Virus record (IMG/VR): IMGVR_UViG_3300021959_004274 | Coordinates: 1 to 64,000 of that record | Reading direction: 5' to 3' (one strand) | Origin: a virus | DNA: 64,000 bases | Shown here: piece after piece, positions 1-64,000 of the stretch | Layout: each line of letters starts with the position of its first letter | Position numbering within the stretch: the first letter of the stretch is position 1 | Made by a program: the position numbers and the translations under genes | Notes under the pieces: generated by a model | What the model was told of the DNA's origin: nothing | The model's input: only the letters and a program-made list of their open reading frames with translations | Databases searched by the model: none

Positions 1-1
1 A

Positions 2-211
2 ATTATTAATCTTATGGGCAATAGCCATTTAATGAAAGCACTGGAAATGGATACAAAAAATAAAGTAACAACTTGGATGTTTGGAACTTATCCGCATCCT
101 ACAGACGAAATTGTTAACGGAGTTAGATTTGTAAGTAATCCTAGAGGACTAGCACACGATTTTACAAGATGGCCTAGTTATCACCCTAAACGGATTCAGG
201 TTCAATTTTAA
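2..211 (+). CDS. Metallophosphoesterase, C-terminal fragment (cut by window edge)
   Basis: Only the last 69 codons are in the window, and the frame is open to the left edge. The fragment ends in a pattern typical of calcineurin-like phosphoesterases: a hydrophobic-Trp strand and a G-x-x-x-H turn (TTWMFGTYPH), then a short strand and a terminal V-x-N-P-R-G (FVSNPRG). In the family this region supplies the last metal-ligand histidines. Phage members act as nucleotide or nucleic-acid phosphoesterases. The gene is convergent with clpS and overlaps its 3' end by 26 bp. The family call is moderate and the substrate is unknown. Confidence 0.6.
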   Translation: MINLMGNSHLMKALEMDTKNKVTTWMFGTYPHPTDEIVNGVRFVSNPRGLAHDFTRWPSYHPKRIQVQF

Positions 212-497
212 CCATTAAAGGATATCCATTTGATCTTGCTGATACAGTAACTTCAACTCCTTTTTGTTCAGCAATTTCGTAAGGTAACACAGCAACAGTA
301 GCACTTCCGTTGTTATGAATATCTAAAGTAATATGTTCGGCACCTTTAGTATCATAATCAAAATGTTCCATTAAAGTTTCAATAACAAATTCCACAGTGG
401 TTTTTTCGTCATTGACATAAATGACTCTATACATAGGTGGTTCAGCTATCTGAAAGTCAGGTTTAATTTTGTCTTTAATTTCTACTTGTGTTCCCAT
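186..497 (-). CDS. clpS: ClpS-like N-degron adaptor
   Basis: 103 residues, the usual ClpS length. ClpS delivers N-end-rule substrates (N-terminal Leu, Phe, Tyr, Trp) to a Clp AAA+ unfoldase, normally ClpA. The fold signature is complete: a Y-R-V-I-Y-V-N-D strand (residues 23-30) holding the N/D pair that binds the substrate alpha-amine, the T-T-V-E-F-V helix start (33-38), and H61 in I-H-N-N-G matching the conserved pocket histidine. The gatekeeper after T-T is V35, where E. coli has Met40, so residue preference may differ. A flexible N-terminal extension precedes the core. A terminator separates it from hsp20, and a phage clpX lies 0.9 kb upstream on the same strand. Confidence 0.88.
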   Translation of the reverse strand: MGTQVEIKDKIKPDFQIAEPPMYRVIYVNDEKTTVEFVIETLMEHFDYDTKGAEHITLDIHNNGSATVAVLPYEIAEQKGVEVTVSARSNGYPLMVKIEPESV

Positions 498-528
498 TAT
501 TATCCTTCTTTGTTATGATTAAAATAGT

Positions 529-552
529 AGGGGACTAAAATACTAGTCCCCT
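529..552 (-). terminator. Rho-independent terminator between hsp20 and clpS
   Basis: Perfect 9-bp stem AGGGGACTA / TAGTCCCCT with a 6-nt loop. The minus-strand continuation is ACTATTTT and the plus-strand continuation is TTTCTATTATTT, so it could act in either direction. Its position after the hsp20 stop favours minus-strand use. Confidence 0.7.
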
Positions 553-587
553 TTCTATTATTTACTACCTAGTATATTATAATTATA

Positions 588-1025
588 TTATGACTTATAG
601 GTAATTGCAATACTCTTTGGCTTCATTTGTTCTGGAACTTCTCGTTCTAAATGAACAGTTAGAATACCATGCTCAACTGTAGCAGATTTAACTTCTACAT
701 ACTCAGCAAGTTGGAATGTACGTACAAACTTACGTGTACCAATGCCTTGATGTAAATAATTAACTTCTGCTTCATTATCAGCTTTTTCGCCTGTGATGAT
801 TAATTGACCGTCATTAACTTGAACGTCAATTTCACCTTCAGCAAAGCCTGCTGTAGCAACTTCAATAATGTAGTTATCGTCATCTTTTTTGATGATGTTG
901 TACGGCGGATAGTTAGTTGAAGTAGTTGCGTCAATTCGTGAAAGCATAGAATCGAATAAACGATCAATACCTACAGAATTGCGATAGAAAGGTGATAAAT
1001 CTAATGATGTTGAAAATTTTGTCAT
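588..1025 (-). CDS. hsp20: Small heat shock protein, Hsp20/IbpA type
   Basis: 145-residue sHSP. It has a short N-terminal arm with a Phe/Leu-rich IDRLFDSML helix, an alpha-crystallin domain of about residues 40-132 beginning YPPYNIIKKDDDNY, the A-G-F loop, the G-x-L-x-I/V strands (GQLIITGEK and GILTVHLER), and a C-terminal extension with the S-I-A-I stretch that docks on neighbouring subunits. sHSPs hold unfolding proteins for refolding, and homologues are common in aquatic T4-like phages. The start has a strong SD (AAGGAGA). The leader is about 80 nt and structured (separate entry). Confidence 0.95.
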   Translation of the reverse strand: MTKFSTSLDLSPFYRNSVGIDRLFDSMLSRIDATTSTNYPPYNIIKKDDDNYIIEVATAGFAEGEIDVQVNDGQLIITGEKADNEAEVNYLHQGIGTRKFVRTFQLAEYVEVKSATVEHGILTVHLEREVPEQMKPKSIAITYKS

Positions 1026-1109
1026 TTTGCTGTCTCCTTATAATAAGCAAGATTTATATTTGGGCACCATGCCCTAAAGTTGTAAGACCCTTATGGCATC
1101 TTACAAATT
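1026..1109 (-). promoter_or_regulatory. Structured hsp20 leader, candidate ROSE-like RNA thermometer
   Basis: Between a late promoter and the hsp20 ATG, the minus-strand RNA can form three elements in order. First is an 8-bp stem TTGTAAGA/TCTTACAA (1080-1087 with 1099-1106). Second is a GGGCA/TGCCC hairpin (1062-1066 with 1070-1074). Third is a TTGCT/AGCAA stem (1046-1050 with 1027-1031) that encloses the SD AAGGAGA (1033-1039). UUGCU upstream of the SD in an sHSP mRNA is the hallmark of ROSE-type thermometers. The structure is seen; the function is inferred. Confidence 0.4.
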
Positions 1110-1117
1110 TATTTATC
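1110..1117 (-). promoter_or_regulatory. T4-like late promoter element (GATAAATA) for hsp20
   Basis: Minus-strand GATAAATA, one base from the T4 late consensus TATAAATA. It lies just after the bS21 stop and about 85 nt before the hsp20 ATG. Confidence 0.5.
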
Positions 1118-1132
1118 ACAGAAGCAAGACTA

Positions 1133-1381
1133 TTAGAAAAGTTTCTTTGGTAGTTGTTGCGACGCGAGTTGTCTCTGCCAACGTTTCTTAGCGGCCGCTT
1201 TTTTGAGCTTACGCTTTTCAGTTGGTTTGATATAATACTCACGGTCACGCAAATCTTGAATCAGACCAGTGTTTGCTATCTTCTTCTTAAACTTACGTAG
1301 AGCTTTTTCAATGTTATCGTGGTCACCCAAAATAACTGTTGAACCGCCGCCACCTTTAAGTAGTGGATTATACTTTGCCAT
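1133..1381 (-). CDS. rpsU: Ribosomal protein bS21 homologue
   Basis: 82 residues, strongly basic. It carries the S21 core: the helix ALRKFKKKI, then NTGLIQDLRDREYYIKP, then a lysine-rich tail (TEKRKLKKAAAKKR). An N-terminal extension of about 20 residues with a GGGG turn precedes the core. bS21 sits near the anti-SD of 16S rRNA on the 30S subunit, and phage copies are thought to replace host bS21 and bias initiation. SD AAGGAGAC precedes the ATG. The 5' end overlaps the clpX stop by 14 bp, suggesting translational coupling. Confidence 0.9.
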   Translation of the reverse strand: MAKYNPLLKGGGGSTVILGDHDNIEKALRKFKKKIANTGLIQDLRDREYYIKPTEKRKLKKAAAKKRWQRQLASQQLPKKLF

Positions 1382-2570
1382 TTGTCTCCTTCGTTAAAAT
1401 AGTCGGTTTATTTACCTGACTACTGTCTATTATAACACTCTTTATACCTTGTTGTCTATAATTTTGGACATTATACATGTGTGGCATTAATGCCTTTTCT
1501 AACTCAGTATGTAGGCCTCTAGCACCTGTTTTAAGCGTCTTTGTGCGTTTTACGATTGCATCTACAGCATCTGATGTTATATCTAACGTTAACTTGTCTA
1601 AACCAAACAAATATTTGTATTGTTCTATTAAATTGTTTTCAACACCGCTTAACACATGTTTTAGATCATCTAATGATAGTTCTTCTAGTGCTACTGTATT
1701 TGTAAAACGTCCAATAAGTTCTGGTATAAGTCCGTATTTGTTTAAATCATCTGGGTTTACTTCTTTAAATGCTTTTGTTGTTAATTCTTTTGATATTTTA
1801 CTACCAAACCCAATTGCATTGTTTGCTGTACGTCTTTGTACAATCTTTTCTAATCCAGTAAATGCACCACCACAGACAAACAGTATGTTTGAAGTATCTA
1901 TTTCAACTACTTCGCCACTAGGATGTTTACGATTACCTGTTAAGTTAACACGACATTTTGTGCCTTCTACTAGTTTTAGTAATGCTTGTTGTACGCCTTC
2001 GCCAGATACGTCTCTAGTAATACTTGTTGATTCACTCTTACGTGCAATTTTATCTATTTCGTCAATAAAAATAATACCACGTTCTGCTTGTCTAACATCA
2101 CCTTTGGCATTGTTAAGTAGTCTTGATATTAGTGTTTCTACATCATCACCTACATATCCTGATTCTGTTAAGCTAGTAGCATCGCCAATAGCAAACGGTA
2201 CATCTAAATATTTGGCTACTGTTTTAGCAATCATTGTTTTACCACAACCAGTAGGTCCAATTAATAGTACATTGGCTTTTGCTAATTCAATTGTAGATTT
2301 ATTACCAATACGTTTATAGTGGTTTGCTACTGCTACTGATATAGCCATCTTAGCGTCAGTCTGACCAATGATATATTTGTCTAAAAATTCTTTAATGGCC
2401 ACAGGATTAAGATCAATCTCTGGACGCTCGTATGTTTCTTGATCTTCAACTAATAATTGCTGACAAAAGTCTACACATTCAGAGCATATAGCACTGGCGT
2501 CACCAACAATTAATTTTTTAACTTGATCTTTCTGTTTGCCACAAAAACTGCATTCCTGTGTGTCTGCCAT
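1368..2570 (-). CDS. clpX: ClpX, AAA+ unfoldase subunit of the Clp protease
   Basis: 400 residues, close to bacterial ClpX. ClpX unfolds tagged proteins and threads them into ClpP. Visible are the zinc-binding dimer domain with C7, C10, C29 and C32; Walker A GPTGCGKT (105-112); pore-1 loop GYVG (138-141); Walker B IIFIDEID (166-173); RKH loop (214-216) for substrate entry; the IGF loop (253-255) that docks on ClpP; and sensor-2 TGARGL (R351). Nothing essential is missing, so it should assemble with host ClpP, since no clpP is in the window. It overlaps the following bS21 start and abuts the upstream gene by one base. Confidence 0.95.
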   Translation of the reverse strand: MADTQECSFCGKQKDQVKKLIVGDASAICSECVDFCQQLLVEDQETYERPEIDLNPVAIKEFLDKYIIGQTDAKMAISVAVANHYKRIGNKSTIELAKANVLLIGPTGCGKTMIAKTVAKYLDVPFAIGDATSLTESGYVGDDVETLISRLLNNAKGDVRQAERGIIFIDEIDKIARKSESTSITRDVSGEGVQQALLKLVEGTKCRVNLTGNRKHPSGEVVEIDTSNILFVCGGAFTGLEKIVQRRTANNAIGFGSKISKELTTKAFKEVNPDDLNKYGLIPELIGRFTNTVALEELSLDDLKHVLSGVENNLIEQYKYLFGLDKLTLDITSDAVDAIVKRTKTLKTGARGLHTELEKALMPHMYNVQNYRQQGIKSVIIDSSQVNKPTILTKETNGKV

Positions 2571-3223
2571 TATTTGCCTTTCTGTAAATGTTGTGCTATT
2601 GCTTCGCGTTCATCTTCTGTTAATTGTTCTGGACTAAACTCTCCATTACTAATTAACGCAATCAAATGTTCAATGTACTCTTCATTATAAGTGTAACTGA
2701 CATTCAGTTGTTTGTCAACACGAATCCATTTCTTTTCATTCCATTTATATAATTGATGTGGAATTTGGTCTACACGTAAAAACGTATCACCTTTTTGTGG
2801 ATCACTAGGAAAGTTAGCACCAAAGCCACTTTCACGTGATGAGATATCTAGTTTATCTGCCGTGGGTAGTATTAAATCTTCCCAAGGTAAACGATCAATG
2901 TATCCTACTTGTTTTTTATACTTAATTGTTTTTAAGTTATCATCAGGATTAACTGCTTTCCAGACACGTTTTTGGTTTTCTCTGTAAAGAATTTCTTCTT
3001 TGGTTAACCCAGCATATTCATCAAAGTCGGGAATAGAAGATGATGTAACAACATTATGTTTGGGTGGCTTAGGCATTGAGTCTAAGCCTAAATCGTTGTT
3101 AAGTTGTTGTTCAACATTAACAACTTTTGGTTCAAGTAAGTCAAGTGCCTGGTCTAATCGCTTTAGAGCAACTCTATACTTGTTCCATATTGCGTCAATA
3201 GTTTTTTGACTATTCGATACCAT
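2570..3223 (-). CDS. Conserved phage protein of unknown function (I-W-x-K-Y-R N-terminal motif)
   Basis: 217 residues with no recognised domain. The N-terminus (QKTIDAIWNKYR, then A-L-K-R-L-D-Q-A-L-D) resembles the N-terminus of the next gene upstream, suggesting a shared interaction helix. The middle holds tryptophan/proline turns (PHQLYKWNEKKWIRVD, a pattern seen in phage structural and carbohydrate-binding proteins). The C-terminal helix is acidic. The start overlaps the upstream gene by 14 bp and its stop shares a base with the clpX ATG. Confidence 0.7.
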   Translation of the reverse strand: MVSNSQKTIDAIWNKYRVALKRLDQALDLLEPKVVNVEQQLNNDLGLDSMPKPPKHNVVTSSSIPDFDEYAGLTKEEILYRENQKRVWKAVNPDDNLKTIKYKKQVGYIDRLPWEDLILPTADKLDISSRESGFGANFPSDPQKGDTFLRVDQIPHQLYKWNEKKWIRVDKQLNVSYTYNEEYIEHLIALISNGEFSPEQLTEDEREAIAQHLQKGK

Positions 3224-3410
3224 GTTTGGCTAATTTTTCTTCCACACTTGCTTCAAGTGTTAAAATGTCAGAAGGTGTAGTCCAATCTACTTCTAAGTCT
3301 GATTGATTTGCTCTAAGTGCTTCATTTTCATCTAAAGCAGTTGACAATTCATTTAGGCTTTTGCGGTACTTGGACCATATATTATCTAATGCGTCTTGTG
3401 GTTTTGCCAT
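3210..3410 (-). CDS. Small protein paralogous to the N-terminus of its neighbour
   Basis: 66 residues, predicted helical and acidic. Residues 5-28 (QDALDNIWSKYRKSLNEL) match the start of the following 217-residue protein in spacing and identity (D-x-I-W-x-K-Y-R-x-x-L). This looks like a tandem duplication of one helical module. It is 1 nt downstream of the membrane coiled-coil gene. Function unknown. Confidence 0.7.
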   Translation of the reverse strand: MAKPQDALDNIWSKYRKSLNELSTALDENEALRANQSDLEVDWTTPSDILTLEASVEEKLAKHGIE

Positions 3411-3411
3411 G

Positions 3412-4611
3412 TTATTTCTCCATTTTATGTGTTACTTGGCGTTCAAGTTCTTGTATATCTTTAGGTGGTGTATCATCAATATCTACTGTTTCTCTAATGA
3501 TTTTAACCTTACCTGTTGCTATAGGTTCATTGCCAGAGGCACGTTGAAATGCGTACTGACTAGCAATTAACAATCCAACAGCAAGTGGATCAAATACAAA
3601 TATAATTAGTATAATTACCCAGGTCACTGCTTTTTCTAAAATAGTTTTATCTGTTTCACCATAAACAAATTCAGCAATATATTTAATAGGACCAACTTCT
3701 GCTTCTAGTTTTCTGTATTCTTTCTCAAATACCAACTTGTCCTCTCTAACTAAATCCATTGCTTTTGTTTCTGCATCAATTTCTTTTTCAAGTTCTTTGA
3801 TACGCTTGTCAGCATTGGCGGCTTTTGATGTGGAGCCTTTACGTGCTTCACCAATACGTTTGTTTAACGTATTAAGTTCTTTTGCGTGTTTCTTGTCAAT
3901 GGCCGCTAGTTTTTTATCACGGTCTGAACGAGCAACACTGGATTCATTTTGCTCTGTTTGTTTTGCCTTGGCAACTTCTTTGTTATATTTTTCCTCACCG
4001 CCCCAATCTTCTAATAATGGTTTGGCCGCGGCAATTTCTTTATCGCGTCTATCTTGTGCTGTTGCTATACGTTTGTCTGCTTCTGCTCTAATAACATCTT
4101 TTTCACTTTTAATAACTGCTCTAAGTTCTTTAAGTGCTTCGTTGTCTTGTTCTAACAGTGCAGAGTCTGTGGATGCGTTACCTGTTTTTAGTAAACGATC
4201 TATTTCTTGTTGCCAACGATCAATCTTTACTTGTCCACGTGTAAGTTTTTCCTCAATGGCTTCTACCTGTGCTGTGGCTTCTCCACTAAGTGCTGTTTGT
4301 TCAATGTGTGCTTTAGATAAGAAACCAAAAATACCCATTGATGTTATGAACATTAAGAATACTACTGCAACTGCTAAGTAGTTTTTGAGCCAGAGTGTTG
4401 TATTGTACCAGTAACGGTGTAAGTACACTGCTGTAACTAATTTACCAACCTCTAAAACAATCCCCATTATAATAATAGCCGTAGCCGAGGCGGCAAAAAT
4501 AGCAACAAGACCTGCCACTGAATACCATACAGCAACCACTGAAATACTCAACCCTGATATCATTGTTATCCAAGGTAGGATATATTTGTCGCTGATAGTT
4601 AAATTTCTCAT
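3412..4611 (-). CDS. Membrane protein with long internal coiled coil
   Basis: About 399 residues. Three hydrophobic segments lie at the N-terminus (about residues 12-35, 38-58, 77-100). Then comes a highly charged coiled coil of about 200 residues (Lys/Glu/Ala-rich with heptad spacing), and a last TM segment (VTWVIILIIFVFDPLAVGLLIASQYAF). The architecture resembles DUF4407-type inner-membrane proteins. A late element lies 7 nt before the ATG at 4611 with no SD; a GTG at 4617 is the alternative start. Possible roles include an envelope scaffold or superinfection exclusion, but nothing in the sequence decides. Confidence 0.7.
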   Translation of the reverse strand: MRNLTISDKYILPWITMISGLSISVVAVWYSVAGLVAIFAASATAIIIMGIVLEVGKLVTAVYLHRYWYNTTLWLKNYLAVAVVFLMFITSMGIFGFLSKAHIEQTALSGEATAQVEAIEEKLTRGQVKIDRWQQEIDRLLKTGNASTDSALLEQDNEALKELRAVIKSEKDVIRAEADKRIATAQDRRDKEIAAAKPLLEDWGGEEKYNKEVAKAKQTEQNESSVARSDRDKKLAAIDKKHAKELNTLNKRIGEARKGSTSKAANADKRIKELEKEIDAETKAMDLVREDKLVFEKEYRKLEAEVGPIKYIAEFVYGETDKTILEKAVTWVIILIIFVFDPLAVGLLIASQYAFQRASGNEPIATGKVKIIRETVDIDDTPPKDIQELERQVTHKMEK

Positions 4612-4618
4612 AGTCACG

Positions 4619-4626
4619 TATTTATC
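4619..4626 (-). promoter_or_regulatory. T4-like late promoter element (GATAAATA)
   Basis: GATAAATAC on the minus strand, 7 nt before the ATG at 4611. There is no SD between the element and the start, so the transcript would be leaderless or nearly so. Confidence 0.5.
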
Positions 4627-4635
4627 GTATTTTGA

Positions 4636-4887
4636 CTACTTTTTATCGTCTTTGAGAATATCAAAGGTTATATCCTTTGCTCTCTCAGCTATTTCTTCAT
4701 CTTCTGCTAGTTTGATTAGAGGAATAATACGATCAAGTAACACAATTAACTGCTCTTTGCCGTCTTCTGTGATATGATTAAAATGGTCTGATATGCCACG
4801 ATAATAAAACGTACGGTCGCTAGTAAGCTCATTGATTGTGCCATACAGCATATCTTTAATTGCTTGTTTATTATATTTTTTATCCAT
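4636..4887 (-). CDS. Small conserved hypothetical protein
   Basis: 83 residues, charged and helical (M-D-K-K-Y-N-K start, E-D-E-E-I-A-E-R-A-K helix). No recognised domain. It has its own consensus sigma70 promoter (4893-4921) immediately before the ATG, marking it as an early gene. Early small proteins of T4-like phages often act on host machinery, but no target can be named. Confidence 0.7.
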   Translation of the reverse strand: MDKKYNKQAIKDMLYGTINELTSDRTFYYRGISDHFNHITEDGKEQLIVLLDRIIPLIKLAEDEEIAERAKDITFDILKDDKK

Positions 4888-4892
4888 AATAA

Positions 4893-4921
4893 ATTATACT
4901 ATAGATAAAACTAATAGTCAA
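4893..4921 (-). promoter_or_regulatory. Sigma70 promoter, TTGACT-N17-TATAAT
   Basis: Minus-strand -35 TTGACT (4916-4921) and -10 TATAAT (4893-4898) with a 17-nt spacer, ending 5 nt before the ATG at 4887. Confidence 0.8.
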
Positions 4922-4924
4922 AAG

Positions 4925-5620
4925 TTATTTTGCCGTTTTCTCTTGGGCAATTAAGTCTTGAAGATATGTAGGGTTCATTTCAAATATTTTTGTATCAACA
5001 GAACCTTTGTTACCTGCTAGTCTATAGTTTACACTATGTTCCATAGTACAATCATATCTTGGAAAGTGCTGTTGTAATGCACCATAAAATTGTCTGTCGG
5101 CTCCCCATTGACCATACCAAAATCCGCCAACAGCCGCGGCTACATTTTGACGTACAGCAAAACAGGAAGTGTCAATGTGATGTAGGTCTGGATTGTGAGC
5201 ACAGGACCATTTACCTAAACTTTCTGCATTGTCCTGCATTAAGAACTCACCTTGTTCATCACAGATGTTACGCAAGGAATAACACCATTCATTGCCATCT
5301 TCTAGTGTTTTAACAATAGCTTCACAGTGATTTGGTTCTAACCAATTGTCTTCATCTAAATAACAGATAACATCAGCGTTGACCAAATATCCAGCGGCCG
5401 CATAAACACGATGTCCGTACCAACCGTCAGCACCTACATTGTCATCCAACAGAATATATCTAGTGTGCTTGTAATAAAGCATATAGTTTGGTATCTTAAC
5501 GTCATTGCCGTCTGCTACCAGATAGTGTACAACATTTTCATAGGTCTGTTGACGTACTGAATGTACGCATTGTTCTAGATGTTTAGAGTTTCTAGTAGGT
5601 GTAACTATTGCTATCTTCAT
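4925..5620 (-). CDS. Family 2 glycosyltransferase (GT-A)
   Basis: 231 residues. The N-terminal nucleotide-binding strand is MKIAIVTPTRNS followed by H-L-E-Q-C-V-H-S-V-R-Q-Q-T, the standard GT2 opening. The acidic metal-binding motif is YLDEDN, in the DxD position. Downstream His/Asp residues (HHIDTSCFAVRQ, GADRQF) are typical of the acceptor half. It would transfer a sugar from a nucleotide-sugar donor in the cytoplasm; phage members modify host surface glycans, virion proteins or DNA. It lies 4 nt downstream of the lipoprotein gene. Confidence 0.85.
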   Translation of the reverse strand: MKIAIVTPTRNSKHLEQCVHSVRQQTYENVVHYLVADGNDVKIPNYMLYYKHTRYILLDDNVGADGWYGHRVYAAAGYLVNADVICYLDEDNWLEPNHCEAIVKTLEDGNEWCYSLRNICDEQGEFLMQDNAESLGKWSCAHNPDLHHIDTSCFAVRQNVAAAVGGFWYGQWGADRQFYGALQQHFPRYDCTMEHSVNYRLAGNKGSVDTKIFEMNPTYLQDLIAQEKTAK

Positions 5621-5624
5621 ACTG

Positions 5625-6206
5625 TTACTTATTGTTTACCAAGTCTTGGCGGAGTTTTATTAATAGTTTGGTGGTTTCAGGACCTATATAGCCAACAGGG
5701 TTTAGGCCATGTTCTTCTTGATATTGTTTAATCTCTTCCTCAGTTTTAGGAAATTGATCATAGATATCTGGATCCCACTCTTTAAGACCGTGTTCATAGT
5801 TCCAAAATGCTTGTCTAGTTAATGGTCCCATCTTACCATTTACAGGACGTATGCCTTCTATAATTTGGAATACTTTTATTTTATCTTTGGTATCAATAAT
5901 AGGTAACCATATTTGACAGTAGCCGCCTTCGCTTTTTATTTTACGTACAAGTCTGCAGTCTTTGCCTGTCAGTCTACTAACAAAATGATCTGTTAAAGTT
6001 TTACCTGTTTTTTGATAAGCAACAGCATCTCCTGCTGATTTTGCTAGATCAACTGCTTCTGCTATTTCTAATGCTGATGTTGCTCCTGATGCGGCAGTGG
6101 CCGCAGTGGCGGCTTCACCTATACCAAGTAACTTAACTATACCAACTGCACAGCCTTGTAATAATAAAATTAATATAACAACTGTAAATTTACTGATCCG
6201 AAGCAT
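5625..6206 (-). CDS. Lipoprotein with peptidoglycan-binding-like repeats
   Basis: 193 residues. The signal peptide (ISKFTVVILILLLQGC) has an L-L-Q-G-C lipobox, so Cys19 is probably lipidated. Two C-terminal motifs, G-K-M-G-P-L-T-R-Q-A-F-W and G-Y-I-G-P-E-T-T-K-L-L, are the repeat core of PGRP-type peptidoglycan-binding domains. The middle is Ala-rich and helical. Likely an envelope-anchored protein exposed to the periplasm, perhaps in lysis or exclusion. It overlaps the upstream membrane protein by 17 bp. Confidence 0.75.
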   Translation of the reverse strand: MLRISKFTVVILILLLQGCAVGIVKLLGIGEAATAATAASGATSALEIAEAVDLAKSAGDAVAYQKTGKTLTDHFVSRLTGKDCRLVRKIKSEGGYCQIWLPIIDTKDKIKVFQIIEGIRPVNGKMGPLTRQAFWNYEHGLKEWDPDIYDQFPKTEEEIKQYQEEHGLNPVGYIGPETTKLLIKLRQDLVNNK

Positions 6207-6504
6207 AGGTTTTATTCGGGTCTATGGTCCAGTTACAGGTTCTTATACCAATTTCATATATGGCCTCGTATGCTTCTTCATCGCCCTCTGTTGTGCGTAG
6301 AGCCTCGGCCAATAGTTTACAGCCTTGCTTTTTTTCACCCTTGCTTAAAAAGTATATGGCTCTGTCATATATTACCTGTGTTGAGTCTTTTGGGTAAGCA
6401 CCGTGCAATTGATGAACAGTACCTAATAGAACGGCTATAATTGTTATTCCACTAATTAAAAGTAATCTATTATAACCAAAATATATTTGTTGTAAGTCTT
6501 TCAT
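6190..6504 (-). CDS. Small membrane-anchored TPR-like protein
   Basis: 104 residues with one TM segment near the N-terminus (LLLISGITIIAVLLGTVHQL). A soluble part follows with A-I-Y-F-L-S-K-G-E-K-K-Q-G-C-K-L-L-A-E-A-L, which has the spacing of a tetratricopeptide helix pair. Probably faces the periplasm with the adjacent lipoprotein. No specific family recognised. Confidence 0.65.
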   Translation of the reverse strand: MKDLQQIYFGYNRLLLISGITIIAVLLGTVHQLHGAYPKDSTQVIYDRAIYFLSKGEKKQGCKLLAEALRTTEGDEEAYEAIYEIGIRTCNWTIDPNKTYASDQ

Positions 6505-6938
6505 TATCCTCTTCTCATTTTTGCCAAATCTTCAGCATCAGATTGCTTGAAGACTGGAATGGCATTTGACTTATGTAATTGCCCAATGCCTAACAGGTTC
6601 TCGCCTGTGTATTTTTGTGTTTCTTTTTTAGTAGCAACACCTATTCCGTTATCTAGACTAGGAATATGTTTAGTAGTTTGTCTATGTGGCGGCAATGACA
6701 AGTAGTTAGGATCTAACGTTCCTTGTTCACTAGGATGTACTTTTCTTTTTGTTACTCTACCACAACGTATATCTACATATTCATCAAACGTAACTTTAGG
6801 TTCTCCATTACGTTTACGTTTTTTATTGTAATGGAACATATCCATTTCTAACTGAGCTCGTTTGGCCTTAGTTAGTTTAAGTTTGTATTTAGTAGTTCTG
6901 GTTGTGGTTAATGCTGGGCCTACTAGGTGCATACTCAT
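6504..6938 (-). CDS. Conserved T4-like phage protein of unknown function
   Basis: 144 residues, basic and without TM segments. The C-terminus (Y-T-G-E-N-L-L-G-I-G-Q-L-H-K-S-N-A-I-P-V-F, then A-K-M-R-R) is a signature I recall in many marine T4-like genomes, always unassigned. The Lys/Arg content suggests nucleic-acid contact. Its ATG overlaps the stop of a 29-codon membrane peptide as ATGA. Confidence 0.75.
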   Translation of the reverse strand: MSMHLVGPALTTTRTTKYKLKLTKAKRAQLEMDMFHYNKKRKRNGEPKVTFDEYVDIRCGRVTKRKVHPSEQGTLDPNYLSLPPHRQTTKHIPSLDNGIGVATKKETQKYTGENLLGIGQLHKSNAIPVFKQSDAEDLAKMRRG

Positions 6939-7024
6939 GACGGTATATTCTGTAAAATTTTAAATACAAAATAAAAACAAATTGTAGCTATCGCAACTGC
7001 ACTCCAAAATTCAATATTTTTCAA
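6935..7024 (-). CDS. 29-residue membrane micropeptide with TTG start
   Basis: TTG-initiated ORF of 29 codons that is almost entirely one TM helix (W-S-A-V-A-I-A-T-I-C-F-Y-F-V-F). The TTG overlaps the upstream TGA, its own TGA overlaps the next ATG, and GGGAG lies 9 nt upstream. It exactly fills an otherwise empty gap in a tightly coupled operon, which is the main reason to believe it. No function can be assigned. Confidence 0.5.
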   Translation of the reverse strand: MKNIEFWSAVAIATICFYFVFKILQNIPS

Positions 7025-14524: not shown

Positions 14525-15334
14525 ATGAATATATTTCGTGACCTAATAAAAAATTTATCAATCCCTAATTATAACAGAGTACGTATTGCCCAAGCAACGA
14601 TGTATTTACTCGTTATCTTAGTAATGATTACTCAAATTAACCTAGCTCTTATGCTATTAGGCTTTGTGCTAGGCTATATATTGTTCACTGTGGGCGTTAG
14701 TGTAAGCCTACATAAGTACGTTTCACACCGTGCCTTAGAACCACGTAATCGCCTTGTAAAGCACTTTTTATTGTTCATGGGTACTTTGACCACCCTAGGT
14801 ACACCAATAGAATTTGCCGCAGGTCATAGAACGCATCATGTACATTCAGATACAGACAAAGATCCGTTTGTACTTAAACAATCGTTACTTCATAACCTAA
14901 AATTATGGTTTTTATGGATGGAAGTAGATAAAATTAATCCACGTATGGTTGTTGATCTAATGAAGGACAAGGATATGAAGTTGTACCATAATCACTACTG
15001 GAAAATATGGGCTATATATCCTGCAATACTATTTCTAATTAATCCAGTATTAGTTGTCTACTTATTTGCACTGCCTGTGGTATATTGTTTACTAGGTATG
15101 AGTTGGGTAACAGTATTAGCACACAGTCAACTAGCACAACGAGCAACACAAGGTACTAAGCCACATTCAACAGCAGACAAGAGTTGGGACAGTTTGTTAT
15201 TCTCTTTATTGTTTGCTGGTGAAGGATATCATGAAACACATCATGCTTACCCAGGCGAAAGAAACTATAAACGTAAAAACGGTAGGTTTGATCTGTCAGG
15301 CGAAATAGCTGATTTGTTTGCTAGGTCAGAATAA
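14525..15334 (+). CDS. Acyl-CoA/acyl-lipid desaturase
   Basis: 269 residues, one of few plus-strand genes. Four TM-like segments and three histidine boxes: H-K-Y-V-S-H-R, H-R-T-H-H-V-H-S-D-T-D-K-D-P, and H-E-T-H-H-A-Y-P. These are the di-iron ligands of delta-9 type desaturases. The C-terminal G-E-G-Y-H-E-T-H-H is almost canonical. The enzyme would alter membrane fluidity or supply unsaturated lipid. It is followed directly by a methyltransferase gene and transcribed from a late promoter. Confidence 0.9.
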   Translation: MNIFRDLIKNLSIPNYNRVRIAQATMYLLVILVMITQINLALMLLGFVLGYILFTVGVSVSLHKYVSHRALEPRNRLVKHFLLFMGTLTTLGTPIEFAAGHRTHHVHSDTDKDPFVLKQSLLHNLKLWFLWMEVDKINPRMVVDLMKDKDMKLYHNHYWKIWAIYPAILFLINPVLVVYLFALPVVYCLLGMSWVTVLAHSQLAQRATQGTKPHSTADKSWDSLLFSLLFAGEGYHETHHAYPGERNYKRKNGRFDLSGEIADLFARSE

Positions 15335-15898
15335 ATGTCTGATATATGGATTAAGGAATGGGCCACTGATGACTACGTAGAAGTTAAAAAGAAAAATTTT
15401 GAAGTAATAGATAATTTTCTTAACTTTGTTCCTACTAATATTTTAGATATTGGATGCGGTCTAGCATTTGAATCTGAAATGCTACAACAAAAATATAATA
15501 GTAATTTATATCTTTTAGACAGTGACTTTGATAATACCAAGGATCGTAAAAGATCTGTATTGTACGGCGAAGTTGACACTTTTAAATTTTATTCTAAATT
15601 AGACGATCTAAAAGCATCATATGATTCAAGAAATATGAATTATACGTTTATAGATGCCAAAAACATTAATATAGATAGTAATATAAAGTTTGATCTTATA
15701 TATAGTATACTAAGTTGCGGATTTCATTATCCTGCTAGTACATATAAAGATTTAGTAAAAGCACACAGTCATGATAATACTGTGGTTTTATTTGATATTC
15801 GTAAAAAATCTTTTGAAGAACAAGAGTCAGAGTTTAAGTCTATTGAAATAATACACAAAGGTCGTAAACACTATACCTGTCAGGTAGAATTTGTTTAA
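15335..15898 (+). CDS. Class I SAM-dependent methyltransferase
   Basis: 187 residues. SAM motif I is I-L-D-I-G-C-G-L-A (about residue 36), with acidic D-S-D at the end of strand 2 and F-D-L-I-Y-S-I-L-S-C-G as motif II/post II. The ATG directly follows the desaturase stop. The substrate cannot be read from the sequence; the pairing with a desaturase allows a lipid target, but phage small-molecule or glycan methylation is equally possible. Convergent with a second desaturase (4-bp overlap). Confidence 0.8.
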   Translation: MSDIWIKEWATDDYVEVKKKNFEVIDNFLNFVPTNILDIGCGLAFESEMLQQKYNSNLYLLDSDFDNTKDRKRSVLYGEVDTFKFYSKLDDLKASYDSRNMNYTFIDAKNINIDSNIKFDLIYSILSCGFHYPASTYKDLVKAHSHDNTVVLFDIRKKSFEEQESEFKSIEIIHKGRKHYTCQVEFV

Positions 15899-16731
15899 GT
15901 GTGATGAGTCTGCTGAAAGTCACCTTCAGCTTTAATATCTTTTCCTGCTAGTCTAATAAACCACCAAGCAAAGTCCCAATCCTTAGCAGTAAATTTATTA
16001 ATAGCCGCACCTGGTTGTGTGTGATGATTATTATGATTGCCATCACCAGGAACAAACACTGATGCTATCTTACTATTAAAAGTTAAGTCTTTACTAGGAA
16101 AGTTTGTGTAGCCAATCCACTCATACAAATATCTATTGTGTGCTAAGACAGTAATGTAACTAATTGCCTGAAACGCATAGATAATAGGTAAGAAGTAAAA
16201 GTATGTAGCAACCTTAGGTGATATTAAAAATAAGATTAAGAACCAACCTAAGTTTAATTTAAAATAATGATTATGGAACCACTTGTGTTCTGCATCAACA
16301 CTCAAGTCTTTTACTGTTCTTGGATTAATATGATATGTTGGGAAGTAGTAGAACCATAGTCTAATGCTACGCCACCAGCCACCACCATCAATGTTTGGGC
16401 TATGTGGATCGCCCTCATGATCACTAAACTTGTGATGCTTACGATGTGTACATGCCCATGACACATTTGAACCTAAGCTCAATGTCATTGAACAAAACAA
16501 CATTAATATTTTAAAGAACTTGTTTTTAGGCTCAAATGATCTATGACTAGAATATTTGTGTAATCCACAGGCCGCACCTATTAAAAATACAAGCCATGAG
16601 TAAGCAAGACCCATAGCAAGCCAGGCCCAATCAAAGTATGTAATGATGCCTATAATAAAGCCAATGTAAGCAAAGGCCTGAAGCATCTTAACCCTTTTAT
16701 CTAAAGGGAAAGTTCTATAAAACCATTTCAT
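15895..16731 (-). CDS. Fatty acid desaturase (second delta-9-like copy)
   Basis: 278 residues from the ATG at 16731, just after the nrdB stop; the longer frame would only read nrdB's tail out of frame. Boxes: H-K-Y-S-S-H-R, H-R-K-H-H-K-F-S-D-H-E-G-D-P-H, and G-N-H-N-N-H-H. Similar in layout to the plus-strand desaturase but clearly diverged. Two different desaturases flanking one methyltransferase suggest a lipid-modifying cassette. Convergent with the methyltransferase. Confidence 0.88.
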   Translation of the reverse strand: MKWFYRTFPLDKRVKMLQAFAYIGFIIGIITYFDWAWLAMGLAYSWLVFLIGAACGLHKYSSHRSFEPKNKFFKILMLFCSMTLSLGSNVSWACTHRKHHKFSDHEGDPHSPNIDGGGWWRSIRLWFYYFPTYHINPRTVKDLSVDAEHKWFHNHYFKLNLGWFLILFLISPKVATYFYFLPIIYAFQAISYITVLAHNRYLYEWIGYTNFPSKDLTFNSKIASVFVPGDGNHNNHHTQPGAAINKFTAKDWDFAWWFIRLAGKDIKAEGDFQQTHHT

Positions 16732-16732
16732 A

Positions 16733-17857
16733 TTAAAGTGTAAATCCGTTGAACGTGTTTTCGTCAACATCCTGTTTAACAGCACCAATAGTGTAACTAC
16801 TTATCTCTGTTTCCTGTGGTGCTACTTGAACATCGCCACCAGCAATCCATTTCTGTGTCCATGGTAGAGGATTTGATCCACCTTTGTATGGTGACTCTAA
16901 CCCTAGTGTTGACATACGCTTGTTAGCAATCCATTCAATATAATCGCATAACAGTCTTTCATTGAGGCCAATCATAGAACCATCTTTAAACAAATATGTT
17001 GCCCACTGTTCTTCTTGATCAACAGCAGTTTTAAACATTTGAACGACTTCTGATTCACATTCTTTTTTAATTTTAATGTAGTCTTTGTCATCTGTTGGTA
17101 GCATTTTTAGTAAATGCTGACTTGATGCTAGGTGTACGTTTTCATCTCTGGCAATCAGTTTAATAATTTTAGCATTGCCTTCCATTTTCTTAAGTTCAGC
17201 AAATGCCCAACTACAAGCAAATGAAACATAAAAGCGGATGCCTTCTAATACATTTACAGAGTTTAAGCATAACCATAAACGTTTTTTAAGTTCATACTTA
17301 TCAACAACAACTTTCTTACCGTTAACAGTATGCTCACCTTCACCTAAGAATTCATACATTCTTTGATATTCAATTAATCCATCATAGTATTTTGAAATAT
17401 CATCACCGCAGTCTGTAATTTCTTTGATGTCCATTAGTTCATCAAATACTTTAGTTGGATCTGAGTAAACGTTTCTAATAATGTGTGTGTATGAACGTGA
17501 GTGAATAGTTTCGTTAAATGCCCAGGTCTCAATCCATGTTTCAATTTCTGGTATAGTTGCTAAAGGCAATAACGCTAAATTAGGGGAACGTCCTTGCACT
17601 GAATCTAATACAATTTGTCTTTTTAAGTTTGATGTAAAGATATGTTGTTCGTATGGTGTTAGATCTTTAAAGTCTTTTGCATCACGCATAACGTCCACTT
17701 CTTCAGGTCGCCAAAAAAAACCTAACTGACGATCAGTTAACTTTTCAAACTGTCTATACTTAACAACATCATAACGTTGGATGCCGTTTCCGCCATTAGG
17801 ATCTAAAAATGCTAATGCCTTGAGATGACTTTTTTTATTTTTGTTTAATACACTCAT
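16733..17857 (-). CDS. nrdB: Ribonucleotide reductase class Ia, beta subunit
   Basis: 374 residues. Holds the diferric-tyrosyl radical. Visible are the F-W-R-P-E-E stretch with the radical-transfer Trp, L-D-S-V-Q-G-R (first Asp ligand), N-E-T-I-H-S-R-S-Y-T-H-I-I (Glu/His ligands and the radical Tyr), and R-D-E-N-V-H-L (later Glu/His ligands). The C-terminus N-T-F-N-G-F-T-L is the peptide that docks on NrdA. It lies 12 nt after nrdA. Class Ia needs oxygen, so infection is aerobic. Confidence 0.96.
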   Translation of the reverse strand: MSVLNKNKKSHLKALAFLDPNGGNGIQRYDVVKYRQFEKLTDRQLGFFWRPEEVDVMRDAKDFKDLTPYEQHIFTSNLKRQIVLDSVQGRSPNLALLPLATIPEIETWIETWAFNETIHSRSYTHIIRNVYSDPTKVFDELMDIKEITDCGDDISKYYDGLIEYQRMYEFLGEGEHTVNGKKVVVDKYELKKRLWLCLNSVNVLEGIRFYVSFACSWAFAELKKMEGNAKIIKLIARDENVHLASSQHLLKMLPTDDKDYIKIKKECESEVVQMFKTAVDQEEQWATYLFKDGSMIGLNERLLCDYIEWIANKRMSTLGLESPYKGGSNPLPWTQKWIAGGDVQVAPQETEISSYTIGAVKQDVDENTFNGFTL

Positions 17858-17869
17858 TACCTACTGCCC

Positions 17870-20182
17870 CTAAATTTTGCATGAATCGCAGTCATCGTCG
17901 TTGAACTGCTCTTCTTCACTGTTGTTTACTTCTACTGAGTTTGCTACGTCACGATCAATGTCAATTTCGCCTTGACCATCGTGTGTGTTGTTGTAATATA
18001 ACTGTTTACCACCGTATTTATAAAACATAACGATATGTTGGAGTAGTTCACTCATAGGAATTTTATCGTCTTCGTAATACTGTGGATTGTAGGATGTATT
18101 TACTGAAATTCCTTGATCAATATACTTCTGGAGAATGGCCATAATTTTTAGATAACCCTCCGGTGACTTCTGATCCCATAACAGTTCATACTTATTTTTA
18201 AGGCGTCTAAATTCTGGGACAACTTGACGTAATGCACCGTGCTTACTTTGTTTAACAGATATGTAACTACGTGGCGGTTCTACACCGTTAGTTGAGTTAC
18301 TAATCTGTGCTGACGTTTCAGCAGGCATGAGTGCCATTAGTGTTGAATTACGGATGCCTGTTTGTTTAAGTTGTTCACGTAGGCCAGCCCAATCAACATG
18401 GTCAACTGGATCAACTAGCTCGTCAACATCCTTTTTGTAAGTATCAACAGGTAGTACGCCATCATGATACTTAGTTTCGTTTGACTTAGGACATGCACCA
18501 TACTCTTCTGCTAGATCTGCTGATGCTTTGATCAAATAGTAACTCCAATGCTGTGCCCAACGATCTAATTCAGGTAAGCAACTTGGGTCTGAATATGTAA
18601 AATCATTTTTTGCTAACCAGTAAGCAAGGTTAATAATACCTACGCCTAGTGGGCGTCTATTCTGTGTAGCATAAGCGGCCGCTAGTACTGGATAGTTTTG
18701 ATAACTTAATAATGCGTCTAGGCCTCTAACAGCAAGTTCACATGCTTTCTGCATTTCTTCTGGAGTTCTGAATACACCCCAATTGATTGCACTTAGTGTA
18801 CATAATGCAATTTCACCAGTTGGATCATTTAAATCTGTTAATGGTTTAGTAGGTAAATCAATTTCACAACATAAGTTTGATTGTCTTACTGGTGCTAGTT
18901 CAGGGTTAAATGAACCGTGTGTGTTAGCATGATCAACGTTTTGTAGATAAATTCTACCTGTGTCTTTACGCTCTTGTACAAACTGACTAAACAAATCAAT
19001 CGCTTTAATTGTTTTTTTACGTAGACGTGTGTTACGTTCTGCTGTTTCGTAGAGTTCTTTAAACTTGTCCTGGTCAGCAAAGAAAGCGTTATACATTTCT
19101 GGAACGTCATGTGGTGAGAATAATGTAATGTCACCACCTGATAATAATCTTTCATACATTAATTTATTAAACTGTATGCCATAGTCCATGTGACGTACAC
19201 GATTATCATCTGTACCTTTGTTGTTTTTAAGTACTAGTAAGTCTTCAACTTCCAAATGCCAAATAGGATAGTAAAGAGTAGCCGCTCCGTTTCTAACACC
19301 ACCTTGTGAACATGAGCGGGTCGCCGCCTGGAAAAGTTTAAAGAATGGTACAACACCTGTATGATATGCGTCGCCTTTTCTAATAGGTGACTTGATAGCA
19401 CGAATACGTCCTGCACCAATACCTATACCTGCTTTTTGTGAAACGTATCTTACAATACTTGAACTTGTTGCATTAATTGAATCTAACGAGTCATCTGTTT
19501 CAATTAATACACACGAGCTAAACTGTCGCTGACTTGTTCTAACGCCAGCCATAACAGGAGTGGGTAGTGACACTTGGTGTGTTGAAATAGCATCATAGTA
19601 GTCTTTAATATAGCTTAATCTTGTTTCTTTTGGATAGTTACTAAACAAAGTAGCCGCAATTAAAATATAAGTCATCTGTGGTGATTCGTATAGCTCACCT
19701 GTTACTCTATTTTGTACTAGGTACTTGCCACGGAACTGTTCCATAGCAACGTATGTTAATGACTCATCACGCTCGTGTTTAATAAAGGAATTAATGCGAT
19801 CCCACTCTTCTTCTGTGTACAGATCATACAGATCTGGATCATACATACCACGGTCAATGTTTTCTTTAATTAATTTTGTAATGTGCCATGGGTCAAACTG
19901 GCCATATACGTCTTTACGGATATGATAGTTAATTAATCGACCTGCTACGTATTGATAGTTTGGGGTTTCTTCTGTGATTAGATCAGCCGCTGACTTAATA
20001 ACTGTTTCTTGTATGTCTGAAGTTTTAATGCCTTCATAAAACTGTAAGTGACTTTTAATTTCAACTTCACTTGCTGATACACCTGTAATGTCCTCACATG
20101 CCCACATTACTACTTTATGAAGTTTATCAATGATCAACGGTTCTTTATTACCGTTTCTTTTAGTAACTAATATCTCTGCCAT
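17870..20182 (-). CDS. nrdA: Ribonucleotide reductase class Ia, alpha subunit
   Basis: 770 residues. N-terminal ATP-cone (VTKRNGNKEPLIIDKLHKVV) for allosteric control, the R1 barrel with S-S-C-V-L and N-L-C-C-E-I cysteines, P-A-E-T-S-A-Q-I-S-N-S-T-N-G-V-E-P, and two radical-path tyrosines (KQLYYNNTHDG). C-terminal D-D-D-C-D-S-C-K-I supplies the reducible cysteine pair for thioredoxin/glutaredoxin. It converts all four NDPs to dNDPs for phage DNA synthesis. Confidence 0.97.
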   Translation of the reverse strand: MAEILVTKRNGNKEPLIIDKLHKVVMWACEDITGVSASEVEIKSHLQFYEGIKTSDIQETVIKSAADLITEETPNYQYVAGRLINYHIRKDVYGQFDPWHITKLIKENIDRGMYDPDLYDLYTEEEWDRINSFIKHERDESLTYVAMEQFRGKYLVQNRVTGELYESPQMTYILIAATLFSNYPKETRLSYIKDYYDAISTHQVSLPTPVMAGVRTSQRQFSSCVLIETDDSLDSINATSSSIVRYVSQKAGIGIGAGRIRAIKSPIRKGDAYHTGVVPFFKLFQAATRSCSQGGVRNGAATLYYPIWHLEVEDLLVLKNNKGTDDNRVRHMDYGIQFNKLMYERLLSGGDITLFSPHDVPEMYNAFFADQDKFKELYETAERNTRLRKKTIKAIDLFSQFVQERKDTGRIYLQNVDHANTHGSFNPELAPVRQSNLCCEIDLPTKPLTDLNDPTGEIALCTLSAINWGVFRTPEEMQKACELAVRGLDALLSYQNYPVLAAAYATQNRRPLGVGIINLAYWLAKNDFTYSDPSCLPELDRWAQHWSYYLIKASADLAEEYGACPKSNETKYHDGVLPVDTYKKDVDELVDPVDHVDWAGLREQLKQTGIRNSTLMALMPAETSAQISNSTNGVEPPRSYISVKQSKHGALRQVVPEFRRLKNKYELLWDQKSPEGYLKIMAILQKYIDQGISVNTSYNPQYYEDDKIPMSELLQHIVMFYKYGGKQLYYNNTHDGQGEIDIDRDVANSVEVNNSEEEQFNDDDCDSCKI

Positions 20183-20183
20183 T

Positions 20184-20615
20184 TTACCCTATCTTTTTTC
20201 TTAAACGTTCACAGTCAAACGTTTCTTTAATATTAAAATTGTATTGTTCTGTACTTATCACTGAACTCAGATCCCAGTTAAGAATATAATCATTATTAAC
20301 TACTAATATTATACAGTCACTGCCAATCTCGTCTACTGCTTTGGCAATTTTAATATCTGCTGATTCGTTAACTAGAATTATAGTATATGCTAAACCAAGA
20401 CAAGAAGCAAGTTCGCAATATCCGTTTTCTGCCAAAAGGTCCCAGGGACCTAACCAATTTGATTGATCGTTCCAGTGTATTAAATGATTAACTCTAGGTG
20501 CGTGACTCCACCATTCATTGATAGCGTCAAGTTGGGGTTTTAATTCGAGGTCTCGGACACGCTCACGTAGATCGTGCCACTCTCGAAGACGAGATTCAAA
20601 GTCTTGTGGCCACAT
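20184..20615 (-). CDS. Conserved T4-like phage protein of unknown function
   Basis: 143 residues. Starts M-W-P-Q-D-F-E-S-R-L-R-E-W-H-D-L-R and continues A-I-N-E-W-W-S-H-A-P, W-N-D-Q-S-N-W-L-G-P-W-D-L-L-A-E-N-G-Y-C. This Trp-rich pattern recurs in aquatic T4-like genomes without assigned role. It sits 1 nt upstream of nrdA and 1 nt downstream of the tail spike, so context does not decide. Confidence 0.7.
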   Translation of the reverse strand: MWPQDFESRLREWHDLRERVRDLELKPQLDAINEWWSHAPRVNHLIHWNDQSNWLGPWDLLAENGYCELASCLGLAYTIILVNESADIKIAKAVDEIGSDCIILVVNNDYILNWDLSSVISTEQYNFNIKETFDCERLRKKIG

Positions 20616-20616
20616 C

Positions 20617-22194
20617 TTATCTTAGATGTGTTAATGAGTAGTGGATATAACCCGTGGATCCTGTGTTAGTACTTGTATAACGTAATCTAAATGATGAACC
20701 CGATTCGTCTACAGAAAGTACCACGCCAGTGTCTGCATTTTCATTATAGTCATCATAATATGATAATGCGTTTGAGCCTTCTGCTAAAGATACTACTATA
20801 CGTCCAATACGTTTAGCGTCACCTCTAGATATTGAATAGTCTATAGCAAAACAGCAGAAACCGTTTGCTTGTCTTGTGAATACATTTTGAGCAGATGACT
20901 GATTGTTTTCAACTGTTGCTCTTAATCCTGCGTCACGTTTGTAGTTACCATAAGCAACTGATCTGGCATTGTCAAAGTAAATACCTCTAACGTTAGAGCT
21001 AACATCAACACGTACATGAATTAAATCATCTGCATCTGTACGCTCAAACATGTCGCCAACTGAAACATTATCGTTACTTAATATTTGTATTACTGATTCA
21101 CTTGGGTTACCAGTACCGTTAAAGGTATTAGCAACGTTTAGGAAAATGTTGTGTCCTGATATGTTTCTTTCAACATTGTTAAAGTAAATGCCTGAGTCTG
21201 AAATGTCATCAAAAATGTTTTGTGTGATGCGATAGCCTTGTGGACCAACATCTGTTGTATCTTCACCTAACTGTACGCCTCTCCATAGTGTGTGGAAACG
21301 ACCGTTAGTAAATGTAAAACCGTTTGAGTTGTCATCTGCTTTAACACCATAGGTACAACCTTTAAAACTACATTTATCAAATGTAACCATTTCGGGTGTA
21401 GTAGCCGCTGTACCTGCTACTGAAAGGCACTTAGTACCTTTTGAGGCATCCTGTAAATTTGCTTCTAACAATGGACCAGTAAAGTTAACAGAATCAAAAT
21501 AACATTGTTCTGCTGATTCAATCAAGCAAATATGATTTTCAATTGTTGATTCAATTGACATTGAGTGCATTTCAATATACTTAGGAAGTGTTGCTGAGTT
21601 AGCACCAATGTTAGCACCAGTCTGTTGTAGACTGTCTGTTGTTCTTATAACGTATGCTGGTACAGACGAATCTTCAGGGGCCATTCTAATAATACTTGAC
21701 TCAACACCTTCGCCCCATATTTTAGCATAAGGTGGAATTTTAATAGTATCTGATACTCTGTAAATACCTGCTGGGAAGTATAGTGAGCGTCTAATTTCTG
21801 GATTCTTTTCACGACAGAATAATTCATAAAAAGCACGATTAATAGCCGCTGTGTCATCAGCTTCGCCATCACCTACAGCACCAAAGTCTTTAACACTGGC
21901 CATGTCATCTAGTTTACTACCTAGTGTACGTTCAACAGCAGGTTCATCTGTTTTAACTGTGTACCCTGCGGCTAATCCTTTGTAAGTATATGCTGATGCA
22001 ACTGATAATACATCACTGAACTCTGTAAGAACTTCAGTGTTTCCAATTACTGGAGCACCTTCTACTAAGGTACCATTACCAATGTATAGTCTACGTTGAT
22101 CAACTGACCAACCTAATTCACCACCCGCTAGTTGAGGTAGATTTTCTAATAGACCTTTTCTATGTTGAATTCGTGATATTTGAACTATTGCCAT
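20617..22194 (-). CDS. Tail spike/fibre with pectate-lyase-type beta-helix
   Basis: 525 residues. An N-terminal virion-anchoring domain (MAIVQISRIQHRKG, then G-E-L-G-W-S-V-D-Q-R-R-L-Y-I-G-N-G) is of the kind seen at the start of marine phage fibre proteins. The pectate-lyase_3 entry follows: V-K-D-F-G-A-V-G-D-G-E-A-D-D-T-A-A-I-N, S-L-Y-F-P-A-G-I-Y-R-V, and repeated short strands of a parallel beta-helix. It would bind or cleave host surface polysaccharide. A late element lies 29 nt upstream of the start. Confidence 0.88.
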   Translation of the reverse strand: MAIVQISRIQHRKGLLENLPQLAGGELGWSVDQRRLYIGNGTLVEGAPVIGNTEVLTEFSDVLSVASAYTYKGLAAGYTVKTDEPAVERTLGSKLDDMASVKDFGAVGDGEADDTAAINRAFYELFCREKNPEIRRSLYFPAGIYRVSDTIKIPPYAKIWGEGVESSIIRMAPEDSSVPAYVIRTTDSLQQTGANIGANSATLPKYIEMHSMSIESTIENHICLIESAEQCYFDSVNFTGPLLEANLQDASKGTKCLSVAGTAATTPEMVTFDKCSFKGCTYGVKADDNSNGFTFTNGRFHTLWRGVQLGEDTTDVGPQGYRITQNIFDDISDSGIYFNNVERNISGHNIFLNVANTFNGTGNPSESVIQILSNDNVSVGDMFERTDADDLIHVRVDVSSNVRGIYFDNARSVAYGNYKRDAGLRATVENNQSSAQNVFTRQANGFCCFAIDYSISRGDAKRIGRIVVSLAEGSNALSYYDDYNENADTGVVLSVDESGSSFRLRYTSTNTGSTGYIHYSLTHLR

Positions 22195-22223
22195 TGCTTC
22201 TTTTATCCTAGTTTATATGATAG

Positions 22224-22231
22224 TATTTATC
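22224..22231 (-). promoter_or_regulatory. T4-like late promoter (GATAAATACTATC) for the tail spike
   Basis: GATAAATA followed by CTATC, matching the extended T4 late form TATAAATACTATT at 11 of 13 positions, 29 nt before the ATG at 22194. Confidence 0.65.
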
Positions 22232-22587
22232 TAGTTGACAAGATAGATGACTAACAAATAATAGGTCGTAAAGTGAAATAATTGATCTACAACAGCAATC
22301 CACCACCAAACTTTGTCTTTACGTTCACAACCTAAGCCGTGTTGTACTCTATGCTTACAAAAGTCTATGTGCCAGTGTGCTATGTAGTCTAACAGTGATG
22401 CTAGTAGTGCTGTTTTAACATCAACAAATAGGAATACTAAGAAAGTACCTATTGCATGATGTAAGTAATGGCTATGACAGCCAAAGTAATTGTATTTGGC
22501 GTCTGTTTTACCCCATAATAATTGTGCTTGTAATCCAAGATCAATTATGACGTGCTTTACAAATAATAAAAATAGTATTTCAGACAT
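22231..22587 (-). CDS. DUF3307-like small integral membrane protein
   Basis: 118 residues from the ATG at 22587, which overlaps the nuclease stop by 8 bp. Three or four TM segments with conserved polar spots: H-V-I-I-D-L-G-L-Q, H-S-H-Y-L-H-H-A-I-G, D-Y-I-A-H-W-H-I-D-F-C-K-H-R and V-D-Q-L-F-H-F. The D/H/K pattern is that of DUF3307 proteins. Role in phage infection unknown. Confidence 0.7.
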   Translation of the reverse strand: MSEILFLLFVKHVIIDLGLQAQLLWGKTDAKYNYFGCHSHYLHHAIGTFLVFLFVDVKTALLASLLDYIAHWHIDFCKHRVQHGLGCERKDKVWWWIAVVDQLFHFTTYYLLVIYLVN

Positions 22588-23269
22588 TATGATGATTCTT
22601 ATAGTATTCTTCGACTCGTTGCCACCAAAGATCTCGCCACATATCAAACTCCGTGCCTTCGCTGATGAACTCTTGATATTTATAGTCTTTTGAACACATA
22701 AGAACTACACCCTTACGTATGTTGGTTCCGTATACTTCATTGTGTGCTTCTGCGTATGCGGCCAACTGTAAGAAATAGTCTTCAATCCATTCTCTTTTTT
22801 TAGGTTTGTTAGTTTGTTTAAAGTCAAGTATAGCAGGTTCGCCTTTGTGTACCCCTACAAGGTCTGTAGTACCTGCGTATATTTGTGGATGATATAAGGC
22901 AATTTCAGTACCCCAATATTCATCCACATTTTTAAGTCCTTCTTCAATTACAATTTTAGCCATGTCTAAACTTTGTTGTGCAAAAGGATTTCCTACACTT
23001 TCTTTTAGCTCTTCACCTAGCACATACTTTTCTAAATAAGTGTGCATTCGTGTTCCTCTATTGGCCGCTTCTGTAACTATTTCAGTTGCTTTGGCTTCAC
23101 CTACACTTTTACGCCAGTTTGCCAGAGCTTGTTGTTTTTCTTTTGATTTAGTTTTGTCCAATATAGTTGTAACACTTGGAACTGCGTTACCATCAGGACA
23201 TGTATATAGTCGTTTGCCGTTTACACTTTCTCTTGATAATTCTTTATAATCAAATTTGTTTGTTATCAT
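22580..23269 (-). CDS. PD-(D/E)XK exonuclease (MGME1-like)
   Basis: 229 residues from the ATG at 23269, whose ATGA overlaps the previous stop. Motifs of the RecB/MGME1 nuclease family: P-S-V-T-T-I-L, R-G-T-R-M-H (first His), G-T-T-D-L-V-G and A-I-L-D-F-K-Q-T (metal-binding Asp, Asp-x-Lys), then Q-L-A-A-Y-A-E-A. It would trim single-stranded DNA ends in recombination or host DNA breakdown. Co-transcribed with the Fe-S carrier genes; family members can carry a cluster, but none is evident here. Confidence 0.85.
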
Positions 23270-23589
23270 TTTACCGTAAAACTTTCGCCACAACCACATT
23301 CGCCTGTCGCATTAGGATTAATAAATTCAAAGCCTTCGTTTAGCCCTTTTTTAACATAGTCCATTTCTAGACCTTTAAGGTATGCTAGACTTTTCTCGTC
23401 TACTATTATTTTAACACCATTATTGTCAAACACCTTATCCCATTCCTCCAAAGTGTCTACAAACTCTAACACATAGGCCATGCCCGAACACCCTGTGGTT
23501 CTTACACCAACACGAAGTCCTATTGTACCTTCTCTTGAATTAATTGCTGATAGAGCTTTTGCGTGTGCTGAATCTGTCAGAGTTATCAT
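23266..23589 (-). CDS. iscA: A-type Fe-S carrier, IscA/SufA-like
   Basis: 107 residues from the ATG at 23589 (ATGA overlap). Conserved cysteines C34 in T-T-G-C-S-G-M and C98/C100 in C-G-C-G-E-S-F are the cluster ligands of A-type carriers. The family receives clusters from IscU or SufB and hands them to apo-enzymes. Here it is encoded with a second A-type carrier and an iscU, forming an Fe-S delivery set. Confidence 0.92.
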
Positions 23590-23918
23590 ACTGAAAAACT
23601 TGACCCACACCCACAACTTGTAGTTGCATTTGGATTACGAATAGCAAATTGACTACCTTGTACAGATTCAGTCCAATCAACTTCTGCACCCTGTACATAT
23701 TGTGAACTCATGCTATCTATTAGAATATGTACTCCATCTTTTTCGATATCAAAGTCGTCTTCGTTTTGTTCTTCGTCTAAGGTAAAGCCGTATTGCATAC
23801 CTGAGCAACCGCCACCTTCAACAAACATTCTAACTTTCATGTTAGGATTATTTTCCTCAGCTAGAATTTCTTTTATTTTTGCTACTGCTGAATCTGTTAT
23901 TGTAATTAATTCACCCAT
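23586..23918 (-). CDS. erpA: A-type Fe-S carrier, ErpA-like
   Basis: 110 residues. C38 in [11 protein letters not shown] and C102/C104 in S-C-G-C-G-S-S-F are the ligands. The [11 protein letters not shown] segment and acidic D-E-E-Q-N-E-D-D-F insert point to the ErpA subgroup. Aquatic myoviruses often carry one such gene; two in tandem are less usual. Overlaps both neighbours by a few bases. Confidence 0.92.
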
Positions 23919-24226
23919 CTTAGTGCAAACTCCGTTATTTTGTGTTTATCCACATAAGGATCAAACCATATTTCACTTTTAGTGCCTAGTTCGTGATCGT
24001 ACATATAATTATGTAGTCGCCATCCGTCACCTATGATATATTCTAGACCAATATCTACATCAAATGTTATTGTGCCTATATTAGTGTCTAACCAATTTAA
24101 TATAGGCACATGTAATAACATTTCTCTATTGATATATCTACGCTCTGATTGGCTAAGTTTGCTATAAACTTGTACTAGTTCTTTACTGGCTAGTAAGTTA
24201 TAGTTTAATACAAACTTATGATCCAT
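23906..24226 (-). CDS. Hypothetical protein between erpA and iscU
   Basis: 106 residues, aromatic-rich, possible alpha/beta fold ([15 protein letters not shown], then [11 protein letters not shown], then [10 protein letters not shown]). No cysteines, so not itself a cluster protein. Overlaps iscU's 3' end by 11 bp and erpA's 5' end by 13 bp. Resembles no family I know. Confidence 0.65.
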
Positions 24227-24509
24227 TCTTTGAGTTGTAATCTGCTATCGCACTCTTAATAGCATCTTCAGCGAGTACCGAGCAGTGGATTTTAACTGGA
24301 GGGAGTGCCAACTCCTCAACAATGTCGGTGTTCTTAATAGCTGTAGCCTCATCGAGGGTCTTGCCCTTGAGAAGTTCTGTGACAAGACTAGAACTAGCAA
24401 TAGCACTACCACAGCCATACGTTTTAAATTTTGCGTCCGTGATGATTCCATCATCCACCCTGATCTGTAACTTCATGACGTCTCCGTCATCCGCAAGCCG
24501 GAGCACCAA
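24216..24509 (-). CDS. iscU: IscU Fe-S scaffold, C-terminal part in shifted frame
   Basis: This frame carries most of IscU from G-D-V-M-K-L onward: T-Y-G-C-G-S-A-I-A-S-S-S and P-P-V-K-I-H-C-S-V-L-A-E-D-A-I-K, nearly identical to proteobacterial IscU, with the second and third cluster cysteines and the L-P-P-V-K motif for HscA. The first residues printed from the TTG at 24509 are an out-of-frame reading; the true N-terminus is the fragment at 24487-24603. The DNA here is more GC-rich than neighbours, suggesting recent capture from a bacterium. Confidence 0.85.
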   Translation of the reverse strand: MVLRLADDGDVMKLQIRVDDGIITDAKFKTYGCGSAIASSSLVTELLKGKTLDEATAIKNTDIVEELALPPVKIHCSVLAEDAIKSAIADYNSKNGS

Positions 24510-24603
24510 CCATACCAGTGCCGACTTGCGGGTCCTCCTTATCTAATGATCCCACATTTCTGGGGTTTTCATAGTGATCTAAGACCTTGGCTGAATAGGC
24601 CAT
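24487..24603 (-). CDS. iscU: IscU N-terminal fragment ending at UGA-C
   Basis: 38 codons from an ATG with AGGAGA 7 nt upstream: M-A-Y-S-A-K-V-L-D-H-Y-E-N-P-R-N-V-G opening, then V-G-A-P-A-C-G and TGA. In IscU the next residues are D-V-M-K-L, found 7 nt further in the +1 frame. The TGA is followed by C, as at the RF2 frameshift site. A +1 shift would give a full-length IscU with two extra residues (Asp-Gly) after A-C-G. Either a recent 7-nt lesion or a recoding site. Confidence 0.75.
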   Translation of the reverse strand: MAYSAKVLDHYENPRNVGSLDKEDPQVGTGMVGAPACG

Positions 24604-24606
24604 AAT

Positions 24607-25197
24607 CTAATCTCCTAAAATAGTTTTAATAACATTATTAGGTTGATAAGAATCCCATTTCTTTCTATTCTCCTCACCTAATATCCATTGTAGATTTTGT
24701 CTACCACCAATAATCACAGGATCTATTCCTAATTCAAACCCTTGCTTAAAAGGAATAATATGATCTAATTGATATTGGTCTTTTCTTTTACCTGTATTAT
24801 CAGGTATTGTTCCTTCTTTCTTCATAGCATACCAAGATCGATATGTTGCTTTACGACACTCTCTTTTGTATGCTGTAAATTCATCATCAACGTAATTTTT
24901 AGGACGTTGATTATTGATCTTGCCGTCCCAGTTAGGATTATTCTCTCCTAACCATCTTTTTGCTTGTTTAGGATTTTCCTTTCCTTTCCAATAACTCCGA
25001 CCTTTTTCTAAACCTTCCAAGTTCATTTTTGTTTTAACAAACTCTTTAGACATTTTCTTGCCTTTGTTCCAGGGTTCATATTCTCCTCGGTTTAAGGGAT
25101 TTTTACATTTTTGAGAGCAATAGTCTAAAAATCTAGGTCTAGTTTCGAACTCAGTTCCACAATGCTTACACTTTTTTATTATACCGTATTTTTTCAT
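24607..25197 (-). CDS. HNH endonuclease with NUMOD3 repeats (homing-type)
   Basis: 196 residues from the ATG at 25197, 5 nt after a late element; the longer frame starts upstream of that promoter. Order: zinc finger C-K-H-C-x15-C-S-Q-K-C, NUMOD3-type DNA-binding motifs (E-P-W-N-K-G-K-K-M-S and S-Y-W-K-G-K-E-N-P), then HNH: Y-Q-L-D-H-I-I-P-F, G-x-N-L-Q-W. Such enzymes are free-standing mobile nucleases in T4-like phages that cut and convert nearby loci. It lies 3 nt upstream of iscU. Confidence 0.88.
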   Translation of the reverse strand: MKKYGIIKKCKHCGTEFETRPRFLDYCSQKCKNPLNRGEYEPWNKGKKMSKEFVKTKMNLEGLEKGRSYWKGKENPKQAKRWLGENNPNWDGKINNQRPKNYVDDEFTAYKRECRKATYRSWYAMKKEGTIPDNTGKRKDQYQLDHIIPFKQGFELGIDPVIIGGRQNLQWILGEENRKKWDSYQPNNVIKTILGD

Positions 25198-25202
25198 ACT
25201 AG

Positions 25203-25210
25203 TATTTATG
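25203..25210 (-). promoter_or_regulatory. Late promoter element (CATAAATA), 5 nt before the HNH ATG
   Basis: CATAAATA then CTAGT and ATG at 25197, no SD. One mismatch from TATAAATA. Confidence 0.5.
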
Positions 25211-25250
25211 TCTAGGTGCACCAACGTGTCATTTATAATACTTGAGTATT

Positions 25251-25278
25251 ATTGTACAGTATTTAGCAGGTGTGTCAA
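25251..25278 (-). promoter_or_regulatory. Sigma70-like promoter, TTGACA-N16-TACAAT
   Basis: TTGACA (25273-25278) and TACAAT (25251-25256) on the minus strand with 16-nt spacing. It sits just after the terminator at 25283-25313 and upstream of the HNH-iscU-erpA-iscA unit. Confidence 0.6.
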
Positions 25279-25282
25279 CCAC

Positions 25283-25313
25283 AAAAAAAAGCTCTGCTAA
25301 AAAACAGAGCTTT
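25283..25313 (-). terminator. Rho-independent terminator after the 106-residue gene
   Basis: Minus-strand stem AAGCTCTG/CAGAGCTT with 8-nt loop followed by a run of eight T. Ends the transcript of the 25344-26975 genes. Confidence 0.85.
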
Positions 25314-25343
25314 TATGGAGTAGCAACGACCAATGTTGAAAGT

Positions 25344-25664
25344 TTACCTTTTCATTGCTCGTTTTGCCATGGAGGACACCGTTTTACGTGCTTTGTCTAC
25401 ACTCATTGTAGCATTACCCGCTGATGTTAAATCAAAACTAACATGCTGTGGGCTCACGTCTGCAATCATATTCTTTAACGGCGCTCTCTGTGCCATGCTT
25501 TGTAGCTGGCTCAGTGAAATATTAATGCCTAAATTATCTGCCATGTTAAGAAAAGTTTCTGTTCCAACTTTTCCTTTTGTGCCTAAGTCTTCTGAACGAC
25601 TAATAAGATACTGAACTAAGGCCGCAAGTTCCATTTCAGAACCATATACCTCAAACAGTTTCAT
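25344..25664 (-). CDS. Conserved phage protein of unknown function
   Basis: 106 residues, helical. M-K-L-F-E-V-Y-G start, E-M-E-L-A-A-L-V-Q-Y-L-I-S-R-S-E-D helix, and a positively charged end (S-S-M-A-K-R-A-M-K-R). The last gene before a strong terminator. Its ATG overlaps the upstream stop by one base. Related proteins occur near head genes in aquatic T4-like phages as far as I recall; no named function. Confidence 0.65.
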   Translation of the reverse strand: MKLFEVYGSEMELAALVQYLISRSEDLGTKGKVGTETFLNMADNLGINISLSQLQSMAQRAPLKNMIADVSPQHVSFDLTSAGNATMSVDKARKTVSSMAKRAMKR

Positions 25665-26515
25665 TAGCGTCTTTCTCTGCCTAAATCTGTATCTAAATCT
25701 GGTTCGTCTGTAATTTCTTCTTCGCTGTCTAGTTCCACATCTGGTTCTTCAACGTCTAAGTCTAAATCTACATCTGTATCAGTAGTGAATTCATCTGGAG
25801 TAATAGTTTCTTCGCCTGTAATTGGTGCCATTGCACTTTCTAAATCTGTTTTTGCCTGTTCTAATGCCTGTACTAGTGTTGATATTGCTGTGTTAGTTGC
25901 ATCATAGTATGCTTGTGTTTGATTAATACCCATTTCTTGTTTCATCATTTGTGCTAGGTTAGGTAAATCTTTATACTGCATTTCTGCAACATCTTCATAC
26001 ATTTTTTGGATTCTATCAACAACGTCTTGAGCCGCTAGTGTTACCTGTGCTTCTTCAACGTCTGCTTCGTTTATCTGTTTAGCTTCGTAAGTTTTTTTCT
26101 TACCGTACTCTTTCATTTTCTTTTTATGAGTAGAGCCACATGCTTCTTCCATTTCGTCGTCATCTTCTTGTGCTGGATCTTCAATATCTGCTGGCATCAT
26201 ACCTGTTGGTGCAGTATGATTCATTTTTCTCTCGCTTGTACCGCCTGCATACGGATTTTTATCGCTAGTTGCTTCGTTTACGTATGCTTCTAATGCTTCT
26301 TTCATCATTAATGCTTGTAAATAAGCTGGATTATTTTCACTAGTATGTCTGGCAATACTTGATTGTACTTCGTTAACTAATTGTGTTGTCTTAGCTAATA
26401 GTGATTGTGCGTGTTCCAATGATAGTCCTGTAACGTCAATCTTACGATTGAAGTAACTTTCCATAAGTTTGCCAACCTGTTTTATTTTATTTGTTGCGAG
26501 TTCTTGCAGTTTCAT
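25664..26515 (-). CDS. Scaffold-like acidic phage protein
   Basis: 283 residues from the ATG at 26515 with AAGGA 8 nt upstream. Helical N-terminus (MKLQELATNKIKQVGKL), a middle low-complexity region with many Glu/Asp/Lys, a helical segment, and a C-terminal run of alternating Asp/Glu and hydrophobics (DVDLDLDVEEPDVELDSEEE). Acidic low-complexity ends are common in prohead core and scaffold proteins of marine T4-like phages. A derived late element (GCTAAATA) lies upstream. Confidence 0.6.
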   Translation of the reverse strand: MKLQELATNKIKQVGKLMESYFNRKIDVTGLSLEHAQSLLAKTTQLVNEVQSSIARHTSENNPAYLQALMMKEALEAYVNEATSDKNPYAGGTSERKMNHTAPTGMMPADIEDPAQEDDDEMEEACGSTHKKKMKEYGKKKTYEAKQINEADVEEAQVTLAAQDVVDRIQKMYEDVAEMQYKDLPNLAQMMKQEMGINQTQAYYDATNTAISTLVQALEQAKTDLESAMAPITGEETITPDEFTTDTDVDLDLDVEEPDVELDSEEEITDEPDLDTDLGRERR

Positions 26516-26975
26516 TATCAAATCCTTTTTGTTGATAGTATTTAGCTAAGTTAATAGTGTCACGTAACTTAATTTTAATATCGCCTCTTATAGCAATATC
26601 ATTTATTACTAAATCGGCCATCAACATTCTTCTTTCGTTATCTTTAGTGGTATCCATAATATGTTTATGATTTACAATATCCCACTCAAGCCTTTGTATT
26701 CTCTTGTCCTCGTTAAGCAAATGTATTGATTCTTCTATTCTGGCATGCTGTTCTAAAATACAAAACGCCAATGCGTTTCTACTAGATGTAAATTCGTGCA
26801 AAACATCGCCTGCACGTCTAACAGCAAAATAGCCATCCTTGGTTGGAGTGATTGTGTAACGTCTGAATACTATGTAATTGTCTTTAACTTTAACAATTAT
26901 ATTTGATGAAAGGCTTTGTAGACTCTGAGAGGCAACTTGTTTTAACTTTTTGTATTTTTGGTCTATGTTAGACAT
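26487..26975 (-). CDS. Conserved phage protein of unknown function
   Basis: 162 residues from the ATG at 26975, directly after the upstream stop. N-terminal helix, then a small sheet (N-Y-I-V-F-R-R-Y-T-I-T-P-T-K-D-G-Y-F-A-V-R-R), then a long helix with E-Q-H-A-R-I-E-E-S-I-H-L-L. The middle strands with G-Y-F-A-V suggest a PH-like or small alpha/beta fold. Its 3' end overlaps the next gene by 29 bp. Confidence 0.6.
   Translation of the reverse strand: MSNIDQKYKKLKQVASQSLQSLSSNIIVKVKDNYIVFRRYTITPTKDGYFAVRRAGDVLHEFTSSRNALAFCILEQHARIEESIHLLNEDKRIQRLEWDIVNHKHIMDTTKDNERRMLMADLVINDIAIRGDIKIKLRDTINLAKYYQQKGFDNETARTRNK
26540..26547 (-). promoter_or_regulatory. Weak late-like element (GCTAAATACTATC)
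   Basis: Differs from the GATAAATACTATC form seen elsewhere at one base, 25 nt before the ATG at 26515, and lies inside the upstream gene. Confidence 0.35.
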
Positions 26976-26977
26976 AG

Positions 26978-27253
26978 TTACCAAACAAACTTAGTTAATA
27001 ACCAACCTACAACACCTATTAACATTGTAATAGCGGTGCCAGCCCAAGTAATCAGTTGTGTAGAACGACGACGATCAAGATGTACTATCATATCTTTGAT
27101 TTCGCCGACTGATCGTTCTAATGAACTAACTTTTTTCTCAACTGTGTCTAATTTAGTTTCCAACGCATCGTACCTTTCGGCACATAATTCAACGTGGGCT
27201 TCTAAATTTTCTTTCTCAATTTGAGTAGTACTCAATGCTCTTTTTCTCCACAA
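26978..27253 (-). CDS. Coiled-coil protein with C-terminal TM helix, XhlA/holin-like
   Basis: 91 residues from a TTG at 27253; another TTG at 27235 with GGAGA 9 nt upstream is the better-supported start. A heptad coiled coil (L-E-T-K-L-D-T-V-E-K-K-V-S-S-L-E-R-S-V) is followed by I-V-H-L-D-R-R-R and one TM helix (WAGTAITMLIGVVGWLL). This is the layout of the XhlA hemolysin/holin-accessory family. A membrane lesion role in lysis is plausible. Confidence 0.6.
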   Translation of the reverse strand: MWRKRALSTTQIEKENLEAHVELCAERYDALETKLDTVEKKVSSLERSVGEIKDMIVHLDRRRSTQLITWAGTAITMLIGVVGWLLTKFVW

Positions 27254-27281
27254 GGATATTAAAGCATTAACTGTATGCTGA

Positions 27282-27308
27282 GCCTATTGTTTGCCTATAT
27301 GTGCCTAT
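27282..27308 (-). repeat. Three GCCTAT (ATAGGC) direct repeats at helical spacing
   Basis: Plus-strand GCCTAT at 27282, 27293 and 27303 (11 and 10 bp apart). Read on the mRNA strand they are ATAGGC followed by A/T and C, close to repeats in the gp32 leader. Located between a late promoter and the XhlA-like gene. Confidence 0.5.
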
Positions 27309-27358
27309 TTTTTGTCTTGTTATGCTTTGCTAGATTAGATCTAGTTGCTTATACGTTT

Positions 27359-27366
27359 TATTTATC
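27359..27366 (-). promoter_or_regulatory. T4-like late promoter element (GATAAATA)
   Basis: GATAAATAA on the minus strand, 105 nt before the XhlA-like start and just past the stop of the 139-residue gene. Confidence 0.5.
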
Positions 27367-27374
27367 ATTATCGA

Positions 27375-27794
27375 CTAAATTCTCTGAAAATATGTGTTGG
27401 CGTGTTCACCTAAGGTGTTGATTGTGTTATTAATTTTAGCAGTTTCGGCTAAATTGTCAATGATCGGAATTCCGTTAAAGTCTGCAATTAGACTTCCTAA
27501 TGGATTTTTATCGTTGGCATAAGAGTCTTCGTGTTCGCTGTCAAAGTCAAAGCACCATACAGTATAAGGAAATAAACTTGGCATATAGTAACTACCAAAT
27601 ACGTGTTCTTCTATTTGCACATTGTCTATCTTTATTGGTTTATGTATAATAGATGGTTGACTGCGTAAAGATATTAACTGTAAGAATGTTTCGTAGTTAC
27701 GTTGTTGATTACGTCGTATAATATCCTCGGGTGTTTTAGGCTTACGTGTAAAACCTGTAGGTGTAATATCTATTAATGTATAACAGCGTATCAT
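27375..27794 (-). CDS. Conserved T4-like hypothetical protein
   Basis: 139 residues. Pattern C-Y-T-L-I-D-I-T-P-T-G, then R-R-N-Q-Q-R-N-Y-E-T-F-L-Q-L-I-S-L-R, then W-C-F-D-F-D-S-E. I recall this N-terminus from aquatic T4-like genomes, unassigned. It follows a small late gene with 4-bp overlap. Confidence 0.7.
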   Translation of the reverse strand: MIRCYTLIDITPTGFTRKPKTPEDIIRRNQQRNYETFLQLISLRSQPSIIHKPIKIDNVQIEEHVFGSYYMPSLFPYTVWCFDFDSEHEDSYANDKNPLGSLIADFNGIPIIDNLAETAKINNTINTLGEHANTYFQRI

Positions 27795-28045
27795 TCTTTT
27801 GTCAATTCTACTAGTACTCTAAGTTTATCTAGAGCTTCTTTAATAAATGGTTTTTGAGATAATGTTGACCAGTCTTGTTTATACATCCAGTCTCGATAGT
27901 CACGAAACTCGTCATGTATTTCTTTGACCAGTTCTCGTTTGTAATGCGGATCACCCAACTTTCGTCTATATATAGTTGTACCACCGTCTGGTGACTCGTA
28001 AACCCAAGCAGTTGTATCTTTTTCAAACAATTCTTGTTGTTCCAT
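27791..28045 (-). CDS. Small conserved phage protein
   Basis: 84 residues from the ATG at 28045, chosen because an exact TATAAATA ends 5 nt before it. Y-E-S-P-D-G-G-T-T-I-Y-R-R-K-L-G, R-E-L-V-K-E-I-H-D-E-F-R-D-Y-R-D-W. Function unknown, though this motif pair is widespread in T4-like marine phages in my memory. Confidence 0.7.
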   Translation of the reverse strand: MEQQELFEKDTTAWVYESPDGGTTIYRRKLGDPHYKRELVKEIHDEFRDYRDWMYKQDWSTLSQKPFIKEALDKLRVLVELTKE

Positions 28046-28050
28046 AAACA

Positions 28051-28058
28051 TATTTATA
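28051..28058 (-). promoter_or_regulatory. T4 late promoter TATAAATA, 5 nt before an ATG
   Basis: Exact TATAAATA on the minus strand, followed by TGTTT and ATG (28045). No SD, so leaderless mRNA is predicted. Confidence 0.65.
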
Positions 28059-28063
28059 GCCAA

Positions 28064-28091
28064 TAAAAAAGCCCACTGTAAAAAGTGGGCT
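28064..28091 (-). terminator. Rho-independent terminator
   Basis: Minus-strand stem AGCCCACT/AGTGGGCT with 6-nt loop and a T6 tail, directly after the 78-residue gene. Confidence 0.88.
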
Positions 28092-28110
28092 CTTTAAATA
28101 AGTTAAAAAC

Positions 28111-28347
28111 TTATGATAATGTTGCTACAACTGTTACGCCTGTAGCTGATGGTGTTGGACCACCTTGAACTAAAACGTATGAACCGTCAGCTGTACCTTC
28201 AACTGCCGCGATTGTTCCGCCTTCGTTCTGGATTTCTTTACATGCGGCTTCAACTGTTGCTAAACCTGTATTTACTGTACATACGTAAGTAGTTGGGCCT
28301 AGACCTTGTGATGCTGAAACTGATGCGTTATTTGATAAAACTGCCAT
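28111..28347 (-). CDS. Small abundant-looking protein with its own unit (putative virion)
   Basis: 78 residues, Ala/Val/Thr/Gly-rich, predicted beta (Y-V-C-T-V-N-T-G-L-A-T-V, G-T-I-A-A-V-E-G, S-Y-V-L-V-Q-G-G, G-V-T-V-V-A-T-L-S). It has a perfect SD (AAGGAGAT), a hairpin in the leader and a private terminator, suggesting high expression as for a decoration or tail protein. No family recognised. Confidence 0.7.
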   Translation of the reverse strand: MAVLSNNASVSASQGLGPTTYVCTVNTGLATVEAACKEIQNEGGTIAAVEGTADGSYVLVQGGPTPSATGVTVVATLS

Positions 28348-28365
28348 AATAATATCTCCTTAATG

Positions 28366-28384
28366 TGTGGGAAATAATTTCTTC
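28366..28384 (-). promoter_or_regulatory. Leader hairpin (GGGAAG...TTTCCC) before the 78-residue gene
   Basis: GGGAA / TTCCC inverted repeat in the 5' leader, which may stabilise the mRNA. A weak TAAATA core lies just upstream (ACTAAATAAG). Modest evidence. Confidence 0.35.
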
Positions 28385-28427
28385 CCTAAACTTATTTAGT
28401 CCAATTTGATCGTATTTAAAGCGTAGT

Positions 28428-28676
28428 TTATTTGATTTTTCTAGGTTTGATTCGATCTACTGAAGGTCTAATAGGTATGTCTATGCAGTTTGTAGGTGCT
28501 ACAAACATATTGTATTCACCGTCTATGTATCTTAGCTCGTAATTGATTATACTGGTTTGTAGAATAGAGTGTACTTCGCAGGCTATTTGTGATGTAAAGT
28601 CAGGAACAAATGTTTGATCTTCGCATAGTTGTTCGCCATTGACAATGACGCAAATGCCAATTAAGTACCCCCACAT
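28428..28676 (-). CDS. Hypothetical small protein
   Basis: 82 residues. N-terminus M-W-G-Y-L-I-G-I-C-V-I-V-N-G hydrophobic, four cysteines in all (C9, C18, C33, C64 by count), possible exported disulfide protein. Shares its first base with the upstream stop. No recognised domain. Confidence 0.6.
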   Translation of the reverse strand: MWGYLIGICVIVNGEQLCEDQTFVPDFTSQIACEVHSILQTSIINYELRYIDGEYNMFVAPTNCIDIPIRPSVDRIKPRKIK

Positions 28677-29251
28677 TATTCAGTGCCAGGACTTACCTTA
28701 CTTACTTTTTGTAACAGCATGTATAAGTCTGTGTTGACAGGACGTCTAACAGTTTGTAGTACACGCATTATAACTTGATTACGATCTGATTTGCTAATAC
28801 GTTTATGCCAATCCTGTACTAATCTACGTAGCCACATCTGATCGCTAGTTACCACTCGTCCAAATCTTCTGTATAAAATCATTAACAATTGGTCGTAGTC
28901 TCTTTCATCTAACTGACCATCTGCTACTGCTCTGATAACACGTTTTAGTCTTAGTTCAGGAATAATGATATCCCAATTATTAAATAGTTTATCTGCATAC
29001 TGCCTTTGTTGCATTACTAATGTAAGTAGGTTGTACATGTCTGTCATTGACTGCCTAAAGCCAGTAAAGTTTTGTTGTTTAATAGTATCTTTAGCATATC
29101 TAACTGCTGACTTTTTATCAAGATAATAAACAACACGTAGCATTAACATATGGTCATAGACAAGTCCTGCCAAAGTGTTAACGTCTGTACCTTTGACTTG
29201 TTCAAGTCTACGATACATTCTTGACTCAATGATGCTTTTGATAAATTCCAT
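28676..29251 (-). CDS. Conserved phage protein of unknown function
   Basis: 191 residues, helical and basic. L-A-G-L-V-Y-D-H-M-L-M-L-R-V-V-Y-Y, R-Q-S-M-T-D-M-Y-N-L-L, W-D-I-I-I-P-E-L-R. No catalytic signature. One-base overlaps with both neighbours place it in an operon with the nucleotidyltransferase-like protein. Confidence 0.65.
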   Translation of the reverse strand: MEFIKSIIESRMYRRLEQVKGTDVNTLAGLVYDHMLMLRVVYYLDKKSAVRYAKDTIKQQNFTGFRQSMTDMYNLLTLVMQQRQYADKLFNNWDIIIPELRLKRVIRAVADGQLDERDYDQLLMILYRRFGRVVTSDQMWLRRLVQDWHKRISKSDRNQVIMRVLQTVRRPVNTDLYMLLQKVSKVSPGTE

Positions 29252-31053
29252 TATTTTATATTCTTTGCAAAGTTTGATTTTGAAAATCTTAAACGATCAA
29301 CATACTTAAGGCCACCTGCTACATAACCTTCGTGTCCTGATTCTCCATCTATTGTAGCACTAATGCCGCCACCTTGTTGATCTAATGCTCTAACTATCTG
29401 TGTTTTAATAACAGCAATAGCATTGAATATGTTAAAAATTAATTCAACAACTTTTATATTCTCGCCTACATAGTTAGCAAGTCTTTCACCTTTGCCTTGT
29501 GAAACTTTAGTTATTGCCCAATTAGCAAAGCTGTTGGCCATATTATTAAAGTTACCTTCTCTAACTTTAAAGTTAGCAAACTGTTTCATTAATTGTGGCA
29601 AGTCTGATAGTTGTAATTCTCTTAATTTTCCTGGCATAAAGAAACGATCAATAGCTCTACTATTTGACAAAATCTTAGATTCAATTTGATCTAGTTTATC
29701 TGTTGGAACATCTACCTTAGGTGTTTCTTTCATTTTAGGGCCTACAAATAAGATAGGACCTGTAGGTAATTTTTCTATAGCATGGAAAGGTTGTCCTGCA
29801 TCTTCTGGACCTGTTAAGAATGTGTGTATAGCAACACCTGCTTTACTTGCACCTATTTGTTTGCCTAGGTCAGTGTCTGCGTCAACTGAATATGTTACTG
29901 TGTTTGGCGTAAACACAAACTTACTACCTTGTTTTGCTGGTCTACCTGCATAGAGTAAATCGCCTTTAAAGAAACCTTGAAGGCCTTTAGGTGTTTGTGC
30001 TTCTAATGGTGCCCAAAGAGCTTTATACATATTAATTAATTCAGTACGATCGCCACCACGCATCAGCATAATTTTTTCTAGTTCTTCTGGACTTGTTGCT
30101 AGTCCAGAGTATGACTTAGCAGTAAAGCCTGACTTGTCTGTTAATATAAACTTACCGTTGCTGTCTCGGCCAAATATAATTGCTGGCTTGCCATCCCATT
30201 TAATTGTAATGTCTTGTGCTGAATTTGGCAACCATTTTAGATCTCTTATAGCACCTAGAGCACCGTGACTAGCATCATTGAATATCATATCTTCTGGATG
30301 TTCAATTCTTGCCGCTTCTGTAATAACTTTCATTCCTAGGTTAACTAATCTATCTCTTGTATGTGCAATCCAATTAACTTCTGTTGATTCAAACTGTAGT
30401 CCATCTTTTTCAAATGACTCTCTAGCATCTGCTACCAATGATTCGTATTCAGGGTCTTTACGTGCTTGTGCTAGTATACTTTCCACACTGGCTAAATCTT
30501 TACGTGAGCCACCAATTAGCATTTTAGCAATTTCGTCTGGCTTGTTTGATATAACTTTGTTTGTTTCTCTTGACACTAGTCCATACTTGTATGACCACTT
30601 CATACCTCTAGCTTTAGCAATACTGGCTAATAAGATAGCACGGTGTACACCTTTGTATTCTGAATCTGGTGATGCGTTTAACGCAAACTGTTGCCATTTA
30701 GGATCACCAAACATAAAGTCTACTTGTACATAGCCGTCTTGTGGATCACCGTTGATAGGACATTTATAGTGTACTGAGTCACCTGACTTAGCAACGTCAG
30801 TGCTATTAACACCTTTTGATATTAGTTTATTATATAATTCGTCTTTGGTATGCTTACTAGCATCAACTGCTAGATCTAAATCACCTGACGTAGGCTTCTT
30901 ACCTGTTGAACCTAGCATGTTATCTAGTAAAGGTAATCCTGTTAGTGATTCAAGATATTTTACAGTTGGCTTAACATCAACAAGATTAATTCTTTGTGTT
31001 AAAGGATTGCCTTGTTGATCTTTAAATACGTTGCCGCCCTCAAATAGTTCCAT
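29251..31053 (-). CDS. Two-domain protein: pol-beta-type nucleotidyltransferase plus ligase-like core
   Basis: 600 residues. Residues 48-60 read G-S-T-G-K-K-P-T-S-G-D-L-D, the pol-beta nucleotidyltransferase signature with Asp58/Asp60, and V-Q-V-D-F (Asp112) supplies the third carboxylate. The second half has a K-W-D-G (285-288) like the lysine nucleotidylation motif of ligases, F-I-L-T-D-K-S, and G-F-F-K-G-D-L-L (360-367) as a motif-III-like strand. Similar proteins are common but unassigned in marine T4-like phages. RNA repair or modification is a reasonable guess, not shown. Confidence 0.65.
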   Translation of the reverse strand: MELFEGGNVFKDQQGNPLTQRINLVDVKPTVKYLESLTGLPLLDNMLGSTGKKPTSGDLDLAVDASKHTKDELYNKLISKGVNSTDVAKSGDSVHYKCPINGDPQDGYVQVDFMFGDPKWQQFALNASPDSEYKGVHRAILLASIAKARGMKWSYKYGLVSRETNKVISNKPDEIAKMLIGGSRKDLASVESILAQARKDPEYESLVADARESFEKDGLQFESTEVNWIAHTRDRLVNLGMKVITEAARIEHPEDMIFNDASHGALGAIRDLKWLPNSAQDITIKWDGKPAIIFGRDSNGKFILTDKSGFTAKSYSGLATSPEELEKIMLMRGGDRTELINMYKALWAPLEAQTPKGLQGFFKGDLLYAGRPAKQGSKFVFTPNTVTYSVDADTDLGKQIGASKAGVAIHTFLTGPEDAGQPFHAIEKLPTGPILFVGPKMKETPKVDVPTDKLDQIESKILSNSRAIDRFFMPGKLRELQLSDLPQLMKQFANFKVREGNFNNMANSFANWAITKVSQGKGERLANYVGENIKVVELIFNIFNAIAVIKTQIVRALDQQGGGISATIDGESGHEGYVAGGLKYVDRLRFSKSNFAKNIK

Positions 31054-31610
31054 TATGCCTGGCCCTGAGCTTTTAGTAATTTTTCTAGATCTCTATAGGT
31101 TTGAGAATTTCTATCAACTTCTTGTCCGCACACTGTAATTTTACCAGCATTTGTAGATACTTTACAATCCTGCTGTGGTGCTAGAGTTGATCTCTGATTG
31201 TCTGTTGATGCTGTACCATCTAATTCGTCTTGTCCACTACGTGCTTGTGACACTGCTAATAGACCTGCCACTGCTTTTTGTACTAGAGCTTTGTCTCTTG
31301 GGTTTTGTACTAATGGATCAACTAAGTTTTGATACATGGCTTTAATATCTTGCGGAGCACTTTGTACAGTATATGGTTGTAGTACAGTAGCATCAAACCA
31401 TTTTTGTAACGCACTCTTAACTTGTGCTGGGTTTAATTCTTCGTAGCCATTTTTGGCTTCTGATTGATTAAGATAATTGATCCAGGCTGGAACTGCTTTT
31501 TTAGCAAACGTAGCAATAAAGTTTGCATTTTGGTTTTTTCCTATAGCATTTTTTAATTTTCCAAAAATGCCTGGTGCTTCTTGTACTTGGATTATTTCAT
31601 TAATCTTCAT
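31053..31610 (-). CDS. Hypothetical phage protein
   Basis: 185 residues. Starts M-K-I-N-E-I-I-Q-V-Q-E-A-P-G-I-F-G-K-L-K-N, a phrase typical of small virion-associated proteins in marine myoviruses. Two cysteines in the C-terminal third (D-C-K-V-S, V-C-G-Q-E-V-D). Gln-rich. No function assigned. Confidence 0.6.
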   Translation of the reverse strand: MKINEIIQVQEAPGIFGKLKNAIGKNQNANFIATFAKKAVPAWINYLNQSEAKNGYEELNPAQVKSALQKWFDATVLQPYTVQSAPQDIKAMYQNLVDPLVQNPRDKALVQKAVAGLLAVSQARSGQDELDGTASTDNQRSTLAPQQDCKVSTNAGKITVCGQEVDRNSQTYRDLEKLLKAQGQA

Positions 31611-31845
31611 CTTTACGTCTCACTGACCGAGCAAATTTTTTAGGGTCTCTTGATTTGATGGCGTTAACAAACTTACGCTGTAAATCTTCTGCTTGTTCTC
31701 GAGTGTAAAGATTATCGATTTGTTCAAAAATATTGATAGCAGACTGGATTATGTTATTAGCACGACTCTCAACTAGGTGATTTTTGTCTTTGCTAATGTG
31801 CATTGAGCTCAATTCATCTAAAATACTTTTTGTTTTACGTTGCAT
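31600..31845 (-). CDS. Small helical phage protein
   Basis: 81 residues, helical. E-S-R-A-N-N-I-I-Q-S-A-I-N-I-F, then the basic R-K-F-V-N-A-I-K-S-R-D-P-K-K-F. The R-x-V-x-A-I-K-x-x-D-x-x-K-F end recurs in T4-like phages. Preceded by a late promoter with an inverted repeat. Confidence 0.6.
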   Translation of the reverse strand: MQRKTKSILDELSSMHISKDKNHLVESRANNIIQSAINIFEQIDNLYTREQAEDLQRKFVNAIKSRDPKKFARSVRRKDED

Positions 31846-31869
31846 AAGTTAAGTTTCCGTTAGTGATAG

Positions 31870-31877
31870 TATTTATC
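31870..31877 (-). promoter_or_regulatory. T4-like late promoter inside an inverted repeat
   Basis: GATAAATACTATC on the minus strand, 24 nt before the ATG at 31845. Embedded in the perfect palindrome GTGATA-N5-TATCAC (31863-31879), which could be an operator. Confidence 0.6.
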
Positions 31878-31879
31878 AC

Positions 31880-33283
31880 TTAACTTGATTTTAGATTAGA
31901 AAGCATCTGCTTGAGCTTGTTGCCTTGTACATCTGCTGTAACTTTGGCTGACTCGCCCTCTGGTTCTGTTACTGTTTTTTCACCAACTGTGGTAGTTGTT
32001 TTGATAGATTTCATTAGTTCACTAGGATTTGTTTGAGTGTATGCTGACTGTTGATCCTCTGCTAGATCTGTAATACGCAAACTTTCTACATTAAACTCTA
32101 AGTCTACTTTACTGCCTACACCACTAGAACTTCTAGTTTTCATTAACTGTATTTGATAACGACCACGCTCACGCATAGCTCTCGATGTAAATATACCAAA
32201 CACATTATCAGCAGTATTAATTTTACTCAAGCCACCTGCAATATGACTATGATCAAATTCTACTTCTTCAACTGCCGCTCTGTTTAACTGCGATGCTGTA
32301 ACAAAGATAATGTCTAGTTCTTTTGCTAGGTTACGTAACTCTTCACTTACATATTTGTCTTTAACAAACAAATCGTTTGGTGACACTTTAGCACTCACAG
32401 GCATAATCAAATCTAAATAGTCAACACAAAGGAAGTCTACTTTAGTTTTTGTTTGTATTTCTAATTCTTTTAAGTATGCTCTAATGTCATTAACGTTTGA
32501 CTGTGCAGGCATATATTTGATTCTAAGTTTACCTGACTTCTTGCCTACAAGTTTAACTTTCATTTCAACATCTTCAAGTTTCTTAAAGATTTCTTTTGAA
32601 CTAGTGTTAGTCATCATACTATCAAGTCGCATAGCACACAATCCTTCACTAAGTTCTAGTGTAATGTAAGCACCGTTAAGTCCTAGTTGGCTCCAGTTCA
32701 CTGCCAAGTTCTGCATAAACAAACTTTTACCCGAACCAGATCCGCCTGCAAATATCTGTAGTTCACCTCTGTTGAATCCACCATACAACGGTCTATCTAA
32801 TGCTGACCAGCCCGACGACACTTGTCCGTTTTTACTTTTTAATAGTTCAAGTCTGCCTTTAGGATCCTCAAAGTAATCTGTACCCATGTCTTTGGTTAAC
32901 GATATTTGTACAGCATCTTTGATTAATTTTTCTACAGGATTGTAGTTGCCTTTTTCTAACATGTCTGCTGACTTAAGAATAGCACGTTCTAGTTCTTGAC
33001 GTCTAGTAAACGACTCAAACTCTTCCATAAACCAACTGTAATGATCATCTGTTAAGTCAGGAAGATGTTGTAGTTTAGTTTTACTAACTGCTTGTACTTG
33101 CTCAAACGTAGGAATAGCCTTGTGCTTGTCCACATGCTCTTTAATAAATTTGGCCGCTTCTTGTAGACTACGATCAAAGTTTTCTGGATTGTAGATATTC
33201 TGCACACGGATATAGCTCTGAGCATCCTGTAGCATCATTTCTAAAAATAGTTTTTGTACTTCTAATGTATATTCTGTTGCCAT
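31880..33283 (-). CDS. 41: Replicative DNA helicase, gp41/DnaB family
   Basis: 467 residues. N-terminal helical primase-interacting domain; RecA-type core with Walker A F-A-G-G-S-G-S-G-K-S, Walker B F-L-C-V-D-Y-L-D-L-I, an H4-like F-V-T-A-S-Q-L-N-R, and E-V-E-F-D-H-S-H-I-A-G-G-L-S-K with the arginine-finger region R-A-M-R-E-R-G-R-Y-Q. It unwinds DNA 5'-3' at the fork as a hexamer. Encoded 14 nt after the primase start region, as expected for the primosome. A weak sigma70 promoter overlaps its start. Confidence 0.95.
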   Translation of the reverse strand: MATEYTLEVQKLFLEMMLQDAQSYIRVQNIYNPENFDRSLQEAAKFIKEHVDKHKAIPTFEQVQAVSKTKLQHLPDLTDDHYSWFMEEFESFTRRQELERAILKSADMLEKGNYNPVEKLIKDAVQISLTKDMGTDYFEDPKGRLELLKSKNGQVSSGWSALDRPLYGGFNRGELQIFAGGSGSGKSLFMQNLAVNWSQLGLNGAYITLELSEGLCAMRLDSMMTNTSSKEIFKKLEDVEMKVKLVGKKSGKLRIKYMPAQSNVNDIRAYLKELEIQTKTKVDFLCVDYLDLIMPVSAKVSPNDLFVKDKYVSEELRNLAKELDIIFVTASQLNRAAVEEVEFDHSHIAGGLSKINTADNVFGIFTSRAMRERGRYQIQLMKTRSSSGVGSKVDLEFNVESLRITDLAEDQQSAYTQTNPSELMKSIKTTTTVGEKTVTEPEGESAKVTADVQGNKLKQMLSNLKSS

Positions 33284-33289
33284 GTGTAT

Positions 33290-33317
33290 ATTATACGTTA
33301 CCTAATAGTTTTAACAA
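33290..33317 (-). promoter_or_regulatory. Weak sigma70-like promoter upstream of the helicase
   Basis: TATAAT (33290-33295) with TTGTTA (33312-33317) at 16-nt spacing, just before the helicase ATG and inside the primase end. Confidence 0.4.
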
Positions 33318-34269
33318 GTCTGCGTTTTGCCAATTCTATCTTGATTTTACTAGTTTCACGACTGTTCATAATAGTTATCAAGGTTCCTAATCTACCATAA
33401 TGTTTTACAGCATCGTTAACATCTTTAACATGCTCGGGCCAGTCTGGTATTGATACTGCCCAGCCTAGTTCTACTGCACGATCAATTAATTTTAGTCCAG
33501 CTTCGTCTTGATCAGGCACTACTGTTATCTGTTTGTGCTGTTGTTTTAATATTTGTGCTTGTTTATCACTGACTGTATTGTGTAAAACTGCTACTGCGTT
33601 AATGCTTAATGCGTCAAACAATCCTTCTACTACCACTAACTGTGTCCAATGTTCTTGTTGTAGATCTAATCCAAACACATAGCCTGCTTGTTGTTCATTG
33701 ATATACTTTGGTGTACGATCATCTAAGTAACGTGCTGACCAACCTACTACATCACCTTGATAAGTGTAAGGAACTACAATACGTTTTGCGTTACGTCCAT
33801 CAACCTCAGGCGATATCATATAAGGATAGTCTTCCCAATCTATTCCTCTGTTGCGTAAGTATTCTATAAACTCTGCATCACCTGTTTCTAGTAAGCGTAG
33901 TTCTTCAGGTAAGTCCTTATGTTCAAACTCTACTTTAACTTCTACTTCACGCTGTTGTTCTACTAGTTGTGCTATATCCTTATGCTTAAGACTTTCTAAA
34001 TTTAACCCTGCTATTGTATTTTGATCTAAGCCCATCCACGATAACAGTTTACGTGCTTTATAACTTAGTGTACGTCCTAGTTTAAAACTTGCTTTGAAAC
34101 CACAGTTAAAACAATGATAACTCCAATCTTCGCCGTTTTGTTTGATACCACCACGTTGTCTTTTATCCTGTCTTTCACCGTTGTGTTCACAGCAGACAGC
34201 ATTAAACGATACCCAGCCACTGGAAGTACGTTTATGTTTTGCAGGAATAACAGTCGTAATATCTAACAT
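33298..34269 (-). CDS. 61: DNA primase, gp61-like
   Basis: 323 residues. N-terminal zinc ribbon C-C-E-H ... Y-H-C-F-N-C-G-F (CHC2 type) for template recognition. The TOPRIM core has V-V-V-E-G-L-F-D-A-L-S (catalytic Glu) and V-P-D-Q-D-E-A-G (metal Asp pair). It makes RNA primers for lagging-strand synthesis with the adjacent helicase. Its ATG shares one base with the previous stop. Confidence 0.93.
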   Translation of the reverse strand: MLDITTVIPAKHKRTSSGWVSFNAVCCEHNGERQDKRQRGGIKQNGEDWSYHCFNCGFKASFKLGRTLSYKARKLLSWMGLDQNTIAGLNLESLKHKDIAQLVEQQREVEVKVEFEHKDLPEELRLLETGDAEFIEYLRNRGIDWEDYPYMISPEVDGRNAKRIVVPYTYQGDVVGWSARYLDDRTPKYINEQQAGYVFGLDLQQEHWTQLVVVEGLFDALSINAVAVLHNTVSDKQAQILKQQHKQITVVPDQDEAGLKLIDRAVELGWAVSIPDWPEHVKDVNDAVKHYGRLGTLITIMNSRETSKIKIELAKRRLVKTIR

Positions 34270-34985
34270 TAAGTTAGTATAACATCATTTATTTGAGAAT
34301 ACAACATTTCTGATAAAATTTGGTGACCTTTTTCATTTGGATGATGTCCGGGTGCGTGTATTTGTTTTGTATCTGTACGTGCTTGTAGTATGTCTTGTAA
34401 GTTTTGGTCAGGCCATTCTAGTGTATCTGTATACTCTACCAGAGTTCCAGGATTATATAAGTTAAATTGCATCAACGGAATATTTTTAGTTTTACTGATA
34501 CCATCAAAAAAATAAACTGCTTGTTGATAGTTTAGTTTTGATAGCTCATCGCAGTGGCTTAGTGTTAGGTATTGTTTACCAAATTGTTGCCATTCTTTAG
34601 GAATAACATCACTACCAAAGTTTACCCAAGTAGAATGTACATATTTGTTCCACGCTGGATCATTTGAATAACTTACATGTTCTGGATTATACCAAGTTTG
34701 TCTATCTGGTGCAGTTAGTCCTACTAAACAAAGAGTATCTGACCAATCTGTATTTTCTAAAAACCAAAGGAAGTTCCACATTGTACTTTGTAGGCTGGCA
34801 CCTGGGTGTCCATAATTTTCGTAAGGTACACCAAGTTTATCTGCTATGAGTCCTGAAAAGCAATGACTAAGCCTGTAGTCATCATTTTGTGTAAAGCAAC
34901 ACTCCCATTCAGGATGCGAGGGATCTACTAGTTCATCACCGTAAATCCAACTATCGCCAAATACGGCTAGTTTTTTAATGTTCAA
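34269..34985 (-). CDS. SGNH/GDSL-type esterase
   Basis: 238 residues. Block I V-F-G-D-S-W with the catalytic Ser, G-H-P-G-A-S (Gly block), V-G-L-T, and block V G-H-H-P-N-E-K-G-H with the catalytic His. The family removes acyl groups from polysaccharide or lipid. In phages, members deacetylate host surface glycans or act on modified capsule. It follows a virion-like gene with no gap. Confidence 0.82.
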   Translation of the reverse strand: MNIKKLAVFGDSWIYGDELVDPSHPEWECCFTQNDDYRLSHCFSGLIADKLGVPYENYGHPGASLQSTMWNFLWFLENTDWSDTLCLVGLTAPDRQTWYNPEHVSYSNDPAWNKYVHSTWVNFGSDVIPKEWQQFGKQYLTLSHCDELSKLNYQQAVYFFDGISKTKNIPLMQFNLYNPGTLVEYTDTLEWPDQNLQDILQARTDTKQIHAPGHHPNEKGHQILSEMLYSQINDVILT

Positions 34986-35738
34986 CTATCTAATTTTTAC
35001 GTCTGTTATACTACCAGATGTTTTCTCAATGGTTAATCTTAAGTAAGGATGAAACCCATTGATATTTATATAGCCTGTAGTTGATGAGGCAGATAATGCT
35101 ACAGCAGATCCTATGTCGTACCATGGACCACTAGTGTCAACAGTACCTTCTACTTTTATATTACCTGTAAATGTACTTGGAGTATATTGTAATGTTTGTA
35201 AGCCTTGATCATTACTGGTCCAAGTTGATGAATTAAATGTTGATACGTTACCATGATTAGGAATAGTAATTGAACGACTTGCTGTGTGAGCAGGCATAAC
35301 AGAATCTAAGATTTCAACAACGCCACGGGCACCGGCATTGTCATCTACAAATCCAGGATTGTATATTGCACTTGAACTTTGTTTACGTTCAAGCGTATAG
35401 TATCCTGTCTGTGCTGATACTATATCAAGTTCAGCTTCTGTTATTGTAACCTTAGCTCGACCTTTGACTAGGTCAATGGCTTCTAGGTCTTTACTTAGAA
35501 TTAATTCATCACCGTTACTGTGAATTAATCTAAATGTTACTGTTGTATCTGTTAGCGATACTGGCTTCTGATCTTGATTAACGAATCTAAACGTTAATAC
35601 ATTGTCAGTGCCTTTATGAAGTTTTAAATCTTTTGCGTACACGGGTGCCCACCTCACTGAAGTTATGTTCGTGTTGGAATAATCATTTAATATTACCAAC
35701 TGGTCCTGATTATATAAATAGACTTGAGTATTATACAT
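34986..35738 (-). CDS. Virion-like protein with BppU-type Ig domain
   Basis: 250 residues, beta-rich. Residues about 30-120 (D-N-V-L-T-F-R-F-V-N-Q-D-Q-K-P, T-V-T-F-R-L-I-H-S-N-G-D-E-L-I-L) have the Ig-like pattern of upper-baseplate/fibre-anchor (BppU) domains. A second beta domain with W-Y-D-I-G-S and Y-L-R-L-T-I-E-K follows. Transcribed from a late element 6 nt before the ATG. Probably a baseplate or fibre component. Confidence 0.7.
   Translation of the reverse strand: MYNTQVYLYNQDQLVILNDYSNTNITSVRWAPVYAKDLKLHKGTDNVLTFRFVNQDQKPVSLTDTTVTFRLIHSNGDELILSKDLEAIDLVKGRAKVTITEAELDIVSAQTGYYTLERKQSSSAIYNPGFVDDNAGARGVVEILDSVMPAHTASRSITIPNHGNVSTFNSSTWTSNDQGLQTLQYTPSTFTGNIKVEGTVDTSGPWYDIGSAVALSASSTTGYININGFHPYLRLTIEKTSGSITDVKIR
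35713..35720 (+). promoter_or_regulatory. T4 late promoter TATAAATA (plus strand)
   Basis: Exact TATAAATA, 35 nt before the ATG at 35756, located within the first codons of the divergent virion-like gene. Confidence 0.65.
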
Positions 35739-35744
35739 ATAACA

Positions 35745-35752
35745 TATTTATC
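35745..35752 (-). promoter_or_regulatory. T4-like late promoter (GATAAATA), divergent
   Basis: GATAAATA on the minus strand ending 6 nt before the ATG at 35738. The plus-strand element at 35713 fires the other way across the same 40 bp. Confidence 0.55.
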
Positions 35753-35755
35753 AAC

Positions 35756-36133
35756 ATGTCAAACGATTTTTTTAAACAACTGTCAGAGAAGTATCCATTT
35801 ATCACTGTGGTGATGTATGGCAATGCAGAGTACGTAGGTATTGTGCAGAATCGTGATCACCTAGTGACCACAATGTATGACTTTGGGCGTATCATTGACA
35901 TTGAAATGAAACAAAGATTCTTAGAATTAGCAGAAACTTGGTGGTGGGAATCAAACAGATCAATTCCAATTAATATTTTCTTACGTGAAGAATGGGCTCA
36001 GTTTAAACCATTCCTACAAACATTTATTAATAAAGATTTAGAAATATTATACGGTCCTGCCACTTCATTAACAGACCTTGCTAAAAAGCGTACTAAGAAA
36101 AAATCAATTACACTTGTACGCCGAGTAGACTAA
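35756..36133 (+). CDS. Conserved T4-like phage protein (plus strand)
   Basis: 125 residues from the ATG at 35756. F-F-K-Q-L-S-E-K-Y-P-F-I-T-V-V-M-Y-G, E-Y-V-G-I-V-Q-N-R-D, E-T-W-W-W-E-S-N-R, I-P-I-N-I-F-L. A short alpha/beta protein widely conserved in aquatic T4-like phages in my memory, role unknown. Lone plus-strand gene between minus-strand genes; convergent with the DnaE-like gene (4-bp overlap). Confidence 0.75.
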   Translation: MSNDFFKQLSEKYPFITVVMYGNAEYVGIVQNRDHLVTTMYDFGRIIDIEMKQRFLELAETWWWESNRSIPINIFLREEWAQFKPFLQTFINKDLEILYGPATSLTDLAKKRTKKKSITLVRRVD

Positions 36134-36702
36134 ACCAATTCACTTAACAAATTCATATGTAAGGCAACCAGTACTGCGTAACTAACTGCGTGTGCTTTCT
36201 TAAAATAATAACTATCATCATCTGGCACCGTCCAAATATCTTCTGCAATAGTTTTCCAGTCTTTGCCTAGCAAGTGTCTTTTGCCTGGACGTATTAAAGC
36301 CAAAAACATAGCCATCCTGGGTATTGAATTTACTTCCATGTTTTTAATAAGATCATAATGATTACCAATGTGTATAATCTTTTCTACAAATGATTGATCT
36401 TTAAGTAATTCCCAACGAGGTTCTTGATTAAGCATTTGATCATAGTGCTGTTGATCACGAATTAGTTTGTAAACATTAACATTCAAAAAGTCAATCTTAA
36501 CATAGCCACGTTCTTCTGCTGACTCATAGTCAATACTAGCACAGTCATTGATTGGATCATAAGGTATTTCAGTTACATACACACCGGAGTTGTGTCTGCG
36601 TACTCCATCCTCACGATCTTGACGAGCAGAAGTATGCTCAATTAGTTTGAGTATATCCTCTCTATCTGCAAAATCAATATCAATGTCTGACTTAAACTTC
36701 AT
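36130..36702 (-). CDS. Miniature DnaE-like protein (C-family polymerase palm motifs)
   Basis: 190 residues from the ATG at 36702 (TAATG overlap). It reads like a compressed bacterial DNA polymerase III alpha palm. S-D-I-D-I-D-F matches P-D-F-D-V-D-F (catalytic Asp pair = D8/D10); R-H-N-S-G-V-Y-V-T matches the K-H-A-G-G-V-V-I strand; G-Y-V-K-I-D-F-L matches G-L-V-K-F-D-F-L (third Asp = D71); A-L-I-R-P-G matches A-L-F-R-P-G; K-A-H-A-V-S-Y-A matches K-S-H-S-A-A-Y-A. PHP, fingers and beta-binding regions are absent. Likely a non-replicative derivative, possibly regulatory or nucleotide-binding. Confidence 0.75.
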   Translation of the reverse strand: MKFKSDIDIDFADREDILKLIEHTSARQDREDGVRRHNSGVYVTEIPYDPINDCASIDYESAEERGYVKIDFLNVNVYKLIRDQQHYDQMLNQEPRWELLKDQSFVEKIIHIGNHYDLIKNMEVNSIPRMAMFLALIRPGKRHLLGKDWKTIAEDIWTVPDDDSYYFKKAHAVSYAVLVALHMNLLSELV

Positions 36703-37403
36703 TACCAACCTGCCTGCTTTAACATTTCTCTAAGATATTCTGTATCACCTGGATAATCTTTTAATTTTTTATGCCAACGTTCTGGATCAATGAAATCATA
36801 CACAATAGCTAGTTGTTCTTGTGTTAGGTTTTCTAAAAACTCGTGCCCCGAATCACAGTTAAAAATAGTCCAGCCTGTAATCCGTCCTGCGGTGATTAAA
36901 TGACATATCTTGTTTGAGTTACCATACCGTAAAAAATGTTCTGTAGGATTGTTTGTGTCGTATGCCCAAGCAACACCTGTTTCTAATGCACGTGTTAGTG
37001 CATCTGTTGCTGGTTCTTTGTATACCCATTCTTTTAAGAACTCATCATACAGTTTGTCAGTTCCCCAATAGTCTATACGTTTATTTCCCTTTAATAACCA
37101 ATCAGCAAAACGTTCTGCGTTAACCACACGTGCATTAACACAATAGTTGCCAAACTTAATAAATGCTTTATAGTATGCAGATGTAGCAAAGTCGTCAAAT
37201 GTTTTTTGTTTTGCTGAGCCTTGTGTTAGTTCATAAAAGCGTATAAAGTTTGTAAAGCCAATCCGACTTGCTGGTGTATCTTTATCTTGGAAACGTTTCT
37301 TTTGTTCGCAGACATGCACAGACAGTGTAGACTCTCTGGCAAATGATCTTTCACAATACTTACATTTATAAGTCAGCTTTAATTCGCTTGTCGTCCCAGC
37401 CAT
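36702..37403 (-). CDS. Zinc-finger protein of T4-like phages
   Basis: 233 residues. N-terminal C2HC finger: Y-K-C-K-Y-C-E-R-S-F-A-R-E-S-T-L-S-V-H-V-C. The rest is alpha-helical with W-A-Y-D-T-N-N-P-T-E and F-I-D-P-E-R-W. A DNA- or RNA-binding role is plausible. Overlaps the DnaE-like gene and the 159-residue gene, so the three are probably co-expressed from the promoter at 38352-38380. Confidence 0.7.
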   Translation of the reverse strand: MAGTTSELKLTYKCKYCERSFARESTLSVHVCEQKKRFQDKDTPASRIGFTNFIRFYELTQGSAKQKTFDDFATSAYYKAFIKFGNYCVNARVVNAERFADWLLKGNKRIDYWGTDKLYDEFLKEWVYKEPATDALTRALETGVAWAYDTNNPTEHFLRYGNSNKICHLITAGRITGWTIFNCDSGHEFLENLTQEQLAIVYDFIDPERWHKKLKDYPGDTEYLREMLKQAGW

Positions 37404-37845
37404 GTTCTTTTGCTAGTTCCTTAATATCTTTTGTTGTTAATAATGACAGTTGTAAATCAAGTTCATCTGATTTCATATTTGGATACAGTTCACTTAAAAA
37501 CTTTCTTGCTTTATTGTTTGACGTGCCTTCTTTCTTTTTGGCCGCTAACCAATAATGAAACTGATTACCCATCTTAGGACTTACCACAGTACACATTAAC
37601 CATTGTAGTTTTGGATGCTTGTTTAAGTCAAAGAAGTACTTGTTAACTGCCTCGTTAGTTGCTTGTAAATAATATGATTGTAAGTCTGCACGTCCGCCAA
37701 CACTGGCTCCGTACCTTAACATTAGGTAAGTAGAAAATTGTTTACGCTCTTCGTCTGTAAACTTATCATAATAGTTTCGATCTTTACGATCAAACGCCGC
37801 CATTTCATTACCAATGTATAATGGACTTGTTTTATCTGCTGGCAT
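37366..37845 (-). CDS. Conserved phage replication-region protein
   Basis: 159 residues. Y-D-K-F-T-D-E-E-R-K-Q-F-S-T-Y-L-M-L-R-Y-G-A-S-V-G-G, H-P-K-L-Q-W-L-M, H-Y-W-L-A-A-K-K-K. The pattern is conserved in the replication region of aquatic T4-like phages; a clamp-loader-associated role has been suggested by position only, and I cannot confirm it. Overlaps its neighbours by 38 bp and 1 bp. Confidence 0.65.
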   Translation of the reverse strand: MPADKTSPLYIGNEMAAFDRKDRNYYDKFTDEERKQFSTYLMLRYGASVGGRADLQSYYLQATNEAVNKYFFDLNKHPKLQWLMCTVVSPKMGNQFHYWLAAKKKEGTSNNKARKFLSELYPNMKSDELDLQLSLLTTKDIKELAKEHGWDDKRIKADL

Positions 37846-38345
37846 TAGAATACCTTATCGTATTGTACTACTTCACAGTTACGTGATATATCCTTAACAA
37901 AATATATACATTCAGGTTCTTTTTCGTCCCCTAATGGTATAGTTAATAGTTGTCCGTTTTTAAGTTTAGGACAATACCAATTAACATCATTATACACGTC
38001 AACAATTTCTATGTCAAGGAATGTGCTTCTGAATCCTGTTAATGGATTAAACTGAAATGCTTTAAATCCTCTGTCGTTAATTGATGTTAATGGTAATACT
38101 TCTAAATTACCACAGTCAGGCTCACCAATTAATATTTGCCAATCCACTGGCATTTTAATTTCGTAATTACCTATGCGTAATACTAGTGCAGGACTGTTAA
38201 ATGATTCTAAAAAGATCAATGGTATCCAATGATGATCTGGGTTGGCTGGATCTGAATTGTCCAGTACACTAAAACGCATATCATCAACTTCTTCGGGCAG
38301 TTGATCTAATTCATATCTTATGTTATCTAAAGTTAATATTCTCAT
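37845..38345 (-). CDS. Conserved phage protein, first gene of an early operon
   Basis: 166 residues. M-R-I-L-T-L-D-N-I-R-Y-E-L, F-S-V-L-D-N-S-D-P-A-N-P-D-H-H-W-I-P-L, Y-E-I-K-M-P-V-D-W. Beta-rich with no catalytic motif. Driven by a near-consensus sigma70 promoter 6 nt before the ATG. Function unknown. Confidence 0.65.
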   Translation of the reverse strand: MRILTLDNIRYELDQLPEEVDDMRFSVLDNSDPANPDHHWIPLIFLESFNSPALVLRIGNYEIKMPVDWQILIGEPDCGNLEVLPLTSINDRGFKAFQFNPLTGFRSTFLDIEIVDVYNDVNWYCPKLKNGQLLTIPLGDEKEPECIYFVKDISRNCEVVQYDKVF

Positions 38346-38351
38346 ACTGTT

Positions 38352-38380
38352 ATTGTATAGTCCTGTTTAAGTTTTGTCAA
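38352..38380 (-). promoter_or_regulatory. Sigma70 promoter, TTGACA-N17-TACAAT
   Basis: TTGACA (38375-38380) overlaps the uvsW stop; TACAAT (38352-38357); 17-nt spacer. Confidence 0.75.
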
Positions 38381-39837
38381 TCTTGCCACTCCGTTTTTTC
38401 TACCGTAAATGGATAGTTTGCTTCTCGATAAAATTGTTTACGTTTAGTTAAATGCCTTTTAGCAAATTTACAGGTTGATGTTATATCCCAAATTTGCACA
38501 AAATCTTTATCCTCAGCCTTTCTAATGCCTCGACCAATACTCTGAATAACCCGTACAAAACTTTTACCAGGCTCCACAAGCACCAAATTGAAAATCCGAG
38601 GAATGTTAATACCAACAGCGGCAACACCATAAGTAGCAACAATAACTCTATCGTCCATTGTGGCCACTTCGTCATAGGATTCCTTTCTATCATTTGCTTT
38701 AGTTCCTCCTGAAACAAACACTGATCCAGGTATAAGTTCTGTTAAACGTTTACCTGGTGCTATACGATCTACAAGAATAAGTGTATTGCCTGACTCTTTA
38801 ATTGAGTTAATTAGCCCAGCAATATACTTCATGCGGTCTTCTGTTTCTAGTAGATAACGTAATTCACTTTGATAATCTCTGTATTCAACGTGATCAACTA
38901 ACTGTACAATATTAACATGACAGTTTGCCAACACTCCTTCTTGCTGTAGTTCATTTGCACTCAGTCTACCAATAACCTCACCTAAACTACATTTCAAACT
39001 CATAAACTCATATTCTTCTTTGGGTACTGTACCAGTTAATCCCCAACGTATAGGAACATGTGACATTGGTCCTGTTAATAATGTTCTAAGTGCATCCGCT
39101 TTGGCCATGTGTACTTCATCTACCATGACACAGACTACGTCATGTAAAAACTCATCTATTGTGATATCAATATCTTTAGCACGAGTTTTCTTCATCATAA
39201 TGTTTAGACTCTGCCAAGTACAAATAGTATGTGTCTTGCCAAACTCTTTACGATCACCAAAGAACACACCTACGTCTAATCCCATGTTAATGTAATCTTC
39301 TTCAGTTTGCGTGACTAGACTTTTATTTGGAACAATAACTATTGTACGACCATGTGCTTCACATCTATGACTTAGCACAGCAGTGATTAAAGTTTTACCT
39401 GCACCTGTGGCTACTTCTTGTATGCACTGTGGATTTTCTAAGAACTTATTAACTATCTCAACTTGATAGTCACGTAACATGATTGGTTGGCCTTTAGCAG
39501 GATGGTTAGGTGGCCAAACATAGTCTGCATAACTATCTTCTTTAACTTTTTCAAATCCATAGTTAGTTGAATAGTCACGGATGTCTTCTAGTTCAATATC
39601 ATAATTAAACTCTTCTAATACAGGAATAATATCTGGCAATAGGTTAACATAAGTTGATCCACCTAGTTGAAAGAACCCTACCTTACCATCCCATCGTCCT
39701 AGTCTCACTGCTGGCATATATCTAGCACCTGGGACTTCGTATTTGAATTTATTGGTCAGCGTTTTACGAGCGTCAAGTTCAAGACCTTCAATCTTTACAT
39801 TAACTTCATCACGGACTATGATTTTACAATTTCGCAT
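38377..39837 (-). CDS. uvsW: UvsW-like RNA-DNA/DNA helicase (SF2)
   Basis: 486 residues. Motif I E-V-A-T-G-A-G-K-T-L, motif II C-V-M-V-D-E-V-H-M-A (DEVH), motif III W-G-L-T-G-T, motif V A-T-Y-G-V-A-A-V-G-I-N, motif VI Q-S-I-G-R-G-I-R. UvsW dissolves R-loops and regresses forks, switching origin to recombination-dependent replication. Tandem TATAAT boxes precede it but no clear -35. Confidence 0.95.
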   Translation of the reverse strand: MRNCKIIVRDEVNVKIEGLELDARKTLTNKFKYEVPGARYMPAVRLGRWDGKVGFFQLGGSTYVNLLPDIIPVLEEFNYDIELEDIRDYSTNYGFEKVKEDSYADYVWPPNHPAKGQPIMLRDYQVEIVNKFLENPQCIQEVATGAGKTLITAVLSHRCEAHGRTIVIVPNKSLVTQTEEDYINMGLDVGVFFGDRKEFGKTHTICTWQSLNIMMKKTRAKDIDITIDEFLHDVVCVMVDEVHMAKADALRTLLTGPMSHVPIRWGLTGTVPKEEYEFMSLKCSLGEVIGRLSANELQQEGVLANCHVNIVQLVDHVEYRDYQSELRYLLETEDRMKYIAGLINSIKESGNTLILVDRIAPGKRLTELIPGSVFVSGGTKANDRKESYDEVATMDDRVIVATYGVAAVGINIPRIFNLVLVEPGKSFVRVIQSIGRGIRKAEDKDFVQIWDITSTCKFAKRHLTKRKQFYREANYPFTVEKTEWQD

Positions 39838-39863
39838 ATTATATATTATATAGTATAAAAGGT

Positions 39864-39895
39864 GAAAGGCACACTATTTTGGTAATGTGCCTTTC
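39864..39895 (-). terminator. Terminator after the AAA+ ATPase gene
   Basis: 10-bp perfect stem GAAAGGCACA/TGTGCCTTTC with a 12-nt loop and a TTTTAT tail on the minus strand. Confidence 0.65.
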
Positions 39896-39898
39896 CAT

Positions 39899-39936
39899 AG
39901 TCAGTTAGAAAGTGTTAGGAGCGAAACTAACTGACT
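39899..39936 (-). ncRNA. 3'UTR stem-loop displaying an anti-SD sequence
   Basis: Minus-strand RNA: stem AGUCAGUUAG/CUAACUGACU with loop UUUCGCUCCUAACACUUU. GUUUCGCUCCUAA is complementary over 13 nt to UUAGGAGCGAAAC, the SD region of the gene at 41348-41659, and partly (9 nt) to the AAA+ gene leader. Lies between the AAA+ stop and its terminator, so it could be a cis/trans antisense regulator. Structure and match seen; function inferred. Confidence 0.4.
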
Positions 39937-39941
39937 AAAAA

Positions 39942-40754
39942 CTATGCCGCCCTGCGTTTCATACAAGTTACTTCTGCCATCTCACGCCAGTTGTTTTGTG
40001 ATACCTTGCGTAAGTCAGCAACTTTAAGGGCCATACGTAAACTTACTTCATTTAACTTCTCGCAGTTTTCTGTTAAGAAGTCTAAGATTTCTTCTTGCTG
40101 TATACCTGATAAATCATAATCTTTAAACAGAGCACCAGTACCAGCAATCTGTTTAATACGTAATAGTTTATCACGCATAGTGTCTAATGTCAAGTCTAAG
40201 TAGTGACATCTTGATTGAACTGCTTCTAAATGGTCTTGTAACTTTTTACTTTTAACATTGTTAAATTTAACGTTAGTGATAAAAATTGCTGAACCTTCAA
40301 AGTTAAATGTGTCAGGAACACCTTCGTTGCGTAGTTTGTATGAATCTGTGTTCCAGCATATCTTACGTGTCTTCTTACTATCAAGTGCGGCCTTAATAAT
40401 GTTCAATGATAATTCATCTTGTAACACTGAGTCGCAGTCGTCAAACACTAAAACATTATCTTTTTCTTTGTAGTTGAATAGTTTACAGTATAGACCAATA
40501 GCACTCATAGCACCTTTAACAACATCATATGGCTTTGGCCTAGATCCTAGTTCGCTGTATATTCCAGCTTTTTCTAACTGCTGTTCAACACCATATGATT
40601 TACCAACTCCTGGAGGGCCTACTACAATCATAGCTCTGATATCACCGTTGATGCAGGCTTTGGTCATTTCGTCTAGGATGTTGAATCTTTTGGAAATACG
40701 TTCGATGATTTGCTCATCTGTTTCTTTTGTAAATTTTATTGTCTTTGCTGACAT
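39942..40754 (-). CDS. AAA+ ATPase of the replication region
   Basis: 270 residues. Walker A V-V-G-P-P-G-V-G-K-S, Walker B V-L-V-F-D-D-C-D-S-V, sensor-1 A-I-F-I-T-N-V, arginine finger near Q-S-R-C. It is shorter than gp44-type clamp loaders and lacks their collar; its role is open (helicase or nuclease partner, or protein remodelling). Expressed from a sigma70 promoter with a leader shared with the gene at 41348-41659. Confidence 0.8.
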   Translation of the reverse strand: MSAKTIKFTKETDEQIIERISKRFNILDEMTKACINGDIRAMIVVGPPGVGKSYGVEQQLEKAGIYSELGSRPKPYDVVKGAMSAIGLYCKLFNYKEKDNVLVFDDCDSVLQDELSLNIIKAALDSKKTRKICWNTDSYKLRNEGVPDTFNFEGSAIFITNVKFNNVKSKKLQDHLEAVQSRCHYLDLTLDTMRDKLLRIKQIAGTGALFKDYDLSGIQQEEILDFLTENCEKLNEVSLRMALKVADLRKVSQNNWREMAEVTCMKRRAA

Positions 40755-40793
40755 ATTCGCTCCTTAATATGTTTACCTAACTTTAATAGTATA
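40755..40793 (-). repeat. Duplicated leader, copy 1 (before the AAA+ gene)
   Basis: 39 nt including the -10 box and the SD, identical at 34 of 39 positions to 41661-41699. The core TTAGGTAAACATATT-AGGAGCGAA is retained, suggesting a common translational or transcriptional control. Confidence 0.7.
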
Positions 40794-40816
40794 AGATCTT
40801 AGTAATTAATTGTCAA
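40788..40816 (-). promoter_or_regulatory. Sigma70 promoter, TTGACA-N17-TATACT
   Basis: TTGACA (40811-40816), TATACT (40788-40793), 17-nt spacer, for the AAA+ gene. The -35 box lies in the last codons of the small gene upstream. Confidence 0.75.
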
Positions 40817-40985
40817 CCGTTTTCATTACTTTTTCTTTAATTAGATCTAATATATCTTCTAGATCGTTAGCATCAATGCTGATACCCATTTGAGTTAACT
40901 GTTGATCTAACTTGGTAATATTATCTATGGACACTTCTTCAACTTGTGCCCATAGATTTTGATTTATATATTCTTCGTAACTCAT
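40806..40985 (-). CDS. 59-residue early protein
   Basis: 59 residues from the ATG at 40985, just after the previous stop (TAGTATG). Acidic and helical: M-S-Y-E-E-Y-I-N-Q-N-L-W-A-Q-V-E-E-V, D-A-N-D-L-E-D-I-L-D-L-I-K-E-K-V. A longer frame exists but reads through the upstream gene. Function unknown. Confidence 0.6.
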   Translation of the reverse strand: MSYEEYINQNLWAQVEEVSIDNITKLDQQLTQMGISIDANDLEDILDLIKEKVMKTVDN

Positions 40986-40986
40986 A

Positions 40987-41337
40987 CTACCACCATGAAT
41001 TGTAATAAACTTTTCTGCCACCAGCAAGTTCACCCCTGGCTTCTGCAATAAAAGCCAAGTCTTGATCTTTGTAGTATTCGTCTGCTGGACCGCCAAAGAA
41101 GAAGCCTTGTGTTTCTGGAAGATCACGCATTAGAACAGAGTTCTCTAACAACTCAAGATCGTCAAGTGTTAGTTCAACTTCAACACAATTAAAACTATCT
41201 TCTGTGTTGCCAGTTTTAGCTCTCCATAACTTTTCCATAAAGCCATGTAAGTTAGGATGCTTTCTCCAGTAACTAATTTCTCTAGATTTTTTACTAGTTG
41301 TTTTTGCTCGACTGTATGCTGTCATATCTAAACCCAT
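40987..41337 (-). CDS. Conserved phage protein of unknown function
   Basis: 116 residues from the ATG at 41337 with AAGGAG 6 nt upstream. M-G-L-D-M-T-A-Y, Y-W-R-K-H-P-N-L-H-G-F-M, L-P-E-T-Q-G-F-F-F-G, K-V-Y-Y-N-S-W-W. The Y-W-R-K-x-x-x-L-H and Y-Y-N-S-W-W motifs are shared by phages of many hosts; no function known to me. Confidence 0.75.
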   Translation of the reverse strand: MGLDMTAYSRAKTTSKKSREISYWRKHPNLHGFMEKLWRAKTGNTEDSFNCVEVELTLDDLELLENSVLMRDLPETQGFFFGGPADEYYKDQDLAFIAEARGELAGGRKVYYNSWW

Positions 41338-41347
41338 AACTGTCTCC

Positions 41348-41659
41348 TTATCTATATAAGTGGCCTGAACCACAATTATTTTCTAAGTAATCAATGTCTT
41401 TATACAAGTTAAATCTAACCCCTTTTGCTGGTGCATTCCAACCTGCTGGTTTGTAAACGTCGCCTGTTGTTTTTTCAATAAAAGCAACAACGCTACGTGA
41501 TTCAAGTTCGCCGTTATCTTCAACATAACCGTCAACTATTTTAATATACTTGCGACCTTCTTGTGCGGCAAATCCTCTTTTTACGTGAGTGAGTCCTTGA
41601 CTATCAAAGTCACGTTGTAAACCTGCTATGTATCTGTCAATTAATTTGTTTAAGTCCAC
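41348..41659 (-). CDS. Conserved phage protein, GTG start
   Basis: 103 residues from GTG at 41659, with AGGAG in the duplicated leader. Beta-hairpin rich: Y-I-K-I-V-D-G-Y-V-E-D-N-G, V-V-A-F-I-E-K-T-T-G-D-V-Y-K-P-A-G-W. The G-D-V-Y-K-P-A-x-W motif occurs in many phage early proteins. Its SD is the target of the candidate antisense stem-loop. Confidence 0.7.
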   Translation of the reverse strand: MDLNKLIDRYIAGLQRDFDSQGLTHVKRGFAAQEGRKYIKIVDGYVEDNGELESRSVVAFIEKTTGDVYKPAGWNAPAKGVRFNLYKDIDYLENNCGSGHLYR

Positions 41660-41660
41660 G

Positions 41661-41699
41661 TTTCGCTCCTAAATATGTTTACCTAACAATAATACTATA
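41661..41699 (-). repeat. Duplicated leader, copy 2
   Basis: 34 of 39 positions identical to 40755-40793, from the -10 box through the SD. Confidence 0.7.
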
Positions 41700-41722
41700 G
41701 CAAATTTGGATTTTTTGGTCAA
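41694..41722 (-). promoter_or_regulatory. Sigma70 promoter, TTGACC-N17-TATAGT
   Basis: TTGACC (41717-41722) and TATAGT (41694-41699), 17-nt spacer. The -35 box includes the stop of the 45-residue gene. Confidence 0.75.
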
Positions 41723-41856
41723 CCAAAATATAGGTGATATACTAGTGTACCCACAGTAAAATAAACGCCAACTATTGCACAGATAAGTCCGTGTTCTAAT
41801 GTATTAAATTTTTGTATTAAACGCTCGTATGCTACTTGGTCTGCTGTTTTCTTCAT
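41719..41856 (-). CDS. 45-residue single-pass membrane protein
   Basis: 45 codons, SD AAGGAG before the ATG at 41856. Soluble basic N-terminus, then a TM helix (LICAIVGVYFTVGTLVYHLYF). Transcribed from a perfect consensus sigma70 promoter. Early membrane peptide, function unknown. Confidence 0.65.
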   Translation of the reverse strand: MKKTADQVAYERLIQKFNTLEHGLICAIVGVYFTVGTLVYHLYFG

Positions 41857-41889
41857 AGGTTCTCCTTAATTTATTAGTTTATATCCATA

Positions 41890-41918
41890 ATTATAGACTA
41901 TTCTGTATTTTTTGTCAA
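41890..41918 (-). promoter_or_regulatory. Perfect consensus sigma70 promoter, TTGACA-N17-TATAAT
   Basis: TTGACA (41913-41918) and TATAAT (41890-41895), 17-nt spacer, upstream of the 45-residue gene. Confidence 0.85.
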
Positions 41919-41960
41919 GAGAAAAGACTATATATTGTGTGTTTAAGGGGTAATATTCAT

Positions 41961-41988
41961 AAAAAAAGCACTACATTTAGTAGTGCTT
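41961..41988 (-). terminator. Strong Rho-independent terminator
   Basis: Minus-strand stem AAGCACTAC/GTAGTGCTT with 5-nt loop and T7 tail, after the virion-like gene. Confidence 0.88.
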
Positions 41989-41997
41989 CTTCTATTT

Positions 41998-42013
41998 TAG
42001 CTCAGTGGTAGAG
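41998..42013 (+). other. tRNA D-arm-like fragment
   Basis: TAGCTCAGTGGTAGAG on the plus strand is the highly conserved U8-to-D-stem part of bacterial tRNAs, and the following T keeps the D-stem closed. No anticodon stem or T-loop (GGTTCGA) follows, so it is a remnant or chance match. It lies between the terminator and the stop of the virion-like gene. Confidence 0.4.
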
Positions 42014-42028
42014 TTTGTTACGGATAAA

Positions 42029-42691
42029 TTAAAAAGCTGGATCGTATGCCCAAGTTGGAATAGTTAAATTGGCTGTCATTGTTAATGTTTCGCCATTACC
42101 AACTATTGGCCACATACCTTCAGGTGTTACATCATATGCTTCACCGTTAAGTTGACCATTCGATAAAGTTTTATCTACTCGCATAAAGTGAGTTAAATCT
42201 TCACCTTCTTCTTCGTTAGCAACCATAATTACTGGTGCGTCTACTGTTGGTTGTGATGTACCTGCTAATAATTTATTATAAACTTCAGTACCTAATCTTG
42301 TTTCTCCAACAGTGTTAGCGATGTATGCTTGATCTTCTGCCGAAAATGGTACTGACCAGTCATCACCGTTTGCTTTTGCTTTGTCAAGAAAGTAACTTAA
42401 TGGAATAGTAACATTTGGATGTCCTACACCATTACATTCTAATTTACCTAATCCTAAATCAGCTGTATCATCTGTGCCTGTAACTGTAACTTCCCAGGAT
42501 GTATCGCCTGATACTGCTTCGTCTAACTCAAACGAAAATAATTCGTTTTCAGGTTTGTCGCCATCTGTGTGTGCGTCAGTATCTGCAGTTACCGCGCCAT
42601 TATAGACTTCGACTCCTCCTACTGTGACCACTACATTTAGTGATCCGGATGCGTCATGAGCACATCCATATTGTTTAAAAGTTCTTGCCAT
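42029..42691 (-). CDS. Virion-like beta-sandwich protein
   Basis: 220 residues. First half is beta-rich and acidic (S-L-N-V-V-V-T-V-G-G-V-E-V-Y-N-G, F-S-F-E-L-D-E-A-V-S-G-D-T-S-W-E-V-T-V-T-G), like carbohydrate-binding or Ig-type decoration domains. The second half includes D-A-P-V-I-M-V-A-N and W-A-Y-D-P-A-F. It has its own late promoter, SD (GGAG) and terminator. Probably a head or tail decoration protein. Confidence 0.65.
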   Translation of the reverse strand: MARTFKQYGCAHDASGSLNVVVTVGGVEVYNGAVTADTDAHTDGDKPENELFSFELDEAVSGDTSWEVTVTGTDDTADLGLGKLECNGVGHPNVTIPLSYFLDKAKANGDDWSVPFSAEDQAYIANTVGETRLGTEVYNKLLAGTSQPTVDAPVIMVANEEEGEDLTHFMRVDKTLSNGQLNGEAYDVTPEGMWPIVGNGETLTMTANLTIPTWAYDPAF

Positions 42692-42727
42692 TTTTTAATC
42701 TCCGTATTTAAGCATGCCTTGCTACGT

Positions 42728-43447
42728 TTATTTATCTTTCTGCCAGTATTCAATTAAATTATTGTTTATTTCGTGTGGTTTAGGATCTCCGTGAAATACT
42801 ACAATACTGGTATCAACATCTAACTTAATATCTATTTCGTCTTTGTGTGGATATCCTCTTGTTTTAACATCTATTCCTCCATGTAATACTTGCCAGCGAT
42901 ACGATTTTATTTTGTTTTCAGGTAGTTGTCTTTTAGTTTCAACTATTTCAGTATCAATATAATTCTGATCACCGTGATATTGAAACATTATTCGATCTGA
43001 ATTATCTTTAAATTTAGTCCAGACATGTTCATAGTTAGTAGTATCAAACACCATAACACTAGAATTAATGGCTCGTCTATGAGGTTTCCATATACATTTA
43101 AAGTCTCTAACAGCCCAGAAGTTTTGCATTGACAGTTTACTCATCCAGTCTAGGTTACCTGTAATAATAACATCAAGGTCCATATAGATAATAGGACCTG
43201 CGTACAGTTTAGGATTGAATAATTGTGTTTTGTACCACCAGGCCTTTTTTGGACCTTCGCTGTTCTGTGATGTTAGTGTGTGTTTTATATATTTGTTAGG
43301 AACATCACGTTCTTGTTCTGTCCAAACATGAAAGCGTATGGGATTAGAAACATTACGTTGAATACTGTCGTGCAGTATATCAACATAGTCCCAACTATAA
43401 TAATTGCCGTGTATTAAACAGCCAAAGTCTATTACTCTATCGCCCAT
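42728..43447 (-). CDS. GT-A type glycosyltransferase
   Basis: 239 residues. D-x-D motif in I-I-Y-M-D-L-D-V-I, donor-site F-H-V-W-T-E and acceptor-side H-G-D-Q-N-Y-I-D. The fold class is GT8-like. First downstream gene of a four-gene glycosyltransferase cluster probably active on surface glycan. It overlaps its upstream partner by 16 bp. Confidence 0.82.
   Translation of the reverse strand: MGDRVIDFGCLIHGNYYSWDYVDILHDSIQRNVSNPIRFHVWTEQERDVPNKYIKHTLTSQNSEGPKKAWWYKTQLFNPKLYAGPIIYMDLDVIITGNLDWMSKLSMQNFWAVRDFKCIWKPHRRAINSSVMVFDTTNYEHVWTKFKDNSDRIMFQYHGDQNYIDTEIVETKRQLPENKIKSYRWQVLHGGIDVKTRGYPHKDEIDIKLDVDTSIVVFHGDPKPHEINNNLIEYWQKDK
42729..42736 (-). promoter_or_regulatory. T4-like late promoter (GATAAATA) for the virion-like gene
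   Basis: GATAAATA 37 nt before the ATG at 42691, inside the last codons of the glycosyltransferase gene. Confidence 0.55.
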
Positions 43448-44283
43448 TGTAGTCTATTGTACCAAACACCATTTTTAATTTCATCCACTGTATATTCTGT
43501 ATGTGCTATTTCAACGTACCATTGTGTTCTATCTGGAATAACAGGATCGTCTAAGTCAGTGTACTTATTACTACATGGATAGGCTAGACTAGTTTCATCA
43601 ACAATAACTGGACAGCCCTGTATCAAACTTTGTACAGCAGGTCCTGCTGAATTATAGTTTACTGTTGCCCAATAGTTAAATTTAAGATCAAAGTCATCAT
43701 AGGTATCGGATAATTTTTGAGGTGTTTCAAATTGATAATCTAAAAACTCTGTTCTATCAAACACTGATCTAGGATGTGGCCTAATAACCATGGGTCTATC
43801 TGTGTGCTGTTCAATTGTTTGTATTTCTTCTTGTAACCAATGTTCTATACCGTGTAGTTCGCTTACTTGTTCACTTTTAGCGTGTTGTAGACAAATTAGT
43901 ATAGGTTCTTTAGCATAGTGTCTACGCTGTGGTGCTAGTTCCGGTAAGCCTAGTTTCTTTGGTCTATCCCAATCTAAATTAACAGTATGTCCGTAATGAC
44001 CTTGTGCTGTGATGTGGTTTACGGCTACTTTCCAGGTAAAGTTGCGTTGTAGGGCGCCTACTTCAAGGATTAGACATGGTTTATTAAGGTTTTTGAAGTG
44101 CTGATAAACATCATAGTTGCCACGCATACGACCTGCCCATAAGCAAGACCATATAACGGCTATGTCTGCATTTAAATCGTTTTCAACTATTCTGTAATGT
44201 TTCTTTGCACTCTCTAAGAATGCTTCTATGACCGGCTTTGAGTTTAAACTACAATAGTCCGGAAAATACGTAAGTGTTTTCAT
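43432..44283 (-). CDS. Glycosyltransferase-like protein (family shared with two neighbours)
   Basis: 283 residues from the ATG at 44283; the longer frame runs into the divergent gene. C-terminal half: D-R-P-M-V-I-R-P-H-P-R-S, T-V-N-Y-N-S-A-G-P-A-V-Q-S-L-I-Q-G-C-P-V-I-V-D, Y-P-C-S-N-K-Y-T-D-L, W-Y-V-E-I-A. The same ordered motifs occur in the 310- and 582-residue neighbours. Resembles capsule/sialyl-type GT-B enzymes; donor unknown. Confidence 0.75.
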   Translation of the reverse strand: MKTLTYFPDYCSLNSKPVIEAFLESAKKHYRIVENDLNADIAVIWSCLWAGRMRGNYDVYQHFKNLNKPCLILEVGALQRNFTWKVAVNHITAQGHYGHTVNLDWDRPKKLGLPELAPQRRHYAKEPILICLQHAKSEQVSELHGIEHWLQEEIQTIEQHTDRPMVIRPHPRSVFDRTEFLDYQFETPQKLSDTYDDFDLKFNYWATVNYNSAGPAVQSLIQGCPVIVDETSLAYPCSNKYTDLDDPVIPDRTQWYVEIAHTEYTVDEIKNGVWYNRLQWAIE

Positions 44284-44288
44284 ATGTG

Positions 44289-44296
44289 TGTAAATA
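44289..44296 (+). promoter_or_regulatory. Late-like element (TGTAAATA), 5 nt before an ATG
   Basis: TGTAAATA followed by CTTAT and ATG at 44302, plus strand, no SD. Two mismatches from the consensus but the 5-nt spacing is kept. Confidence 0.45.
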
Positions 44297-44301
44297 CTTA
44301 T

Positions 44302-45141
44302 ATGAGATATGCTGTCATCACTACATTTCACCCACCAGGATTAACACAATACGCACAAACAATGATTGACACGTTTGAGCAATATTGGCCAGACACGGTG
44401 GACTTATACTGCTATGCAGAAGACTGCAAACCCATAACTACTAAACCTAATGTACACATCTTTGATTTGCATCAACGTTGCCTTGATCTGGTTAACTTTA
44501 AGAATAAATTTAAAAATGTTCCGTGGGCTAATGGACTGCAGATGAAAGAGTCTGGCCTGCCATTTAAAGACAATAACTTTAAGTGGGATGCCGTTAGATT
44601 TAGTAATAAAGTATTTACCGTAATTGATGCTTGTACCACACTAGATTATGACTGGGTAATATGGTTAGATGCTGACTCAAAAACGTTTGCACCTGTAACT
44701 GAATCATTCTTAGCAGAAGTATGTCCTAGTAGCAATTTTGTTAGTTACCTAGGTCGTAGAGCCAAATATCATAGCGAATGTGGCTGGGTAGCATATAACA
44801 CAAAACATCGTGACTGTCAGGACTTTATGTCTTCTTGGAAAGACTTATATGTTAACGAAGGTATATTTAATTTAAAAGAGTTTCATGACAGTTATGTATT
44901 TGATGTACTACGTCAGCAATATCAGCAAACAAAAAATACAGAATTCTTTAACCTGTCGCCCGAGCTACAAGGCAAAGGTCCAGGGCATCCTTTTATTGCT
45001 AGTAAGTTAGGAACAGTAATGGATCATATGAAAGGCACCAGGCGTAAAGAGCTAGGACACAGTTTATCTGATGATGTTACTATAAAAAATCAAGGAATAA
45101 ATCAAAACGTTGATTACTGGAAATCAGTTATTAAGACTTAG
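44302..45141 (+). CDS. Glycosyltransferase (plus strand)
   Basis: 279 residues from the ATG at 44302. Opens M-R-Y-A-V-I-T-T-F and contains W-V-I-W-L-D-A-D-S (DxD) and G-W-V-A-Y-N, typical of GT-A enzymes. Y-H-S-E-C-G-W and P-E-L-Q-G-K-G-P-G-H-P are likely acceptor-site loops. Overlaps the convergent gene by 11 bp. Part of the surface-glycan cluster. Confidence 0.8.
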   Translation: MRYAVITTFHPPGLTQYAQTMIDTFEQYWPDTVDLYCYAEDCKPITTKPNVHIFDLHQRCLDLVNFKNKFKNVPWANGLQMKESGLPFKDNNFKWDAVRFSNKVFTVIDACTTLDYDWVIWLDADSKTFAPVTESFLAEVCPSSNFVSYLGRRAKYHSECGWVAYNTKHRDCQDFMSSWKDLYVNEGIFNLKEFHDSYVFDVLRQQYQQTKNTEFFNLSPELQGKGPGHPFIASKLGTVMDHMKGTRRKELGHSLSDDVTIKNQGINQNVDYWKSVIKT

Positions 45142-46063
45142 GTAATCTTTCTCTCATAAAATGCCAGGCACTGCCACGAGTAACTTCATCTGTAGACCAA
45201 TGGCATTGACTTAGTCTATGATAGAAATCATTTCTATCAAACAATTCAGGATTTTCTATGTTGTTAAGATCAGTATTACAAATAGGATAACACTGACTAC
45301 GTTTAGGAACAGGATCTGTAACAAATACAGGAACCCCAGACATTATACTTGCTACTCCAGGAGAACTGTTGTACGTTACAGTAGCATGAGTACGTTTTAG
45401 TTGTTCTGTTATGTTAATGTCTAAGGGACGTTGTTTTCTAATATTAGTCCAGGGAGATATATCAAGTTGATCTAGTGTAAGTAGGTCACCTGGGTGGCCT
45501 CTAACAATAATATCTCTCTGTGTTTTTGTTCTAATATGATTAATAGTTTGAGTTGCCCACTCAATGACATTAGCGCCATTCATTGACCAACCACCGTTGC
45601 GTTGTAGACATAACAATATTTCAGGACCAGTATGCCAATCAACATCTACAAATTTATAGTTTCTTTTAATTTTATTCCAGCGAGTTAGATCTCTGTCTTG
45701 ATCAAAATACCAAGCATCGTTGGCAAATATTCCATCTAATCCATACCGTTGATACTTGTTAATATCTGACATATCTAAAAATTGAAACAAATTGCTATCA
45801 ATAATTAAACTATGTTTACCATGCTGACGTTGATGATCTATTGCGTTTTTTCTAATCATTAAATGAGGTGCTTGTTTACTACCTTCATGAACATAACCCT
45901 GAATAACAGCAACATCACAATTAGGAATAACACGATTATCCTCAACTACAATAACCTGATCTCCAGCAAGTGCAACACCTTGAGCCCAACTATTTAAAAT
46001 CATTTTTTTAAATTCGTTTTTACTCAGTCGAGGTATGCCCGATAGATAAACTGCTACTCTCAC
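45131..46063 (-). CDS. Glycosyltransferase-like protein (second copy of shared domain)
   Basis: 310 residues. Motifs D-I-I-V-R-G-H-P-G-D, A-T-V-T-Y-N-S-S-P-G-V-A-S-I-M-S-G-V-P-V-F-V-T, C-Y-P-I-C-N-T-D-L, and W-S-T-D-E-V-T-R-G-S-A-W-H-F-M-R-E parallel the 283-residue neighbour. Likely a sugar transferase of GT-B type. Overlaps the upstream gene by 4 bp. Confidence 0.75.
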   Translation of the reverse strand: MRVAVYLSGIPRLSKNEFKKMILNSWAQGVALAGDQVIVVEDNRVIPNCDVAVIQGYVHEGSKQAPHLMIRKNAIDHQRQHGKHSLIIDSNLFQFLDMSDINKYQRYGLDGIFANDAWYFDQDRDLTRWNKIKRNYKFVDVDWHTGPEILLCLQRNGGWSMNGANVIEWATQTINHIRTKTQRDIIVRGHPGDLLTLDQLDISPWTNIRKQRPLDINITEQLKRTHATVTYNSSPGVASIMSGVPVFVTDPVPKRSQCYPICNTDLNNIENPELFDRNDFYHRLSQCHWSTDEVTRGSAWHFMRERLPKS

Positions 46064-47808
46064 TTACTATACCACTCCTGTAATAATCTCCAGGCTGTAC
46101 CGTCCTGAAGTTCACCTTGCGTAAATTGATGATAGGCAAGATTACAAAGTAGATAGTATACTTCATCTTCTGTTGGTATAACTGGTGTTTCTAATAAACT
46201 AAGATCGTTTGAACACAACGGCGAGGCCGCATTTTGTCCTAATACAAAAGCAGGCTTACCTTCCATTAAAGATTCAACAGCGGCTATTGAATTATAAGTT
46301 ACTGTACAATGTACGTCATCCAGGAGAGCTTTTTGTATGGTATCTTCAAGCACACGTTCCTTTCTTGTTTTCTTTAAACGTATCTCAATGGGCCTATCTG
46401 TATATTTTTCAATTTCTTTTATAGTTGTTTCCATCCAGACATCTAAATCTTCACCATAAAAGCTCATAGCTTTATCACTAGGAGGTACTACTAATATCTT
46501 ACTGCCTGATGTAAACTTTTTAGTATATCCGTTTGCTTTAGTAAAACGGTCACTGGGCACATCTCTTAACTCTCCGCAATACTGTAAACTATTTTTAGTT
46601 ACTCTATGCCATAGTTTTGATTTACCGTTGCCATAGTAGCCAGTATCAACAAAATAAAAGTCTCTATTCTTTTCTCGGCACCAATCAAAGATGTGTCGTT
46701 TGGTTATACCTCTAAACACAATAGGTCTAGTATCCTGATCAGCATGTCCTTCGTAAACTGTTTTCCAATCAGTCAAACTTCCGCCTGCGCCTGTAGTAAA
46801 AAAATCTACTACTTTGTCCCACTTATAACCTTTTTTAATCAATGATTCACTTAATTCTTCCATATCGCTTATTCCTAATACTGAATCTGTTTTGTGATGA
46901 TTTTTTAATCTATTAACAAAGTCTGCTAACTTAGGTGTATCATCATATACATGATGTACATCGTCTAATATTTTTTTAAGATCTGTAAAATACTTTTTAT
47001 ATTCTATAGAATATTGAAGTTGATCTACTCCAACTATTCTTTTTAAGTCTTGTTCTTGCTGTTGGTTATATTCGTCTAAATACTCTAACCAAAGATCACC
47101 ATACTGTACTTGACTCCAACTGCCTATGCCTGCTAGTTGATATTCTTTAGGTAAGGTATTGTCGTCAAACCAAGGACCGCCATCTGTATAATGTATGGCA
47201 CCAGGTTTACCCCAATCCTTTTCTTCATAATAACCTGACAACCAGTTCCAAGTTGGTTGTAAAAATCTTATATTAGATTCTTTTGTCCATTCAAATCTAT
47301 GTAAGTAACTTAGCGGTTGTTTATTAATATTATCTAAACTCAGTCTACGACAATCTCTATGCTCACAATTAAATACCATCATCGACGACCAATTCTTTTT
47401 AGGATACACAGACTGTGTTTTACCGTCCATTTTTAATTTTGTTTTTGGACTGTATCCATAATTTTCATGAGGAACTACAGAAACAGAATTGCCAAACTCA
47501 TCAATATTGTCGTAAACTTCTTTAATATCTTGTGTCCATAAAAAATCACAGTCACAAAATATTGCTTTACCTTGATAGTTCATTAAGTAAGGAACTAAAA
47601 ATCTTGTGTAAGTAAATTCTGTTGATGCTGTATGTTCACGCTTACGTGTTATTATCTTGTCACGTTCTAGCTCATCTAGTTTGAGGTAATGTATTTTAAC
47701 AGGAGCAGAAGCGTGTTTTAATATGCTGTAGGCACAAACATCTGCGGCTATGGGTTCACGTGAATCCCATCCTATAAAAACATTGATTACTGTATGAGGT
47801 ATTGACAT
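46060..47808 (-). CDS. Bifunctional glycosyltransferase: GT-A domain fused to GT-B-like domain
   Basis: 582 residues. Domain 1 (about 1-260): F-I-G-W-D-S-R-E-P, Y-T-R-F-L-V-P-Y-L, A-I-F-C-D-C-D-F-L-W (DxD) and H-Y-T-D-G-G-P-W, the GT8-like pattern. Domain 2 (about 300-582) ends with R-P-I-E-I-R, C-T-V-T-Y-N-S-I-A-A-V-E-S-L-M-E-G-K-P-A-F-V, P-L-C-S-N-D-L, G-T-A-W-R-L-L-Q-E, homologous to the two neighbours. Two successive sugar additions by one polypeptide are plausible. Confidence 0.78.
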   Translation of the reverse strand: MSIPHTVINVFIGWDSREPIAADVCAYSILKHASAPVKIHYLKLDELERDKIITRKREHTASTEFTYTRFLVPYLMNYQGKAIFCDCDFLWTQDIKEVYDNIDEFGNSVSVVPHENYGYSPKTKLKMDGKTQSVYPKKNWSSMMVFNCEHRDCRRLSLDNINKQPLSYLHRFEWTKESNIRFLQPTWNWLSGYYEEKDWGKPGAIHYTDGGPWFDDNTLPKEYQLAGIGSWSQVQYGDLWLEYLDEYNQQQEQDLKRIVGVDQLQYSIEYKKYFTDLKKILDDVHHVYDDTPKLADFVNRLKNHHKTDSVLGISDMEELSESLIKKGYKWDKVVDFFTTGAGGSLTDWKTVYEGHADQDTRPIVFRGITKRHIFDWCREKNRDFYFVDTGYYGNGKSKLWHRVTKNSLQYCGELRDVPSDRFTKANGYTKKFTSGSKILVVPPSDKAMSFYGEDLDVWMETTIKEIEKYTDRPIEIRLKKTRKERVLEDTIQKALLDDVHCTVTYNSIAAVESLMEGKPAFVLGQNAASPLCSNDLSLLETPVIPTEDEVYYLLCNLAYHQFTQGELQDGTAWRLLQEWYSK

Positions 47809-47836
47809 TAAACTTAATAATTAACTACTAAGTTTA

Positions 47837-47844
47837 TATTTATT
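47837..47844 (-). promoter_or_regulatory. Late-like element (AATAAATA)
   Basis: AATAAATA on the minus strand, 28 nt before the ATG at 47808. One mismatch from the consensus. Confidence 0.4.
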
Positions 47845-48610
47845 AGTATGTGCGGAAGTCTCTTATGCTTTTGTCTAACCACATAAGCACTAGATCTTGT
47901 TGACTAACATAGTTGCGTTGATTAAGACTTTTTACTGCTGATTCAGGAATAAGATTTTGTTCTGCTAAATCAAACCAGGTAGCAGTTTTATAATCTAATT
48001 TTTTAAAATTAGGTTGTTTGTAGACAATGGCGTGTATCCAAGGATCGTTACGATCTTTTTTAAAGAAACCACCACTACAATCCCAACCATTTATTGCTAA
48101 CTGGTGTATTAGACCTACTAATGTCCAGTGATAGTATTCATTTGAATATTGGTCAGAAATAATTTTAGTTCTTTCTACACAGGTGGTTTCAGGTACACTA
48201 ACGATTAACATACCATTATCTCTACACAGGTCATACCAATGTCCTAGTGTTTGCAAAGGATTAATTGCATATTGAAGTATATTAGGTGCGTTAATAACAT
48301 CAAATGAATTTGGTTTAAGGCCTGTGTTTTCCATGTCAGCCTCAACTATTTCTACAATATTGTGATGTTTTAGATCTTTATCAAATCTATTTTTAATATC
48401 AACACCGGTACATTTGATATTCAATGGTATTTGACGTTCATTTTCATCTTCAACTGTACGTGTTGCCCACCAATACATGTCATGGCCAAGTCCACAACCT
48501 ATGTCTAGCATAGTACCTATAGACTCCATAAAGTCTGGGTGTTGGTCTAGTAACTCTAACGTTTCTAAACTCAGTTGATGTGCTTCTTTGTCAAATAACT
48601 GTTTATACAC
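47843..48610 (-). CDS. SAM-dependent methyltransferase
   Basis: 255 residues. Motif I L-D-I-G-C-G-L-G-H-D-M, acidic V-D-I-K at strand 2, E-A-D-M-E-N-T at strand 3, F-D-V-I-N-A-P-N-I-L as motif IV. C-terminal extension of about 70 residues. Next to the glycan cluster, so sugar methylation is a good guess. Overlaps uvsY by 8 bp. Confidence 0.85.
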   Translation of the reverse strand: MYKQLFDKEAHQLSLETLELLDQHPDFMESIGTMLDIGCGLGHDMYWWATRTVEDENERQIPLNIKCTGVDIKNRFDKDLKHHNIVEIVEADMENTGLKPNSFDVINAPNILQYAINPLQTLGHWYDLCRDNGMLIVSVPETTCVERTKIISDQYSNEYYHWTLVGLIHQLAINGWDCSGGFFKKDRNDPWIHAIVYKQPNFKKLDYKTATWFDLAEQNLIPESAVKSLNQRNYVSQQDLVLMWLDKSIRDFRTY

Positions 48611-49058
48611 TAATATCTTCCATGCCTGATGTTCTTAAGCGAACAACATGACCTAGCATAAAGTTTTTGCTTTCAAAGCCTTTTAGTATGCCTAGCCATT
48701 TGTTTCTAAGTAAAGCAACATCATTGATCAGTGTTTCAAAGTCAATAACTTCATCCTCGCCATCTACATACTTTTCTGCATCACGTGATGTCAATGCTCT
48801 TTGATATGCTTCTAAATACTTCTGAAAGTGCTTACGTCTAATCTTACGTAACTGTATATTTAGATAGTTTAAAATTGCTTCAATTTCTTGTAATTGATTA
48901 AAACGATGTTCTGTGATGCCAGGTAAGTCTCTAATGTTCTTTTCTACATTACCGTATATTGAGCATTCCTGTTTTGCTTTAATTAATTCATTTTCATAAT
49001 GTAATAACATGTCAGGAATTTTTGAAATGTCTTTTGTAACATCACTATACCAACTCAT
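48603..49058 (-). CDS. uvsY: UvsY recombination mediator
   Basis: 151 residues, helical. S-W-Y-S-D-V-T-K-D-I-S-K-I-P, L-L-H-Y-E-N-E-L-I-K-A-K, Y-L-E-A-Y-Q-R-A-L-T-S-R-D-A-E-K-Y-V-D-G, and I-L-K-G-F-E-S-K-N-F match the T4 family layout. UvsY loads UvsX onto gp32-coated DNA. uvsX lies 0.27 kb upstream. Confidence 0.9.
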   Translation of the reverse strand: MSWYSDVTKDISKIPDMLLHYENELIKAKQECSIYGNVEKNIRDLPGITEHRFNQLQEIEAILNYLNIQLRKIRRKHFQKYLEAYQRALTSRDAEKYVDGEDEVIDFETLINDVALLRNKWLGILKGFESKNFMLGHVVRLRTSGMEDISV

Positions 49059-49327
49059 TAATAATCCTCGCCTTCATTGTCGTCTTCTTCATACTCATCG
49101 CCCCAAGGATCTAAACCATCATCATCGTCGTCGAGAGTTTCGTCATAATCTAATAGTGCATCTTTGATGTCATCATCCTCATATAGATTTGATTCTTTAA
49201 TTTCTTTTGGGCTGACACCTTGTACATCTACTAGAGTATGTACTAGATCAATAGCGGCCTCTTTATAGTGACTTTCATTGATATGGCCTTTAAGTGTTTC
49301 AAAAATATCAGCGATTGCGTTCAGCAT
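49058..49327 (-). CDS. Small acidic conserved protein between uvsY and uvsX
   Basis: 89 residues; helical N-terminal half (I-F-E-T-L-K-G-H-I-N), then extremely acidic C-terminus (D-D-D-D-G-L-D-P-W-G-D-E-Y-E-E-D-D). Regularly present here in marine T4-like phages as I recall. Acidic tails like this mimic ssDNA-binding-protein tails, so interaction with UvsX/UvsY is a guess. Confidence 0.65.
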   Translation of the reverse strand: MLNAIADIFETLKGHINESHYKEAAIDLVHTLVDVQGVSPKEIKESNLYEDDDIKDALLDYDETLDDDDDGLDPWGDEYEEDDNEGEDY

Positions 49328-49328
49328 T

Positions 49329-50462
49329 TTATTCCTCTGTCTCCTCTGTTTGAACTGCTTCGGCTTCGTCTATTGCTTTCATTTCCATTTCTGTAGCAAC
49401 ATCGATACTTGCCTCTACATCTGCTATATTTACTTCTTTTGATTGATTTTTGAGGTGTTCCATAACCTTATCTAAACAACCTTGTTCGTTTGATTCCCAG
49501 GCTTTACGGAACTGTTTAATTTCACCAGCACTGTCTGGTTCACCAAAACGTAGTCTATTACCATCTTTAACTAGTAAGCCTGCTTTTTCAGCCATATCAA
49601 CTAATCCTGAATATGGGTTCATACCTGTTTCATATGGAATCTTAACCTGTACTGATTCAAATGGTTTAGCATAACGAGTCTTCATAATTTTACATGCGGC
49701 TCTAATACCCATAACATCTGATACTTTGTTACCATCTTCGTCTTCTTTTAGTTTTAGTTTACGCATAGCAACAACAATACTTGAAGCATAGATAAAGCCT
49801 TGTCCACCTGATATTTTATCATCTGGATCAAACATGTCCTGACTTGCGTAAGTGTGGTTAGTACATACCATGCCAACGTTAGCAGAACCAAACATGTTAA
49901 CGCAGTTACGAACTAAGGCTGTTAGTGCTTTAGGCTTACGTCCCATATCACCTTTTAAGTCACCTTTTTGGAACTGATCAACATCTGTAGGAGTTAGTAA
50001 CATACCTAAACTGTCAATAACAAATAGTACCTTAGGACGATCTTCTTCTGCCATAGCACGATATTCACCCATAAAGTCGTTGATAGTTTTTGCTACATCA
50101 TCAATCATGGCCATGTTGAGTTTAAGTAGCTTATCTTCAGATGTATCAACATCCAATGCCTGTAACCAATTTTCATCTAAGGCGTTTTCACTATCAATTA
50201 AGACAACAAAGATGCCTTGCTTTTGTGCTTCTTTAACAATGTTACCTGAACAGATATAACTTTTACCCGCACCTGATTCACCAGCAAACACAGTTACTTT
50301 GCCTAGCGGAATACCTTTAGTAAAGTCTCCCGAAATCAAATAATTAAGGGCATAATTACCTGTTGATACCCAGTCTGTTGGATCGTTAAATCCTATTGAT
50401 AGTCCTGCAATGCTTTTGCTGATACTCTTTCTAAACTTACTTACATCAAATGGTTTGGCCAT
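49329..50462 (-). CDS. uvsX: UvsX, RecA-like recombinase
   Basis: 377 residues. Walker A F-A-G-E-S-G-A-G-K-S, catalytic D-S-E-N-A-L-D-E, Walker B V-L-F-V-I-D-S-L-G, L2-like region with G-G-Q-G-F-I-Y-A-S. Acidic C-terminus (E-E-A-V-Q-T-E-E-T-E-E). Catalyses strand exchange for recombination-dependent replication and repair. Pairs with uvsY and gp32 nearby. Confidence 0.95.
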   Translation of the reverse strand: MAKPFDVSKFRKSISKSIAGLSIGFNDPTDWVSTGNYALNYLISGDFTKGIPLGKVTVFAGESGAGKSYICSGNIVKEAQKQGIFVVLIDSENALDENWLQALDVDTSEDKLLKLNMAMIDDVAKTINDFMGEYRAMAEEDRPKVLFVIDSLGMLLTPTDVDQFQKGDLKGDMGRKPKALTALVRNCVNMFGSANVGMVCTNHTYASQDMFDPDDKISGGQGFIYASSIVVAMRKLKLKEDEDGNKVSDVMGIRAACKIMKTRYAKPFESVQVKIPYETGMNPYSGLVDMAEKAGLLVKDGNRLRFGEPDSAGEIKQFRKAWESNEQGCLDKVMEHLKNQSKEVNIADVEASIDVATEMEMKAIDEAEAVQTEETEE

Positions 50463-50463
50463 G

Positions 50464-51483
50464 CTATTCTCCTAGTTCTATGTCAAAGTAGTCTTGGTAA
50501 CTTATACCACGCAGTTTATCCTGCTCTGTTACAAAGTCCACTAGTTCTTTTGTGTTATTATAACTTGATGCTACTAAATGTTCAAGTTGTTTGAGCAACA
50601 ATATGTCCGTTTTTTGGAAAAGTTCTTTTGCTCGTAGTGTAAATGGGTTTGTGGCTTTTATGCTTAGTTGTTCAGGAAACTCTAGTAATCCATAACTAAA
50701 AGGTATTCCTACAGAGTCTGCATAACGCAACATATTTTCCAAATCACAGATAGTAAACACATTCAGAGTACTCCAAAATCCTAGTTCTATTAAGTTACTA
50801 GTGTCTGCTAATTGTTTATACTCTTTTACCACCTGGTCCCATTTTTTCCAACTTACAGGCCACCGTGCATATTCATTAACCTGTTCAGTACCATCAAAAC
50901 TTAAAGTAATTGTAACTTTAATCTTACGTTCTAACAGCATTTTTACTTCCGGTATTACCGTTGTGCCGTTAGTGTTTATTCTAACTATTTTAACATTAGG
51001 TGGTAAGTTGTTTAACAACCGTTTATAGTTTTTACTATAACTTGGTTCGCCACCGTTTATATCTAATTCTACTATACGATCTTGTGGTAGGCTATCAAAA
51101 GCAGTAACGTTTTCTAATTTAATAATGTTTTTCTTTAAACTGCCTATAGTAGTTGACAATCCTTCATAACAAAACTGACAAGCAGAGTTACAAACATTAT
51201 CTAGCACCCCACCTACAATTAAGTAATCACTGTGGAATTTTTTAAGTAACGTATGTCTACTTTGTGTGTCTAATCTAATACTTTGTTTGGCTGTTTGTTC
51301 AGTTATTTGACAGCGTACACATTCATTAGGATGTGTTTCGGCCTGTTTTAATTTCTGAGCCCAGTCACTGGATTCCATTTCTTCATAGGAATTAAAGCGT
51401 GGAGCATCAACCATATGTCCACAACGACTAACTGTGCCGTCTTCGTTCAATCTAGCAAAGTGGTTAAATCTTGGGCAAAACAT
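50464..51483 (-). CDS. Radical SAM enzyme with N-terminal twitch-like cysteines
   Basis: 339 residues. The radical SAM cluster is C-N-S-A-C-Q-F-C (CX3CX2C); G-G-E-P-S is the SAM-binding GGEP motif and I-N-T-N-G-T the strand 4 motif. Before it, a C-G-H...C-V-R-C set resembles an auxiliary Fe-S (twitch/SPASM) region but on the N-terminal side. Probably modifies a protein or sugar substrate. Overlaps the next gene by 20 bp. Confidence 0.85.
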   Translation of the reverse strand: MFCPRFNHFARLNEDGTVSRCGHMVDAPRFNSYEEMESSDWAQKLKQAETHPNECVRCQITEQTAKQSIRLDTQSRHTLLKKFHSDYLIVGGVLDNVCNSACQFCYEGLSTTIGSLKKNIIKLENVTAFDSLPQDRIVELDINGGEPSYSKNYKRLLNNLPPNVKIVRINTNGTTVIPEVKMLLERKIKVTITLSFDGTEQVNEYARWPVSWKKWDQVVKEYKQLADTSNLIELGFWSTLNVFTICDLENMLRYADSVGIPFSYGLLEFPEQLSIKATNPFTLRAKELFQKTDILLLKQLEHLVASSYNNTKELVDFVTEQDKLRGISYQDYFDIELGE

Positions 51484-52096
51484 GATATGCCTTTCCTATC
51501 AGAGTTGAGTATTCTGTTGGACATCTTTCATTAAGATGATTAAACATTTCTTTAACTGTCCAGCTTTGTCCAGTTAATTCATCTAAAATAATCTGATCTA
51601 TAGTAAATGCTGTTGCCAGTCCCGGACTATTAACAACATCTAACAAATCAATGTCTGTGTTTTTATCTTTAACAATATTGATATTTTGACAATACTGATT
51701 CATCATATTAATATTATGAAAATAAATTTTTGCATCTGTATCTAAGTATCTTGCAAGATTAATTATCCATTGATATTGATGTGCAAAATGCCTATCCAAT
51801 ATTATACCTTGCTTAAGATAGTGCTTAACAGTATCCACATTGAGATGGGTATTGTTATACAGATATGTTTGTACTCCACTAATATAGCGTTCTTTTGGAT
51901 TTCTAATAAACACATCTACAACACTAAGTTTCCTAATTTGCTCATTGATTATTTTTTTAAAATTTTTGTCCTGAGCAATAGCATCCATTGATGTGCTACC
52001 ACATTTAAAGATAGGATAAAAAAACTTATTAATTTCATGAAAGTCGTAGACTTCAACTCTATTTGGAAACAGTATGTCATCTAACCGTGTAAGCAT
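51464..52096 (-). CDS. Sulfotransferase-like protein
   Basis: 210 residues. Phosphosulfate-binding signature F-Y-P-I-F-K-C-G-S-T-S-M near the N-terminus and the 3'-phosphate strand V-D-V-F-I-R-N-P-K-E-R-Y-I-S-G follow the PAPS sulfotransferase order. Probably sulfates a carbohydrate or peptide. It sits between two radical SAM genes, suggesting one modification pathway. Confidence 0.75.
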   Translation of the reverse strand: MLTRLDDILFPNRVEVYDFHEINKFFYPIFKCGSTSMDAIAQDKNFKKIINEQIRKLSVVDVFIRNPKERYISGVQTYLYNNTHLNVDTVKHYLKQGIILDRHFAHQYQWIINLARYLDTDAKIYFHNINMMNQYCQNINIVKDKNTDIDLLDVVNSPGLATAFTIDQIILDELTGQSWTVKEMFNHLNERCPTEYSTLIGKAYHVLPKI

Positions 52097-53229
52097 TTAT
52101 ACATTTCCTTAAAGAGTTGTTTGCTGTGTAGTTTTCTAAGTTGATCTAATCTTTTTAAGTATGTTAATAAAATATCTTTTTTCTTTTCAAATGGTCTATC
52201 TAAGAAATTTAACATATTACGATAACTGTCTTCTAATAGGTATCCTGGATTAGCATCAATTTTTTCTTGTAATAAGTCTTTGAGATAGGTCAATGTAGAA
52301 TCGGGTAAATTTCTTATATCAAAAAATACTGGTGATTCAATTGGATTAACAATAAAACTGTTGTTATGAAATCCTAGCTTTTGTAAAAACTTAATACAAT
52401 CAAATATTGAAAGATAGTTTAAAGGAATCCATAACATATTAAAACTTACTTTATGATCTAAGTTTCTTATTATTTCTAAGTTGTCTAAAAAGTCTTGCCA
52501 CTTACCACCATATCTAATATACTCAAACTGATCTTCCATTGATTCTACACTTATTGTCCAATGTACATTTTTAAATTGACATATTAAGTCAAACACAGGT
52601 GTGCCTGTTTTACTTAAATTAGTGTTTATTCTTAAATTAACATCAGGGTTTACTTCTAATAATAATTTAAGTAGTTCTTCATTTTCTTTCATTAATAATG
52701 GTTCACCGCCAGCCATGTATACATGTTTTAGTTGATGTGCATTACTAAAAACAAATTGTTTAAGTTCTTCTACACGTTCAGCTGGAACCTGTGGCTTTTC
52801 AAGTTTTAATTCAGCTACCCATTTACTTGAATATTCTGGACCACAATATACGCAGGAAAAGTTACATGAATTTGACCATCTTATATCAATTTTGTGTAAG
52901 TCAAATTGATCTGTAGTTTTATATGTGTCCAACGATGTGTTACGTAGTTCTTTAAGATAAAATACTCTATCACTAACAATATCAAAACTTTTTTTACCTG
53001 CCTCTAATTGATAACACCCTTGACATCCTTGCCCAGGTTTGTTATCTAACATTGTTTGTTTTATTTCAGTATTCTGATCTAGTATTTCTTTTAATGTATT
53101 ATCTTTTAAATTGCCAATGGGTAAACGATTACGAATACAATTTTGCACTGTTCCGTCCCCATTGTACATAAATCCAGTCCATGGAATAGGACAAAAGTTT
53201 TTATTTGTTAGGTAAGTTTTACTGTCCAT
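52081..53229 (-). CDS. Radical SAM enzyme with auxiliary cluster region
   Basis: 382 residues. Core C-N-F-S-C-V-Y-C (CX3CX2C), G-G-E-P-L-L, and L-R-I-N-T-N-L. The N-terminal part has C-P-I-P-W-T-G-F, C-I-R-N-R-L-P-I-G-N-L and C-Q-G-C-Y, a SPASM/twitch-like set permuted before the core, as in the neighbouring enzyme. Likely peptide-modifying; no precursor peptide seen adjacent. Confidence 0.85.
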   Translation of the reverse strand: MDSKTYLTNKNFCPIPWTGFMYNGDGTVQNCIRNRLPIGNLKDNTLKEILDQNTEIKQTMLDNKPGQGCQGCYQLEAGKKSFDIVSDRVFYLKELRNTSLDTYKTTDQFDLHKIDIRWSNSCNFSCVYCGPEYSSKWVAELKLEKPQVPAERVEELKQFVFSNAHQLKHVYMAGGEPLLMKENEELLKLLLEVNPDVNLRINTNLSKTGTPVFDLICQFKNVHWTISVESMEDQFEYIRYGGKWQDFLDNLEIIRNLDHKVSFNMLWIPLNYLSIFDCIKFLQKLGFHNNSFIVNPIESPVFFDIRNLPDSTLTYLKDLLQEKIDANPGYLLEDSYRNMLNFLDRPFEKKKDILLTYLKRLDQLRKLHSKQLFKEMYKCLHG

Positions 53230-53755
53230 AATCTACACCAAGTGCAAATTCATATACTCGTAGTCCGGGTTTAACTGATTCAATAATGTTAATCATTGAC
53301 TCTGCCCAGGCATCTACATCACAGGCTTGAGTGCTACTGTGTGGTCCTGTATTAACTTCTCCAGGTCTAATTAATGTAATTTTAGGCCACAGTGTGGATA
53401 ATGCTAATTGCAAACTAGCATTTTCTAATGCAACCTTCTGTGAGTAATATGGAATATGCTCATCACAATCAGGACCTGACATAGTCATCATAGTACTAAT
53501 AACTATAATTTCTTTACCTTCCTGACCTTTCCATCTATTGTGTATTTCAAACAATAAATCTGTTTGTGCAAAGCCTTGCTGTGCATTGTTAATAAACATA
53601 TCACACGATTCAATTTGATCTGCTACACGATTTATATTACGTATATCATTTCCATCTCGCTTGGAAAGACCTATAACGGTATGTCCACGCTGTTTATATT
53701 GACGTGTTAGTGCTTGGCCAATGCCAGAAGAGTGTCCTGTAATTGCTATTTTCAT
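53219..53755 (-). CDS. Short-chain dehydrogenase/reductase
   Basis: 178 residues, short for SDRs. T-G-H-S-S-G-I-G cofactor motif, N-N-A-Q (normally NNAG), Y-Y-S-Q-K catalytic Tyr/Lys, and I-R-P-G-E-V-N-T-G after it. NAD(P)-dependent oxidation/reduction of an unknown substrate, perhaps a nucleotide sugar. Ends 3 nt into the radical SAM gene. Confidence 0.88.
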   Translation of the reverse strand: MKIAITGHSSGIGQALTRQYKQRGHTVIGLSKRDGNDIRNINRVADQIESCDMFINNAQQGFAQTDLLFEIHNRWKGQEGKEIIVISTMMTMSGPDCDEHIPYYSQKVALENASLQLALSTLWPKITLIRPGEVNTGPHSSTQACDVDAWAESMINIIESVKPGLRVYEFALGVDYGQ

Positions 53756-53820
53756 AATAATAGTTATAAAGAAAGATTGAGCGGTAAAATTAAATTACCG
53801 CCCAATATCACAACTACTTA

Positions 53821-54831
53821 TTATGATTTTCTTGCACGGATCATAGCAAGAATATCTTCTGCTTTAGATCCACCTGCAGGTGCCGCCGCTGTTTCTGCTA
53901 CTGGCTCTGGAGCCGGTGCTGTTTCAACTGCTGGTGCAGGAGCAACTGTTGGTTCAGGAGTAGCCGCTGGTGCTGTTTCCTGTACAGGAGTTGCTGTTGG
54001 TGCTGGTGTAACACTAACTGATGGTGCGTTTTGTGGAACCTGCATGCCTGATGGTCTGTAGTAAGCACCCCAACGCTCTGCGTCATATGGTCTGCCATCT
54101 ACTGATGCTTCAAACATTTCTTTCATAACTTTAAGTTCTTGCTCACTAGGCTTCTTAGGTAAGAAGTCAGCAAGTGTGTATAAGCCGTGTTCGTTAACTG
54201 CGGCTTGTTCTGCTTCTGTTAATGCAGACTCTTTTCTTGCCCATTGTGATGTTGTATAATCAGCATAACCACCTTTTTGTGTTTTAGTTACACGGAAGTC
54301 TAAACCATTTGTATAATCTGTTGGTAGTTCTTCCATATCTGGATCCATTAAACTTGACTTAATAAGAGTAAAGATTTGAGGACTCATAATAAAACGTCTA
54401 ATAGGATTAGCTGGTGTTGTGTCATCTTCTAAAGGATTTTGTCTAACAAAACCTTGGAATACGTAGGATTTCTTTTTCCAATACTTACGACCCATTTCTT
54501 CTAATGAACTGTCCTTAAACCATGTTCTAACTTCTGCTAGAATAGGACACGAATCACCCCACATTTCTACACATGGTACTTGAACTAATACGTTCTTATT
54601 ATCCATTTCGCCTTTAACGCCGTTAAATGGTAAACGGATCATGTTACGTTCTACCCAAAAGAATGTGTTGTTTGGATCTGCGTCTGGAAGGAATCTGATT
54701 GTTGCTGATTCGCCTTCTTTGATGTTCCAGTGTGGATAAATTGCGTTATCACCGGTGTATGATTGGTTGTTGCCTTGACTGCGTGATTCTGCCGCCTGTA
54801 ATTTTGCTCTAATATCTGCTAAACTTGCCAT
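53821..54831 (-). CDS. 32: Single-stranded DNA binding protein, gp32-like
   Basis: 336 residues. N-terminal basic/cooperativity region (MASLADIRAKLQAAESR), OB core with P-H-W-N-I-K-E-G-E-S-A-T-I-R-F-L-P-D, F-W-V-E-R-N-M-I-R-L-P-F, V-P-C-V-E-M-W-G-D-S-C-P-I, W-F-K, F-Q-G-F-V; C-terminal Pro/Ala-rich linker and A-E-D-I-L-A-M-I-R-A-R-K-S. The usual long acidic tail is replaced by this conserved-looking end. Overlapping early and late promoters and a repeat leader lie upstream. Confidence 0.93.
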   Translation of the reverse strand: MASLADIRAKLQAAESRSQGNNQSYTGDNAIYPHWNIKEGESATIRFLPDADPNNTFFWVERNMIRLPFNGVKGEMDNKNVLVQVPCVEMWGDSCPILAEVRTWFKDSSLEEMGRKYWKKKSYVFQGFVRQNPLEDDTTPANPIRRFIMSPQIFTLIKSSLMDPDMEELPTDYTNGLDFRVTKTQKGGYADYTTSQWARKESALTEAEQAAVNEHGLYTLADFLPKKPSEQELKVMKEMFEASVDGRPYDAERWGAYYRPSGMQVPQNAPSVSVTPAPTATPVQETAPAATPEPTVAPAPAVETAPAPEPVAETAAAPAGGSKAEDILAMIRARKS

Positions 54832-54847
54832 AATGTATTTCTCCTTT

Positions 54848-54904
54848 ATGTGCCATAATAATTTGCCTTAATGTGTGCCTAATAAAACACTACCTTAATA
54901 GTGT
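54848..54904 (-). promoter_or_regulatory. gp32 leader with hairpin and three GGCACA-type repeats, candidate autoregulatory operator
   Basis: mRNA order: hairpin ACACUA/UAGUGU (loop UUAAGG), then AUUAGGCACAC (54873-54883), AUUAAGGCAAAU (54861-54872) and AUUAUGGCACAU (54848-54859), then SD AAAGGAG and AUG. T4 gp32 autoregulates by nucleating on a structured leader and spreading over unstructured repeats. Layout seen; function inferred by analogy. Confidence 0.5.
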
Positions 54905-54928
54905 AATATAATTTATTTATGCTGTCAA
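54900..54928 (-). promoter_or_regulatory. Sigma70-like promoter TTGACA-N17-TACACT for gp32
   Basis: TTGACA (54923-54928), TACACT (54900-54905), 17-nt spacer. A late element (54914-54921) lies inside this spacer. Confidence 0.6.
54914..54921 (-). promoter_or_regulatory. Late promoter element CATAAATA for gp32
   Basis: One mismatch from the T4 late consensus, nested in the sigma70 spacer, so gp32 could switch from early to late transcription. Confidence 0.45.
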
Positions 54929-54961
54929 CAATAATATTGGTATATTTTACCAAATGGTCAT

Positions 54962-54993
54962 AAAAAAAGCACATAAACTAAATTATGTGCTTT
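54962..54993 (-). terminator. Strong Rho-independent terminator
   Basis: Minus-strand 11-bp stem AAAGCACATAA/TTATGTGCTTT and T7 tail, after the 601-residue gene. Confidence 0.88.
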
Positions 54994-55018
54994 CTTTGAG
55001 GGTTTGTCAAAAACTACA

Positions 55019-56824
55019 TTACCAATTGATTAATGTTTTTAATCTCTCAACGTAGTTTTCTTCTACTTTATATATTTTACCATCTACTTCAAACTCTTTT
55101 TTGCCATCACGTTTAGCGTTAGCAAGTGCTAATGAAAATTCATTACCTTCGTCTACATCATCTTCGTTAACTGCGTCAGGTTGTACATTTGAAATAGCAG
55201 TTCTTAACAGTTTACCAGTTTCAGTTCTAAACTCAACTGCTTCGTCTGTTACTGTTTCAACTGTACCTTTAGTACCTTTGACTGTAACAATTTGATCACC
55301 TACTGATGGTGTGTATTCTTCTGTTACTGTATCTTCAGCCGCTAATACACCTGCCAGGTCTTTCATTTTACCAATATATGCTGGTTTGTCTGGATCCTGG
55401 TTTAAGCCTGGAGTTTTAACTTCTTCCCAATCTGACTTTTTACTTTGATACTTTTTCTCAAACTCTTCGTCTGATAGTTCTTCTAAGTCTAGGTGTAGCT
55501 CTTTCATTTTACCTTCTTCAAGTTCTACATCTTCCATTGGCACATCAGCGTCTCTTGCGTCCCACTCTGCGTCTGCATCTTCTTGAGCCGCTTCTAATGC
55601 TTCGTTGTGTAACTCGCCGCCTGGCTGTACCATTTGTGTACACCATTCGTCTGTTAGTTTATTGTTGCCGTCACCGTTACACCAAGCATTTAATGATTTA
55701 GGATCTACAAATGCTTTATTTTGTTCTTTATCAACAACTACTGTGTAGCGTACACCACCGTAGCCTGGTTCACCATCATCACCAGCAAATTCCCATTCCA
55801 TTTCGCTTTCCCATGAATCTGGATCAAAACCTTCGTTTACATCGTATGACATTTCTTCTGCCCACGATTCAAATTCTTTAATTTCTTTCATTGACTTACC
55901 CTCTAGTTCAAGTTTAGCCAACACTGGTATTGCTGACTCTACTCTTTGATCTAATAATCTTTCAGTAAATAATTCACGCACACGTTCCACTACTTCTTGT
56001 TGTGGTTGTTCACTGCTGTTGTATTCTTCAAATGCTTTATGATATCCACGTTTACCAATCATTGATTTAACTTTACGTTTAATATCCCCAAAGTGTCTAA
56101 GGCCACGTTCTGCAAGTTCTGTTGATTCAGAGTCTTGCCAGTCCTTACCACGTGCATATCTAGTAAAAGCACCTAGTGTTTCAATATCACTAACCAGTTC
56201 ACAAATGTACTGACCAAATGAGTCATATGGATTACCACCTTCACTTACATGTCTTGCCATAGCACGACCACCATATAGTTTATTAAATGGTAGTTTGAAA
56301 CGTTCGCCATCTGATGTTTCAACGTAAAGTGCGGCTACATTTCTGTATCGCTGATCACCTTGTTCTTCATCAATTGGTCTTGAATGTACTATTTTAAGTT
56401 TTGCTTCTTTAGTAGGTCTTGTGTATGATGTCTTTTTAAATCCGTAGTATTTTGATTCAGTGACTTGTGCCATTGTTTGCATAGCAAATTTTAGTTTATT
56501 CATATGTTTTAGACTAAACTCTAACATGTTACGTTTAGCAAAGTGGCGTAATTGATATAAAAAGTCATACCAATCTTTTTTATCTTCTGAATCCATACCT
56601 TTACCAAGCACATCACCATAGTAAACTTCTAACTCGCCTTTAGGGTTAATAGTAACTACTACTGTGCCGTAGTTTTGTTCTCCAACTTTATAGCTAAATG
56701 AGAATAAGTCTGCCTGTGTAGCATCAGATGTTTCTTTGCCTTTTGCGTCACGAGTGGTTAACTCAAAACTCTTAGCAACAAGTAGGTCAAACAGTTTCTG
56801 TCTTGTGTCTTCTAATGATATCAT
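55019..56824 (-). CDS. Large conserved phage protein, probably virion-related
   Basis: 601 residues. The N-terminal half is alpha/beta (S-F-S-Y-K-V-G-E-Q-N-Y-G-T-V-V-V-T-I-N-P, K-H-M-N-K-L-K-F, R-P-I-D-E-E-Q-G-D-Q-R-Y, F-G-Q-Y-I-C-E-L-V-S-D-I-E-T-L-G), followed by acidic low-complexity segments and two E-E-G-like C-terminal blocks (V-D-E-G-N-E-F-S-L-A-L-A-N-A-K-R-D-G-K). Related to proteins seen in head-gene regions of marine T4-like phages. Late promoter 5 nt before the ATG. No enzymatic motif. Confidence 0.65.
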   Translation of the reverse strand: MISLEDTRQKLFDLLVAKSFELTTRDAKGKETSDATQADLFSFSYKVGEQNYGTVVVTINPKGELEVYYGDVLGKGMDSEDKKDWYDFLYQLRHFAKRNMLEFSLKHMNKLKFAMQTMAQVTESKYYGFKKTSYTRPTKEAKLKIVHSRPIDEEQGDQRYRNVAALYVETSDGERFKLPFNKLYGGRAMARHVSEGGNPYDSFGQYICELVSDIETLGAFTRYARGKDWQDSESTELAERGLRHFGDIKRKVKSMIGKRGYHKAFEEYNSSEQPQQEVVERVRELFTERLLDQRVESAIPVLAKLELEGKSMKEIKEFESWAEEMSYDVNEGFDPDSWESEMEWEFAGDDGEPGYGGVRYTVVVDKEQNKAFVDPKSLNAWCNGDGNNKLTDEWCTQMVQPGGELHNEALEAAQEDADAEWDARDADVPMEDVELEEGKMKELHLDLEELSDEEFEKKYQSKKSDWEEVKTPGLNQDPDKPAYIGKMKDLAGVLAAEDTVTEEYTPSVGDQIVTVKGTKGTVETVTDEAVEFRTETGKLLRTAISNVQPDAVNEDDVDEGNEFSLALANAKRDGKKEFEVDGKIYKVEENYVERLKTLINW

Positions 56825-56829
56825 AAGTG

Positions 56830-56837
56830 TATTTATC
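56830..56837 (-). promoter_or_regulatory. T4-like late promoter (GATAAATA), 5 nt before an ATG
   Basis: GATAAATA then CACTT and ATG at 56824. No SD; leaderless transcript predicted. Confidence 0.55.
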
Positions 56838-56846
56838 TAATCATAA

Positions 56847-58412
56847 TTAAATCATTATGAATGGAAGTGGCTCCACAATATCATCATTGTGATCACGTAA
56901 GTTGTCACCAATGTTTTTATGATATTCCTGTAGTTGTTGCATCATACGCACACCCAATACTGTTGCCATAACTAAGTCGTCATGCTCACCTGGTTTAGCC
57001 GCATAACTTGTGCCGTGTGCTACAAAGTTTTTAAGTTCACTGACTAAAGGTCTTGATTTAATTTTTAGTTTATTTGATTCAATTAAATTTTTAAGTTTAG
57101 CACAGGCAGATATTTTTGACTTGTTTGTGGTATTAAAACCTTTACGATAACGTCTACCATTGCCCATTGTTTTTGTTTCACTTAAGAATATGCCAGGAAT
57201 GTTTTCCTCACCAAACTCTGCTAGACTTATCAATGCCGCTTCACCTAGAGTGTTGTTTTCTACCGAATAGTATATTGAGTTTTGATCTTCTAAGGTTTCG
57301 TTTAAGTGTCTAATAATATCAACAAACACACGAACCTGTTCAGGTATAGTTGTTCTATTATGTTTCCATTCTGCTACTTGTTCTGTTGTTGTAGCATTAA
57401 TAACCTGCATAGCGGAGTAATCGCCACCTGTTCCTAAACTTGGATCCCAGGCCACTACATAGATATCACCCTTTTCAGGTTTACTGTACCATCGTACTTG
57501 TCCCATTTGCCGTATAGGATCAATACCCTGAAGATCTATTAACTTAGTAGGTGCAATCAATGTTTCATCATTGATAATAAATTCACAATCCATTTCACGT
57601 CTAAAACGTTCATCTCCTAGTTTAGCACGTTCTTCTTTAGCCCATTGCTCATCTCTATCTGGATGTTCATTCCAATATGATCTATATGCTCTAAATCCGT
57701 TAACACCTAGGTCAGTTGGGTTGCCATGTTCGTCTTCTGTTTTGTTTGCTTGTTTCCATAGTAAAGCAAACTGATCTTCATCTGAGTTAGGTGTTGATGT
57801 AATAATCGCTTTACCACCAGTGGTAAGTGTGGGTGAGATTGAAGTCCAGAACTCTCGGGCAATAGTAGGTCTCACAAAAGCAAACTCGTCACAGTATAGC
57901 ATTGAAATGGACATACCTCGTCCAGTGTTTTCAGTTGTTGTTTGTGCTACTATACGACTGCCGTTGTCAAATTCTATACTACCTTTATTATAACTAACAG
58001 CACCTGCTCTGATATGATCTGGACATGACTCATAAGCATATCTAACACGTTGCATAATTTCTTGTGCGCCTGCGTATTTGTGTGCGGCTACTAGCACAGT
58101 TGAATCTGGAACAAACATAGCATACCATAACAAGTAGCCAGCGGCTGATGTTGACTTGCCTGTTTGCCTAGGCATCATTGATATACTAAATCTATTATCG
58201 TGGTAAGTATTGATTAATCTTTCTTGATATTCGTAAGGTTTATACTTCATATTACCATGTATAGGATGCTGTATGGTAAAGAAGTTACTCATAAAATACA
58301 TTGGGCCAGATTTAGGATCAGCACATTTTTTAAATTCTTGTAACTGTGCTGTTGTGAATTCTGTTTTCTTGTGTGCTTTTTTAATTAATACGCCGTCTAG
58401 TGATTTAGCCAT
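56847..58412 (-). CDS. 17: Terminase large subunit, gp17
   Basis: 521 residues from the ATG at 58412, with SD AAGGAA. ATPase part: Walker A M-M-P-R-Q-T-G-K-S-T, Walker B S-M-L-Y-C-D-E-F-A-F, coupling motif T-S-T-P-N. RNase-H-type nuclease part: V-V-A-W-D-P-S-L-G-T-G-G-D-Y-S, Y-Y-S-V-E-N-N (acidic residues), H-D-D-L-V-M-A. It packages DNA into proheads and makes the terminal cut. Confidence 0.97.
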   Translation of the reverse strand: MAKSLDGVLIKKAHKKTEFTTAQLQEFKKCADPKSGPMYFMSNFFTIQHPIHGNMKYKPYEYQERLINTYHDNRFSISMMPRQTGKSTSAAGYLLWYAMFVPDSTVLVAAHKYAGAQEIMQRVRYAYESCPDHIRAGAVSYNKGSIEFDNGSRIVAQTTTENTGRGMSISMLYCDEFAFVRPTIAREFWTSISPTLTTGGKAIITSTPNSDEDQFALLWKQANKTEDEHGNPTDLGVNGFRAYRSYWNEHPDRDEQWAKEERAKLGDERFRREMDCEFIINDETLIAPTKLIDLQGIDPIRQMGQVRWYSKPEKGDIYVVAWDPSLGTGGDYSAMQVINATTTEQVAEWKHNRTTIPEQVRVFVDIIRHLNETLEDQNSIYYSVENNTLGEAALISLAEFGEENIPGIFLSETKTMGNGRRYRKGFNTTNKSKISACAKLKNLIESNKLKIKSRPLVSELKNFVAHGTSYAAKPGEHDDLVMATVLGVRMMQQLQEYHKNIGDNLRDHNDDIVEPLPFIMI

Positions 58413-58413
58413 A

Positions 58414-58608
58414 TCACTTCCTTGGCATTGGATTTTCACCAGTTAGATGGGGTTGTGCAAACCATAACTTAAACCATTCAGGTGTACCTGGCTGTATATT
58501 ATGTTTTTTCATATACTCGCTTTTCTCGGTGGCAGTGTAACTCATATTTTCTCCCATAGTAGGAGTTGAGTTTACACCTGCCAAGTGTTTAAGCTCTTCT
58601 ATATTCAT
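58414..58608 (-). CDS. Small protein preceding the terminase
   Basis: 64 residues. Conserved-looking end Y-M-K-K-H-N-I-Q-P-G-T-P-E-W-F-K-L-W-F-A-Q-P-H-L-T-G-E-N-P. Encoded 1 nt upstream of gp17. Terminase small subunits (gp16) occupy this place in T4 but are much longer; similarity is not visible. Likely packaging-associated by position only. Confidence 0.65.
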   Translation of the reverse strand: MNIEELKHLAGVNSTPTMGENMSYTATEKSEYMKKHNIQPGTPEWFKLWFAQPHLTGENPMPRK

Positions 58609-58612
58609 ACTA

Positions 58613-59263
58613 CTATTTAACGTCTATTGGTCTCTTTTTAACTGCTACTATGCCGTATGCTTTTTCTGCAAACGTTTGTTCTGTTGCTTTATCTAGTGCT
58701 TGTGATTCTAAGGTATTTGTTATTTCAATATCAAACCCTGCTTTAACTATTAGATTCATTAGCATACGATCTGTCATTACAGAATAGTTGTTTGGATGTG
58801 CTTCGTGGTTTCTTACATTATGTGGTTGTGCTGTTTCTATATACAACTTACCTTTTTGTTTTAACACTCTATTAAATTCTAACAATGTAATATAAGGAAA
58901 TGGTGATTTTTCTAAATCACGTCTACAGTAAATAAAGTCAACACTTTCGTCCTTATCTGACAAAAAACTAGTATGTTCGTAACGAACTTTGTGCCCTTTA
59001 TCTTGACAAAGCTGAACTTCATCTTTAAATGATGTAATGCCTGTAACATTTTTATATTTTTCTTTTTTTGCTACATCTAAAAAGTAACCTGCTGAGCAAC
59101 CTATATCTAATATTGTTGCTGTTTTTTTAATTTTAAGAGGTTTAATCATAAGATTATAAACTTCTTCTGTTGTTATTTTATTGAATTCATTTTCAGGTTC
59201 AGCTATACGCTGTGTTTGAATAAATTCATTATAGAGCTTAAATTTTACTGTGTCGAACTTCAT
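58613..59263 (-). CDS. SAM-dependent methyltransferase
   Basis: 216 residues. Motif I I-L-D-I-G-C-S-A-G-Y-F, strand 3 region R-Y-E-H-T-S-F, motif IV V-D-F-I-Y-C-R-R, and L-L-E-F-N-R-V-L-K-Q-K-G-K-L-Y-I-E as the G-G-x-L-like end. Pattern of small-molecule/sugar methyltransferases found in phage accessory clusters. Follows the sulfotransferase-like gene. Confidence 0.85.
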   Translation of the reverse strand: MKFDTVKFKLYNEFIQTQRIAEPENEFNKITTEEVYNLMIKPLKIKKTATILDIGCSAGYFLDVAKKEKYKNVTGITSFKDEVQLCQDKGHKVRYEHTSFLSDKDESVDFIYCRRDLEKSPFPYITLLEFNRVLKQKGKLYIETAQPHNVRNHEAHPNNYSVMTDRMLMNLIVKAGFDIEITNTLESQALDKATEQTFAEKAYGIVAVKKRPIDVK

Positions 59264-59294
59264 GATATTTCCTTAAAAGTGTTTGTATTACTTA

Positions 59295-59987
59295 TTAGTT
59301 GTTTCGATAGTGAATAAATTTTGTTGAATTGATTATAGCGTAGTCAGGTTCGAGCATTCGTTTCACCTGAGCTTTATACTCCTCAGATGCCAAGGTTTGC
59401 TTAATTAGGTCTTGTATTTGACTCATAATTGGATCTTGCTGACTAGTTACATTACTATTTTTATAAACATTGTCAGACGGTTCATTTAGACCAAAATGAG
59501 TTTGTAAGTTGGGCTTTAAATGATAAGGGTGCCACCAAAAGTAGTTTCTAGGTAATTCTGGAAGTATTGATTGATAAAAATAATATTGTGGCCAAGTATG
59601 ATCATCAAACCAACAGACCTGATCTGCCATTATTCTTTCTACTATAGGCCAATATGTTCTTAAATCATCTATAGTAAATGCCTTAGAATTTTCTGACCAG
59701 GGAGGAAACATGATATTAGATTGTAAATATTGTGCAAACCCAGATACTAGTCTAAGAAGTGGATCTCTAAGAATAACTGTAATTGATTGTAACTTAGTTT
59801 TAGTTTGTGGGATGTCTCTATAATTAAAAGTGGTCCAGCCATTTTCAACTAGCCAACTGTTAGTAAAACTACTGGCGTTCTTAGGAATGTTAACATAAAA
59901 AGTAGCACCATCAGGGCTTAATAAACCGCCGCCCCACTTTTGTGAAAATAACGATTTAGTTAAATGTCTTGCTAATTGTTCGTACAT
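59295..59987 (-). CDS. Sulfotransferase-like protein (second copy)
   Basis: 230 residues. F-Y-V-N-I-P-K-N-A-S-S-F-T as the phosphosulfate loop and T-V-I-L-R-D-P-L-L-R-L-V-S-G-F-A as the 3'-phosphate strand, as in PAPS sulfotransferases. Different from the copy at 51464, but a similar length and order. Trp/His-rich middle (F-W-W-H-P-Y-H). Substrate unknown. Confidence 0.75.
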   Translation of the reverse strand: MYEQLARHLTKSLFSQKWGGGLLSPDGATFYVNIPKNASSFTNSWLVENGWTTFNYRDIPQTKTKLQSITVILRDPLLRLVSGFAQYLQSNIMFPPWSENSKAFTIDDLRTYWPIVERIMADQVCWFDDHTWPQYYFYQSILPELPRNYFWWHPYHLKPNLQTHFGLNEPSDNVYKNSNVTSQQDPIMSQIQDLIKQTLASEEYKAQVKRMLEPDYAIINSTKFIHYRNN

Positions 59988-60604
59988 TATATTGCCTTTT
60001 CTGTGTATTCACTCTTGTTCCATCCTAGCAAATATTTAGCCTTCCAGTCGTTTTGTGTAAACCCTTTAAGGTGTTGCCATTCATCTCTTTCACGCCATAT
60101 CTGTCTTGCTGAGTCTTCAAAGTCCAACCGATTTATTTTATCTTCAAACGCATATAGTTTATCTCTAAACTCATTAAAGTCGTTGAAGTCACATTCAACA
60201 TGTAGTACTTCAAAAACTTCCCCGTCATCTCTAACATAGTCTATGTCAAAGTCCCAACCCCATTGTTGACGTGTGCGTAACAGTAAGTCTGCTTGTGGAA
60301 TAGTTTTTTGTAGTTCTAACAGTTGTTCTCTGGCTTGGTCAGCAAAACTAGCACGGTGTAAAATCATTGCGTGATCTAACAAGAGTCTAGGATGATCTAA
60401 AGTTAGCCATTGTTCTTGCCATAGTCTATGATTGAGTATTGGTTGATCTAAAGGATGACCTTCTGCTTCATAATAGCGTTGTTCTGCTTGAGTTAACTCA
60501 AAGCCATCTTTATCGTAATAGTGGAAATCTTTATTGGTGAGTTGCTCCACTGCTAGTGTACAAAGGGGGTTTTGTACTAGTGGAACATTAACTCGTTGAA
60601 ACAT
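59987..60604 (-). CDS. Conserved phage protein of unknown function
   Basis: 205 residues. Q-N-P-L-C-T-L-A-V-E, H-Y-Y-D-K-D-G-F-E-L-T-Q-A-E-Q-R-Y-Y-E, R-L-L-L-D-H-A-M-I-L-H-R-A, V-L-H-V-E-C-D-F-N-D-F-N-E-F. I recall this sequence type in marine myovirus genomes, unassigned. It abuts the sulfotransferase by one base. Confidence 0.65.
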   Translation of the reverse strand: MFQRVNVPLVQNPLCTLAVEQLTNKDFHYYDKDGFELTQAEQRYYEAEGHPLDQPILNHRLWQEQWLTLDHPRLLLDHAMILHRASFADQAREQLLELQKTIPQADLLLRTRQQWGWDFDIDYVRDDGEVFEVLHVECDFNDFNEFRDKLYAFEDKINRLDFEDSARQIWRERDEWQHLKGFTQNDWKAKYLLGWNKSEYTEKAI

Positions 60605-60605
60605 G

Positions 60606-61181
60606 TTAACCGCGTGATTGCTTAGGGCCTTGGCGACACTTCCACTTTTTATCTGTAGAGCAGTAGTATTTGCCGTGTTTGCAATTATCTAAGTTTTCTT
60701 CTTTAACGCAACTGCCTGGTTCGCCACGCTTCTTGCCTGGAACTTTTTTATAACCTTTCCAGCATTTGTCATAGACTTTGCTGTTAGGATGAGCTTCGTG
60801 CATACCAAAGTTGCCTGATGTAGAAGCTTGTTTAATGCCTTTTTCTTCTGCGTAGGCGTCTACTGACATAGCAAGTTGGAAATCAAGTACTGTAAGACCC
60901 TTAACGTCAAACGTAGACGTCTTTACTTTAACTTCTGTAACGTCTTGTGTTACTTCTGCAAAGTGATCCATTTTCTCAGATAGGTCATTAATAAAGCCTA
61001 TCATTTCTTCTGCTTGTCTGTGATCTTGGCAAACATACATTGTTTGTATTTCTCGATGATCTAACATTTCCCAGTCTGGTAAGAACTTATTTTTAATCTT
61101 ATCAAGTTGCTCGTGACTAGGAACAAACTCTTCTACATCGTTTGCTCTAAATTGACCTTCTCGGAATTCTTCAAATCTCAT
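60606..61181 (-). CDS. Pterin-carbinolamine-dehydratase-like domain plus Cys/Lys-rich tail
   Basis: 191 residues. The middle (about 55-115: A-E-E-M-I-G-F-I-N-D-L-S-E-K-M-D-H-F, then V-K-V-K-T-S-T-F-D-V-K-G-L-T-V-L-D-F-Q-L-A) follows the PCD fold, but the usual H-H-P is H-F-A, so catalysis is doubtful. The tail has C-W-K-G-Y-K-K-V-P-G-K-K-R-G-E-P-G-S-C and a second Cys pair (C-K-H-G-K-Y-Y-C). Overlaps the nuclease gene. Confidence 0.65.
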   Translation of the reverse strand: MRFEEFREGQFRANDVEEFVPSHEQLDKIKNKFLPDWEMLDHREIQTMYVCQDHRQAEEMIGFINDLSEKMDHFAEVTQDVTEVKVKTSTFDVKGLTVLDFQLAMSVDAYAEEKGIKQASTSGNFGMHEAHPNSKVYDKCWKGYKKVPGKKRGEPGSCVKEENLDNCKHGKYYCSTDKKWKCRQGPKQSRG

Positions 61182-61594
61182 AACTTGACCTTGCCTTCTC
61201 GCAATAGCTTTTCTCTATTGGCCATGTGTTTGATCTGTATCTCTTCTTTTGAGCCACCAAAGTAAGCAACAGCATGTCCTTCTTCTACCAAGACGTCTGT
61301 TACCATACGTCCATCATTTGTAGTAAAGTCACCTAGAATACGACCAAACTTGCCTTTTGAATCATATTCTTTACATTTAAGTATAGACTTCTTACCTAAT
61401 AGTTGTTTGAGTCTGTCTTTAGCGGCCAGTCCAAACTTCTTTTCTGTTAAATCTCTTGTTCTTGATTCTGGAGTATCAATACCCATGATGCGTACACGTT
61501 CGTCCTTTAGCATCACGCCAAATCCTAAATCAATATCTATGTCAACTGTATCGCCGTCAACTACACGTTTAATTACTGCTTGATACTCGTACAT
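61178..61594 (-). CDS. Micrococcal-type nuclease (SNase)
   Basis: 138 residues. OB-fold core with R-V-V-D-G-D-T-V-D-I-D-I-D-L, V-R-I-M-G-I-D-T-P-E (catalytic Arg and Asp ligands), and Y-D-S-K-G-K-F-G-R-I-L-G. Ca-dependent cleavage of DNA/RNA, useful in host DNA breakdown. No signal peptide, so cytoplasmic. ATG is 1 nt from the cysteine micro-protein's stop. Confidence 0.93.
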   Translation of the reverse strand: MYEYQAVIKRVVDGDTVDIDIDLGFGVMLKDERVRIMGIDTPESRTRDLTEKKFGLAAKDRLKQLLGKKSILKCKEYDSKGKFGRILGDFTTNDGRMVTDVLVEEGHAVAYFGGSKEEIQIKHMANREKLLREGKVKL

Positions 61595-61738
61595 TTAATC
61601 CCTCACGTCTGCTGTTGTTATATTTGTGGGCTCTTCATCATCGCTATCGCAGTCTTTACAATAGCAATCTGGGCACTCCCAACATTCTGTGCATGATTGT
61701 CCACAGTGTGCGGAACAACCACAGTGTTCACATTTCAT
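61595..61738 (-). CDS. Ten-cysteine micro-protein, possible metal-binding
   Basis: 47 residues, SD AAGGA 8 nt upstream, ATGA overlap with the previous gene. Cysteines at 3, 6, 8, 12, 16, 19, 22, 25, 27 and 30: the first 30 residues are one-third cysteine, with C-x2-C spacing repeated and two His. Acidic tail D-S-D-D-E-E-P. Reads as a metallothionein-like or Zn/Fe-S scaffold. No homologue recognised. Confidence 0.7.
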   Translation of the reverse strand: MKCEHCGCSAHCGQSCTECWECPDCYCKDCDSDDEEPTNITTADVRD

Positions 61739-62091
61739 CGAGGATATCCTTTAAAAGGTTGAACGGTTGATTGTTTGTTTGTGTCTTCAGGTTCACTACT
61801 AGGACCTTTAATCATGTCCTGCACTGGAATACCTAATGCTTTACATGCTTCTCGATACATTTCTGCTTCTTCTTCGGTATATGTACCAATGTACATTTTG
61901 TTACCCATGGCTGATTCAATATCAATGTCATCTAATGCCTCTGGATAGCGACCCATTAGCATACTGGCACGATATAGGCCATAATATCTATCTGCATTTG
62001 TAGAAGTCAACGCACCCGGTGATGCGGCATCATGCGTAGGTATTATTTTACCTTTATGATTTTTTTCTGTAATAAACTGTTTAGCTCTCAT
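61735..62091 (-). CDS. Conserved small phage protein
   Basis: 118 residues. M-R-A-K-Q-F-I-T-E-K-N-H-K-G-K-I, S-P-G-A-L-T-S-T-N-A-D-R-Y-Y-G-L-Y-R, R-Y-P-E-A-L. The M-R-A-x-x-F-I-x-E start is shared by several small proteins in this phage group. No assigned function. Confidence 0.65.
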   Translation of the reverse strand: MRAKQFITEKNHKGKIIPTHDAASPGALTSTNADRYYGLYRASMLMGRYPEALDDIDIESAMGNKMYIGTYTEEEAEMYREACKALGIPVQDMIKGPSSEPEDTNKQSTVQPFKGYPR

Positions 62092-62369
62092 TCTTCTTCA
62101 ATAATCTCTAAAACTAATTCACCTTGACCTTTTATTAGTCTGTGATATTGTTCACTAGCAATAAAATATGTTTCATTCTCTTCTAGTTCAACCGGCAATT
62201 CGTTATCAAACTGTAATTGCCAACCTTGTCCTTCTATTACTTTTATCTGTCTGTCATTAGCATCACGATGCCAGGCTAAATCTGTTTCTTCAACAGTTCC
62301 TTCAAACCGTCTGTAGATAGTATTATCTAAACGTGTTTCAAAGTATGGTTTGTTACCACCACTGACCAC
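62088..62369 (-). CDS. Cupin-like phage protein, GTG start
   Basis: 93 residues from GTG at 62369 with AGGAG 6 nt upstream, overlapping the previous gene by 17 bp. W-H-R-D-A-N-D-R-Q-I-K-V-I-E-G-Q-G-W-Q-L-Q-F-D, I-A-S-E-Q-Y-H-R-L-I-K-G show paired His strands of a small cupin barrel. Metal binding is possible; role unknown. Confidence 0.65.
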   Translation of the reverse strand: MVSGGNKPYFETRLDNTIYRRFEGTVEETDLAWHRDANDRQIKVIEGQGWQLQFDNELPVELEENETYFIASEQYHRLIKGQGELVLEIIEEE

Positions 62370-62916
62370 CTTTAACTCCTAAACTTTTATATCTTGGTGT
62401 ACGACAAGCCCAATAGCCTGCTTTAGTTTTATCATTCTTTTGTTTACAGTTGTGTCTAGCAACAAATGATTTTACTCTTTCTGGATTACCCGACTTAACT
62501 GATAAGCCAGTTGTGTCGCCCCAACTAACTTTTTTAACTTTACCTGTTTTAGGATTTTTAACGTAGACATAAAACTTCTTAGATCCACCACGTTTAGGTT
62601 TATTAAGTTCTACTTTCTTACCTTGGTATTCTGCTTCAGATATAGCATCATCTGCAAATGGTTGATCTAACGGTACTTTGTATCCGTTTTTAAGAGTAAC
62701 AACTTGGCCAATATCTGATTCTAATAAGTCCTGATCTTCCCAGTCTGGTGTGTAGTTACCTTCTTTGATCTGCTGTCTAGCATAGTTAAACAACGCAAAG
62801 TAATTATCGCTACCAGGGCGAAATATATTCTCCCTGATAGGAATATTTTTGTCAATGTGATACTGGAACGCTTGTTCTATTGTGTTAGGTCGTTCTAATA
62901 CTTCACGAACAAGCAT
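62353..62916 (-). CDS. Conserved phage protein with basic C-terminal motif
   Basis: 187 residues. The C-terminal half K-K-F-Y-V-Y-V-K-N-P-K-T-G-K-V-K-K-V-S-W-G-D, S-G-N-P-E-R-V-K-S-F-V-A-R-H-N-C, A-G-Y-W-A-C-R-T-P is a motif I recall in several T4-like marine phage proteins, sometimes annotated as head-associated. Basic, possibly nucleic-acid binding. No clear enzyme. Confidence 0.65.
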   Translation of the reverse strand: MLVREVLERPNTIEQAFQYHIDKNIPIRENIFRPGSDNYFALFNYARQQIKEGNYTPDWEDQDLLESDIGQVVTLKNGYKVPLDQPFADDAISEAEYQGKKVELNKPKRGGSKKFYVYVKNPKTGKVKKVSWGDTTGLSVKSGNPERVKSFVARHNCKQKNDKTKAGYWACRTPRYKSLGVKGGQWW

Positions 62917-62920
62917 GGTA

Positions 62921-64000
62921 TTAACCTTTGTATTCTTTGTATAAGTCTAAAAGGCTTTCTTCTAACTCTTTGCTGTCGTGTAGTTTAACACTGTCACCAC
63001 GTAGTGCTGACTTGTCTTTAGGACCATTTAAACCACCTGACTGTTTGTTTAACTGTGTGTCAACATCAGCATATTTAGGATCAGGTGAATTAGCAAGTTC
63101 TTCTCCTACTTCCTCGTGTTCTTCTTCTGGTTTATATTCTTTATAACCATCTGAACGCATACCCGATAGTGCTAATAGTTGTTTAACCATATCAACGTGA
63201 TCGCCCTGAGCATTAATGTTTACTGACTCATTGCCTTGATCATCAATTGATTGTGTTAGTTGTACACTTTCATTAATTTGTGTTGCTTCTGTAACTACTT
63301 CTTCTGCAGGAAGTAAATCAGCAAGTTTTGATTCAAATTGTCTTGTTAATTCATCTACTTCTACTTCTTCAATACCTTCCTTCTTAGGACGACCACGCTC
63401 TCTCTTAGGTGCATCTGGGTCAACTATTGCATCTACTGGTTCCAATGATGTAACTTTAGTACCTTTTTGTGTATAGTGATAGTGTCTACGTGAACCATCT
63501 TTAAATGTAACAGTAAAACCTGCTTCATCATCTTTGTATGGATCCATTTCAACTTCATGACCATTTGCTTCATGCTTTTTAATAATGTCAGATACATGAT
63601 TTGGATCATAGTATTCTAAAATGCTTTCATCTGCTTCTACTGATTCTTCAATACCACACGCCGCCATAAATCTTTCTTTGTCAAAGCGTGGATTTTGTTT
63701 AGCAAAAACATCTGCGTGATGTTGTGCTAGTTCTGCTTTCTTAGCTGGTTCAGCATTTTTAATTAAGTCTGCTACCATTTGAAAATCTTTACGTGTTGGG
63801 CCTTCAGAAATTACTTCTTCTTCTTGTGCATCATCTTCATGCACATCAATTGACTCTTCTACTTCTTCTTTGTCCTCGTCCTCGTCCTCGTCTTTATCTT
63901 CTGTTTTGCCTTTTTTAGCATCTAACATTTTCTGAAAAGCCGCTTTCTGTGCTGGACTTTGTGCTTCTGTAATTGATTCTTCTTCAGCTTCTACTGACTC
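62921..64000 (-). CDS. Acidic prohead/scaffold-like protein, 5' end outside the window
   Basis: At least 359 codons; the frame is open through the right edge beyond the ATG at 63928. Long acidic runs (D-E-D-E-D-E-D-K-E-E), an A-F-Q-K-M-L-D-A-K-K-G block preceded by S-P-A-Q-K-A, and an AT-hook-like R-E-R-G-R-P-K-K at about residue 175 of the printed frame. The A-F-x-x-M-L and acidic composition match scaffolding/core proteins of marine T4-like phages. Confidence 0.6.
   Translation of the reverse strand, partial: ESVEAEEESITEAQSPAQKAAFQKMLDAKKGKTEDKDEDEDEDKEEVEESIDVHEDDAQEEEVISEGPTRKDFQMVADLIKNAEPAKKAELAQHHADVFAKQNPRFDKERFMAACGIEESVEADESILEYYDPNHVSDIIKKHEANGHEVEMDPYKDDEAGFTVTFKDGSRRHYHYTQKGTKVTSLEPVDAIVDPDAPKRERGRPKKEGIEEVEVDELTRQFESKLADLLPAEEVVTEATQINESVQLTQSIDDQGNESVNINAQGDHVDMVKQLLALSGMRSDGYKEYKPEEEHEEVGEELANSPDPKYADVDTQLNKQSGGLNGPKDKSALRGDSVKLHDSKELEESLLDLYKEYKG

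Follow-up and report, generated by a model that had tools for sequence, protein, structure and literature searches.

Does a phage that encodes ClpX and ClpS use this pair to take over the ClpP of its host? The preliminary description of this locus had proposed exactly this: with neither ClpP nor ClpA in sight, the phage ClpX and ClpS could act together, recruit host ClpP, and reset the choice of N-degrons. The window, i.e. the whole stretch of 64,000 nucleotides analyzed here, comprises positions 1-64000 of an IMG/VR virus record of 92,187 bp, which is classed as linear and is therefore probably a fragment. A T4-type large terminase, a single-strand DNA binding protein, a helicase, and a ribonucleotide reductase are encoded in the record and thus support a large T4-like phage, and the window is best explained as one end of a truncated jumbo myovirus genome. 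The T4-like late promoter TATAAATA was also considered, but is not enriched in the window. The left end of the record cuts the Clp cluster: only 2.6 kb lie between the clpX start and the record end, and the stop of clpS is found at base 186. ClpP is not encoded anywhere in the 92-kb record, and its single match to a ClpA model is weak, sub-threshold, and located inside the clpX gene itself. Since the record stops 1.4 kb beyond the end of clpX, this absence is uninformative about the phage. The features of the cluster are collected in Table 1.

Table 1. Features at the left end of the window (positions in the window).
Feature	Position	Strand	Supporting evidence
Convergent gene, 3' end, possibly metallophosphoesterase	2..211	+	phrog_1649, E 0.024 (weak identification)
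clpS, N-degron adaptor, 103 aa	186..497	-	PF02617, 5.5e-25; PDB E. coli ClpS, 3.2e-15
Stem-loop in the clpS 5' leader, AGGGGACTAG-TATT-TTAGTCCCCT	529..552	-	Perfect hairpin, conserved in relatives
Predicted sigma70-type promoter for clpS, TTGCAA-N17-TATAAT	582..610	-	Consensus match 10/12; at the hsp20 3' end
Small heat-shock protein, IbpA/Hsp20 type, 145 aa	588..1025	-	PF00011, 1.2e-19; phrog_432, 1.2e-39
Ribosomal protein S21 (bS21), 82 aa	1133..1381	-	PF01165, 3.1e-19; TIGR00030, 69 bits vs cut-off 29
clpX, AAA+ unfoldase, 400 aa	1368..2570	-	NF003745, 4.9e-153; TIGR00382, 7.8e-143
217-aa gene upstream of clpX	2570..3223	-	Weak match to virion structural protein, phrog_11591, 6.6e-7, residues 131-187

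ClpX is a real and intact protein under purifying selection (dN/dS 0.12-0.13 against its closest relatives). It exceeds the curated NCBIfam cut-offs (510 bits vs 359 for NF003745; 476 vs 371 for TIGR00382) and aligns to ClpX structures in the PDB at 1e-115. The zinc domain, ATPase, pore, RKH, and IGF motifs described before are all present, as Cys4 zinc site, Walker A and B, GYVG pore loop, RKH, and IGF, together with the arginine finger and the sensor-2 Arg, and these motifs are near-invariant across 109 phage ClpX rows. The presence of the IGF loop predicts that the phage ClpX docks to ClpP.

ClpS, encoded 0.87 kb from clpX on the same strand, is likewise real, intact, and under purifying selection (dN/dS 0.24-0.30 against closest relatives). 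Its score is well above the Pfam gathering score (PF02617; 87.4 bits vs 23) but below the NCBIfam equivalog cut-offs (NF000669; 71.6 vs 149), and it is therefore a divergent member of the ClpS family and not an equivalog by the NCBI standard. The AlphaFold model, built from a shallow alignment, was poor, with a mean pLDDT of 64; its Foldseek matches were meaningless and gave no fold match. Residues are numbered here as in E. coli ClpS. The α-amine residues N34, D35, and H66 are present, so that the intact amine pocket noted before was confirmed, and they are invariant in all 102 distinct ClpS sequences of the alignment, as are T38 and V43. The conservation of these core residues, on which the earlier proposal had been made to depend, is in keeping with a ClpS that recognizes N-degrons.

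The gate residue 40 (M40 in E. coli) is indeed Val in the window. Among the 102 distinct sequences, the gate is Met in 71, Tyr in 17, Val in five, and Leu in four, with rare others, which makes it the most variable of the listed E. coli/Caulobacter pocket positions, except for the site adjoining the amine-binding Asp. A Val gate as a signature of the lineage was ruled out: Met dominates, and Val is a recurrent minority state, for which the tree requires four or more independent changes. A more uniform departure from E. coli ClpS is found at residue 62, which is Met in E. coli and Thr both in the window and in 99 of the 102 sequences; the phage proteins also differ from E. coli ClpS in their variable gate and a shorter N-terminal extension. 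Gates other than Met and altered specificities are known from bacterial and plastid ClpS proteins, such as the Tyr gate of Leptospira ClpS1 and the Arg gate of Arabidopsis ClpS1, and Synechococcus ClpS2 binds Val and Ile as well. The Val gate of the window ClpS may thus broaden N-degron recognition.

Two further genes, for S21 and Hsp20, lie between clpX and clpS and had been missed in the preliminary description. The S21 gene shares 14 nt with the end of clpX. For Hsp20, the closest model is IbpA (NF008013, 6e-39, under its equivalog cut-off), and its dN/dS against the closest relatives is 0.09-0.11. On the other side, the stop of the 217-aa gene overlaps the clpX start by 1 nt, and this gene is syntenic with clpX in almost all relatives. 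The cluster is bounded by the convergent gene, which is cut by the record end and is both convergent and syntenic in relatives.

The gene order was then compared in 158 related loci from two scans of viral contigs, some of which overlap on one contig. In all 71 ClpX-anchored loci long enough to show it, clpS is found downstream of clpX on the same strand, nearly always with Hsp20 and usually with S21 in between; nine other ClpX-anchored loci end before the clpS position. Relatives with clpX but no clpS, which would speak against a functional pair, were thus not found within the lineage, and this synteny supports that the two genes belong together there. Outside the lineage, some unrelated jumbo phages, such as Bacillus phage G and the Prevotella Lak phages, encode ClpX, but ClpS was not detected in them. 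Therefore, the pair is a trait of the lineage and not universal. A search for a bacterial source of the genes gave matches to just two short contigs, both from metagenome bins. One of them, L214, is likely misbinned phage DNA, since the Hsp20 end is present too. Acinetobacter phage MD-2021a was not counted as a phage; its clpS contig, with argC, rpiA, and aroF as neighbors, resembles a bacterial chromosome.

ClpP is encoded in 21 of the 22 relatives searched, most of which have a second and divergent copy as well; 17 encode a Clp_N protein that is as large as a ClpA. Like the window, the sole relative without ClpP (G015) breaks off close to the cluster, in its case 3 kb past clpX. Four of the five relatives without Clp_N are IMG/VR records of 127-175 kb, and in the fifth, SCTP-2, ClpA was found by tblastn. 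Hence, the statement that there is no ClpP or ClpA holds for the 92-kb record but not for the lineage, and the search for clpP elsewhere in the genome, empty within this record, succeeds in the relatives. ClpP is located 5-28 kb downstream of clpX in most of them, usually with the second ClpP near the first, and about 104 kb downstream in one subgroup (circular permutation was allowed for in two of its three records). ClpA mostly lies 58-119 kb downstream of clpX; the distance is 24 kb in PA5oct, and in one linear record ClpA is found upstream instead. No longer record was found for the exact sub-clade of the window. In the ClpX tree, the window and four short contigs group inside the same clade, with carriers of ClpP and ClpA spread around them, and we infer from this kinship that clpP and clpA are also present in this phage.

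The ClpPs and ClpAs of the lineage look functional. The Ser-His-Asp triad is intact in 20 of 20 canonical and 14 of 14 second ClpPs. Canonical phage ClpPs are 47-65% identical to E. coli ClpP; the two freshwater-type proteins that were scored lie above the NF001368 ClpP cut-off and that of PA5oct just below, while the second ClpPs (23-27% identity) remain below every ClpP cut-off. Phage ClpAs, about 40% identical to E. coli ClpA overall, keep both Walker sites, the KYR and GYVG pore loops, and the IGF docking loop; their best model is TIGR02639 with about 790 bits, below the ClpA equivalog cut-off (795 vs 993). A phage-borne Aat that would create N-degrons was found in none of the 22 records, and FtsH was ruled out as a member of the kit, as only PA5oct has it.

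Is clpS expressed together with clpX? The putative promoter ahead of clpS is kept as TTGC(A/T)A-N17-TATAAT in 72 distinct aligned sites, and the Ile wobble base that it overlaps is fixed. A perfect hairpin of at least 7 bp was found in 72 of 86 distinct hsp20-clpS gaps of relatives and in none of the 86 shuffled ones. Pairing is maintained via compensatory change among 74 distinct stem-loops. The gap between S21 and Hsp20 has such a stem-loop in only one of 31 cases, and Rfam gave no match in the clpS leader region. Because of its own conserved promoter and leader hairpin, clpS can probably be expressed independently of ClpX and need not be co-expressed with it.

We next turned to the partner of ClpS. 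Salt bridges in the E. coli complex join E82 and K84 of ClpS to R86 and E23 of ClpA, and ClpS E79 is bonded to ClpA E28 and T81 (PMC12493166). All three ClpS residues are intact in the window. Among the 102 distinct phage ClpS sequences, E79 and E82 are each kept in 100 and K84 in 99. On the side of the phage ClpAs, the equivalents of E23, E28, and T81 are kept in 15 of 16 each and that of R86 in 16 of 16. Since the docking residues are conserved on both sides, the unfoldase served by ClpS is most likely a ClpA and not ClpX. This matched conservation does not separate phage ClpA from host ClpA as the partner.

Taken together, the cluster is probably one part of a phage-borne ClpAPS and ClpXP system with its own ClpP and ClpA. 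In the lineage, the clpX, S21, Hsp20, and clpS cluster is joined by ClpP, usually two, and ClpA elsewhere in the genome. ClpS would bind proteins exposing a bulky hydrophobic N-terminal residue and dock on a ClpA N-domain, most likely that of the phage ClpA. Its N-terminal extension would then thread into the ClpA pore, and the substrate would be passed to ClpAP. ClpX would act as a separate unfoldase that docks to ClpP via its IGF loop. In this way, the infected cell would gain phage ClpAPS and ClpXP beside a phage holdase (Hsp20) and a ribosomal protein. What these proteins of the window phage bind, which substrates they take, and when they act are predictions from sequence.

Host Clp proteins may also be the actual partners, which counts against a phage-borne system. 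ClpS would then be an adaptor for host ClpA-ClpP, ClpX would work with host ClpP, and both would steer the proteolysis of the host towards host targets. The ClpA-docking residues match those of E. coli ClpS, which makes host ClpA an equally possible docking partner, and Iyer et al. (2021; PMC7824862) have proposed that phage ClpS brings targets to host ClpAP. However, the lineage's own ClpA and ClpP with their matching interfaces would be superfluous, and we consider this explanation unlikely. Host ClpA could still bind the phage ClpS as well. The argument that host hijacking follows from the lack of ClpP and ClpA was ruled out by the truncation of the record and by the ClpP and ClpA of its relatives.

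A role apart from degradation seems improbable to us. ClpX could serve as a ClpP-free chaperone of virion assembly, and ClpS could protect phage proteins in that it draws ClpAP away from SsrA-type substrates. ClpS does inhibit the degradation of ssrA-tagged substrates by ClpAP (PMC9663308), phage ClpA and ClpX may aid assembly according to Iyer et al. (PMC7824862), and the gene directly upstream of clpX is possibly a structural one. But the conserved IGF loop and the catalytically intact phage ClpPs argue for proteolysis.

A pairing of ClpS with ClpX by which host ClpXP would be retargeted to N-degrons, as first proposed, is highly improbable: the clpX-clpS synteny is strict and the genes are one gene apart in SCTP-2, but ClpS keeps its ClpA contacts, the N-domain of ClpX is zinc-binding and not Clp_N, relatives encode ClpA and ClpP, clpS has its own promoter and leader, and the premise fails because the absence of ClpP and ClpA is an effect of truncation. 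This premise arose from a contig end, which cautions against taking a partner to be missing when only a fragment is at hand.

The phage-borne system that we favor has counterparts among isolated phages, as full X/A/P/S sets were found in PA5oct-type phages, Phosso, and SCTP-2. Pseudomonas phage vB_PaeM_PA5oct (Arenbergviridae) and near-identical phages carry the order clpX, S21, two small genes, Hsp20, and clpS, with their own ClpP and ClpA downstream. They differ from the window in their ClpX (41% identity) and ClpS (33-35%), and from the IMG/VR relatives in that one ClpP was found instead of two and FtsH is present. Salicola phage SCTP-2 is similar in that clpX and clpS are separated by a single gene and ClpP and ClpA are encoded elsewhere, but no S21 or Hsp20 is annotated between clpX and clpS, and the identity is 30-36%. 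Seven Clp proteins, among them X, A, P, and S, were reported for Agrobacterium phage Atu_ph07 (PMC6102473). This phage and Sinorhizobium phage Phosso encode all four proteins by scattered genes, with Phosso clpS about 16 kb from clpX. Published phages in which Hsp20 and two Clp genes lie close to S21 have been described by Chen et al. (2022; PMC9723584), whose main text leaves ClpX and ClpS unnamed and the cluster unanalyzed; S21 of their focal phages adjoins structural genes. In the open-licence literature, we found no paper on phage ClpX or ClpS as such. Thus, the components and the S21/Hsp20/Clp neighborhood have already been reported, and an analysis of the whole set was not found in this literature.

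It is tempting, though still tentative, to regard this widespread jumbo-phage lineage as carrying a self-sufficient N-degron protease whose ClpS gate has been retuned repeatedly (Met to Tyr, Val, and Leu) on an otherwise nearly fixed pocket. If so, the N-end rules imposed on an infected cell would differ from phage to phage. A lineage that supplies its own ClpS-ClpA-ClpP route would represent a natural, portable N-degron system with a repeatedly changing specificity gate, and the full set with its matched interfaces and changing gate can be tested now with PA5oct in P. aeruginosa PAO1. The functional residues that were checked all agree with those of E. coli ClpAPS and ClpXP, both for ClpX and ClpS and for the ClpA and ClpP of the relatives. 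Unlike E. coli ClpP, the phage ClpPs mostly start near the mature N-terminus.

The hsp20-clpS gap of the window is homologous to the corresponding gaps of several relatives (L003, L020, L097, L125 and others), and in this set clpS is preceded by a conserved promoter and by a leader with a strongly covarying stem-loop, for which Rfam holds no entry. Promoter and stem-loop may represent an mRNA-stabilising or regulatory element.

Most relatives encode a second, divergent ClpP with an intact Ser-His-Asp triad near the canonical one (loci L191-L202, L204 and L206). This additional protein could participate in mixed rings or serve as a head-maturation protease. The cultivated Pseudomonas phage PA5oct (L173) also has a DnaJ gene adjoining that for ClpA, along with one whose annotation reads polyubiquitin-like. 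In its record, the depositors' note ESI-MS/MS is attached to FtsH and ClpP.

Features of the window and of PA5oct
Feature	Location	Strand	Remark
Promoter and stem-loop leader, 5' of clpS	window 498-610	minus	kept in homologous hsp20-clpS gaps
Fatty-acid desaturase	window 10876-11622	-	Pfam PF00487, above cut-off
Fatty-acid desaturase	window 14525-15334	+	Pfam PF00487, above cut-off
Fatty-acid desaturase	window 15895-16788	-	Pfam PF00487, above cut-off
Radical SAM protein with SPASM domain	window 52081-53229	-	
FtsH, FtsH-interacting membrane protein, chaperonin gene, DnaJ, polyubiquitin-like gene	PA5oct 174000-198000 (L173)		

Two ClpS relatives, L213 and L214, lie on contigs filed under Bacteroidetes and actinobacterial bins. 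Since L214 contains the end of an Hsp20 gene as well, misbinning of a phage contig is probable in both cases. The record L164, a contig of Acinetobacter phage MD-2021a, is filed as phage; its clpS region resembles a bacterial chromosome, with argC, rpiA and aroF as neighbours. Elsewhere in the window, the number of fatty-acid desaturase genes (three) is unusual for a phage.

Follow-up and report, generated by a model that had tools for sequence, protein, structure and literature searches.

An uncultivated phage gene for the C-terminal part of a split minimal DNA polymerase III alpha, and the probable N-terminal partner encoded separately in related phages

How does a phage protein of only 190 residues come to carry the landmark blocks of bacterial DNA polymerase III alpha (PolIII alpha), given that the C-family polymerases of cells are long chains of many domains (1160 residues in E. 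coli), and what might such a protein do in a virus? The gene that raises this question lies in the window, i.e. the whole stretch of 64,000 nucleotides that was analysed (positions 1 to 64,000 of IMG/VR virus record IMGVR_UViG_3300021959_004274). Our preferred reading, to which we give a probability of roughly 0.78, is that its product, referred to below as the C-half, assembles with a second protein, the N-half, into a thumbless split C-family core, an accessory polymerase that would carry out short-patch synthesis alongside a family B polymerase (PolB). The gene and its catalytic codons are located as follows.

36130..36702, minus strand: C-half of the split minimal PolIII alpha (PHROG match, motifs, model and alignments)
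36673..36687, minus strand: codons of the DIDID motif (D6-D10), matching E. coli D401/D403/D405 (sequence and alignment)
36490..36492, minus strand: codon of D71 in VKIDFL, equivalent to E. coli D555 (sequence and alignment)

The reading frame extends from an ATG at 36702 to a stop codon ending at 36130. A TTG two codons 5' of this ATG is a possible alternative start, and most relatives displayed an ATG at the aligned start or adjacent to it. The initial annotation, made from the sequence alone, had listed five PolIII alpha blocks in order within the 190 residues, and all of them were present in the translation: SDIDIDF (5-11), RHNSGV (36-41), VKIDFL (68-73), ALIRPG (135-140) and KKAHAVSYA (168-176). 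Their E. coli DnaE counterparts are PDFDVDF (400-406), KHAGGV (510-515), LVKFDFLG (551-558), LFRPGP (637-642) and GFNKSHSAAYAL (755-766), a pairing made by eye with which the structural alignment agrees. Likewise, the three catalytic aspartates said to be kept were recognized as D6, D8 and D71, matching E. coli D401, D403 and D555, which we take to be the catalytic residues of DnaE; D10, beside this set, is also invariant. The PHP and clamp-binding parts are missing as had been claimed, but the claimed absence of fingers was true only in part: the fourth and fifth blocks fall outside the palm, within the portion of DnaE that usually goes by the name of fingers. The GS nucleotide-binding motif of DnaE and PolC was absent from the 190 residues of the C-half.

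At the sequence level, the C-half matched PHROG 11778 ('DNA polymerase') with an E value of 5.7e-62 (residues 2-188 on positions 4-193 of 197), followed by phrog_405 (E 7.5e-6) and phrog_11165 (E 0.009). Phrog_405 is the full-length DnaE family, since E. coli DnaE matches it over residues 4-1150, and it was matched by 21 of 26 C-half family members at E <=0.01 (best 3.2e-9); phrog_11165 was matched by 10 of the 26 at E 0.01. Pfam DNA_pol3_finger was found in five of these 26 relatives at E <=0.1 (best 3.3e-5), the window protein not being among them. A chance motif match was rejected in view of the family-wide matches to DnaE profiles and of the predicted C-family fold. When used alone against Pfam, NCBIfam and PDB sequences, the window protein gave no DnaE match. 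No Pfam PHP or HhH match was recorded in it or in family members, and the family profile retrieved only two GCN4 constructs from the PDB (E 0.21 and 0.37). Single-sequence profile comparison with E. coli DnaE (hhalign) was weak (E 0.0076, probability 5), and hhalign of the C-half profile against the C-part of phage Larrie (see below) aligned the KSHS block alone.

Relatives of the C-half occurred in 63 of 50,697 phage records and were confirmed in at least 547 viral-contig stretches, those of either half being confirmed in hundreds of such stretches. Homologues lacking the aspartates were looked for and none was encountered: D6, D8, D10 and D71 were kept in 102/102 and 26/26 aligned C-halves, two sets that share 16 sequences. 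Residues H37, G40, K69, R138, P139, K141, H171 and Y175 were likewise invariant in both alignments, and position 168 was a lysine, replaced by R in 2 of the 26. The 26 rows were hand-picked from 55 non-redundant sequences; the 102 C-halves remained from 159 after removal of near-duplicates, of sequences with no ATG near the match and of those that were too short, and the window protein was substituted for the identical protein of contig L001. The pN/pS ratio of the C-half was 0.16-0.25 against five close relatives and 0.29-0.38 against three distant ones, for which the comparison is saturated. Together, invariant catalytic residues and low pN/pS argue, from the alignments, for a metal site that would be functional rather than a relic or a decoy.

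The structure check against DnaE proposed in the initial annotation yielded the C-family palm as the predicted fold. This AlphaFold2 model, based on the 102-sequence alignment, reached a pLDDT of 93.8 and a pTM of 0.85. Its best 15 rows in VIA-align were all PolIII-type polymerases (Z 9.9 to 6.3, eight of them at Z >=8), and the rows after them, a glyoxalase and DNA polymerase gamma, were at Z 3.4. Three of the 15 (9qrn, 9qpc and 9qrl) are titled 'DNA polymerase' with or without inhibitor and were assigned to PolC by length and numbering. VIA-align 2 is a re-examination of the chains that Foldseek had matched (620 and 107 were aligned) and not a search; Foldseek alone gave modest values for the C-half (best E 7.4e-4, TM by query 0.45). 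Residues 1..190 of the model aligned with 397..779 of E. coli DnaE (2hnh; Z 8.9, 186 aligned, 3.7 A) and with 968..1294 of PolC (3f2b; Z 9.8). The 186 aligned residues cover a DnaE span of 383 residues. By the usual domain borders of DnaE, the protein is thus, according to the model, devoid of the thumb, of a large part of the fingers, of the PHP domain before them and of the clamp- and tau-binding parts after them, the latter two regions of E. coli DnaE being presumably located beyond residue 779. The loss of the thumb and of the larger part of the fingers casts doubt on polymerase activity.

The nucleotide-binding motif absent from the C-half was found on another protein. A Pfam PF07733 search of large relatives gave a match in three of five records, far from the C-half gene. 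The product is about 170 residues long (177 in Phosso, 169 in Ettore) and displays GVGRGSSVASYVLFLIG near its end; GxGRGS was present in 70/70 and 6/6 N-half sequences. In C-family enzymes the glycine-serine motif binds the incoming nucleotide; here, the GRGS motif sits on the N-half and the metal ligands on the C-half. The N-half set was reduced from 80 to 73 sequences (near-duplicates, sequences with no nearby ATG and those too short were dropped), and the 70-row alignment further left out L120, L168 and L191 by hand. The N-half profile aligned with residues 323-393 of E. coli DnaE (E 3.4e-7) and matched PDB DnaE chains with a best E of 3.6e-4. A model of the N-half from record G013 (pLDDT 91.9) aligned through residues 68..168 with 279..393 of 2hnh (Z 10.0) and with 305..413 of 5lew (Z 12.4); among the matches listed, all 15 were PolIII-type polymerases, and Foldseek alone gave a best E of 0.029. 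Residues 1-67 of the modelled N-half, the N-terminal third of the protein encoded at L138:2845-3348, were confidently predicted and lie outside the structural matches listed, which is not evidence of a new fold.

The two halves met at a single junction. The N-half C-terminus was exactly EFL[KR] in 65/73 sequences, the others being close variants or ending a few residues later, and in the 102 C-halves the start precedes DxDID by 1 to 18 residues, in most cases by 3 to 5. In E. coli numbering, the match of the N-half finishes at 393 (FERFLN) and that of the C-half starts at 397, so that the pair covers a single chain without overlapping. A present-day split intein, of the kind that joins cyanobacterial DnaE, was rejected as an explanation, since the N-half and C-half ends at the junction leave no room for it.

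Both halves also travel together. Among nine large records chosen by the presence of the N-half, eight contained a C-half, the exception being G006 (359 kb, ends classed linear). Conversely, an N-half was present in all 12 large records selected for their C-half; for 10 of them it was known beforehand (only L197 and a Vibrio phage were new) and six named phages among them contributed to the N-half profile itself, so that the nine records are the fairer test. In phage records, the N-half was detected 60 times at E 1e-10, and 59 of these were also among the 60 C-half records listed (63 in all). PP728206 (109 kb) appeared in the C-half list only and had no N-half, and OP752703 (RAS14) appeared in the N-half list only, in comparison with the C-half records listed (60 of 63). 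None of these counts is made of independent cases, because they include GenBank/RefSeq duplicates, near-identical phages and close relatives. Escherichia phage 121Q carries such a pair of halves, with gene 56 as the N-half and gene 16 as the C-half. The attribution of the locus to a T4-like phage group replicating with a family B polymerase agreed with the detection of PolB in 21/21 large records tested.

The window's own record of 92,187 bases, classed linear and incomplete, yielded neither an N-half, with a profile that was positive in 21/21 large records, nor a family B polymerase. The record is a fragment, and its phage presumably also possesses an N-half, although it may be without one. 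The nearest long relative compared, G013 (111 kb), shares its IMG/VR sample number with the L001 contig, which encodes a C-half identical to that of the window. G013 was collinear, in reversed orientation, with positions 20.6-40.8 kb of the window. Projected from its location in G013 (50.5 kb), the N-half might lie outside the record, about 5-11 kb past its left end, a weak projection because collinearity with G013 was not seen for window positions 0-20 kb and the comparison was made without G013 20-32 kb.

The initial annotation had also placed the C-half next to zinc-finger and replication genes, and these were indeed found close by.

38377..39837, minus strand: UvsW-like DNA helicase (conserved neighbour)
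36702..37403, minus strand: zinc-finger-like gene, phrog_11058, of unknown function (weak C2H2 match)
35756..36133, plus strand: convergent gene, phrog_11637, of unknown function, 125 residues (its 3' end overlaps the C-half gene by 4 bases)
33298..34269, minus strand: DNA primase, Toprim (conserved neighbour)
31880..33283, minus strand: DnaB-like replicative helicase (conserved neighbour)

In the window, the UvsW-like helicase gene is followed by two small genes, the zinc-finger-like gene and the C-half gene, and then by genes for a BppU_N-like protein, a 238-residue protein, the primase and the DnaB helicase. A similar order is annotated in 121Q and readable in Vibrio phage 2.275. The zf-C2H2 match of the upstream gene (E 4.2e-4, 21.1 bits) was under the 25.2 cut-off; the stop codon of this gene and the start of the C-half gene overlap by one base (TAATG). 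Among 90 loci examined, redundancy being kept, 83 had room for flanking genes; a homologue of the zinc-finger-like gene occurred upstream of the C-half in 81 of them, and an opposite-strand homologue of the convergent gene downstream in 78. Neither flanking homologue was found in XacN1 or in CM1, the latter being covered by only 600 upstream bases. The zinc-finger-like protein is a possible partner subunit. The phrog_11637 gene is the lone reversed gene here.

Two other genes of the window deserve mention. The 238-residue protein between the primase and BppU_N-like genes (34269-34985, minus strand) matched nothing in PHROG at E 0.01 or in Pfam at 0.001 and had no homologue in the two G013 stretches compared. 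A 582-residue protein (46060-47808, minus strand) displayed a weak match to glycosyltransferase family 8 (E 2.6e-5, 24.4 bits against a cut-off of 24.3), and a RecA/UvsX-like gene (49329-50462) lies about 1.5 kb from it.

Breaks at the same loop were also observed in DnaE genes of phages of Bacteroidota.

L103:2146-5726: broken DnaE gene of Tenacibaculum phage Larrie (break at or near the same loop)
L275:1370-4970: broken DnaE gene of Cellulophaga phage phiST (break at or near the same loop)
L274:2789-4522: broken DnaE gene of Bacteroides phage BS-TP1 (break at or near the same loop)

In phiST and Larrie a full-length DnaE is encoded by two adjacent genes (phrog_13169/12219). As in the jumbo-phage split, the break falls after FERFLN and before DxDxD; unlike in that split, the genes are adjacent, the N-part carries an extra tail of about 57 residues, and Larrie keeps the PHP, palm, finger and HhH Pfam domains. 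In BS-TP1 a similar N-part tail directly follows PERAGL. This tail, roughly 57 to 75 residues long in the three phages, looks like a degenerate Hint/intein piece; the Larrie N-part gave no intein match in Pfam at E 1. Both halves were also found in the genome of the PA5oct-like phage MIJ3, whose PolB is described as split by a putative split intein (PMC6892783). Intein-driven gene fracture at a conserved site would be a possible route to the jumbo-phage split, which we put forward as a guess.

How might the two proteins work? The C-half would supply the metal-binding aspartates D6, D8 and D71, and its K69, R138, K141, K168 and H171 would probably face the triphosphate and the template. The second protein of about 170 residues, encoded elsewhere and ending at the loop where the C-half begins, would supply GRGS. 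Non-covalent binding of the halves would then rebuild one Pol-beta-like nucleotidyltransferase site, devoid of the thumb, of most of the fingers, of the PHP nuclease and of the clamp-binding C-terminus. With neither thumb nor clamp-binding parts the pair should be distributive, which favours short-patch synthesis. The phage would most likely use the pair next to PolB to fill gaps, for repair or to assist on one strand.

The best surviving alternative, which we nevertheless consider unlikely, is a catalytically dead relic or regulator, in which the halves keep their fold and hold nucleotide or DNA, for instance to sense damage or dNTPs or as a structural part of the phage replisome, with no polymerisation. 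The missing thumb and fingers (186 residues over a DnaE span of 383), a PolB already present in 21/21 large relatives and the fact that no reported activity was found in the open-licence literature all fit this possibility. Yet, the catalytic aspartates, the lysine two residues before D71 and the GRGS of the partner were invariant across a diverged family, and dead enzyme relatives usually lose their metal ligands. Highly improbable is an anti-host protein, the C-half alone mimicking or poisoning the PolIII replisome of the host, which it does resemble in sequence and fold through DnaE. Against this stand the almost constant presence of an N-half in the same records, complementary to the C-half at a single junction, its conserved place among phage replication genes and the fact that no tau- or clamp-binding region is left, the match ending at E. 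coli 779. More generally, a C-half acting by itself, as the inactive regulator or host-replisome decoy suggested in the initial annotation, is hard to reconcile with an N-half that is nearly always encoded in the same genomes. A decaying fragment of a captured bacterial dnaE, to which one might be led by the much shorter length of the C-half and by the term truncated applied to CBB_328 (PMC5259590), was rejected as having a negligible chance, on account of purifying selection (pN/pS 0.16-0.25), boundaries conserved in 73 N-halves and 102 C-halves, compact high-confidence models of both halves and the finding of both proteins in 59/60 listed phage records, with relatives in hundreds of viral-contig stretches.

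Returning to the short-patch accessory polymerase, an active pair would define the minimum for C-family catalysis, offer a system in two pieces whose nucleotide and metal sites could be altered independently, and reveal a virus that employs replicative polymerases of two unrelated families together. A bolder version, improbable in our opinion, is that the pair is the smallest natural C-family polymerase, working thumbless beside PolB with the phrog_11058 product as a third subunit, whose grip on DNA would replace that of the thumb and clamp-binding parts.

Compared with bacterial DnaE and PolC, the C-half shares the palm fold, the catalytic aspartates and the RPG and KSHS-like blocks. Unlike them, it is 190 residues long instead of 1160 (E. 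coli), its GRGS motif is carried by another protein, and it is devoid of PHP, thumb, HhH, OB and clamp-binding parts. PolIII genes have been noted before in phage genomes. CBB_328 of phage CBB (172 residues against 1120) was called truncated in 2017 (PMC5259590) and, by its size, is the N-half; Attai et al. (2018) listed a PolIII alpha in Atu_ph07 (PMC6102473), and Sinorhizobium phage AP-J-162 is recorded with two PolIII subunits (PMC11242549). No experimental work on the split mini-polymerase, be it an activity or a biochemical test, was found in the open-licence literature.

The closest known system is the split minimal PolIII alpha of group 2.2 jumbo phages, recognized from sequence by Iyer et al. 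in 2021 (PMC7824862). That it occurs alongside a family B polymerase was published in the same paper (PMC7824862), so that the C-family palm called unexpected in the initial annotation is no longer new. The window gene is the C-half of that split PolIII alpha, as matched by the paper's description. In our matching to the same description, PHROG 11778 corresponds to the paper's C-half and PHROG 11127 to its N-half. Both systems consist of an N-terminal NTP-binding part and a C-terminal Mg2+- and template-binding part, and both are encoded by distant genes in genomes that also possess a family B polymerase (here, those of the relatives); no difference in kind was found from the system as described there (PMC7824862). 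Relative to that description, the present study adds a member from an uncultivated phage, a junction defined at the residue level, the structural tiling of the two halves on one DnaE chain, co-occurrence counts and the conserved pair of flanking genes.
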